The position numbers and the translations under genes were made by a program. Positions 1-34,853 of a stretch of 34,853 nt of DNA are shown here, piece after piece. Position 1 is the first letter of the stretch. Every line of letters starts with the position of its first letter. Source of the DNA: Candidatus Stoquefichus massiliensis AP9 (lineage in GTDB: Bacteria; Bacillota_I; Bacilli_A; Erysipelotrichales; Coprobacillaceae); the NCBI RefSeq assembly GCF_000455285.1, contig NZ_HG005288.1, positions 184,143 through 218,995 on the forward strand, written 5' to 3'. Under the pieces are notes generated by a model that ran no database searches, was not told the origin of the DNA, and saw nothing but the letters and a program-made list of their open reading frames with translations.

Positions 1-129
1 TACTTTTATTATATAACAGGGAGATACAATCACAATATTTACATCCTGTATTGGTTTTTTTAACCAATTTTTATTTTTATTTTTCTAAATATGTGATTGA
101 ACTATTTAATAATATACAAAAAATATATA

Positions 130-168
130 TAAAATAGAAATCACACCAATAAAAGTTTGATTTCTATC
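130..168 (-). terminator. Probable terminator of the GNAT gene
   Basis: A 10-bp perfect inverted repeat, ATAGAAATCA (134-143) against TGATTTCTAT (158-167), lies just past the GNAT stop codon when read on the minus strand. It is followed by a T-rich stretch interrupted by A residues. The loop is long (14 nt), so it may be a weak terminator. Confidence 0.5.
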
Positions 169-172
169 TATC

Positions 173-616
173 TTAAGTATCAATTCTTACAAGTTCATGT
201 ATATTTTTATTACGATATACCAGATCATCTCTCACAGTAAATCCCATCTTCTCCCAAAAACCATTACCAATCTCATTTCTTTGAAAAACAATAAGTGCTA
301 CTTTATGAATTCCTTCCTGATCCAAAGCATCCATAGCATTCTCAACAAGTTTTCTGGCAATTCCCTGATGTCTATACTTAGGCAAAACAGATGTATGATA
401 AATAAAGCCTCTACGTCCATCATGACCAGATATAATCACACCAATAATACATTGATTATCCTCTGCGACAAAACTCGTTGTCGAATTACGTTTTAAATAT
501 CTTTCAATCCCTTCTCTACTATCATCCACTGTATTCAACCCCATTCCTGGAGTATTCATCCATAAATCATAAACAGCATCATAATCTTTAATATTCATTG
601 TTCTTATTTTTATCAT
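173..616 (-). CDS. GNAT family N-acetyltransferase
   Basis: A 147-residue protein that fits a complete single-domain GNAT (Gcn5-related) acetyltransferase, which moves an acetyl group from acetyl-CoA to an amine. The central acetyl-CoA loop is recognisable as YRHQGIARKLVENAM (about residues 80-95), the Q/RxxGxG/A signature. It is preceded by the VAEDNQCIIGVIISGHDG beta4 strand region and followed by the NEIGNGFWEKMGF motif typical of the C-terminal half. The start codon follows AAAGGAGAG at good spacing. The substrate cannot be read from the sequence. The gene stands alone, with a likely terminator downstream and about 180 bp of AT-rich intergenic DNA upstream. Confidence 0.9.
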   Translation of the reverse strand: MIKIRTMNIKDYDAVYDLWMNTPGMGLNTVDDSREGIERYLKRNSTTSFVAEDNQCIIGVIISGHDGRRGFIYHTSVLPKYRHQGIARKLVENAMDALDQEGIHKVALIVFQRNEIGNGFWEKMGFTVRDDLVYRNKNIHELVRIDT

Positions 617-794
617 TTTTTCTCTCCTTTTTTGTTATTATAAAATATATTATATACAGTCTATTTTCTTATTGTAATGCAAATGACATACATTTAAATC
701 TAATATTTATTGATTGTTTATTTCACAGTTTATAATAATAAAAGTTTTTTTAAATAACGATGAAGCATCTATAGATTAAATAGAAGATATGAAT

Positions 795-1520
795 CTAATC
801 TTGATTTATCCATAGATTTTTCTTTCTTTTATTAATCACTTTAATGTGACATCCTTTAAGAATGTACTTTTCTAAATACTTCAATTCATTTTTTGTGATA
901 TGCTCATGCAATGAACTTTTAAATATATCAAACTCTTTTGTTTGAAGTGACTTAACTAAATCATCATAACTATCTTGTTGCCATTTTTCAGATAGTTTAT
1001 TTTTTAAAAAAGCATGTAAATTTATTGGGAAATCATTTTCAGTAACACAATTGAATATATGTGCTATATTATTCCCACCATTATTCATAAAATCATCATA
1101 TTTCATGCCTGAATAAAGTTTATCATCACAAAAGAAACTGGCTGCAGTAATAAGATGTCTATAGAAAGGTGTATTATATTCATACTCTGGTAACTGCGCT
1201 TTATGAATATACCAATCTATAGTAAATTTATCATAACCTTTAAGTGCTATATTTAAATCAACTGGTGATTTTCCTTCTTGATATATAAGAAGTTGATGAC
1301 AACCTCTACAATCATTAACACAATATTGTACTATTACATATTCATTATTCTCATTTTTAAATTTTAAATCTACATATCCATATGCTTCACAATGATAATT
1401 CTCAATTGATTTATTTCTTGGTTTATTTAAAAACATATAAAAACATTGATATATCGTTGCATCATAAAACTTTTCACAATTTATTTTTGCAATAACATTT
1501 CTTTTTGAAAACAATCCCAT
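795..1520 (-). CDS. Hypothetical protein with a CX3CX2C motif
   Basis: A 241-residue protein I do not recognise. It opens with MGLFSKRN, has no signal peptide or transmembrane segment, and is probably cytoplasmic. It is rich in Asn, Lys and aromatic residues. Residues 67-74 read CVNDCRGC, a CX3CX2C cluster that could bind metal, and further single Cys occur nearby (C15, C26, C44). The C-terminal third (from about residue 165) looks helical and charged, ending in a basic tail (KVINKRKKNLW). The start is supported by AAAGGAG eight bases upstream of ATG. It stands alone, with no operon partner within 178 bp downstream or 390 bp upstream. It could be an immunity-like or accessory protein, but nothing in the sequence proves this. 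Confidence 0.6.
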   Translation of the reverse strand: MGLFSKRNVIAKINCEKFYDATIYQCFYMFLNKPRNKSIENYHCEAYGYVDLKFKNENNEYVIVQYCVNDCRGCHQLLIYQEGKSPVDLNIALKGYDKFTIDWYIHKAQLPEYEYNTPFYRHLITAASFFCDDKLYSGMKYDDFMNNGGNNIAHIFNCVTENDFPINLHAFLKNKLSEKWQQDSYDDLVKSLQTKEFDIFKSSLHEHITKNELKYLEKYILKGCHIKVINKRKKNLWINQD

Positions 1521-1910
1521 AAAATATTCTCCTTTTCAATTCTCATTTATCAATTTTCATTATAACAAATTATTTCTTTCTATAATATACTATTTTCAGT
1601 ATCTCATTCATATTAAATTTTCAAATCAAAATCTATCTAAATAAAAATAATAACTCATCTTTTACTATACTGATAATAAGAAATGCGATTCAACTTATAT
1701 TGATATATCAATAAATGTAAATAATCAAAAGAAGATAATTAAAATATATTGTTTTTATAACAATCAATAAAAAAAGAAGAATTCTACATATTGAAAAATT
1801 CGTCTTTTTTACTTCTATTAACTATTTTATAGTAATACTCTAGATACTCTTCATTATTTGCACTATAAAAACATGATAAATATATACTATAATTTATAAA
1901 ATCATATATA
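1521..1910. other. AT-rich intergenic stretch without a gene
   Basis: About 390 bp between the unknown protein and the ABC permease. I see no plausible coding frame. The only clear structure is the hairpin at 1768-1811, listed separately. The part nearest 1521 must carry the promoter and leader of the minus-strand unknown gene, but I cannot pick out convincing -35/-10 boxes. Confidence 0.5.
1768..1811 (-). terminator. Terminator downstream of the GntR-ABC operon
   Basis: AAAAAGAAGAATT and AATTCGTCTTTTT form a 13-bp stem with one mismatch. A/T runs on both sides let it work in either orientation. It lies about 100 bp past the permease stop codon on the minus strand, so it most likely ends the GntR-ATPase-permease transcript. 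Confidence 0.6.
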
Positions 1911-2573
1911 TTAGAACTCTTTCTTTTGAATTTTTAATGATAATAAATAAGACGTGCTTACCATAACAACAGAAATAACAATTCCTAATATGACAAGTAC
2001 ACTAACATGTGATTGAAAATAAGAAATGAGTTTCATGACCTGAGATGCAAAATGATTATTTTGCATAAGATATTGAAACAATGGAGCCCCAATCGCAAAA
2101 CATATAATATATGGTAAAATAGACATAATTGTAGCCTTTGAGTATTCAAATTTAAAATAGAATGGATATTGAATACTAATAAAAAACAACGCAATAACTA
2201 TTGAGATTGTTAAAAATGATATTCCATGAATCCAATTCATTTTTCCATTTAAAATAAGTGATAGAATGATATATAGAATAAATGAAACAATGGCAGTTAA
2301 TGCAACTATAATAAGTGAAAAAAGATATCTGCTTAAAACACTAGTAGACTTCTTTATAGGAAGCACCCCATACAATTTATGAAAATGACTTTTCTCACTT
2401 ATCGAAAAGATCATATTCAACATAAAAACAACAAAAGTTAGAGTGACCATAATACTTACGCCTAGATTAACTATGATTCCTAAAATAATTGGAATAACCA
2501 AAAAACATATCATAAGTTTTGCTAAAGGTTTCATTGCATAAAAATCAAGTTTAATTAAATTTTTAAGTGTCAT
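1911..2573 (-). CDS. ABC-2 type transporter permease subunit
   Basis: A 220-residue, very hydrophobic protein with about six predicted membrane segments (near residues 15-35, 37-55, 82-108, 115-135, 148-168 and 190-212). This is the plan of small ABC-2 permeases that pair with BcrA/YtrB-like ATPases. Its ATG starts 2 nt after the stop codon of the ATPase, so the two are translationally linked and should form one exporter or membrane-stress complex. In such GntR-controlled operons the load is often a cell-wall-active peptide or lipid, but no substrate can be assigned here. It is the last gene of the operon, with a hairpin about 100 bp downstream. Confidence 0.8.
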   Translation of the reverse strand: MTLKNLIKLDFYAMKPLAKLMICFLVIPIILGIIVNLGVSIMVTLTFVVFMLNMIFSISEKSHFHKLYGVLPIKKSTSVLSRYLFSLIIVALTAIVSFILYIILSLILNGKMNWIHGISFLTISIVIALFFISIQYPFYFKFEYSKATIMSILPYIICFAIGAPLFQYLMQNNHFASQVMKLISYFQSHVSVLVILGIVISVVMVSTSYLLSLKIQKKEF

Positions 2574-2575
2574 TG

Positions 2576-3433
2576 TTATTCTCCTTCCATATGGTTAATA
2601 TGAATTAATATATCATCAATAGTTGCCTCTTCAATCACCATGTGACCATTCATATACTTCATATTTTTAACATCTAGTAATGCAGAAAATCCTGTACTGT
2701 TCTTTTGAATACCCATAAGATATTTCTCAATATCCTGATTTAAGTTATCTATTCCACCTTTTACTATACAATACTTTTCAAACAGTTCATCTTTATACCC
2801 TGTAAAGAAAATATTTCCATTATCTAGAATTGTTAAAAAATCAGCAATTTTATCAAGATCAGATGTAATATGTGTAGAAAATAACACACTATTTTGTTCA
2901 TCTTCAATATAATGCAGTAATATATCTAATAATTCATCACGAGCAACAGGATCTAATCCACTTGTTGGCTCATCTAATATAAGCAGCCTTGCTTTGTGTG
3001 ATAAGGCAACTGCTAACATTAATTTCATTTTCATACCTCTTGACAACGCTTTGATCTTTTGTTGAGTTGGTAAATGAAATTGTTTTAAATAATTCTGAAA
3101 AATATGAGTGTCCCAATTTATATAAAAAGGTGAAATAGCTGCTTCTACATCTGATATTTTCCAATCCTCTACGAAGAAGACTTCATCAAAAACAACTGCT
3201 ATATCTTGTTTAAGATCATAATGCTGAATAATATTTTGCCCAAATACTTGAATCACACCCTGATCTTTTTCTAAAAGTTCTAAAATAAGTTTTATTGTTG
3301 TTGTTTTGCCAGCACCATTTTTTCCAACCAATCCCATAATATAACCTGTCGGTAAATGAAAGGAAACATTATCTAGTTTAAAGTTATCAAATTCTTTGGT
3401 TAGGTTCTTTATTTCTAAAATATTTTGATTCAT
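2576..3433 (-). CDS. ABC transporter ATP-binding protein (BcrA/YtrB type)
   Basis: A 285-residue nucleotide-binding subunit. The Walker A is GLVGKNGAGKTTT (about residues 34-46), the ABC signature is the variant LSRGMKMKLMLAVAL, Walker B with the catalytic Glu is LLILDEPTSGLDP, and the switch His lies in FSTHITSDLDK. The LSRGM in place of LSGGQ is usual in this exporter subgroup. A C-terminal extension of about 80 residues follows the core domain. The ATG overlaps the GntR stop codon by four bases (ATGA), and the permease starts 2 nt after its end, so all three are one transcript. It powers the ABC-2 permease encoded next to it. Confidence 0.9.
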   Translation of the reverse strand: MNQNILEIKNLTKEFDNFKLDNVSFHLPTGYIMGLVGKNGAGKTTTIKLILELLEKDQGVIQVFGQNIIQHYDLKQDIAVVFDEVFFVEDWKISDVEAAISPFYINWDTHIFQNYLKQFHLPTQQKIKALSRGMKMKLMLAVALSHKARLLILDEPTSGLDPVARDELLDILLHYIEDEQNSVLFSTHITSDLDKIADFLTILDNGNIFFTGYKDELFEKYCIVKGGIDNLNQDIEKYLMGIQKNSTGFSALLDVKNMKYMNGHMVIEEATIDDILIHINHMEGE

Positions 3434-3810
3434 TGTTCATCCTCCTCATATAAAATCGATAAAATTCCAAATAATTCTTCTTTGGATTTCTTGAGTATTT
3501 TGGCACATTTCTTTATCTCTAAAAAATGTTCTTCAATATTTTGTATAAGCTTTTCCTCTAGAACATTTTGGTTTATTTTTTGCACATAACAGCCTTTTCC
3601 TTGAACAATCATAATATAACCTTCATTTTCTAAATCTGTATATGCTCTTGTAGTTGTAATAACACTGACCTTGAGTTCTCTTGATAACTGTCTAATTGAT
3701 GGTAAAAGCTCACCTTCATTTATATTTCCAGATAAGATAGCTTCTCTAATCTGTGAATATATCTGTTGATAGATAGGTTCATCAGAAGAATTTTGTATAA
3801 TTATTTTCAT
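3430..3810 (-). CDS. GntR family regulator, YtrA subfamily
   Basis: A 126-residue DNA-binding protein with the GntR winged helix at residues 10-75, including EPIYQQIYSQIREAIL and the recognition region LPSIRQLSRELKVSVITTTRAY. Only about 40 residues follow, as expected for the short YtrA type, which lacks a large effector domain and usually dimerises through helices. It heads the operon with the ATPase and permease. A 16-bp perfect inverted repeat overlaps its own promoter, so autorepression is the simplest model. In known YtrA operons induction follows cell-wall antibiotic stress; here that is inference. Confidence 0.88.
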   Translation of the reverse strand: MKIIIQNSSDEPIYQQIYSQIREAILSGNINEGELLPSIRQLSRELKVSVITTTRAYTDLENEGYIMIVQGKGCYVQKINQNVLEEKLIQNIEEHFLEIKKCAKILKKSKEELFGILSILYEEDEQ

Positions 3811-3826
3811 ATTATCGCTCCCAACT

Positions 3827-3883
3827 GATTATACTGTTTATACTCTATATAAACAGTATAATCATAATATATCATTATGTCAA
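3827..3883 (-). promoter_or_regulatory. Promoter and palindromic operator of the GntR-ABC operon
   Basis: On the minus strand TTGACA (3878-3883) and TATACT (3855-3860) are separated by exactly 17 bp. The -10 lies inside a perfect inverted repeat: 16-base arms at 3827-3842 (GATTATACTGTTTATA) and 3848-3863, with a 5-bp spacer. A protein bound to the palindrome would block the -10 and the start site, which fits autorepression by the adjacent GntR protein. Confidence 0.8.
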
Positions 3884-4165
3884 TTAAAACAAGAAGAAAT
3901 AAGTAAAAATATATAAATTATATATTCAGAAAAAAAACAACTATTGTTTTAGATGTAAGTCGATTCCAATTTATATAGTCAAAAAAAGAATTTATATTTT
4001 GATATACCTCTTATCATTTCTTTTATAAGTTTTAAAAACTAAGAAGAAAAATGCTAAATTTCTGCGTATATTGAAATAGAAAGGTCATTTAACAATAACA
4101 TATAATTATTTTAAGCAATTATATTGTAAGTTCCCTCACTTTAAACAGAAAGCAAGGTGAGTAAA
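3884..4165. other. AT-rich intergenic stretch, nothing recognised
   Basis: About 280 bp between the divergent GntR operon and the Rpn remnant. I see no coding frame, repeat or clear hairpin. The last bases carry GCAAGGTGAG, the ribosome binding site of the Rpn remnant. Confidence 0.45.
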
Positions 4166-4467
4166 ATGAATACAACTTTGATAGAAAAAAATGAATATTT
4201 AGACACTATACAAATGTTTCGTCTTATTGATGATAATTTCATAGGATGTCTGCATGACTTCATGTGTTGGGACTCTCGAAAACGTTAAGAACGAAGGAAT
4301 AATTGAAGGTATAATTGATCTTTTAACGCAACAAATTAGACAACAGCTATCTAAACTAACTCCTGAAATACAAATTCAATTAGAGCAATCTTTCTCTTGG
4401 CAATTGGATCAGTTAGTTATTATATATCAAGAGTGAAGAAGATATTCTTAAGGCATTAACTTGTTAG
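4166..4467 (+). pseudogene. Decayed Rpn / PD-(D/E)XK nuclease-family gene (remnant)
   Basis: A good ribosome binding site (AAGGTGAG) precedes ATG at 4166. The first 40-codon frame contains YLDTIQMFRLIDDNF, the usual N-terminal hallmark of Rpn-type PD-(D/E)XK nuclease/transposase-associated proteins (normally FRLIDDxFM), and stops at 4288. The next frame (4254-4436) reads KNEGIIEGIIDLLTQQIRQQ and then a segment resembling the DUF4351 C-terminal region found in the same proteins. A further frame change near 4430 would give SEEDILKAL and stop at 4467. The roughly 200-residue catalytic middle is missing. So this is an internally deleted and frameshifted remnant, not two small genes. The Rpn assignment rests on motif memory. 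Confidence 0.6.
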
Positions 4468-4635
4468 AATTGAAAAGAGATTTCATATCTCTTAACCAAT
4501 TGTCTCATGAAATTATTTATTCAAATATAAACTTAATATTTATCTCTCCTATTTAATGCAGATATTATAGAAAGTAAAGAATTAAAATATATCATTATTT
4601 CTTAAATAACTTTTCATAGGATAAACATAAAATGT

Positions 4636-4668
4636 TTGACAATTTTCTCTACATATTACTGGTAAAAT
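4636..4668 (+). promoter_or_regulatory. Possible promoter of the degV gene
   Basis: TTGACA (4636-4641) and an extended -10, TGG-TAAAAT (4660-4668), lie 35-70 bp before the start codon. The spacer of 21 bp is too long for a standard pair, so the extended -10 may act largely alone. Confidence 0.35.
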
Positions 4669-4703
4669 AAAAAATAATTAAGTAAAGAAAGCAGGTATAA
4701 CTT

Positions 4704-5570
4704 ATGGAAAATAAAAATAATGGCATTGTTATTGTTGTAGAATCTGGTTCAGATTTACCAAAAGAATTAGCAGAAAAATATGGAATTGTCATATTGCCTA
4801 TGCATGTGATGTTTGATCAGCATAATTATAATGATGGAACTTTCCCAGTATCTCAAATTATTGATTACTATCATCAAACAAAAAAAATACCTACAACAAG
4901 TGCAACAAATGTAGGAGAATATTTACAGGCGTTCAAGAAGATTCATCAGGAACATCCAAATAAATTGATATTACATTTATGTTATTCAGCAGTCACAACT
5001 GCTACATATCAAAATGCTAAAATTGCAAGTACTGACTTAGATTATGTTTATCACATTGATACAAAATTTGTATCTGCAGGACAAACAATGATTATTTTAA
5101 AAGTAGCAAAATATATTCAATCTCATCCTGAATGTCACATAGAAGATGTCAGAAAATACGCATATAAAATTATTGAAAAAACACATATGTGTTTTTTACC
5201 TAGTCAATTAGATTTTTTAAAAGCAGGTGGACGTGTTTCTAACGCAGCATATCTTGGAGCAAATATCTTAAAATTGAAACCCTTAATTGAAATTAAAGAT
5301 GGAAAACTTGTAGCAACGAAAAAATATCGTGGTAGACATATGAAAAAAATATGTTTACGTATGATTGATGATTTGCTGGATACTTCTGATTATGATATAG
5401 AAGATATTATTCTTTTGTATTCATATGGCTTAGACGAAGATATTTTAAAGGAAAGTCAAGATATTGTTAATGATTTAGGATTTCAAAATATATATTTTAT
5501 TGAAACAGGTGGCGTTATTACAAGTCATAGTGGTCCAGGAGGTTTTGGGGTTGTCTTTTGTGATGAATAA
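4704..5570 (+). CDS. degV: DegV family fatty-acid-binding protein
   Basis: A 288-residue DegV (FakB-like) protein. Family signatures are the N-terminal VESGSDLPKELAEKYGI, the LPMHV strand, the PTTSATNVGEYLQAF segment that holds the fatty-acid carboxylate contact, the KFVSAGQTMIILKVA helix, and the CFLPSQLDFLKAGGRVS loop. It ends with TGGVITSHSGPGGFGVVF. DegV/FakB proteins bind a fatty acid and present it to a FakA kinase for phosphorylation and entry into phospholipid synthesis. Whether this copy works with FakA cannot be told here, since no fakA is in the window. It is monocistronic, with a strong bidirectional terminator directly after it. The oleate hydratase at 12.7 kb is a second fatty-acid gene nearby. 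Confidence 0.9.
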   Translation: MENKNNGIVIVVESGSDLPKELAEKYGIVILPMHVMFDQHNYNDGTFPVSQIIDYYHQTKKIPTTSATNVGEYLQAFKKIHQEHPNKLILHLCYSAVTTATYQNAKIASTDLDYVYHIDTKFVSAGQTMIILKVAKYIQSHPECHIEDVRKYAYKIIEKTHMCFLPSQLDFLKAGGRVSNAAYLGANILKLKPLIEIKDGKLVATKKYRGRHMKKICLRMIDDLLDTSDYDIEDIILLYSYGLDEDILKESQDIVNDLGFQNIYFIETGGVITSHSGPGGFGVVFCDE

Positions 5571-5572
5571 GT

Positions 5573-5610
5573 AAGAAAACATTATGAATTGAATCATAAT
5601 GTTTTCTTTA
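5573..5610. terminator. Bidirectional terminator between convergent genes
   Basis: A stem of about 15 bp, with core GAAAACATTATGA (5575-5587) against TCATAATGTTTTC (5594-5606), has a 6-nt loop and A/T tracts on both flanks. It lies between the stop codon of degV and the convergent ASCH-like gene and overlaps the latter's last codons, so it can serve both transcripts. Confidence 0.8.
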
Positions 5611-6070
5611 ATTTTGATTTTTCATAATTGTAAGGAATACTTGTTCCAACCACAACATCCTCTATTTTATCAATGATTAACCAATCATCCATATTTCCCT
5701 GATGATCAAAGTGAAGAGGATCAATTTGTTGAACATCCTCAAACTCAACAAGACATAAGCATTCTTTATGCCAGCGTACTTTTTGTTTTTCAGATAGATT
5801 TAACTTGTGCTGATTTTCTTGTAGAATCTTTGTGATTTCATCATCAGTTAATTTGACATAATTTTCAACATTGATAACAGTTGCTTTGGCAGTAATGAGA
5901 GCTGTTCCCTTCTCCATAAAATATAACATTTCTCCAACATTTACACGACTATGAGGAATTTTACGTCCTGATGCCCCTCTAATGACCATTGTTTTTTGAC
6001 CTGCTAATATTTTATCTAAAACTTTTTCTCCTTTTTTTCCAGCATTATCACAATAAACCAAATGAACCAT
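5594..6070 (-). CDS. ASCH/PUA-like domain protein
   Basis: A 158-residue protein. The start is set at the ATG giving MVHLVYCDNAGKKGEK because GAGGAGGAATAAAA lies directly before it; an upstream in-frame Met would overlap the preceding gene without such a site. The fold elements resemble the ASCH/EVE group of PUA-superfamily proteins: an early lysine-rich turn (KILAGQKTMVIRGASGRKIPH), a central beta strand with VGEMLYFMEKG followed by TALITAKATVINVENY, then a helical insert and a C-terminal strand with LCLVEFEDVQ. Such proteins are thought to bind RNA or modified nucleotides. It starts 2 nt after the AraC regulator stop, so the two are co-transcribed. I assign the family with moderate confidence and no function. 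Confidence 0.6.
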   Translation of the reverse strand: MVHLVYCDNAGKKGEKVLDKILAGQKTMVIRGASGRKIPHSRVNVGEMLYFMEKGTALITAKATVINVENYVKLTDDEITKILQENQHKLNLSEKQKVRWHKECLCLVEFEDVQQIDPLHFDHQGNMDDWLIIDKIEDVVVGTSIPYNYEKSKLKKTL

Positions 6071-6072
6071 TT

Positions 6073-6936
6073 TTATTCCTCCTCTATAATTGGTATCCAT
6101 ATTTGACTTAAATAATTTTGACTATAGACATTCCCTGCACTATACCACTCAAGTTCAGGACAAGGTGCATGTTGAAAAGGGTATTGTATTAACCACTCTT
6201 CTTGCAAATACTTCCAGCCATCACGAATGGAATAAGGAATGGGACCATAACAATCAAAAATAGCCCAAGATGATGCAAGAATAATGATTTCCTTCATGCC
6301 TATTGGAATCTCTTTATTTGAACAAACCATCATTGAATATTCAATATCATGTGTCTCTTCATTTTCTGCTGAAAACATACCAAAAATACCATGGGGATGT
6401 CTTGAATCCAAAGCCATCAATTGAGCATATGTTCCATTCATTTGACATTCACTCCAAAACTCTAATATACCTTGATAATGAGCATGATTTATTGTAGATA
6501 GTTTGATACTTTTACCAATCATACGAAGAGCGCTTTGCCTTTCAATTCGCCATGAATATTGTTGTTTTGATGAGATTTGCATTTTGGGATAAATTCTTAA
6601 TTTTACATCAGACATTCTTGCTTGTTTAGGGGAGACACCATGAAAAATTTGGAAAGCTTTGGTAAATGAAGTTGGTGACTCATACCCATATTTATAACTA
6701 ATATCAACAACTTTCATATGTGTACTTTTGATATCATAGCCTGCTAATGTAAGTTTACGAAAACGAAGATATTCTGCAAAACTTATACCATTCATATATG
6801 AGAAAACTTTTTGAAAAAATGAATATGAACACTCAGCTATTTGTGTAATCTCTTGAATGTCTATAGGTTCTTCATCTCTTTGTAAATGATTTTCAACATA
6901 ATCAATAATTATTTGTAATTTCTCATTCCATTCCAT
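6073..6936 (-). CDS. AraC family regulator with effector-binding domain
   Basis: A 287-residue regulator. Residues 1-108 form the AraC double helix-turn-helix, with IDIQEITQIAECSYSFFQKVF and the second motif KVVDISYKYGYESPTSFTKAFQIFHGVSPKQAR, which is very close to consensus. From about residue 125 to the end is a GyrI-like/effector-binding domain that starts with IERQSALRMIGKS and contains the IFGMFSAE and WAIFDCYGPIP strands. This arrangement, DNA-binding domain first and SOUL/GyrI-like domain second, is common in Bacillota and is linked to sensing of small hydrophobic or drug-like molecules. GGAG precedes the start at good distance. It is followed at 2 nt by the ASCH-like gene. Confidence 0.88.
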   Translation of the reverse strand: MEWNEKLQIIIDYVENHLQRDEEPIDIQEITQIAECSYSFFQKVFSYMNGISFAEYLRFRKLTLAGYDIKSTHMKVVDISYKYGYESPTSFTKAFQIFHGVSPKQARMSDVKLRIYPKMQISSKQQYSWRIERQSALRMIGKSIKLSTINHAHYQGILEFWSECQMNGTYAQLMALDSRHPHGIFGMFSAENEETHDIEYSMMVCSNKEIPIGMKEIIILASSWAIFDCYGPIPYSIRDGWKYLQEEWLIQYPFQHAPCPELEWYSAGNVYSQNYLSQIWIPIIEEE

Positions 6937-7053
6937 GTCTATCTCCTTTATTTTAGGATGACACTATTTTAACATGTTTATACTTTTGATTCATCTTATT
7001 TTATGTTCTCTTAGGATAGCATACAATAAAGTTTTCTAACATGATTGGCTACT

Positions 7054-8187
7054 CTACTTATCACTTACAATATCATAAATATTTTGTCTTGCTTTTGTTT
7101 CAAAATATGATTTTAATTCTATATTTTTATCCCATTGTGCTTGGGGATAATTGCCATATCTTTGTTTAACATCAGCCATTCTTTCCTCAATATCTATGAC
7201 ACCTTCACTACCTGCTAATGCATCGCAGAGTTGGATAAGACGATCATAATCATCATATATGATGTGCTGAAGCAATGTTTTGACTTCTTCTACTTCTGGA
7301 TAAGGAATATCTAATTTTCCAATATACAAATCCAAATCCTGATTCAAAAAAGAATGTGTCAAACAAACACGTGCTACCTGATGATATCCTAGTCTTTGCA
7401 TATACTGATAACCATAATAAACATGACCAAGATCCCTAACAAGAAACTTACGCCCAATATCATGTAATATACCAAGAACATATGCTTTTTCATCATCCAT
7501 TGCACAAACTTTTGCAATTTTTTTAGCACATTGTGCTGCAACTCGACAATGATTTCCCCATGCTCCTGGATTGATTTTTTCTGCTTCCAAAAGCAATTCT
7601 TCTGCTGTGTGACAATCTGGATACCCCCGCTCTATATTTTCAATTTCCATTATCGCTTCATGCCAGTTTGATACCCGATTCCATTCCACTTGTTCATTTA
7701 AATTGGCAGCACTATTAAAAACAATAGCTGCTATACCCTGCTGATTCGCTGCTAGGCAATTTCCAATATGATCATCAATCAATACTGATATATTTTCTTG
7801 AATACATGCTTGTGCTTTATTCATTGTACAAATCAATTGATCATATACAATTTGTCCATTCATTAATTCCTGTTTTGTGGTTTGATAAGGGTCAGTATAT
7901 AATTCATAACTTCGTGCTGTAATAATGATGATTTTATGACCTAATTCACGTAACTTCTCAATTCCCCATACTGCATCTTTTTTAAAGGGTGTCATGGGAA
8001 CAATTTGATCATAATAAGTTTGACAAAAACCTACTTCATCTTTCTTCCATTCTTCTGGTAAATTTCCATAAGAAATCTTTTTTTCTTTTAATTCATTTAT
8101 ACTTACCCCAAAATATTCAGCAACATAGGGCATAAAATAATCAAAAGAATTTGTTAATGTATCATCTATATCAATTCCTATATTCAT
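7054..8187 (-). CDS. HAD nucleotidase (NT5C-like) fused to HD phosphohydrolase
   Basis: A 377-residue two-domain protein; the start follows AAAGGAGAG. Residues 1-185 are a HAD phosphatase of the 5'(3')-deoxyribonucleotidase (NT5C/YorS-like) type: motif I IDIDDTLT (D6, D8), motif II IIIITARS (T90), and motif IV VLIDDHIGN (D138, D139). Residues 195-377 are an HD metal-dependent phosphohydrolase: H213, the HD pair H242-D243 in GILHDIGRK, then a conserved LTHSF and a C-terminal CDALAGSEGV. Each half is normally a separate protein. The fusion suggests consecutive or coordinated phosphate removal from nucleotides, such as salvage or dNTP pool cleaning; that role is inference. It is monocistronic. 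Confidence 0.85.
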   Translation of the reverse strand: MNIGIDIDDTLTNSFDYFMPYVAEYFGVSINELKEKKISYGNLPEEWKKDEVGFCQTYYDQIVPMTPFKKDAVWGIEKLRELGHKIIIITARSYELYTDPYQTTKQELMNGQIVYDQLICTMNKAQACIQENISVLIDDHIGNCLAANQQGIAAIVFNSAANLNEQVEWNRVSNWHEAIMEIENIERGYPDCHTAEELLLEAEKINPGAWGNHCRVAAQCAKKIAKVCAMDDEKAYVLGILHDIGRKFLVRDLGHVYYGYQYMQRLGYHQVARVCLTHSFLNQDLDLYIGKLDIPYPEVEEVKTLLQHIIYDDYDRLIQLCDALAGSEGVIDIEERMADVKQRYGNYPQAQWDKNIELKSYFETKARQNIYDIVSDK

Positions 8188-8248
8188 ATAATCTCTCCTT
8201 TTACATATATCATAACACAATTATGATTGTCATTCTTTATCTTCATAA

Positions 8249-8280
8249 CAAAAAATACATACTTCTTTACGAAGTATGTA
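8249..8280 (-). terminator. Terminator of the beta-glucoside/reductase operon
   Basis: A perfect 10-bp stem, TACATACTTC (8256-8265) with GAAGTATGTA (8271-8280), has a 5-nt loop and is followed on the minus strand by six T residues. It begins only 3 bp after position 8283, which is where the reductase gene would stop if its frameshift were repaired. Confidence 0.85.
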
Positions 8281-8334
8281 CATTATTTGTATATATTGAA
8301 TCCAAATTCATATGCCTGCATTAAATGATCTGTT

Positions 8335-8874
8335 TTATCTATTTTTTTTTGGGGGGGTTCCATTGGTATCACCACAGTCTCCTGCTAAAAGCATACCTTT
8401 ATCACGAAAACCTATATAATTAATAAGTGTAAACTGATAATAGGATACTGCCTGTTCAAATGTCCAAAAATAATGATCAGCTGATGTCATGAGTAAAGCA
8501 CAATCTTTGATGGGATATTTTTCATAATGACCTAGTGGTGGACATGGATCAACCTGTGCTATACAATAAAATCTTTCTATAAAAGCTTTTAATCTTGATG
8601 AAATCGTCCAGAAGTATAAAGGGGAAGCCAAAACAATAAGATCAGCTTCTTTGATCTTAGAAACAAGATCATTGAAGCAATCTTTTTGAATACAAAGTTT
8701 TTCATAACGACAAGCATTACAGCCTAAACAACCTTTGACTTCATTTTGAATAAGTGAAATAACTTCTACATGATGTCCTGCATCACACACACCTTTAGAA
8801 AAAGCATCTATTAACTGAGCAGTGTTACCTCTTGCTCGTCCACCACCTTGAACAATAAGTATTTTCTTTACCAT
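8335..8874 (-). CDS. Flavodoxin-like NAD(P)H-dependent reductase, C-terminus frameshifted
   Basis: A flavodoxin-fold reductase. It starts MVKKILIVQGGGRARGNTAQLIDAF, the FMN phosphate loop, and has the cysteine cluster CLGCNACRYEKLCIQKDC and the ADLIVLASPLYFWTISSRLKAFIERFY segment shared with iron-sulfur flavoprotein-type oxidoreductases. The alternative start at 8889 (MKNNF) lacks a better ribosome binding site. The present frame ends NGTPPKKNR at 8335, inside a run of 7 C then 9 A on the coding strand (8342-8357). Removing one base continues as KIDKTDHLMQAYEFGFNIYK and stops at 8283, directly before the terminator. So the last 20 or so residues have been lost to a homopolymer indel or a sequencing error. 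The truncated protein may still fold. Confidence 0.8.
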   Translation of the reverse strand: MVKKILIVQGGGRARGNTAQLIDAFSKGVCDAGHHVEVISLIQNEVKGCLGCNACRYEKLCIQKDCFNDLVSKIKEADLIVLASPLYFWTISSRLKAFIERFYCIAQVDPCPPLGHYEKYPIKDCALLMTSADHYFWTFEQAVSYYQFTLINYIGFRDKGMLLAGDCGDTNGTPPKKNR

Positions 8875-8878
8875 AAAA

Positions 8879-11026
<2,148 letters not shown>

Positions 11027-11083
11027 TTTTTCTTCCATTTCCCTATGTTTCGCATACGGACACAAATATTGCATAAAAGTCGT

Positions 11084-11180
11084 TTGTTATTTTGACAAAT
11101 AACAATCTAAAATATTTGTATATTTCCTTAGTATTTATTTTTTTGCTAAGCGTTTTTAACAAATGTTATTAATATTTGTT
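11084..11180 (-). promoter_or_regulatory. Inverted repeats before the beta-glucoside genes
   Basis: Two operator-like palindromes lie in the leader. TTGTTATTT-TGAC-AAATAACAA (11084-11105) is perfect. A 23-bp repeat at 11158-11180, AACAAAT with ATTTGTT arms, has one mismatch. Between them GCTAAGCGTTTTTA (11145-11158) resembles a CcpA cre site with three mismatches. Such sites suggest sugar-dependent control; the regulator is not in the window. Confidence 0.5.
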
Positions 11181-11251
11181 TTTATCACAAATATTTTCTT
11201 TCACACTTATCACCTGTTTTTATTTTAACATAATAAAGTGAAAAATATGTG

Positions 11252-11279
11252 AAAAGGTTATCCTTTTTGGATAACCTCT
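11252..11279 (-). terminator. Terminator of the flavin reductase gene
   Basis: AGGTTATCC (11255-11263) and GGATAACCT (11269-11277) form a perfect 9-bp stem with a 5-nt loop, followed by TTTTC on the minus strand. It sits immediately past the reductase stop codon. Confidence 0.75.
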
Positions 11280-11285
11280 TACTCA

Positions 11286-11903
11286 TTAACGAATGAAATT
11301 AGTATGTTTCTTTTCATTAACTGGTTTCTCTATTCCATTTTGTTTGCCTATTTCTATACATTTAAGTAACCATGCCATATTTTTACCTAAATTATACATT
11401 GTTTGCATTCCTTCTTCATCTTGAATAACTTCTTCAGCATTATTTCCATGAACTTCATTCCAATATGTTGAAGAAACAATAGGCATTTGATTAATTGTAA
11501 AATATTTGTTGAGAACATCAATAGATGCAATTGTACCTGCACGTCTTGCACTGGCAATAGCTGCCCCTGGCTTATGTGAAAAATATTTTCCTCCAGAGTA
11601 GAAAACACGATTCAAAACATCGAGAATTCTGCCACTTGGATGGGCATAATAAACTGGTGTACCAAACACAAAAGCATCAGATGTTTTAGCTTTATCAACC
11701 AATATATTCACTCCATCATGGAAAACACACTCACCAGTTTCACGACACTTTCCACAAGCAATACAATCACTATAAGACTGATTCCCTATCCAATGAATAT
11801 CTGTTTGAATGCCTTCCTCCTCAATGGCTTTAGCGACCTCTTTCAATGCTGTATAAGTACATCCATATTGATGTGTACTTCCATTAATAAGTAAAACTTT
11901 CAT
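11286..11903 (-). CDS. NAD(P)H-dependent FMN reductase / iron-sulfur flavoprotein-like
   Basis: A 205-residue flavodoxin-fold oxidoreductase. The start gives MKVLLINGSTHQYGCTYTAL and follows GGAGGGTGAGAAA; the five codons upstream are not needed. The N-terminal strand and loop INGSTHQYGCT bind FMN phosphate. CIACGKCRETGECVFHDG is the compact cysteine motif of the iron-sulfur flavoprotein branch. ASDAFVFGTPVYYAHPSGRILDVLNR-like residues form the second FMN loop. It probably uses NAD(P)H to reduce flavin or a small quinone or nitro substrate; none can be specified. It is transcribed divergently from the TetR regulator across a 109-bp intergenic region, so TetR could control it. Confidence 0.88.
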   Translation of the reverse strand: MKVLLINGSTHQYGCTYTALKEVAKAIEEEGIQTDIHWIGNQSYSDCIACGKCRETGECVFHDGVNILVDKAKTSDAFVFGTPVYYAHPSGRILDVLNRVFYSGGKYFSHKPGAAIASARRAGTIASIDVLNKYFTINQMPIVSSTYWNEVHGNNAEEVIQDEEGMQTMYNLGKNMAWLLKCIEIGKQNGIEKPVNEKKHTNFIR

Positions 11904-11927
11904 TTTCTCACCCTCCATCTTTATTTT

Positions 11928-11956
11928 ATTATAAACCTTTTCAAATTAGAATACAA
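11928..11956 (-). promoter_or_regulatory. Promoter of the flavin reductase gene
   Basis: On the minus strand TTGTAT (11951-11956) and a perfect TATAAT (11928-11933) are separated by 17 bp, and the gene begins about 25 bp further on. Confidence 0.7.
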
Positions 11957-11961
11957 AAATA

Positions 11962-11989
11962 TTAACAAATCAATCATATCTGTTATACT
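11962..11989 (+). promoter_or_regulatory. Promoter of the TetR gene
   Basis: TTAACA (11962-11967) and TATACT (11984-11989) with a 16-bp spacer, 24 bp before the TetR start codon. The -35 lies 5 bp from the -35 of the divergent reductase promoter, so one bound regulator could affect both. Confidence 0.6.
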
Positions 11990-12012
11990 TATAATAAAGA
12001 AGGTCGATAACA

Positions 12013-12573
12013 ATGTCACAAATCACAAAGAAAGCAATGGCATCATCATTAAAGAAATTATTAGAAACAAAAACTTTATCTAAGATTACTGTAAGTGATA
12101 TTACAGATGATTGTGGAATCAATCGTCATACGTTTTATTATCACTTTCAGGATATTTATGATTTAATTGAATGGATTTATAAAAGTGAAACAGCAAAAGT
12201 ACTACAAGAACATGATACTTATGATTCATGGCAAGAAGGAGTACGTGCTTTGTTTCAATATGCCATAGAGAATAAAAATTTTGTAGAAAACACATATCAT
12301 TCTATTAGTAAAGAATATTTGATTGACCATCTTTATCAAGTTACATATAATTTGTTGATTCATGTTGTTGAGGAACAAGCACAAGGTATACATGTCGATA
12401 CAAAACATAAAGAGTTCATTGCTCATTTTTACAAATATGCTTTTGTTGGAATGGCTATTGATTGGATTGATCAAGGAATGAAGAGTGATTATGAAAACAT
12501 AATCACTGATTTGAGTACTCTTATTGAGGGAGACTTTCATAAAGCATTATTGCGTTTTGAAAGAAAATATTAG
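12013..12573 (+). CDS. TetR/AcrR family regulator (DhaS-like)
   Basis: A 186-residue regulator. The N-terminal helix-turn-helix covers residues 4-55: TKKAMASSLKKLLETKTLSKITVSDITDDCGINRHTFYYHFQDIYDLIEWIY in outline, with the recognition segment INRHTFYYHF. The remainder is the all-helical ligand and dimer domain of the short DhaS-like branch, in which the first helix carries ALA-type residues rather than the classical RxxILxAA. It lies between a divergent flavin reductase and a downstream oleate hydratase, so it is a candidate sensor of fatty acids. Terminator-like DNA at 12615 separates it from the hydratase, so the link is regulatory inference only. Confidence 0.85.
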   Translation: MSQITKKAMASSLKKLLETKTLSKITVSDITDDCGINRHTFYYHFQDIYDLIEWIYKSETAKVLQEHDTYDSWQEGVRALFQYAIENKNFVENTYHSISKEYLIDHLYQVTYNLLIHVVEEQAQGIHVDTKHKEFIAHFYKYAFVGMAIDWIDQGMKSDYENIITDLSTLIEGDFHKALLRFERKY

Positions 12574-12614
12574 ACAAACATCATGTTTTGTGATTATTTT
12601 TACCAATATATGGG

Positions 12615-12644
12615 GAGTGGTTAAATTTTAGCCACTCTCTTTTG
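12615..12644 (+). terminator. Probable terminator of the TetR gene
   Basis: GAGTGGTTAA and TTAGCCACTC fold into a stem of about 10 bp with one G-T pair and a very short loop (12615-12637), followed by TCTTTTG. The T run is short, so leaky termination into the hydratase gene is possible. Confidence 0.55.
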
Positions 12645-12711
12645 ATTGTCCATAGTTACAGATGAATACATCATATATAATGAAATCAGATAAACAAAGG
12701 AGGAATAATAT

Positions 12712-14487
12712 ATGTATTATAGTCATGGTAATTATGAGGCTTTTGCAAGGCCTTTAAAGCCTGTTGGAGTAGACCAAAAGTCAGCATATCTAGTAGGAAG
12801 TGGTTTAGCTTCTTTATCAGCTGCTTGTTTTTTAATTAGAGATGGTCAAATGAAAGGTCAACATATTCATATTCTAGAAGAAATGGATTTACCTGGTGGT
12901 GCCTGTGATGGTATATATAATCAGGAAAAAGGATTTATTATACGCGGTGGTCGTGAAATGGAAAACCATTTTGAATGTTTGTGGGATTTATTTCATTCTA
13001 TTCCATCAATTGAAACAGAGGGTGTTTCTGTATTAGATGAATATTATTGGCTGAATAAAAAAGACCCAAATTATTCATTAATGCGTGCAACAGTCAATCG
13101 TGGTCAAGATGCCCATACTGATGGAAAATTTTCTTTATCTGATAAAGCAGCAATGAGTATTATGGAATTATTTATGACACCAGATGAGAAATTATATAAT
13201 AAATCAATTACTGATGTTTTAGATCCTGAGTTCTTTGAATCAAACTTTTGGTTATATTGGCAGACAATGTTTGCTTTTGAAACATGGCATAGTGCTTTAG
13301 AAATGAAATTATATATTCAACGTTTTATTCATCACATTGGTGGTTTACCAGATTTTAGTGCTCTTAAATTTACAAAGTATAACCAATATGAATCACTTAT
13401 TTTACCAATGATGAAATATCTTGAAAAACATCATGTCCAATTTCATTATCATACGCGTGTACTCAATATTGAATTTGAATTCAATCAAGATCAGAAACAA
13501 GCCAAACGTATCATTTGTTTACACAAAGGTGAAAGAGAGTCTATTGATTTGACTGAAAATGATTTAGTTTTCATAACCAATGGAAGTTGCACTGAGAATT
13601 CTACTTTTGGTGATAATGATCATGCACCTATTATGAATACAAAAGAAGGTGATGGTGGCTGCTGGCAGTTATGGGAAAATATAGCTAAGCAACATCCAGA
13701 TTTTGGTCATCCACAAAAATTCTGTGGAAACATTTCAAAAACAAATTGGGAATCTGCTACCGTTACAACATTGGATGATAAGATTCCACCATATCTTGAA
13801 AAGATATGTCAGCGTGATCCTTTCTCAGGAAAGGTTGTTACTGGTGGAATTGTAACTGTGAAAGATTCTCATTGGCTCATGAGTTATACATTTAATCGTC
13901 AGCCTCATTTTAAAACTCAACCAGATAATCAATTGGTTGGATGGATTTATGGTTTATACACTGATGTCCCAGGTAATTTTATCAAAAAACCTATGAAAGA
14001 CTGTACTGGTATTGAAATTTGTGAAGAATGGCTTTATCACATGGGTGTTCCAGAAGAACAAATCGAAGAAATGGCCACTCATTCAGCAAGTACTATTCCA
14101 TGTATGATGCCTTATATCACAGCTTTCTTTATGCCACGCGAGAAAGGTGATCGCCCTTTCGTTGTCCCTGAAGGAAGTGTCAATTTTGCATTTATTGGAC
14201 AATTTGCTGAAACTACTAGAGATACAATCTTTACAACTGAATATTCTGTAAGAACTGGTATGGAATCTGTTTATACTCTATTAGATATTGATAGAGGTGT
14301 TCCTGAGGTTTGGGGATCTTGTTATGATGTGAGAGATTTATTAGATGCAACCTCTAAAATGATGGATGGTAAAAAATTAGAAGATATTCATTTACCATTT
14401 ATTTATAAAGTTGTAGGCAAAAAAGCCCTCAAGAAATTTGAGGGAACCATGGTAGAAGAAATGTTACAAAGATATCATTTAATCTAA
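12712..14487 (+). CDS. ohyA: Oleate hydratase
   Basis: A 591-residue FAD-dependent oleate hydratase (MCRA family), full length. It adds water to the cis-9 double bond of oleic and related acids to give 10-hydroxy fatty acids. The FAD-binding motif is [19 protein letters not shown] (about residues 27-45), followed by the EEMDLPGG acidic strand. The [11 protein letters not shown] segment places Glu at residue 82 and Tyr at residue 201 (YIQRFIHH), the same numbers as the catalytic E82/Y201 I recall for the Staphylococcus aureus enzyme. The C-terminal [23 protein letters not shown] is also typical. A strong AAAGGAGG lies upstream. In hosts such enzymes detoxify unsaturated fatty acids. Confidence 0.97.
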
Positions 14488-14515
14488 ACGGAAAATCATA
14501 ATTTTCCGTTTTTTT
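14487..14515. terminator. ohyA: Bidirectional terminator after oleate hydratase
   Basis: A perfect 10-bp stem, AACGGAAAAT (14487-14496) with ATTTTCCGTT (14501-14510), has a CATA loop and a T run on the plus strand. It overlaps the stop codon of the convergent GGDEF gene. Confidence 0.85.
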
Positions 14516-15623
14516 CTTTCATAACATACATTCTTTGATCAGCCATATGAAGAAGTTCATTAGCCATTTGAGCATCTTTAGGATATTCTACCCATCCATA
14601 ACTGACTCCTCGAAATACGACTGAAGGTTTTGATAAAATAAAATCAATCTTAGAAAGACTTTCTAAGATATATTCAAGATGACTATTACTATCTAAAATT
14701 ATAAATTCATCACCTGAAATACGAAATGCACAATCTTTATCAGCAATGAATTGAATTTTTCTTGAAAAAGTAATCAAATACTGATCACCAACCAAATGAC
14801 CAAATTGATCGTTAATGCCTTTAAAATTATTTAAATCAAGATAAATTAAATAAAATGATTGTTTTTTATGAATCAATTCATCTATGCTTTTACTAAAAGC
14901 AATACGATTCCCTAATCCTGTTAAATTATCTTTAGCCACCTGCATTTCTAGCGAACCAATTTCACTACGATTTTTTAATATATCAAAGATTAAATGAAAT
15001 TGAAATATAACTGTTAATGAAACAACAATCATTGTTGCTATTTTTAATATAGCACTATCATTAAAGACAAAATGTAAATTAATCAAAAAGGCCAATAAAA
15101 ACCATGATAAACTAGCCTGTCTTAAATATTTTTGTATACTTTCTTCCGAACAGTCAAGCAAATAAATATAAACATTTGAAATAAATCGATTGACATAATG
15201 GTATGTACAAATGAATAAAAATGTTTCAACAATCACAACAACCAAATAAGGATTTAAGGAAAAAGGAAAATGCATGAATTGCATAGAAATAGAAAAAACA
15301 ATTAAGGTATAAATCCATACTGAGCATATCACAATAAAATGTCTTGTTGTATTTCCTTCAAATAAAAAATGAAGTGGTATAAGATAAAAGAATCCTAAAA
15401 GTGTAAATAAGCCATTCCCATTCCCATAGATTCCTAATATTTGTATGATTTTGACACCAATAAAAATTAAAATCATTGTATAAATAGATATTACAAATAA
15501 TATTGTAATCAATGAATAACGTCGTTTTACATTTTTACTAAATATATACATATTCATCATGATGATTTCTATGACACCAATCATCTGTATAATAAATTCC
15601 ATCTCCCCTACACCTCTATTCAT
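14496..15623 (-). CDS. Membrane diguanylate cyclase (GGDEF domain)
   Basis: A 375-residue protein with about seven hydrophobic segments in residues 8-212, then a short helical link and a GGDEF domain from about residue 228 (KDNLTGLGNRIAFSKSID). The metal Asp is in YLDLNNFKGINDQFGH (D263), and the active loop reads RISGDEFIIL (SGDEF, 303-307), a variant first residue of the GGDEF consensus that is seen in active cyclases. The Arg of the usual RxxD inhibitory I-site is absent (ADKD at 294-297). It should make cyclic di-GMP from two GTP at the membrane. The ATG (AGGA upstream) overlaps the stop codon of the HD-GYP gene by four bases, so synthesis and breakdown enzymes are co-translated. Confidence 0.9.
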   Translation of the reverse strand: MNRGVGEMEFIIQMIGVIEIIMMNMYIFSKNVKRRYSLITILFVISIYTMILIFIGVKIIQILGIYGNGNGLFTLLGFFYLIPLHFLFEGNTTRHFIVICSVWIYTLIVFSISMQFMHFPFSLNPYLVVVIVETFLFICTYHYVNRFISNVYIYLLDCSEESIQKYLRQASLSWFLLAFLINLHFVFNDSAILKIATMIVVSLTVIFQFHLIFDILKNRSEIGSLEMQVAKDNLTGLGNRIAFSKSIDELIHKKQSFYLIYLDLNNFKGINDQFGHLVGDQYLITFSRKIQFIADKDCAFRISGDEFIILDSNSHLEYILESLSKIDFILSKPSVVFRGVSYGWVEYPKDAQMANELLHMADQRMYVMKEKNGKL

Positions 15624-16807
15624 TTCAATTCCTGAAATACTAAATTCATATCTTCCACAATTTGACTATCAATTTTATTCATAGAAGCCATATTCCGCAT
15701 AATCTCAATTGATTTATCATGGGATAACGCTTCTTTATATGGACGATTTTCAGTTAATGCCTGATAAATATCACAACATGCCATCAAACGATCATTAAAA
15801 TCTAAATCATCAGCAGTTTTACCAAAAGGATACCCACTGCCATCTAGTTTTTCATGGTGAAAAGATGACCAATGAACAATATTCCCTAACTCCATATCAT
15901 TCAATATCTTATATGTATAATAAGCATGAGTCTGCATATAAGTATATTCCTGATCTGTTAATTTAGCAGGTTTTTCTAAGACATCCCTATCAATAACCAA
16001 TTTTCCAACATCGTGCATTGCCCCTGCAAAAAATAATTCTAACATTAAATCTTCATCATATTGATAATAAAGAGACATTTGCGCTGCTTTTGTCGCAACA
16101 CCAATGGAATGTGATTTGGTATGAGGTGACTTATTATCAATAATACGCGCAAACAAACGACAAATTGCTAACATTTCAGATTGTGTAAAATTATGATATT
16201 GATTATGGATATTATGTTCTAACAATTCATCAAGATTTTCTAAACATTTTTGAATATGTGCATATGTGATTGTATCAAAGAATGCATCTAAAACAAGAGA
16301 TGAAAATTGGATATCTTGTAATTCTTTCAATTCATGACACATCATATTAAATTCTTCTTGAATCATTTGTGATAAATGGTAATGAACATCTATATAATCA
16401 ATCAAATGAATTATCTGTGCTGCAAGTGGTGTTTGCTGAGCAGTCATTTTAAAAGGACCTTTACCATTTGCCATTTCATGATGATATTTTATAATGTTTT
16501 TTGCTTTTTTGAAAAAAGGAATATAAGAAATATTTTCTTCACCAGCGAGACAATGTATTTTTAAAAACTCATTTTCTTCCATACTGTCACCATATTTATA
16601 ATATTCAGTTAACCCATTATCATGAAGAATAGCACAACCAATCAAATCATTCATTTCTTCATCATTAAATTGAAAATATTCTCCTAATAACATTGAAAAA
16701 TAAGCAACACGTTTTCCATGAAAACTTGTTGTTTTAAAATAATCTTGTTCAACACAATCTAAAGCAAATGAAAAAGCAAATAAAAAATTATTAAAACATA
16801 ATCTCAC
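15620..16807 (-). CDS. Tandem HD / HD-GYP phosphodiesterase
   Basis: A 395-residue protein with two HD units. The C-terminal one (about 205-395) is a canonical HD-GYP domain: HDVGK (H265, D266) and HHEKLDGSGYP (317-327). The N-terminal one (about 20-150) keeps H30, H62-D63 in AILHDNGL and a HHEMANGKGPF stretch (109-119) where GYP is altered, so it may be weakly active or act as a sensor. HD-GYP proteins hydrolyse cyclic di-GMP. The start is GTG, preceded by AGAGGTGAT. There is no membrane segment. The four-base overlap with the GGDEF gene implies a balanced signalling pair. Confidence 0.92.
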   Translation of the reverse strand: MRLCFNNFLFAFSFALDCVEQDYFKTTSFHGKRVAYFSMLLGEYFQFNDEEMNDLIGCAILHDNGLTEYYKYGDSMEENEFLKIHCLAGEENISYIPFFKKAKNIIKYHHEMANGKGPFKMTAQQTPLAAQIIHLIDYIDVHYHLSQMIQEEFNMMCHELKELQDIQFSSLVLDAFFDTITYAHIQKCLENLDELLEHNIHNQYHNFTQSEMLAICRLFARIIDNKSPHTKSHSIGVATKAAQMSLYYQYDEDLMLELFFAGAMHDVGKLVIDRDVLEKPAKLTDQEYTYMQTHAYYTYKILNDMELGNIVHWSSFHHEKLDGSGYPFGKTADDLDFNDRLMACCDIYQALTENRPYKEALSHDKSIEIMRNMASMNKIDSQIVEDMNLVFQELK

Positions 16808-16826
16808 TCAACATCACCTCTTTGTT

Positions 16827-16832
16827 ATTATA
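16827..16832 (-). promoter_or_regulatory. -10 box of the cyclic-di-GMP operon
   Basis: A perfect TATAAT on the minus strand, about 20 bp before the GTG start of the HD-GYP gene. The -35 (TTTAAG, 17 bp further) is weak. Confidence 0.4.
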
Positions 16833-16873
16833 CATGAATCATACCCATTCTTAAACCAAAACAATCCGAAAAT

Positions 16874-16896
16874 GAAAAAAGTGTCTGAGACACTTT
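16874..16896 (-). terminator. Terminator of the metNIQ operon
   Basis: A perfect 8-bp stem, AAAGTGTC (16878-16885) with GACACTTT (16889-16896), has a 3-nt loop and a T run on the minus strand. It overlaps the last codon of metQ. Confidence 0.85.
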
Positions 16897-17716
16897 ATTC
16901 AACAACAATAACTGATCCTTTATAAGTTTTTTCAATAAATGTTTTCATTTCATCTGATTTTAAAACTTCAACTAGAGCTTTGATTTTCTCGTCATTTTCA
17001 TGTCCTTTTTGACATGCAACAATATTAACATATGGATTATCAGCATCTACTGATTCTAAAATCACTGCATCTTTTGTTGGATCTAATTTTGCTTGTAAAG
17101 CATAATTTCCATTAATTGCTACTAAATCACCTTCACCATTATTAAATGAAGTTGCTAATAAATCAGGTTTTATTTCAGTGAATTTTAAATTCTTTGGATT
17201 TGATGCAATATCTTTAACAGTTGCTTCCAATACATTGACACCATCTTTAATTGTGATTAATCCAGCATCTGCTAAAATAGCTAAGATTCTTCCATGATCA
17301 GCTACTGAGTTTGAAATAATAATTTCAGCACCATCTTTCAATTCATCTTTAGATTTGATTGTTTTTGAATAGAATCCAAATGGTTCAATATGAATGGCAC
17401 CAGCCTCTACAATTTTATATCCATTTTTTTCAACATCACCTTCAAAGAAAGGTCTATGCTGGAAATAATTGGCATCTACTTCACCACTGTTTAATGCTTT
17501 ATTAAAAATATAATAATCATCTAAAACCTTAATTTCTAAATCAATACCATACTTTTCTTTTAAAATTGGTTGTGCTTCCTTTAAGATTTTTTCATGTGGA
17601 TCAAGTGATGCAGACACGACTAATTTCTTTTCATCAGTTGAACCACTATTACTTCCACAACCTACAATACCTACTGTTAATAATAATACTAATGCGATTT
17701 TTAATAATTTTTTCAT
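16895..17716 (-). CDS. metQ: Methionine-binding lipoprotein MetQ
   Basis: A 273-residue NlpA-family solute-binding lipoprotein of the MetNIQ importer. The start giving MKKLLKIALVLLL follows AAAGGGGAAAAG. The signal peptide ends in a lipobox with C20 (TVGIVGC), which anchors the protein outside the cytoplasmic membrane. SASLDPHEKILKEAQP, the VLDDYYIFNKALNSGEVDANYFQH stretch and IHIEPFGFYSK are very typical. It captures methionine (D- or L-, or its sulfoxide) for MetI and MetN. It is the third gene of an operon headed by a T-box, and its stop codon lies inside the terminator stem. Confidence 0.95.
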   Translation of the reverse strand: MKKLLKIALVLLLTVGIVGCGSNSGSTDEKKLVVSASLDPHEKILKEAQPILKEKYGIDLEIKVLDDYYIFNKALNSGEVDANYFQHRPFFEGDVEKNGYKIVEAGAIHIEPFGFYSKTIKSKDELKDGAEIIISNSVADHGRILAILADAGLITIKDGVNVLEATVKDIASNPKNLKFTEIKPDLLATSFNNGEGDLVAINGNYALQAKLDPTKDAVILESVDADNPYVNIVACQKGHENDEKIKALVEVLKSDEMKTFIEKTYKGSVIVVE

Positions 17717-17730
17717 TTTCTTTTCCCCTT

Positions 17731-18396
17731 TCATCGCTTGTCAATTCTTTTGACAATGTAGTCTCCTATTCCCTGTATCACAAAGACAATAATCAATACA
17801 AAGAATGTTGCAGTATACATGACTGTCATGTTTTGTCTCGCAAAACCATACATGTAAGCCAAGTTACCAAGTCCGCCAGCACCGATACATCCCGCTACTG
17901 CTGTATAACCAACTAAAGATATACCCATAACTGTCATACTTGATATCAAAGCCGGTTTAGCTTCCGGAATCAAGACTTTGGTAATAATCTGCATATTGCT
18001 TGCTCCCATTGCTTTACTTGCTTCGATTGTTCCTTTATCTACCTCGCTTAATGCAATCATACACATTCGAGCATAGAAAGGAGCACTTGATATGATTAAA
18101 GCAGGTAATGCTGCTTTTGCTCCCAGCATCGTTCCAACTAAGAATGTTGTGACTGGTAATAAGATAAAGATTAAAATAATAAATGGAACAGCTCTTAATA
18201 GATTCACAATAAAATCTAAGATTCTATTGATAATCTTATTAGGAAATAAGCCATCATCCTTTGTAACATAGAGAATAATTCCTAAACCAAAACCTAATAT
18301 GACTGCCACCAATAATGAAAAGAATGTCATAAATAATGTTTCTTGGATTGAAATAATCATAGCATCCCAATCTATTTGACTTAAAAGTTCATTCAT
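17731..18396 (-). CDS. metI: Methionine ABC transporter permease MetI
   Basis: A 221-residue integral membrane subunit with five hydrophobic segments and the binding-protein-dependent permease loop (EASKAMGASNMQIITKVLIPEAKP, roughly residues 130-153), which docks on the ATPase. LLRAVPFIILIF and VGYTAVAGCIGAGGLGN are close to the MetI consensus. The ATG directly follows the metN stop codon, and its ribosome binding site, GGAGGTGATT, lies within the last metN codons. It forms the translocation channel together with MetN and MetQ. Confidence 0.96.
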   Translation of the reverse strand: MNELLSQIDWDAMIISIQETLFMTFFSLLVAVILGFGLGIILYVTKDDGLFPNKIINRILDFIVNLLRAVPFIILIFILLPVTTFLVGTMLGAKAALPALIISSAPFYARMCMIALSEVDKGTIEASKAMGASNMQIITKVLIPEAKPALISSMTVMGISLVGYTAVAGCIGAGGLGNLAYMYGFARQNMTVMYTATFFVLIIVFVIQGIGDYIVKRIDKR

Positions 18397-19416
18397 CTAA
18401 ATCACCTCCACAATCACTTGATAATCTTCAAAAACTTTTATGATTTCATCATATTCTTTTTGATGACCACCTAAAACATTGACAATTAAAACACCAAATG
18501 AACTATCAATTGTATTTGTTAAGTTACCTGATACAATACTTATATCTAAATCACTTTGTTTCATAACTTTTGAAACAATGGGCTGTCTTGATATATCTTC
18601 ATCAAAAGTTAATCTTAATAAAATACCATTAGGATAGATTTTCTTTAATGTTTCATTATGCTGACTATCATCTACTTTACTTGATAAGTCTCTAACAAAG
18701 CGTTTTGTAATATCATGAATTGGATGTTCAAATATATTTTTTACACTGGCTTCTTCTACCACTTGTCCTTCGCTCATCACTGCAATCCGATGACATATCT
18801 TTTGAACAACTTCCATTTGATGGGTAATCATAACAATTGTAATACCCAATTGTTTATTAATTTTCATTAATAATTCTAATATTTGTTCGGTTGTATCTGG
18901 ATCTAAAGCACTTGTTGCTTCATCACATAATAGAATTGTAGGGTCATTTGCTAATGCTCTTGCAATTCCAACTCGTTGTTTTTGTCCACCAGATAATTCA
19001 CTTGGATAAGCATTTTCTCTCCCTTGTAAACCAACAAGTTCAATTAACTCCTTTGCTTTTTGTTGTCTTTGTTCTTTAGAAACACCAGCTATTTCTAAAG
19101 GTAACTCTATATTCTTTTGGACTGTCCTTGACCAAAGAAGATTAAAATGCTGAAATATCATTCCTATCTTGGTACGTTTTTGACGTAATTGATCAGCACT
19201 TAGTTTTGAAATATTTTCATCATCGATAATCACTTCACCACTTGTTTGTTTCTCTAACTGATTAATAATTCTCACCAATGTTGATTTTCCAGCACCACTA
19301 TAACCAATGACACCAAAGATTTCACCATCGCGTATTGTCAAATTAACATCACGACATGCTTCAATATCCCCCTTATTGGTATGAAATATTTTTGTAATAT
19401 GTCTTAATTCAATCAT
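18397..19416 (-). CDS. metN: Methionine ABC transporter ATPase MetN
   Basis: A 339-residue ATPase. Two ATG codons in a row follow AGGAGGTTAAA; I take the second (MIELRHITK), which gives 8-nt spacing. The Walker A is GVIGYSGAGKST, the signature is ELSGGQKQRVGIARAL, Walker B is ILLCDEATSALDP, and the H-loop is VMITHQM. The last 80 or so residues form the NIL ligand-sensing domain found only in MetN-type ATPases, which binds methionine and inhibits transport (trans-inhibition). It heads metNIQ behind the T-box leader. Confidence 0.97.
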   Translation of the reverse strand: MIELRHITKIFHTNKGDIEACRDVNLTIRDGEIFGVIGYSGAGKSTLVRIINQLEKQTSGEVIIDDENISKLSADQLRQKRTKIGMIFQHFNLLWSRTVQKNIELPLEIAGVSKEQRQQKAKELIELVGLQGRENAYPSELSGGQKQRVGIARALANDPTILLCDEATSALDPDTTEQILELLMKINKQLGITIVMITHQMEVVQKICHRIAVMSEGQVVEEASVKNIFEHPIHDITKRFVRDLSSKVDDSQHNETLKKIYPNGILLRLTFDEDISRQPIVSKVMKQSDLDISIVSGNLTNTIDSSFGVLIVNVLGGHQKEYDEIIKVFEDYQVIVEVI

Positions 19417-19436
19417 CATTTTAACCTCCTCTAATA

Positions 19437-19688
19437 TAAAAAAACTCATCCTATCAAAAGGACGAGTCTATCACCCGTGTTACCACCTTAATTCATTGTT
19501 ATATCACTATAACAACCTCTTCGAGTACCAACATACTCTAGTACAATAACGGGTACGACCGCCATTAGCTAAATCAATTCACTAATGAAACTCCAAGACC
19601 ATCTTCATTTATTTTACCTTGTTCTTTTACACCACCCAAGAACTCTCTATAAAGGAATCCATAAATTACTCTTCTCTTCACTGTTGTT
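19437..19688 (-). promoter_or_regulatory. T-box leader (methionine) of metNIQ
   Basis: Read on the minus strand, the roughly 250-nt leader has the usual order: stem I with AGAGTAATTTA and AGTTCTTGGGTGGTGTAAAAGAAC, a specifier region with ATG triplets (AAATGAAGATGG), then the conserved antiterminator block AAGGTGGTAACACG near 19480, and last a terminator hairpin GACTCGTCC/GGATGAGTT followed by seven T (19437-19471). The bulge TGGT would pair with ACCA of an uncharged tRNA whose discriminator base is A, as in tRNA-Met. So low charging of tRNA-Met should permit transcription of the importer. Confidence 0.85.
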
Positions 19689-19694
19689 GATAAT

Positions 19695-19723
19695 ATATTA
19701 TCCTTTATATAAAGAATTGTCAA
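19695..19723 (-). promoter_or_regulatory. Promoter of the T-box metNIQ operon
   Basis: Consensus TTGACA (19718-19723) and TAATAT (19695-19700) with a 17-bp spacer on the minus strand, immediately upstream of the T-box leader. Confidence 0.85.
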
Positions 19724-19739
19724 ACCTTTTTTGAAAAAA

Positions 19740-20906
19740 TTAAATAAAAGCATGATCTATCTGAATAACACAAAAATACGATGGGCTTAATTTCTTTACT
19801 TCATTTTCAATCTTTGCTTTTAACTCACGATGGGCGATTTCATCAGAAGCAGGTATCAAAACATCAAATATTAAATTTGTATGGGTAGGTCCACTCACAA
19901 TTCTAAAATCATGAATACTATACTGATTATTCATTTGATTAACAATCATACTGACTTTATCTCTTAATTCTTTTGTTAATTCATCATTCATATCAATAGG
20001 ATCCATATGAATCGTTGTTAAAATATTAAACTTCTCTAATAATTCTCTTTCTATTAAGTCAATTTGATCATGAATTTCCATAATATTCTCACGACTATCA
20101 ACTTCAGCATGAAAAGTCATATATTTTCTACCAGGACCATAATCATGCATCATAAAATCATGAATACCTATGACTTTGTCAAATCCTCTCACAAATTCAT
20201 AAATCTCATTCACTAATTCTTTATCAGGAGCTTGTCCTAATAATGGATCGACAGTATCTTTAAAAATATCTATTCCTGATTTTAAGACAAACAATGATAC
20301 CACCAATCCTATAATACCATCAATTGGCCAATCAGTCACAAGACTTAGACATAATGAAATAAGCGTTGCTAGAGTCGTGACAACATCATTTAAACTATCT
20401 TGAGCAGCAGCCTTTAAAGAAGTAGATTGAATCAATTCACTGGCTTTACGATTAAAAGCAGCCATCCAGAATTTAGTAAGAATAGAAACAACCAAAACAA
20501 TAACTGCAGTTATTTGAAAGTGTATTGTTTCTGGCTGTATAATTTTCATCATAGACTCTTTTAATGAAGAAAAGGCAACTAATAAAATTAAAAAAGCAAT
20601 GACTAATCCAGTAATATACTCATATCTTCCATGACCATAAGGATGATCAGCATCCGGGTGTTTTCCAGCCATTTTAAATCCAAATAAAGCTGCTAGATTA
20701 CTACCCATATCAGATAGATTATTAAAACCATCAGCCTGTATTGCAACTGATTTTGTTATAAAACCAAACATTAATTTAAAAATCACCATCAACCCATTGC
20801 AGACAATAGATAAAACACTACAGACAATCCCATATTTTTCTCTTACCTTTGGTGATGATGTATCTTGATAATTATTGATAAACTTTTTTACAATGAGAGT
20901 AAACAT
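19740..20906 (-). CDS. Cation diffusion facilitator family exporter, probably Mn2+
   Basis: A 388-residue CDF transporter with about six membrane helices in residues 25-225 and a cytoplasmic C-terminal domain (about 230-388) that mediates dimerisation and metal sensing. The transport site can be read: TM2 has QADGFNNLSDMGSN with N62 and D66; TM5 has AAAQDSLNDVVTT with D170 and D174. N-D/D-D is the pattern reported for Mn2+-exporting CDF proteins, while Zn2+ exporters have His in TM2. HPYGHGRYEY after TM2/3 is a family signature. It probably uses H+ to export Mn2+ (or Fe2+) from the cytoplasm. GGAGG precedes the start. Confidence 0.92.
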   Translation of the reverse strand: MFTLIVKKFINNYQDTSSPKVREKYGIVCSVLSIVCNGLMVIFKLMFGFITKSVAIQADGFNNLSDMGSNLAALFGFKMAGKHPDADHPYGHGRYEYITGLVIAFLILLVAFSSLKESMMKIIQPETIHFQITAVIVLVVSILTKFWMAAFNRKASELIQSTSLKAAAQDSLNDVVTTLATLISLCLSLVTDWPIDGIIGLVVSLFVLKSGIDIFKDTVDPLLGQAPDKELVNEIYEFVRGFDKVIGIHDFMMHDYGPGRKYMTFHAEVDSRENIMEIHDQIDLIERELLEKFNILTTIHMDPIDMNDELTKELRDKVSMIVNQMNNQYSIHDFRIVSGPTHTNLIFDVLIPASDEIAHRELKAKIENEVKKLSPSYFCVIQIDHAFI

Positions 20907-20923
20907 AAATAAAAACCTCCTAT

Positions 20924-20947
20924 AAAAAAGATAGAGACAACTCTATC
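20924..20947 (-). terminator. Terminator of the small unknown gene
   Basis: GATAGAG (20930-20936) and CTCTATC (20941-20947) form a 7-bp stem with a 4-nt loop, followed by TTTTTT on the minus strand. It abuts the stop codon at 20948 and lies before the CDF ribosome binding site. Confidence 0.75.
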
Positions 20948-21298
20948 CTAAAATACATTACAAATCTTTTTTAAATAAATATCTCGTCCATTTCTTTCCA
21001 CTAAACCATTATTTTCTAATTCATGAAGATAACCATTGATTTTCTCCTGATCAACTTTCTTATGGGCCAAATCTTTTAAAATAACAATAATCTGTGGATT
21101 ATCATCCTTAATAAATGCTTTCCCTTCTTTATCAAATGATGGACTCTTTAACATCACATTTAAACATGCAACATAAGCCCATTTTACTTCTAAACGTACC
21201 AATTTATATTGCATTGTATCAAACAATGCACTAGGCATACAATATTCACCATCATGCTTTTTTAAATCTTCAATATCTTCTTTATTATAACAAATCAT
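20948..21298 (-). CDS. Conserved-looking small protein, winged-helix-like
   Basis: A 116-residue protein of unknown function with a strong AGGAGG start. There is no signal or membrane segment. The first 55 residues are helical and mention MPSALFDTMQYKLVRLEVKWAYVACLNVML; the second half has VDQEKINGYLHELENNGLVERNGRDIYLKK, a helix-turn-beta pattern resembling the recognition helix and wing of a winged-helix fold, as in MarR or DnaD-like proteins. It could bind DNA or be a replication/partition accessory protein, but this is fold-level impression only. It has its own terminator and lies between the histidinol-phosphatase and the CDF gene. Confidence 0.6.
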   Translation of the reverse strand: MICYNKEDIEDLKKHDGEYCMPSALFDTMQYKLVRLEVKWAYVACLNVMLKSPSFDKEGKAFIKDDNPQIIVILKDLAHKKVDQEKINGYLHELENNGLVERNGRDIYLKKICNVF

Positions 21299-21345
21299 AT
21301 TTGTCCCTCCTATATGATATGTTTCTATTATAACATAGAAAAGTC

Positions 21346-22134
21346 TTAATCTCTAACCCTTTTTGTAAAAGTCGATACATCTTCAAAACCAATACGTTGG
21401 TATTCACTGATAACTTCTTCAACATGTTCTCCAACTCTATCACTGGTATGAGAATCTGTTCCTACAGTTATCATTCTTCCTCCTAGTTCATAATATCTTT
21501 GAACAATATTAAAGTTAGGAAATCCACATGTTTTTAAATCACGATATCCTGATGTATTCACTTCAATACCTTTTCCTTTTTTTATCAAAGTTCTTAAAAT
21601 ATCATCAATAATATCCTGATATAACTGATGATCAACATGTTTATCTTCATAAGGACCATAACGACAAATATAATCTAAATGTCCTAAACAGTTAAAACAA
21701 TCAAATGTTTGGACACATTCTAATGTATTTAAGAAAAATTCACGATGTGCTTCTTCTTTGTTTTTATTGAAAAAGAAAGCAGCTGGATCATAAAACTCAG
21801 TTTGATGAATCACATGAATAGATCCAATCACATAATCGTAATCATGAGCATTAACAAAGTCATTGATTTCATCAATATATTCAACATCCAATCCCATTTC
21901 TAATCCAATCTTTATTTTTATTTGATTAACAAATTCTTCTTGCAACTTTTGAAGTTCTAAAAAATACGCATCAGCATCTAAATCAAACGAACAATAAGGA
22001 TAATGAAAATCCTTATGATCAGTAAAACATATTTCATCTAATCCTTTATTAATGGCTGTGAGAATATGTTCACGTGGATTTGCTTCACTATCAGCTGAAA
22101 AATATGTGTGCATATGATAATCTATCTTTCTCAT
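21346..22134 (-). CDS. hisJ: Histidinol-phosphatase, PHP family (HisJ/HisK)
   Basis: A 262-residue PHP-domain phosphatase; the start (MRKIDYHMHT) follows GGAGGTAGTT. Metal ligands occur in order: DYHMHT (HxH), CFTDHKDF (DH), GLEMGLDV (E), VIGSIHVIH (H), CLGHLDYICRYG (H), and GTDSHTSDRVGEH (DxH). This complete set and the length fit HisJ-type histidinol-phosphatases, which convert L-histidinol phosphate to L-histidinol. The his operon 5 kb away has no phosphatase domain in HisB, so this gene is the likely supplier of that step. It stands alone under its own control. Confidence 0.88.
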   Translation of the reverse strand: MRKIDYHMHTYFSADSEANPREHILTAINKGLDEICFTDHKDFHYPYCSFDLDADAYFLELQKLQEEFVNQIKIKIGLEMGLDVEYIDEINDFVNAHDYDYVIGSIHVIHQTEFYDPAAFFFNKNKEEAHREFFLNTLECVQTFDCFNCLGHLDYICRYGPYEDKHVDHQLYQDIIDDILRTLIKKGKGIEVNTSGYRDLKTCGFPNFNIVQRYYELGGRMITVGTDSHTSDRVGEHVEEVISEYQRIGFEDVSTFTKRVRD

Positions 22135-22199
22135 AACTACCTCCAGTTTTCCCCATTCTATCATTTTTTAATACCTCTGAAAAGATATTATCAAATTCT

Positions 22200-22228
22200 T
22201 TGCATTTTTTAATGATGAAAACTATAAT
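22200..22228 (+). promoter_or_regulatory. Promoter of cysK
   Basis: TTGCAT (22200-22205) and a perfect TATAAT (22223-22228) with a 17-bp spacer, 26 bp before the start codon. No T-box or SAM riboswitch is visible in the short leader. Confidence 0.7.
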
Positions 22229-22254
22229 AATCATAATCAAAAAAGGAGGTTATT

Positions 22255-23181
22255 ATGAAAGTATATCATCAATTTAATGAGTTAATCGGTCATACGCCTA
22301 TTTTACAACTACATCATATCCAAGACACACATCAACTCAAAGGAAATATCTTCGCAAAATTAGAATATTATAATCCCGCAGGTAGTATAAAAGATCGTGT
22401 AGCCAAACAAATGATTTTGGATGCAATGGAAGAAGGGAAACTCAAATCAGGTGCAACTATCATTGAACCAACAAGTGGAAACACTGGAATTGGTATTTGT
22501 GCTGTTGGAGCAACACTTGGTTTTCATGTTATTATTGTCATGCCAGAAACAATGAGTGAAGAAAGAAAAAAATTAATGAAAGCTTATGGAGCACAGCTTG
22601 TCTTAACACCAGGAAGTGAAGGAATGAGTGGTGCTATTGCTAAAGCAGAATCTCTTGCTAAAGAAATCCCTAACAGTTTTATTCCAGGACAATTTATAAA
22701 TCCAAGTAATCCTAAGGCTCATCTGCTTTCCACTGGCCCAGAAATTGATGAACAAATGGATGGACAAATTGATATTCTTGTTGCTGGAATTGGTACTGGA
22801 GGAACAATTACAGGAATTGGACAACATTTAAAAGAAAGACATTCTCATATGAAAATCGTAGCTGTAGAACCTGCAGATTCACCAGTCATTACTCAAGGAA
22901 AAGCTGGACCACATCAAATTCAAGGTATTGGTGCTAACTTTATTCCTGAAATTCTTGACCAGCATATTTATGATGAAATCATGACCATCTCAACAGAAGA
23001 TGCCTTTCAGGCAGCACGTGAACTCGCTAAAAAAGAAGGAATACTTGTTGGTATTTCATCAGGAGCGGCTTTACACATTGCAGAAGTTTTAGCAGCAAAA
23101 GAAGAAAACAAAAACAAAAATATTGTTGTCATTTTACCAGATGGCGGAGATCGTTATTTATCTACGGATTTGTTTATTTAG
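22255..23181 (+). CDS. cysK: Cysteine synthase (O-acetylserine sulfhydrylase)
   Basis: A 308-residue PLP enzyme of full length. YYNPAGSIKDRVAKQMI carries the PLP Schiff-base lysine (NPAGSIKDR), EPTSGNTGIGI is the substrate/PLP phosphate neighbourhood (PTSGNTG), VAGIGTGGTITGIG is the phosphate-binding glycine loop, and ILVGISSGAALH is the C-terminal Ser contact. It replaces acetate of O-acetyl-L-serine by sulfide to form L-cysteine. AAAGGAGG precedes the start. It is monocistronic with its own promoter and terminator; no cysE lies in the window. Confidence 0.95.
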   Translation: MKVYHQFNELIGHTPILQLHHIQDTHQLKGNIFAKLEYYNPAGSIKDRVAKQMILDAMEEGKLKSGATIIEPTSGNTGIGICAVGATLGFHVIIVMPETMSEERKKLMKAYGAQLVLTPGSEGMSGAIAKAESLAKEIPNSFIPGQFINPSNPKAHLLSTGPEIDEQMDGQIDILVAGIGTGGTITGIGQHLKERHSHMKIVAVEPADSPVITQGKAGPHQIQGIGANFIPEILDQHIYDEIMTISTEDAFQAARELAKKEGILVGISSGAALHIAEVLAAKEENKNKNIVVILPDGGDRYLSTDLFI

Positions 23182-23189
23182 AAAGCATG

Positions 23190-23224
23190 AAGGTTTAAGA
23201 ACATTGAAGTCTTAAACCTTTTCT
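23190..23224 (+). terminator. cysK: Terminator of cysK
   Basis: A perfect 11-bp stem, AAGGTTTAAGA (23190-23200) with TCTTAAACCTT (23210-23220), followed by TTCTTA. The loop is 9 nt. Confidence 0.75.
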
Positions 23225-23235
23225 TATAGATATCT

Positions 23236-23770
23236 TTAATAAGACAACTCATCTCTTCTTAAAAGATAGTATACAAACCCAATAATTGATAAAGATAAAA
23301 TAATATATTTAGCTAGTCTAATATGACGAATAGTACAATCTCTGTAAACATATATACCTATAGTAACAACGATAATTAAATAGATTACAAATATGAATAT
23401 GATAGATACCATTGCAATAATAAATGCTAAATTTTGATTTTCCTGTGTATATTTGAAATATAACGCTACTAAAAAGACTATCACAAAACTTATCAATAAA
23501 GTGATGATAATTCTTTTTCTCTTATTCACAAGTTGCTGAAGAATATTTTTAGAATCATAAACAATGCCTATCTTAGCATCTGGCTTTGTTAATTCTCAAT
23601 TGAAATGTGAAAAACATCGTACAGTTGCTGCATACATTTCGTATTAGGTTTTGATAATCCTGTTTCCCATTTTGAGACTGACTGACGTGTTACGCCAAGG
23701 ATATCTGCTAAAGTCTCCTGCGATAACCATGACTCTTTCTAAGTGTAGCTATTTTTTCATTAAGTTCCAT
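23236..23770 (-). pseudogene. XRE-type HTH regulator with membrane tail, broken by two frameshifts
   Basis: ATG at 23770 follows AGGGAGGGATT and starts MELNEKIATLRKSHG, the first helix of an XRE/Cro HTH, then hits a stop. Adding one T at 23724-23725 restores SQETLADILGVTRQSVSKWE and the rest of the HTH. A second stop follows HISIEN. Adding one T at 23589-23591 joins LTKPDAKIGIVYDSKNILQQ and the long C-terminal frame, with membrane segments near residues 89-107, 115-138 and 150-168 of the repaired protein. The result, about 178 residues, is a normal HTH-plus-three-TM regulator design. The apparent 97-residue gene starting at 23529 has a GTG with no ribosome binding site: it is an internal Val codon. 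Confidence 0.8.
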
Positions 23771-23842
23771 ATAATCCCTCCCTATCAATCACATCATAAC
23801 AAGAATATATCAACATATTTACCAACTATCACGCAACCATGC

Positions 23843-23870
23843 AAAAAACCAGCAAATTGAACTGGTTTTT
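23843..23870 (-). terminator. Terminator of the Cof-type HAD gene
   Basis: AAAAACCAG (23844-23852) and CTGGTTTTT (23862-23870) form a 9-bp stem with a 9-nt loop and a T run on the minus strand, 4 bp past the HAD stop codon. Confidence 0.8.
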
Positions 23871-23873
23871 ATT

Positions 23874-24680
23874 TTATAAGATATTTTCTTGTATAAATTT
23901 ACCAATACCATCATGATCATTATCATCTGTTATAAAATCAGCAACACTCTTTGTTTTTTCACTTCCATTAGCCATGACAACACCGACACCTGCATTTAAT
24001 GTCATATCATAATCATTATCTGCATCACCAAATGTACATAACTGTTTCATTGAAATATCATGTAATTTCATAACTTCCTCTAAACCATGTGTTTTTGTTA
24101 CTCTTGGATCCATATATTCATATAAAACACTTGCTGTTTTTAATGAAGATGATTTGAATTTATCATTAGAGAATGTTTGACTTCTTGCAATGACTTTATC
24201 CATATATTCAGGATCACAAATAATAATTAATTTAGGTTTAGGTTCTTTTAAAAATTCATCAAAATCTACTACTTGATAAGGAACTCTATCATCCCTTGCT
24301 AATGTTTGAATATAACGATCATCTTTTGGAGCAAATAAGACACCATCATATGGAATCGCAAAATTAACATCCATATCTTCATAATGTTTGATAATATCTT
24401 TAATTAATTCACCATCTAGTGGATAACTTGATTTTTCAATATTGAGTACATAATCATAGATTTCTGCTCCACCAGTTCCTACAATTGCATCTACTAAACC
24501 ATCAATTCCCCAATCTTTTAGTAAAGTTTGTACACTATTGACATCTCTTCCTGTAGATAAACCAAATAAAATACCTTTTTCTCTAGCCGCTTTAATCATT
24601 TCTACTGTGAATGGTGAAACAACCTGCTGACTTGTTAATAATGTTCCATCTACATCACACATAATAGCTCTCATATCCAT
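23874..24680 (-). CDS. Cof-type HAD sugar-phosphatase-like hydrolase
   Basis: A 268-residue HAD hydrolase of the Cof/YidA type. Motif I is MCDVDGTLLTS, motif II GLSTGRD, motif III has K in PKLIIICD and the KTHGLEEVMK region, motif IV CTFGDADNDYDMTLNAGVGVVMANG. A cap domain of about 100 residues lies between motifs II and III. Such enzymes dephosphorylate sugar phosphates, FMN or PLP, with broad specificity; the exact substrate cannot be read. AGGAGG precedes the start. The gene is monocistronic with a strong terminator. It lies between the broken XRE gene and an RpiR regulator that could control sugar-phosphate metabolism. Confidence 0.9.
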   Translation of the reverse strand: MDMRAIMCDVDGTLLTSQQVVSPFTVEMIKAAREKGILFGLSTGRDVNSVQTLLKDWGIDGLVDAIVGTGGAEIYDYVLNIEKSSYPLDGELIKDIIKHYEDMDVNFAIPYDGVLFAPKDDRYIQTLARDDRVPYQVVDFDEFLKEPKPKLIIICDPEYMDKVIARSQTFSNDKFKSSSLKTASVLYEYMDPRVTKTHGLEEVMKLHDISMKQLCTFGDADNDYDMTLNAGVGVVMANGSEKTKSVADFITDDNDHDGIGKFIQENIL

Positions 24681-24807
24681 AATTTTTCCTCCTTACATGC
24701 ATCAATTATATAACATCCCCAAGCAATCTCAATAGATGATATTGATTTAGTAATTTTTTATCATATTTACTCACTAATAATACAAACGAAAATAATTTTT
24801 TCTCAAT

Positions 24808-25659
24808 CTATTCATGTCTTGTCATCTTATGATAATCATTTAATTTCTTTTCTAAATGATTATCATAATCCCTTTCAAAATAACATGTATATAAAATATC
24901 TAAAATATAAAGTAATGATAATCTTGTTGAATATGAAGAAATCTTACAGTAATGATCTTCATGATTAGACATATATAAATGATAATCATAGGTAAAGTCA
25001 TTTGGTGAATAATTTGGTGAAGATATTAATATAATAGGTGTTTTATTTTTATTAAGATGAGCTGGAATCGTATGAGCAAGCAATCCTCTTCCTTCAAATG
25101 AAATCATAATTGCCAAATGAGTTTCATCACTGGATACAGCAATTAATTGCTGTTGATATTCATCGATAGGAACATGTACATGGATACCAATCTCTAACAT
25201 TTGAAACTGAAAGTTTAATGCAAATGGAATATTCCCTGCTGATGTATAGATATCTATGACTTTGGCTTTTTTCATAGCATTCACAGCATGTTTTAATTGA
25301 TCTAATTGAAAAAGTTCAGATGTTGCAAGAATTGTCTGATCATAATCTTCTTTTAATTTATGAATGATTTCATAGTGTGTCTGATTTTGACGTACTGGGA
25401 AGTTAAAATCCAAATCTGAATGTCCTTTTAAATAACTATCAATAGAACCAGATATTTTGACTTTGAGTTCTGATAATCCCGAAAGATTTAATTTATCGCA
25501 TAAACGATAAATACTTGATGTTGATACAAAACATTCATCACTGATTTGTTTTGTATTCATATTTAAGAAATCATGAGGATGATCTAAAATAAATTGAGCA
25601 ATGGCTTTTTCATTATTGGTAAAATCTTTGGTTATTTTTAATAATGTAAATATATTCAT
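24808..25659 (-). CDS. MurR/RpiR family regulator
   Basis: A 283-residue regulator with the RpiR design. Residues 1-77 are the HTH_6 domain, with FTNNEKAIAQFILDHPHDFLN, the ISDECFVSTSSIYRLCDKLNLSGLSELK recognition segment; residues about 105-265 form a SIS sugar-phosphate sensing domain with VIDIYTSAGNIPFALNFQFQ and AIMISFEGRGLLAHTIPAHL. The SIS loop has SFEGRG where SNSG-type motifs are common, so ligand preference may differ. It is transcribed alone; no sugar-catabolic gene is adjacent on the same strand except the HAD phosphatase downstream. Confidence 0.88.
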   Translation of the reverse strand: MNIFTLLKITKDFTNNEKAIAQFILDHPHDFLNMNTKQISDECFVSTSSIYRLCDKLNLSGLSELKVKISGSIDSYLKGHSDLDFNFPVRQNQTHYEIIHKLKEDYDQTILATSELFQLDQLKHAVNAMKKAKVIDIYTSAGNIPFALNFQFQMLEIGIHVHVPIDEYQQQLIAVSSDETHLAIMISFEGRGLLAHTIPAHLNKNKTPIILISSPNYSPNDFTYDYHLYMSNHEDHYCKISSYSTRLSLLYILDILYTCYFERDYDNHLEKKLNDYHKMTRHE

Positions 25660-25711
25660 CAGTATTCACGCTCCTATCCTTATTTTATCATTGCCTTAAG
25701 AAAAGACAAAG

Positions 25712-25733
25712 AAAAAATGCCTAAAAGGCATTT
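25712..25733 (-). terminator. Terminator of the rubrerythrin gene
   Basis: A perfect 7-bp stem, AAATGCC (25715-25721) with GGCATTT (25727-25733), a 5-nt loop and a T6 run on the minus strand. It overlaps the stop codon. Confidence 0.8.
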
Positions 25734-26322
25734 ATTTTGTAAATGGTGCATATTCTAATCGAATGAAATAACCTTGATCATGATTGCAGACTGGACATTT
25801 TTCAGGAACTTGTGTTCCTTCAAAAATAAATCCGCAATTTAAACACATCCATTGTATTTTACTATTTGAATGATAAAGTTCATTGTTTTCCATCCACTTA
25901 GCCAATTGATCAAAACGATCACCATGTGTTTTTTCTATATCAGCAATGTTCTTAAAATCCTGAGCAACCTTTAAAAATCCTTCTTGTGTTGCAACTTCAG
26001 CAAAATTCTGATAAACATCTTCAAACTCTTCATATTCATTATGTCTTGCATACTCTAGTAATGTTTTCACATCCTGAGATAAATCTACAGGATATCCACC
26101 ATCAATATAAATTGTTTGACCAGCCATTGCTTCTAAGTGATTATAAAAGATTTCAGCATGTTCTTTTTCCTGATTAGCAGTAAAAAGAAAAGCATCACCA
26201 ATCATGTGATGTCCTTGCTTAATCGCAACTCCAGCAGCAAATGTATAACGATTTCTCGCTTGTGATTCTCCTGCAAATGCACGCATTAAATTCTCTTTTG
26301 TTTGACTTTCTTCAAATTTCAT
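25732..26322 (-). CDS. rbr: Rubrerythrin
   Basis: A 196-residue rubrerythrin. ATG giving MKFEESQTKENLMRAFAGES follows GGAGGTATAG at 8-10 nt; a GTG two codons upstream is too close to the ribosome binding site. Residues 1-145 form the four-helix di-iron domain, with ExxH motifs in FAGESQARNRYTFAA, NQEKEHAEIFYNHLEA and IEKTHGDRFDQLAK. Residues 158-190 are the C-terminal rubredoxin-like iron site with CLNC and CPVC. It reduces hydrogen peroxide to water in anaerobes. It is monocistronic, with a TATACT/AGTATA palindrome in its upstream region. Confidence 0.95.
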   Translation of the reverse strand: MKFEESQTKENLMRAFAGESQARNRYTFAAGVAIKQGHHMIGDAFLFTANQEKEHAEIFYNHLEAMAGQTIYIDGGYPVDLSQDVKTLLEYARHNEYEEFEDVYQNFAEVATQEGFLKVAQDFKNIADIEKTHGDRFDQLAKWMENNELYHSNSKIQWMCLNCGFIFEGTQVPEKCPVCNHDQGYFIRLEYAPFTK

Positions 26323-26342
26323 ATTCACTATACCTCCTTAAG

Positions 26343-26355
26343 TATACTTAGTATA
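26343..26355. promoter_or_regulatory. Palindrome upstream of rubrerythrin
   Basis: TATACT-T-AGTATA is a perfect 6+1+6 inverted repeat, about 20 bp before the rubrerythrin start. It contains a good -10 box (TATACT) in both orientations and could be either promoter or operator. It does not match the PerR consensus. Confidence 0.4.
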
Positions 26356-26361
26356 AACAAG

Positions 26362-26399
26362 AAAAAAAGAATTATTCTGTATAGAATACAAAATAATTC
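26362..26399 (-). terminator. Terminator at the end of the his operon transcript
   Basis: GAATTATT (26369-26376) and AATAATTC (26392-26399) extend inward to a stem of about 13 bp with one mismatch, followed on the minus strand by TCTTTTTTTC. It overlaps the stop codon of the GNAT gene at 26372. No other convincing terminator lies between hisIE and here. Confidence 0.7.
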
Positions 26400-26824
26400 C
26401 CTTTCCTTTGAAATCCTTGTTTTTCATACAATGAAACTGCTTCTAACGAAGAATTTAAACATATCATTCCAACTTTATTTTGATAATTCTTGATGAAATA
26501 TTGAATCATCTCCGTTGCAAGTCCTTGATGATGATAATGATCATGTACCCATACATTTGTCAACTGTCCAACTTTCCCATAAGGATTCTTATTTGATGGC
26601 ATAACATCATATTGATAAAGCGTTGCAGTTGCAACTAGATATTCCTGATCATAACCTAGAATTGTTTCGCAATAATGCTCCTTCATTTTCTTTTGGTAAA
26701 ATAGTCTTATTTGATTGATTGTTTCAATTTGTATTTCTTGAAAAGAAAACATCTTTAAATCACGAATACGTAATGTTACAAGTAACTCAATATCATCTTC
26801 TGTTGCTTTACGAAATTGAATCAT
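26372..26824 (-). CDS. GNAT family N-acetyltransferase at the end of the his operon
   Basis: A 150-residue GNAT. It begins MIQFRKATEDDIELLVTLR and has the acetyl-CoA loop YHHQGLATEMIQYFIKN (about residues 98-114) and the C-terminal SLEAVSLYEKQGFQRKGNYFVFY, both very typical. It overlaps the upstream small membrane gene by 17 bp on the same strand, and that gene overlaps hisIE by 1 bp, so it is most likely made from the histidine transcript. The substrate is unknown. A terminator overlaps its end. Confidence 0.88.
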   Translation of the reverse strand: MIQFRKATEDDIELLVTLRIRDLKMFSFQEIQIETINQIRLFYQKKMKEHYCETILGYDQEYLVATATLYQYDVMPSNKNPYGKVGQLTNVWVHDHYHHQGLATEMIQYFIKNYQNKVGMICLNSSLEAVSLYEKQGFQRKGNYFVFYTE

Positions 26825-27041
26825 AATATTGGTTCTCTTTGCGATTAATCAGCCAAACAACAATTAAAACGCAAATAATAGGTTCAGCAATAAGCAATGA
26901 AAAGCCACTCATTACTCCACTGCATATATCATCAATACATAAACTTTCAATCATAGGTGCAATAGCACTAAAATGAATCAATGTACATATGACCAATAAA
27001 CCAAATAATGTGAATACATATTTGGTAACCATATTCTTCAT
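26808..27041 (-). CDS. Small two-helix membrane protein in the his operon
   Basis: A 77-residue protein with hydrophobic segments at about residues 5-26 and 43-64, separated by a short loop with two Cys (SLCIDDICSG). I do not recognise a family. Its ATG shares one base with the hisIE stop codon (TAATG), which indicates translational coupling, and its end overlaps the GNAT by 17 bp. The tail (NRKENQYYDSIS) is charged. Because of its position it could be linked to histidine physiology, but it may simply be carried along. Confidence 0.7.
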   Translation of the reverse strand: MKNMVTKYVFTLFGLLVICTLIHFSAIAPMIESLCIDDICSGVMSGFSLLIAEPIICVLIVVWLINRKENQYYDSIS

Positions 27042-27685
27042 TAGTATTCTCCTCTTGTATGGAAATCTTTCTTATTTCCTGCAATTTGATGTCTTTCACT
27101 TAACTTCTTTTCAATATCTTCAACTGTAATACCTTGTTGATACATCAGAACAAAAGTATGATAGAATAAATCACCAATTTCACCAATGAGCTCTTCTTTA
27201 TCATTATTTTTAGCTGCAATGATTGTTTCACTGGCTTCTTCTCCAACTTTCTTACAAATCTTATCAATTCCTTGTTCTAAAAGATAATTTGTATAAGATT
27301 TTTCAATCGGATGGACAGCACGATCAGCAATCACATCATACAAATCATGAAAAATATTTTCTGATAAATAATAGGGCAATACTTCATTAAAGAAACATGA
27401 ATAGGTCCCTGTATGACAAGCAGCACCTATTTGTTCTACATAGATTAATAAAGTATCTTCATCACAATCTAAATACATGCCTTTAATATATTGAAAATGT
27501 CCTGATGTTTCTCCTTTATGCCATAATTCATCTCTTGAACGTGAATAATAATAAGTCTCTTTTGTTTCTAACATTCTCTTATATGCTTCCTCATTTACAT
27601 ACGCAAGCATTAAAACTTGTTTGGTTTGATAGTCCTGCACAATCGCTGGAACTAAACCATTCCCCTTTTCAAAATCTGGTCTCAT
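27041..27685 (-). CDS. hisIE: Bifunctional phosphoribosyl-AMP cyclohydrolase / phosphoribosyl-ATP pyrophosphatase HisIE
   Basis: A 214-residue fusion that performs steps 2 and 3 of histidine synthesis. HisI (about 1-105) has [31 protein letters not shown] and the zinc/Mg residues in [27 protein letters not shown]. HisE (about 115-214) has [31 protein letters not shown] and [14 protein letters not shown], the MazG-like helices that bind Mg. The ATG overlaps the hisF stop by four bases. Confidence 0.96.
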
Positions 27686-28449
27686 ATATTTCTCCTAACT
27701 GGTATTCCATGTTTTATACATTCTTCTTTTACCTGGTCAATCGTTGCTTCTCCATAATGAAATAAAGATGCTGCTAATGCGCCATCACAATTGGTTTCTT
27801 TAAAAACATTCACAATATCATCTATACCACCACAGCCACCACTGGCAATCACTGGAATAGATACAGCAGCAATAACTGCCTTTAACATTTCAATATCAAA
27901 ACCATCACGTGTCCCATCACGATCCATAGATGTTAATAAAATTTCGCCAGCTCCCAATGCTTCACACTTTTTCACCCATTCAATAAGATCTAACCCTGTG
28001 TTTTCTCTTCCACCAGCAATATAAACATCATAACCACTATGATCTTCACGTTGTTTGGCATCTACTGCCACAACAACACATTGTACACCAAATTCATCAG
28101 AAGCTTCTTTAATTAATTGTGGATTTTTAATAGCAGCAGAATTAACAGAAACTTTATCAGCCCCACTTGATAAAATCATACGGAAATCATCAAGCGTACG
28201 AATTCCTCCTCCGACAGTTAATGGAATGGATAATTCACTTGCACCTCTTTGAATCAAATCTTTGATAATATCACGTTCTTCATAAGTTGCTGTAATGTCT
28301 AAGAATACAACTTCATCCGCACATTGTAAATCATAGCGTTTAGCAATTTCAATAGGATCACCAACATCTTTTAAACCAACAAAGTTAACACCTTTGACAA
28401 CTTTCCCATCCTTAATATCTAAACAGGGGATGATTCTTTTTGCAAGCAT
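27682..28449 (-). CDS. hisF: Imidazole glycerol phosphate synthase cyclase subunit HisF
   Basis: A 255-residue (beta-alpha)8 barrel. It starts [23 protein letters not shown], with the catalytic Asp of CLDIKDG, and has [11 protein letters not shown], the phosphate-binding GGG loops ([17 protein letters not shown]), and [13 protein letters not shown]. It takes ammonia from HisH and turns PRFAR into IGP and AICAR. Its start overlaps the hisA end by 31 bp and has its own AGAGGTGATAAC site. Confidence 0.97.
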
Positions 28450-29156
28450 GTTATCACCTCTTTCAGATCAATCTTTCCTTCATAATAGGCTTTTCCAACG
28501 ATACACCCATAATAACCCTTTTCATTGACTTTGTAAATATCTGCTGCATCTTTAATCCCACCAGAGACAACAAACTGAAGAGAACTGTTTTGATAAATAT
28601 CTTCATATAAATCAAATGAAGGACCTGTTAATGTTCCATCTTTAGAAATATCAGTACAGACAATATATTGAACACCTATTTTTTCTAATTCTTTCAAGAA
28701 TTCTAAATAATGTGTTTGCGTATTGACGAGCCATCCTGCAGTTGCAACATAACCATCTTTCACATCTACTCCTACCACAATACGTTGTGGTCCATATTTT
28801 TGCAGTGCTGCCTTTAAAAATTCAGGATTTTCAATAGCCGCAGTGCCTAAGATAACACGATCAATCCCTATATCGTTAAGATATAAATCAACAGTTTTCA
28901 TATCACGAATACCACCACCTAATTCCATAGGAATAGATAATATATTTCTTATTTTTTGAATTGTTTCTAAATTACTTGTTGTTCCTTCTTTTGCCCCATC
29001 TAAATCAACAACATGTAAATAATCTGCCCCCATTTTTTCAAATGCTAAAGCAATATCTTCAGGTTGTGTTGAATAAACTGTCTTTTGCTGGTAATCTCCT
29101 TTATATAAACGGACAGCCTCACCATCTTTTAAATCAATAGCTGGTATTAATATCAT
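28419..29156 (-). CDS. hisA: Phosphoribosylformimino-AICAR ribotide isomerase HisA
   Basis: A 245-residue barrel enzyme, homologous to HisF. It starts [22 protein letters not shown] with the catalytic Asp in AIDLKDG, then [12 protein letters not shown] and [11 protein letters not shown], the second catalytic Asp and Thr region in [18 protein letters not shown], and [11 protein letters not shown]. It carries out the Amadori isomerisation before HisF/HisH. Start and hisH stop overlap by four bases. Confidence 0.97.
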
Positions 29157-29758
29157 ACAATCATCTCCTTAAAGGCAAGGAGAATTTGTTTTCCAACCTC
29201 ACCACTTTTTTCTGGATGAAATTGACATCCCATCACATTATCTTTAGCAACCATAGCTGTTACTTTCTGGCCACCATACTCACAATAAGCTATCAATTCA
29301 TCATCAGCTGGATAAGCCATAAATGAATGAACAAAATAGACATAATCTCTTTCTTTAATATTCTTCAATAGTGGATGATCTTGTTGAAAACATAATTCAT
29401 TCCATCCCATATGAGGAATTTTATCATCAACTTCCATTAATTTCACTTCACCCTTAAGAAAGCCTAACCCCTGTGTTTCTTTAATCTCTAAACCCTTTTC
29501 AAATAATATCTGCATTCCTAAACAAATGCCCAAAAGAGGAATACCTGCTTCTTTTCTTTCATTTAAAATATCAATCAAATCATATCTCTGTAAATTTTCC
29601 ATTGCAACAGGGAATGTCCCAACACCAGGCAAGACAATCCCATCAGCTTCTCTTATGATATCATGATCACGACTGACAATTGTCTGTACCCCAATTCTTA
29701 AAAATGCATTCTGAACACTTTTTAGATTTCCAACATTATAATCAATAATGACAACCAT
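29153..29758 (-). CDS. hisH: Imidazole glycerol phosphate synthase glutaminase subunit HisH
   Basis: A 201-residue class I glutamine amidotransferase. The N terminus VVIIDYNVGNLKSVQNAF is diagnostic; the nucleophile is C79 in LLGICLGMQILFE, and the His-Glu of the triad is in GCQFHPEKSG. It releases ammonia that is channelled to HisF. GGAGGAAATAAA precedes the ATG, 11 bp after the hisB stop codon. Confidence 0.97.
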   Translation of the reverse strand: MVVIIDYNVGNLKSVQNAFLRIGVQTIVSRDHDIIREADGIVLPGVGTFPVAMENLQRYDLIDILNERKEAGIPLLGICLGMQILFEKGLEIKETQGLGFLKGEVKLMEVDDKIPHMGWNELCFQQDHPLLKNIKERDYVYFVHSFMAYPADDELIAYCEYGGQKVTAMVAKDNVMGCQFHPEKSGEVGKQILLAFKEMIV

Positions 29759-29769
29759 TTTATTTCCTC

Positions 29770-30357
29770 CTATAAAACCCCTTTTGAAGATATAACCAAA
29801 TCCTTATTCTTTTCATCAATTGTAATCGCCTGTTTTAAAGCTCTTGCGAAGCTTTTAAACATAGCCTCAATAATATGATGTGTATTTTCTCCATAGACTT
29901 CTTGAATATGCAATGTCATCAATGCATTGTCACTCACTGCTTTAAAGAATTCTTTGGTCATTTCTGTTTCATAATTTCCTAGCATCATCATTGGTAATGT
30001 TGCATTATAGACAAGATAAGGACGTCCACTCAAATCAAGTGTTGTTGTGACAAGGGCTTCATCCATTGGAATACTCATTTGACCATAACGCATAATTCCT
30101 TTTTTATCCCCTAAAGCTTTTAAAATACATTTTCCTAAAACAATACCTAAATCTTCAACTGTATGATGACTATCAACTTTTAAATCACCAAAACAGTGTA
30201 CTTCTAAATCAATTCCACTATGAAAGGCAAATAACTCAAGCATATGATCCATAAAACCTACACCTGTATCAATAGTCGCTTCTCCAGTTCCATCTAGATT
30301 TAAAGATATGTGAATTTGCGTTTCTTTTGTTTGTCTATCAATTGTACATGTACGCAT
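29770..30357 (-). CDS. hisB: Imidazoleglycerol-phosphate dehydratase HisB
   Basis: A 195-residue monofunctional IGPD. The start giving MRTCTIDRQTKET follows GAGGAGGAATAAT; a TTG five codons upstream is not needed. Metal-binding and catalytic motifs are GFMDHMLELFAFHSG, DSHHTVEDLGIVLG, and THHIIEAMFKSFARAL. There is no N-terminal phosphatase domain, so histidinol-phosphatase must come from another gene; the PHP gene at 21.3-22.1 kb fits. Confidence 0.97.
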   Translation of the reverse strand: MRTCTIDRQTKETQIHISLNLDGTGEATIDTGVGFMDHMLELFAFHSGIDLEVHCFGDLKVDSHHTVEDLGIVLGKCILKALGDKKGIMRYGQMSIPMDEALVTTTLDLSGRPYLVYNATLPMMMLGNYETEMTKEFFKAVSDNALMTLHIQEVYGENTHHIIEAMFKSFARALKQAITIDEKNKDLVISSKGVL

Positions 30358-30358
30358 A

Positions 30359-31657
30359 TTATTCCTCCTCAAATCTGACAGCTACACTATTAGCATGAGC
30401 ATCAAGCCCTTCTAATTTAGCAAACTTCACGACATCATCTTTAAATGTTGATAAGACTTGTTGTGGATAGTAGCTGTAAGATGAATATTTAACAAAATCG
30501 TAGACTCCTAATGCACTATAAAATTTTGCAGTTCCACCAGTTGGTAAAACATGATTTGTTCCTGACATATAATCACCTAATGGTTCTGGTGTATATTCTC
30601 CTAAGAATATAGAACCAGCATTTTGAATGAGTGGTAATGTATTCATTGGATTTTCTACTAAGACTTCTAAATGTTCTGGTGCTAAATAATTGGAAACATG
30701 GAATGCTTCTTCAATATTATCTACAACAATCACACCACCATAATTTTCAAGCGACTCTTTAATAATGTCTGTTCTTGATAAATAACTCATTTGACGTTCC
30801 AATTCTTCATTCACTTGTGCAATTAATGGTGGACAAGTCGTCACTAAAATAGCACTGGCTAATTTATCATGTTCAGCCTGACTCATTAAATCAGCAGCAA
30901 TATATTTTGGGTTAGCAGTTTCATCAGCAATAATCAAGATTTCACTAGGTCCGGCTACCATATCAATATCAACCATGCCATAACAGTTTTTCTTTGCAGT
31001 CGCAACATAGATATTCCCTGGCCCAACAATTTTATCCACTTTAGGAATTGTATTTGTCCCAATCGCTACTGCAGCAACACCTTGTGCCCCACCAACTTTA
31101 TAGATTTTCTCAATTCCACAGACATATGCTGCAGCAAGGATTGTCGGATTCACTTTTCCATCTTTTTTAACTGGTGTAATAATAACCAGATTTTTAACAC
31201 CTGCTAACTTTGCAGGAATGGCATTCATCATAACAGTTGATGGATAAGTTGCGGTACCTCCTGGTACATATAAAGCAACATTTTCTAAACCACGAACGAT
31301 TTGTCCCATCATCACACCATTTTCTTTATATAAAGACCATGATTTATCTACCTGATGCTGATGAAAATCCGTAATTTGCTGTTTCGTACGTTCAAGAATA
31401 TGAATAAAATCTTTTCCAACACTGGAAACACCTTCTAATATTTCTTGTTTAGAAACAATAAACTCCTGTGGATCTTCAATCATAAAACCATCAAACTTAC
31501 GGCAATATTTCATTAAAGCCTTATCTCCATTTTTCTTCACATCTTCAATAATATCATTCACTGCATCATTGACTTGTTTAGAAATCTCTGCTTTACGTGT
31601 TGAAAATTTTACTGCAATCTCTTCATAATTTCCTTTAAAATCTAATCTCTTTAACAT
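30359..31657 (-). CDS. hisD: Histidinol dehydrogenase HisD
   Basis: A 432-residue zinc enzyme that oxidises L-histidinol to histidine in two steps with NAD+. Recognisable parts are ENVALYVPGGTATYPSTV, YKVGGAQGVAAVAIGT, DKIVGPGNIYVATAKK, DMVAGPSEILIIADE, DLMSQAEHDKLASAIL (His and Gln zinc contacts), and GDYMSGTNHVLPTGGTAKFYSALG. Length is normal. It follows hisG by 1 bp and precedes hisB by 1 bp. Confidence 0.98.
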   Translation of the reverse strand: MLKRLDFKGNYEEIAVKFSTRKAEISKQVNDAVNDIIEDVKKNGDKALMKYCRKFDGFMIEDPQEFIVSKQEILEGVSSVGKDFIHILERTKQQITDFHQHQVDKSWSLYKENGVMMGQIVRGLENVALYVPGGTATYPSTVMMNAIPAKLAGVKNLVIITPVKKDGKVNPTILAAAYVCGIEKIYKVGGAQGVAAVAIGTNTIPKVDKIVGPGNIYVATAKKNCYGMVDIDMVAGPSEILIIADETANPKYIAADLMSQAEHDKLASAILVTTCPPLIAQVNEELERQMSYLSRTDIIKESLENYGGVIVVDNIEEAFHVSNYLAPEHLEVLVENPMNTLPLIQNAGSIFLGEYTPEPLGDYMSGTNHVLPTGGTAKFYSALGVYDFVKYSSYSYYPQQVLSTFKDDVVKFAKLEGLDAHANSVAVRFEEE

Positions 31658-31658
31658 T

Positions 31659-32279
31659 TTATTCTTCCCCTTTCAGTCCATCCATTAATTGAAATATCTC
31701 ATCTTTTTTAAACTTTAAACTGACTTTATTCACAATCATTTTCGTTGAAATATCACTAATCTTCTCAATGACTTCTAAGCCATTCGCTTTGAGTGTTGAT
31801 CCTGTTTCTACAATATCAACAATCGCATCACTCAATCCAACAACTGGTCCTAGTTCCACAGAACCTTCTAATTTAATAATTTCAACATCTTCTTGCTTAG
31901 AACTAAAGTACTTTTTAGCAACATGCGTATATTTAGAAGCAATACGTTTTCTTCTTTTAAATTCTTTCGTTTTATATTCAGGATAAGCAGCCACTGCAAA
32001 ATAACATTTCCCTATCTGTAAATCCAACATATCATAATAATCATGAAAATCACTATCATCCAAAGTATCTTTACCAACGAAACCAACATCAACAATACCA
32101 TGTTCTAAAAAAGTTAAAACATCATTTGCTTTTGCAAATATCATTGATAAACCATCACTTGTTTCAATAAGTAATTCACGATCTTTATTGATAATCGGAT
32201 CCATATCAAAACCATTGGCTTTTAATAATTGACAAACTTGTTTTTCAATACGTCCTTTAGTAATTGCAATTTTAAGCAT
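31659..32279 (-). CDS. hisG: ATP phosphoribosyltransferase catalytic subunit HisG (short form)
   Basis: A 206-residue short-form HisG, which catalyses the first, committed step (ATP + PRPP). The start at [13 protein letters not shown] follows GGAGGAAGAAGCC and overlaps the hisZ end by 8 bp. Landmarks are [26 protein letters not shown], and [22 protein letters not shown] with the PRPP loop. The short form lacks the C-terminal histidine-binding domain of long HisG, so it needs HisZ for activity and feedback control, and hisZ is directly upstream. Confidence 0.97.
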
Positions 32280-33246
32280 TGGCTTCTTCCTCCTTTTCAA
32301 GAGCTTTTAAGATATGACTTAAATCATAGCTAAATCCTATGGCTGGAACATCTTTATGAAAATGACTCATTAAATGATCATATCTTCCTCCATTAATAAT
32401 GGGTTCCGCAGCATATGGTGAATATCCTTTAATCATAATACCCGTATAATATTTCATACTAGGTGTCATAGCCAAATCAAAACTAAAACATTCTTGACTC
32501 TTGACATCTAGTTTTTCATTTAAATCCTTTAATTCAATCAAAGCATCTTTTAACTCCTGATCTTGTATCATTTCAATCATTTGATTTAAGACAATAATAT
32601 CACCAAAACATCCAGGTAATTTGATTAATAATTCTTTTAAAGGGCTCTGTATATTTTTTCTTTCAATTAAAGACTGCATTGCAGAAATATCTCTTTTTTG
32701 TAAAATTTCTACGAAGGTTGAATCATCGACCAAAGTACATAAACGTTTATAAAATTTAGCTGAACTCATTTCAATCTTCACTTCTTTTAATTGTAAATAC
32801 TGCAATGTCTGCTGAATAATGCTTAAACATTCTAAGTCACCTTCAAAACCAGGTTTTCCTAACAATTCAATACCTGCCTGAAAAAACTCACTGCTTCTTC
32901 CTTTATGTCTTTTTTCTTTACGATAGACCTTTCCAAAATAAGCATATCGTTTCTCACCTTTTTCATTTTGACTGCTATAAAGTCGTGCTAACGGAACAGT
33001 AAAATCAGCTCTTAAAGCAACACGTTTTCCATCATAATTGATAAATTGAAACATTTTTTCTTCTTCAATCCCTATATCCATATCATTATATAAATCAACA
33101 TATTCAAATGAAGGCATCAATACCTCCAAATAGTCATGTTTATTAAAGACATCTCTTAAATGTCCTTCTATTTCTCGCAATGATGCAACATTGTTCATAA
33201 TCGCATCAATACTTTCTTCTGGTATTAAATATTTAAACTCTTCCAT
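32272..33246 (-). CDS. hisZ: ATP phosphoribosyltransferase regulatory subunit HisZ
   Basis: A 324-residue relative of histidyl-tRNA synthetase without the anticodon-binding domain. Start [12 protein letters not shown] follows AAAGGGGAATGACA; a second in-frame ATG two codons upstream is too close. Class-II motifs are [59 protein letters not shown] and the late [10 protein letters not shown]. It holds short HisG in the hetero-octamer and binds histidine for feedback inhibition. It is the first structural gene, placed 28 bp after the attenuator terminator stem. Confidence 0.95.
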
Positions 33247-33273
33247 TGTCATTCCCCTTTCTTATAAAAAAAT

Positions 33274-33371
33274 GACGAGTCTTAATGACTCGTCTGTTTA
33301 TCCCTAAGTCATTAGATACACCCAAATTTAACATATGCAAAATGGGTTGTATCTATTATGAGATATAACCC
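33274..33371 (-). promoter_or_regulatory. Transcription attenuator of the his operon
   Basis: Read on the minus strand, the region after the leader peptide can fold in competing ways. Segment 33371-33362 can pair with 33353-33344 (GGGTT.TATC with GATA.AACCC, one mismatch). The latter can instead pair with 33324-33314 (AGATACAACCCA with TGGGTGTATCT, one bulge). Downstream, TAATGACT (33314-33307) is complementary to AGTCATTA (33290-33283), which overlaps the 5' arm of the terminator GACGAGTC (33294-33287). The terminator stem GACGAGTC/GACTCGTC (8 bp) is followed by ATTTTTTT. So antiterminator and terminator exclude each other. The exact switching order is inference. Confidence 0.82.
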
Positions 33372-33424
33372 TACATGCTCCAATGATGGTGATGAAATTG
33401 TATGTTTAAAATTGTTTTTTTCAT
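33371..33424 (-). CDS. hisL: his operon leader peptide with four tandem His codons
   Basis: A 17-codon reading frame, MKKTILNIQFHHHHWSM, ending in TAG. Four histidine codons (CAT CAC CAT CAT) are consecutive, which by chance is very unlikely in such a short frame. GAGGTGG lies six to seven bases before the ATG, and an extended -10 promoter lies just upstream. The stop codon abuts the first RNA pairing segment. Scarcity of His-tRNA would stall a ribosome at these codons and expose or cover the following segments. This is the classical design of his leader peptides in enteric bacteria, but the peptide sequence and RNA segments are not those of the enteric leader. Confidence 0.9.
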   Translation of the reverse strand: MKKTILNIQFHHHHWSM

Positions 33425-33446
33425 AAATACCACCTCATTTTTTACC

Positions 33447-33455
33447 ATTTTAGCA
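33447..33455 (-). promoter_or_regulatory. Extended -10 promoter of the his operon
   Basis: TGC-TAAAAT on the minus strand, 22 bp before the leader peptide ATG. A clear -35 is missing (T-rich DNA at the expected place), consistent with an extended -10 promoter. Confidence 0.6.
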
Positions 33456-33465
33456 CAAATTCAAT

Positions 33466-33497
33466 AATAAAAAAAGAACTTTTTATAAAAAGTTCTT
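33466..33497 (-). terminator. Terminator of the DUF89 gene
   Basis: A 24-bp perfect palindrome, AAGAACTTTTTA (33474-33485) with its complement (33486-33497), followed by a T run on the minus strand. It isolates the DUF89 transcript from the his promoter just downstream. Confidence 0.8.
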
Positions 33498-33548
33498 ACC
33501 TTCCTTCAAAAACATCAATAAACAAATTAAAAATAGATATATTTTCAG

Positions 33549-34418
33549 TTATTCATGTCCAAAATTCAAACAAACCATAGATTTTTCAGGAACACCAATA
33601 TCTTCACTAATCACATCACACTTGACCATTAACATAAAATAAATATTTTTCTCTACTTCTTCACTTAAACTCTCATAATTGGCTTGCCCCTTAGCAATCA
33701 CAACATCAGCATTCTGATAAACATCCTGAAATTCAGGACTTGTTCTCTTTAAAATTGTTCCTAACGAACAATCGCCATTACTGATAATTTTAGCATATTG
33801 ATCCATTCCAATATAATATGCATCTTCTGCAATAGAATCATTAACGACAGGTTCTCCTCTCACACCAAAATAAATATCCAGTTGTGGATTCATATCTTTT
33901 ATTTTTTCAATGAATAAATAGTCCAAACATATTTCTCCACAATTATCACCTAAATACAATAATGTATGTGCATTCTTTAAATCTGTTTTTAACTCATCAA
34001 CGTGATTAATTGTCAAATCTAACTGATCAACGTTTTCAAACCACTTCATAATATCTTTAATATCATGATTATGAACTGGGTTAAAATCAATAATATTTCC
34101 TATCACTGCATATTTAACAGCAGTTGTAAATTCATCTTTTGACTGTTCTATTTTCTCTTGAAATGATCTTCTATGTTCTAGAAACATCTGATTATAAAAA
34201 TGACGAATATCACGATATGGATCATCATTACCCATAATATCTTTAACCATTTGGAATGTTTGACCAATAATTTCTGGATTTGTGAAATCAAAATCAAGAT
34301 GACTTAAATATTCAAAAACCTTATGATATAATGCTTCTTTATTGGTAACCTCTGTCATATATGCTACCTTGATGACCTGATTCACTAAACAGGGTAAACA
34401 TTTATCACGTATTTTCAT
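33549..34418 (-). CDS. DUF89 damage-control phosphatase family protein
   Basis: A 289-residue metal-dependent phosphatase of the DUF89/ARMT1-like family. It starts with the CLPC pair (KCLPCLVNQ) found in the prokaryotic branch. GNIIDFNP, YLGDNCGEICLDYLFIEKI, VRGEPVVNDSIAEDAY and VIAKGQANYESL are the conserved blocks; the GDNCGE Asp/Asn and the VND Asn-Asp are metal ligands in the family. Members remove phosphate from damaged or overflow sugar phosphates and cofactors (for example fructose-1-phosphate or phosphopantetheine derivatives); the substrate here is not known. It lies downstream of an RpiR-type SIS gene on the same strand, a plausible sugar-phosphate regulatory link. Confidence 0.88.
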   Translation of the reverse strand: MKIRDKCLPCLVNQVIKVAYMTEVTNKEALYHKVFEYLSHLDFDFTNPEIIGQTFQMVKDIMGNDDPYRDIRHFYNQMFLEHRRSFQEKIEQSKDEFTTAVKYAVIGNIIDFNPVHNHDIKDIMKWFENVDQLDLTINHVDELKTDLKNAHTLLYLGDNCGEICLDYLFIEKIKDMNPQLDIYFGVRGEPVVNDSIAEDAYYIGMDQYAKIISNGDCSLGTILKRTSPEFQDVYQNADVVIAKGQANYESLSEEVEKNIYFMLMVKCDVISEDIGVPEKSMVCLNFGHE

Positions 34419-34479
34419 CTTTTTTTCATCTCCTTTCTCTCTATTTTACTATCATTTTCTTATAAAAGATTAAATTTCC

Positions 34480-34853
34480 TTATTTTAGAAATAGGCTTTT
34501 TTGATATTCCATGAGTATCAAATCGTTCAAACATTGAAAAGTATATTGGTATAAACGATGCAAAATAGGAACATAGATAACTTGATCAATATATGATAAA
34601 GATTGAACATCTCTATTATTTGTTAGCACATATATTTTTGCCTCACTTTTCTTTAAAACTGGTAACATATGATAATAACGCGAATAGACATTATCCAATA
34701 CATATTCACCTGATAATGAATAAATGATAATCAAGGTTTGATGTGTTGCCTCTTGAATATACTTTACTTGATGATTAAATTCATTCATGGATACACAAAG
34801 CAATCCATTTAATGCTAAATTATATTGAAGTTCTTTAGCCGCATTCCCACTAT
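34480..34853 (-). CDS. RpiR-type SIS domain regulator, 5' part beyond the window
   Basis: This is the C-terminal 123 residues of a larger protein. The open frame continues to the window edge without a stop, reading SGNAAKELQYNLALNGLLCV before the first internal Met, so the true start lies outside. SGNAAKELQYNLA resembles the first SIS loop of MurR/RpiR regulators, followed by THQTLIIIYSLSGEYVLDNVY and AKIYVLTNNRDVQSLSYIDQVIYV, the second sugar-phosphate loop and strand. The HTH is not visible, so a bare SIS protein cannot be excluded. Confidence 0.7.
   Translation of the reverse strand, partial: SGNAAKELQYNLALNGLLCVSMNEFNHQVKYIQEATHQTLIIIYSLSGEYVLDNVYSRYYHMLPVLKKSEAKIYVLTNNRDVQSLSYIDQVIYVPILHRLYQYTFQCLNDLILMEYQKSLFLK

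Follow-up and report, generated by a model that had tools for sequence, protein, structure and literature searches.

The window analysed here, a 34,853-nucleotide stretch of the genome of Candidatus Stoquefichus massiliensis AP9, carries on its minus strand a histidine operon with the gene order hisZ-G-D-B-H-A-F-IE, preceded by a leader element. The first gene, hisZ (32272..33246, minus strand), has TIGR00443 as its best match, below the curated cut-off; its start is probably the ATG at 33246-33244, and HisZ of relatives begins ATGGAAGA. Profile matches identify hisG, hisD, hisB, hisH, hisA, hisF and hisIE (27041..32300, minus strand). We noticed that hisC is absent from the operon and that a gene for a HisJ-family histidinol-phosphatase (21346-22164, minus strand) lies in the window but outside the operon; an oleate hydratase gene (12712-14487, plus strand; NF010584, 950 bits) is also present.

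The leader, with all of its parts on the minus strand, begins with an extended -10 element, TGCTAAAAT (33455-33447), seen in the sequence without a clear -35; it is not listed by a simple promoter scan of the window, and a TRTGNTAWAAT-like element occupies the equivalent position in the leaders of relatives. A strong Shine-Dalgarno (SD) sequence, GAGGTGG (33436-33430), of which GAGGTG is kept in nearly all relatives' leaders, is followed by a leader peptide ORF of 17 codons, MKKTILNIQFHHHHWSM plus stop (33424-33371), recognized from the sequence and from relatives. Its putative sensor is a run of four tandem His codons, CAT CAC CAT CAT (33383..33394). The last of these, together with Trp, Ser, Met and the stop codon, makes up segment 0 (33372..33386), a partner of segments C and D. 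Segment A, GGGTTATATC (33362..33371), begins on the final base of the stop codon and forms a hairpin with segment B, GATACAACCC (33344..33353), which can pair with A or with C. Next come a nearly invariant ATTTTG (33338..33343), a possible pause site for RNA polymerase, and segment C, GGGTGTATC (33315..33323), a partner of B or of segment 0. Segment D, TAATGACT (33314-33307), pairs either with segment 0 or, as the antiterminator, with segment E, AGTCATTA (33290-33283), which spans the 5' arm of the terminator and its loop. The intrinsic terminator hairpin E:F, GACGAGTC-ATTAA-GACTCGTC (33294-33274, arms 33294-33287 and 33281-33274), ends in the T tract TTTTTTT (33272-33266). A preliminary description of this DNA had listed the extended -10, the ribosome binding site, the 17-codon frame with its HHHH and the terminator before hisZ; all are present, at the positions that it gave.

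Folding of the leader region was more stable than that of 200/200 shuffles (z -4.7), and the window holds 2 terminator-like sites, a single palindrome read on both strands, vs. 0.1 expected. There is a single CAYCAYCAYCAY, the run of four His codons, in the window. As 0.13 occurrences are expected there by chance, the run by itself would be weak evidence; the strong evidence is its retention upstream of hisZ in all relatives. Two other pairings were rejected: an extension of B:C into D in the window's minimum-energy fold is not retained in relatives, and a conserved C:D hairpin of the enteric type was found, by eye, in a few species only. In addition, the SD (33430-33436) can pair with the His codons (33383-33394) via GGUG/CACC, a pairing computed to be stronger with the native His codons than with their average synonyms, and one that might limit re-initiation at the leader.

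A search for HisZ in 60 related genomes located the leader frame at the equivalent place in 30/30 of the nearest hisZ loci, with the full His run in 29/30, and revealed compensatory changes in D:E, B:C and E:F. A covariance model built from the relatives' elements and run against the family genomes, which as relatives are not independent samples, recovered the element in 39/43, always as one copy per genome and always before hisZ, with no other operon in these genomes carrying it at the threshold used. Three of the four genomes lacking the element (G002, G009, G012) also lack a true hisZ match, and the fourth (G063) is fragmented. Among 395 genomes sampled evenly from the class, the element was confined to the family except for 3 weaker true matches in one other family; weak model matches outside hisZ contexts (L070-L073) look like chance terminators. 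Tandem runs of 3-5 His codons occur in 38/39 family leaders. Among individual loci, L012 (G014) has its leader cut down to HRH with the stop codon lost (MKIINLFKQLHRHWTTEGYI) and the RNA pairings kept, suggestive at the sequence level of a decaying or altered sensor; at L035 (G034:C1:1950898-1951859) the leader is intact and hisZ carries several stops and a frame change that break it; L022 (G036) has ~100 additional bases from the terminator to hisZ.

In the relatives' alignment, three pairs of the E:F terminator are changed on both sides, amounting to 19 such cells. For B:C and D:E together there are 5 compensatory pairs in 8 cells, compared with 1.6 when shuffled and 0 when slid by 1-2 columns; those of B:C include A-U, G-C and U-A types, and those of D:E, seen in L027 and L028, include G-C/A-U and U-A/C-G, with a further D:E variant, CTAATAAC/GTTATTAG, in L064. 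The antiterminator that had been proposed from the sequence alone (33307-33314 with 33283-33290, overlapping the 5' arm of the terminator) is therefore borne out by complementarity as well as by compensatory changes in relatives; terminator and antiterminator are mutually exclusive, and both carry such changes. The A:B hairpin, which begins on the stop codon, hardly varies among relatives and hence provides no covariation test. With compensatory changes in three helices, and an element found only before hisZ and once per genome, it is extremely unlikely that the leader is constitutive, with a terminator placed between the upstream gene and hisZ and pairings due to chance, even if a terminator alone could give a basal level of expression. 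The same alignment bears on whether the leader binds a factor, be it a protein or a small molecule, with the His-rich frame being incidental. Non-coding parts, GATACARCCCATTTTG and GGGTGTATCTAATGA, are indeed conserved beyond the need for base pairing; however, the conservation of B and C is explained by each being in two helices, His runs are present in 38/39 family leaders as well as in unrelated lineages with diverged RNA, the SD is strong, the spacing is fixed and there is no Rfam family match, making a factor-binding leader highly improbable.

How a ribosome in the His run would act on these helices depends on geometry. In 34/39 leaders, 14 nt separate the last His codon from A, and because A starts at the stop codon, a ribosome stalled in the run leaves A free. 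It is conceivable that the choice between A:B and B:C, which are both conserved and mutually exclusive, is by itself the switch, with the position of the ribosome deciding between them and B:C stabilizing D:E by adjacent stacking, an arrangement that is feasible since C and D are contiguous. However, a ribosome in the His run, by leaving A free, would favor A:B, which is the wrong sign, and the conserved Trp-x-x codons and the synonymous codon bias described below would go unexplained. We thus rejected A:B/B:C as the sole switch on geometry and regard it as improbable.

The strand that would resolve this geometry lies in the ORF itself. The pairings in the preliminary description are all present, but it had missed the tail of the ORF (33386-33372, segment 0), so that sensing by a stalled ribosome was left unexplained. 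Segment 0 is complementary to C+D and forms a duplex of 12-15 bp in most relatives, with a mean of -13.2 kcal/mol vs. -7.0 for shuffled sequences, -4.4 for upstream 21-mers and -11.7 for swaps between species. In a swap test limited to a single leader from each of 16 genera, the difference of own from swapped duplexes was -2.1 kcal/mol (median permutation p 0.002). Native codons exceeded the mean of their synonyms for 0:CD pairing in 37/38 leaders, a bias that would explain the otherwise odd conservation of the Trp codon. Examples of co-adapted strands are GGATCATCTA with GGGATGTATC (L022), GGATACGGTA with GGGTTGTATC (L074) and GGAACACTTA with GGGTGTATC (L010). Masking of segment 0, in leaders trimmed so as to start there, raised the mean probability predicted for D:E: at equilibrium it went from 0.36 to 0.70 and, with A:B formed beforehand, from 0.41 to 0.87, the shift being upward in 11-12/16 genera; this is the sign expected of a stalled ribosome leading to antitermination and read-through. 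The shift was smaller (0.41 to 0.58) with the leader folded whole from its start, results were mixed when ribosome positions were included in equilibrium folds of the complete leader, and in L016, L027 and L028 the equilibrium shift went in the wrong direction. Several relatives, L026 and L064 among them, are without a good 0:CD duplex. In the window's own leader, this ORF-located competitor of the antiterminator is weak (-12.2 kcal/mol), since Ser-Met, which replaces Asn-Thr, contributes G.U pairs, and 0:CD has an ensemble weight of 0-0.05 vs. 0.64 in the sister species L002; accordingly, the claim for the window draws more on homology than on folding.

Given these data, we consider it very likely, from sequence and folding models, that the leader is a ribosome-mediated four-strand attenuator of the trp type that senses charged tRNA-His and controls hisZGDBHAF(IE), and that it very probably would switch on the histidine-making genes when histidine is short. 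The scheme builds on the segments, their conservation, the compensatory changes in D:E, B:C and E:F, the co-adaptation of 0 and CD and the predicted D:E shift upon masking of 0; ribosome stalling and termination themselves we infer. Strand 1 would be segment 0, strand 2 C+D, strand 3 E and strand 4 F. With enough histidine, the ribosome would complete the leader and depart, whereupon 0 would pair with CD, enclosing the small A:B hairpin; this would leave E free for F, the terminator would form and transcription would stop. With histidine short, the ribosome would stall on the His codons and cover segment 0, whereupon C may pair with B and D with E, and since the terminator cannot form once D:E and B:C have done so, hiding of segment 0 by the stalled ribosome would lead to read-through and transcription of the operon. 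We surmise that the A:B hairpin and its ATTTTG tail may act as a pause that synchronizes polymerase and ribosome. Conservation, covariation, codon choice and folding all lend good support to interpreting the element as a His-codon leader-peptide attenuator, which the preliminary description had already favored.

The proposed logic resembles known attenuators to different degrees. The E. coli trp attenuator follows the four-strand logic 1:2, 2:3, 3:4, and the leader here would share it; in contrast to trp, a small A:B hairpin sits inside the 1:2 loop, with B as a second partner of strand 2. In the enterobacterial his leader, seven His codons are themselves inside the first pairing strand. That leader (RF00514) also combines a run of His codons with alternative pairings and an intrinsic terminator, but there is no sequence or covariance match between the two: an Rfam search of our leader with E up to 10 returned chance matches only, with no match to His_leader RF00514 even at E 10.

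The preliminary description was not aware of a described leader of this sequence; leaders of this kind have, however, been reported. Naville and Gautheret (2010; PMC2965389) described His leader peptides before hisZ and hisS paralogues in bacilli, which, likened by description rather than by sequence, share with ours a His-run frame before hisZ in Firmicutes. For six Erysipelotrichales (genera Eggerthia, Erysipelatoclostridium, Catenibacterium, Coprobacillus and [Clostridium]), five Eubacteriales and six species of the B. cereus group, Ashniev et al. (2022; PMC9413887) list candidate RNA attenuators whose leaders, rich in His, precede the his operons; Peptostreptococcaceae/Lutispora are among the groups named, and RF00514 was not found in Firmicutes in that study. 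Likened by description, the reported attenuators agree with ours in order (by all signs), in operon, in having 3-5 His codons immediately 5' of the attenuator and in having a terminator with alternative antiterminator hairpins, and the genera fit as well. The leader of the window would therefore be a further example of the reported kind or possibly one of the species listed in that paper. What differs is the number of genomes (39 here vs. 6) and the test of each helix; worked out here are the pairing scheme including 0:CD and the wider spread. Across a whole family of Bacillota, the his operon would have histidine attenuation of the textbook enteric style as its standard control.

This control contrasts with that by T-boxes, which respond to uncharged tRNA and which the sister family uses before hisZ (5/5 loci inspected). 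A covariance search of the window for T-boxes (RF00230) gave no match in the his leader; the sole match (19455-19690, minus strand) is the T-box that had already been proposed before metN-metI-metQ (18397-19449, 17731-18396, 16895-17734). The genome of the window has 20 T-boxes over the cut-off, one of which lies directly before hisS (L176:647-831; G000:C2:109546-109730, minus strand) with CAC in its specifier region, and tRNA-His is thus probably sensed by two RNA mechanisms in one genome. The coexistence of two tRNA-sensing strategies, claimed earlier from the met T-box, accordingly holds more sharply. A HisR homologue was not found in this genome, in line with Ashniev et al. (PMC9413887). 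With the sister family relying on T-boxes for its his operon, and the window's genome on one for hisS, the difference in control between the two families provides a case in which a change from one tRNA sensor to another can be tested directly.

When named genomes were searched with the other family's HisZ, the matches extended to Candidatus Izimaplasma, Acholeplasmataceae, Peloplasma, Lutispora and Terrisporobacter, and a His-run leader was present at all 31 best loci (L111-L141). Nine of these best 31 (L111, L112, L113, L124, L126, L127, L128, L134 and L138, in Izimaplasma/Mollicutes-type MAGs) have upstream of hisZ a pair of complete attenuators placed one after the other, and both members of the pair possess a His-run ORF and a terminator of their own. 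We are inclined to believe that in these MAGs the two serial His-leader attenuators constitute a two-stage tRNA sensor, and that pairing of the ORF with the antiterminator strand across a built-in hairpin is lineage-wide; the serial arrangement in Izimaplasma-type genomes would then be a natural two-stage attenuator. In the part of the literature searched, we found no description of serial leader-peptide attenuators for an amino-acid operon; Salmonella mgtCBR has tandem attenuators, which respond to other signals. In other lineages, the match to the C strand again lies in the leader ORF but in other parts of it, as in CACTTATGCA/TGCATAAGTG (L068), ATTATATAAAC/GTTTATATAAT (L069) and CATCATAGA.CCAAG/CTTGTATCTATGATG (L140); several such matches extend over 10-14 bases with no mismatch.
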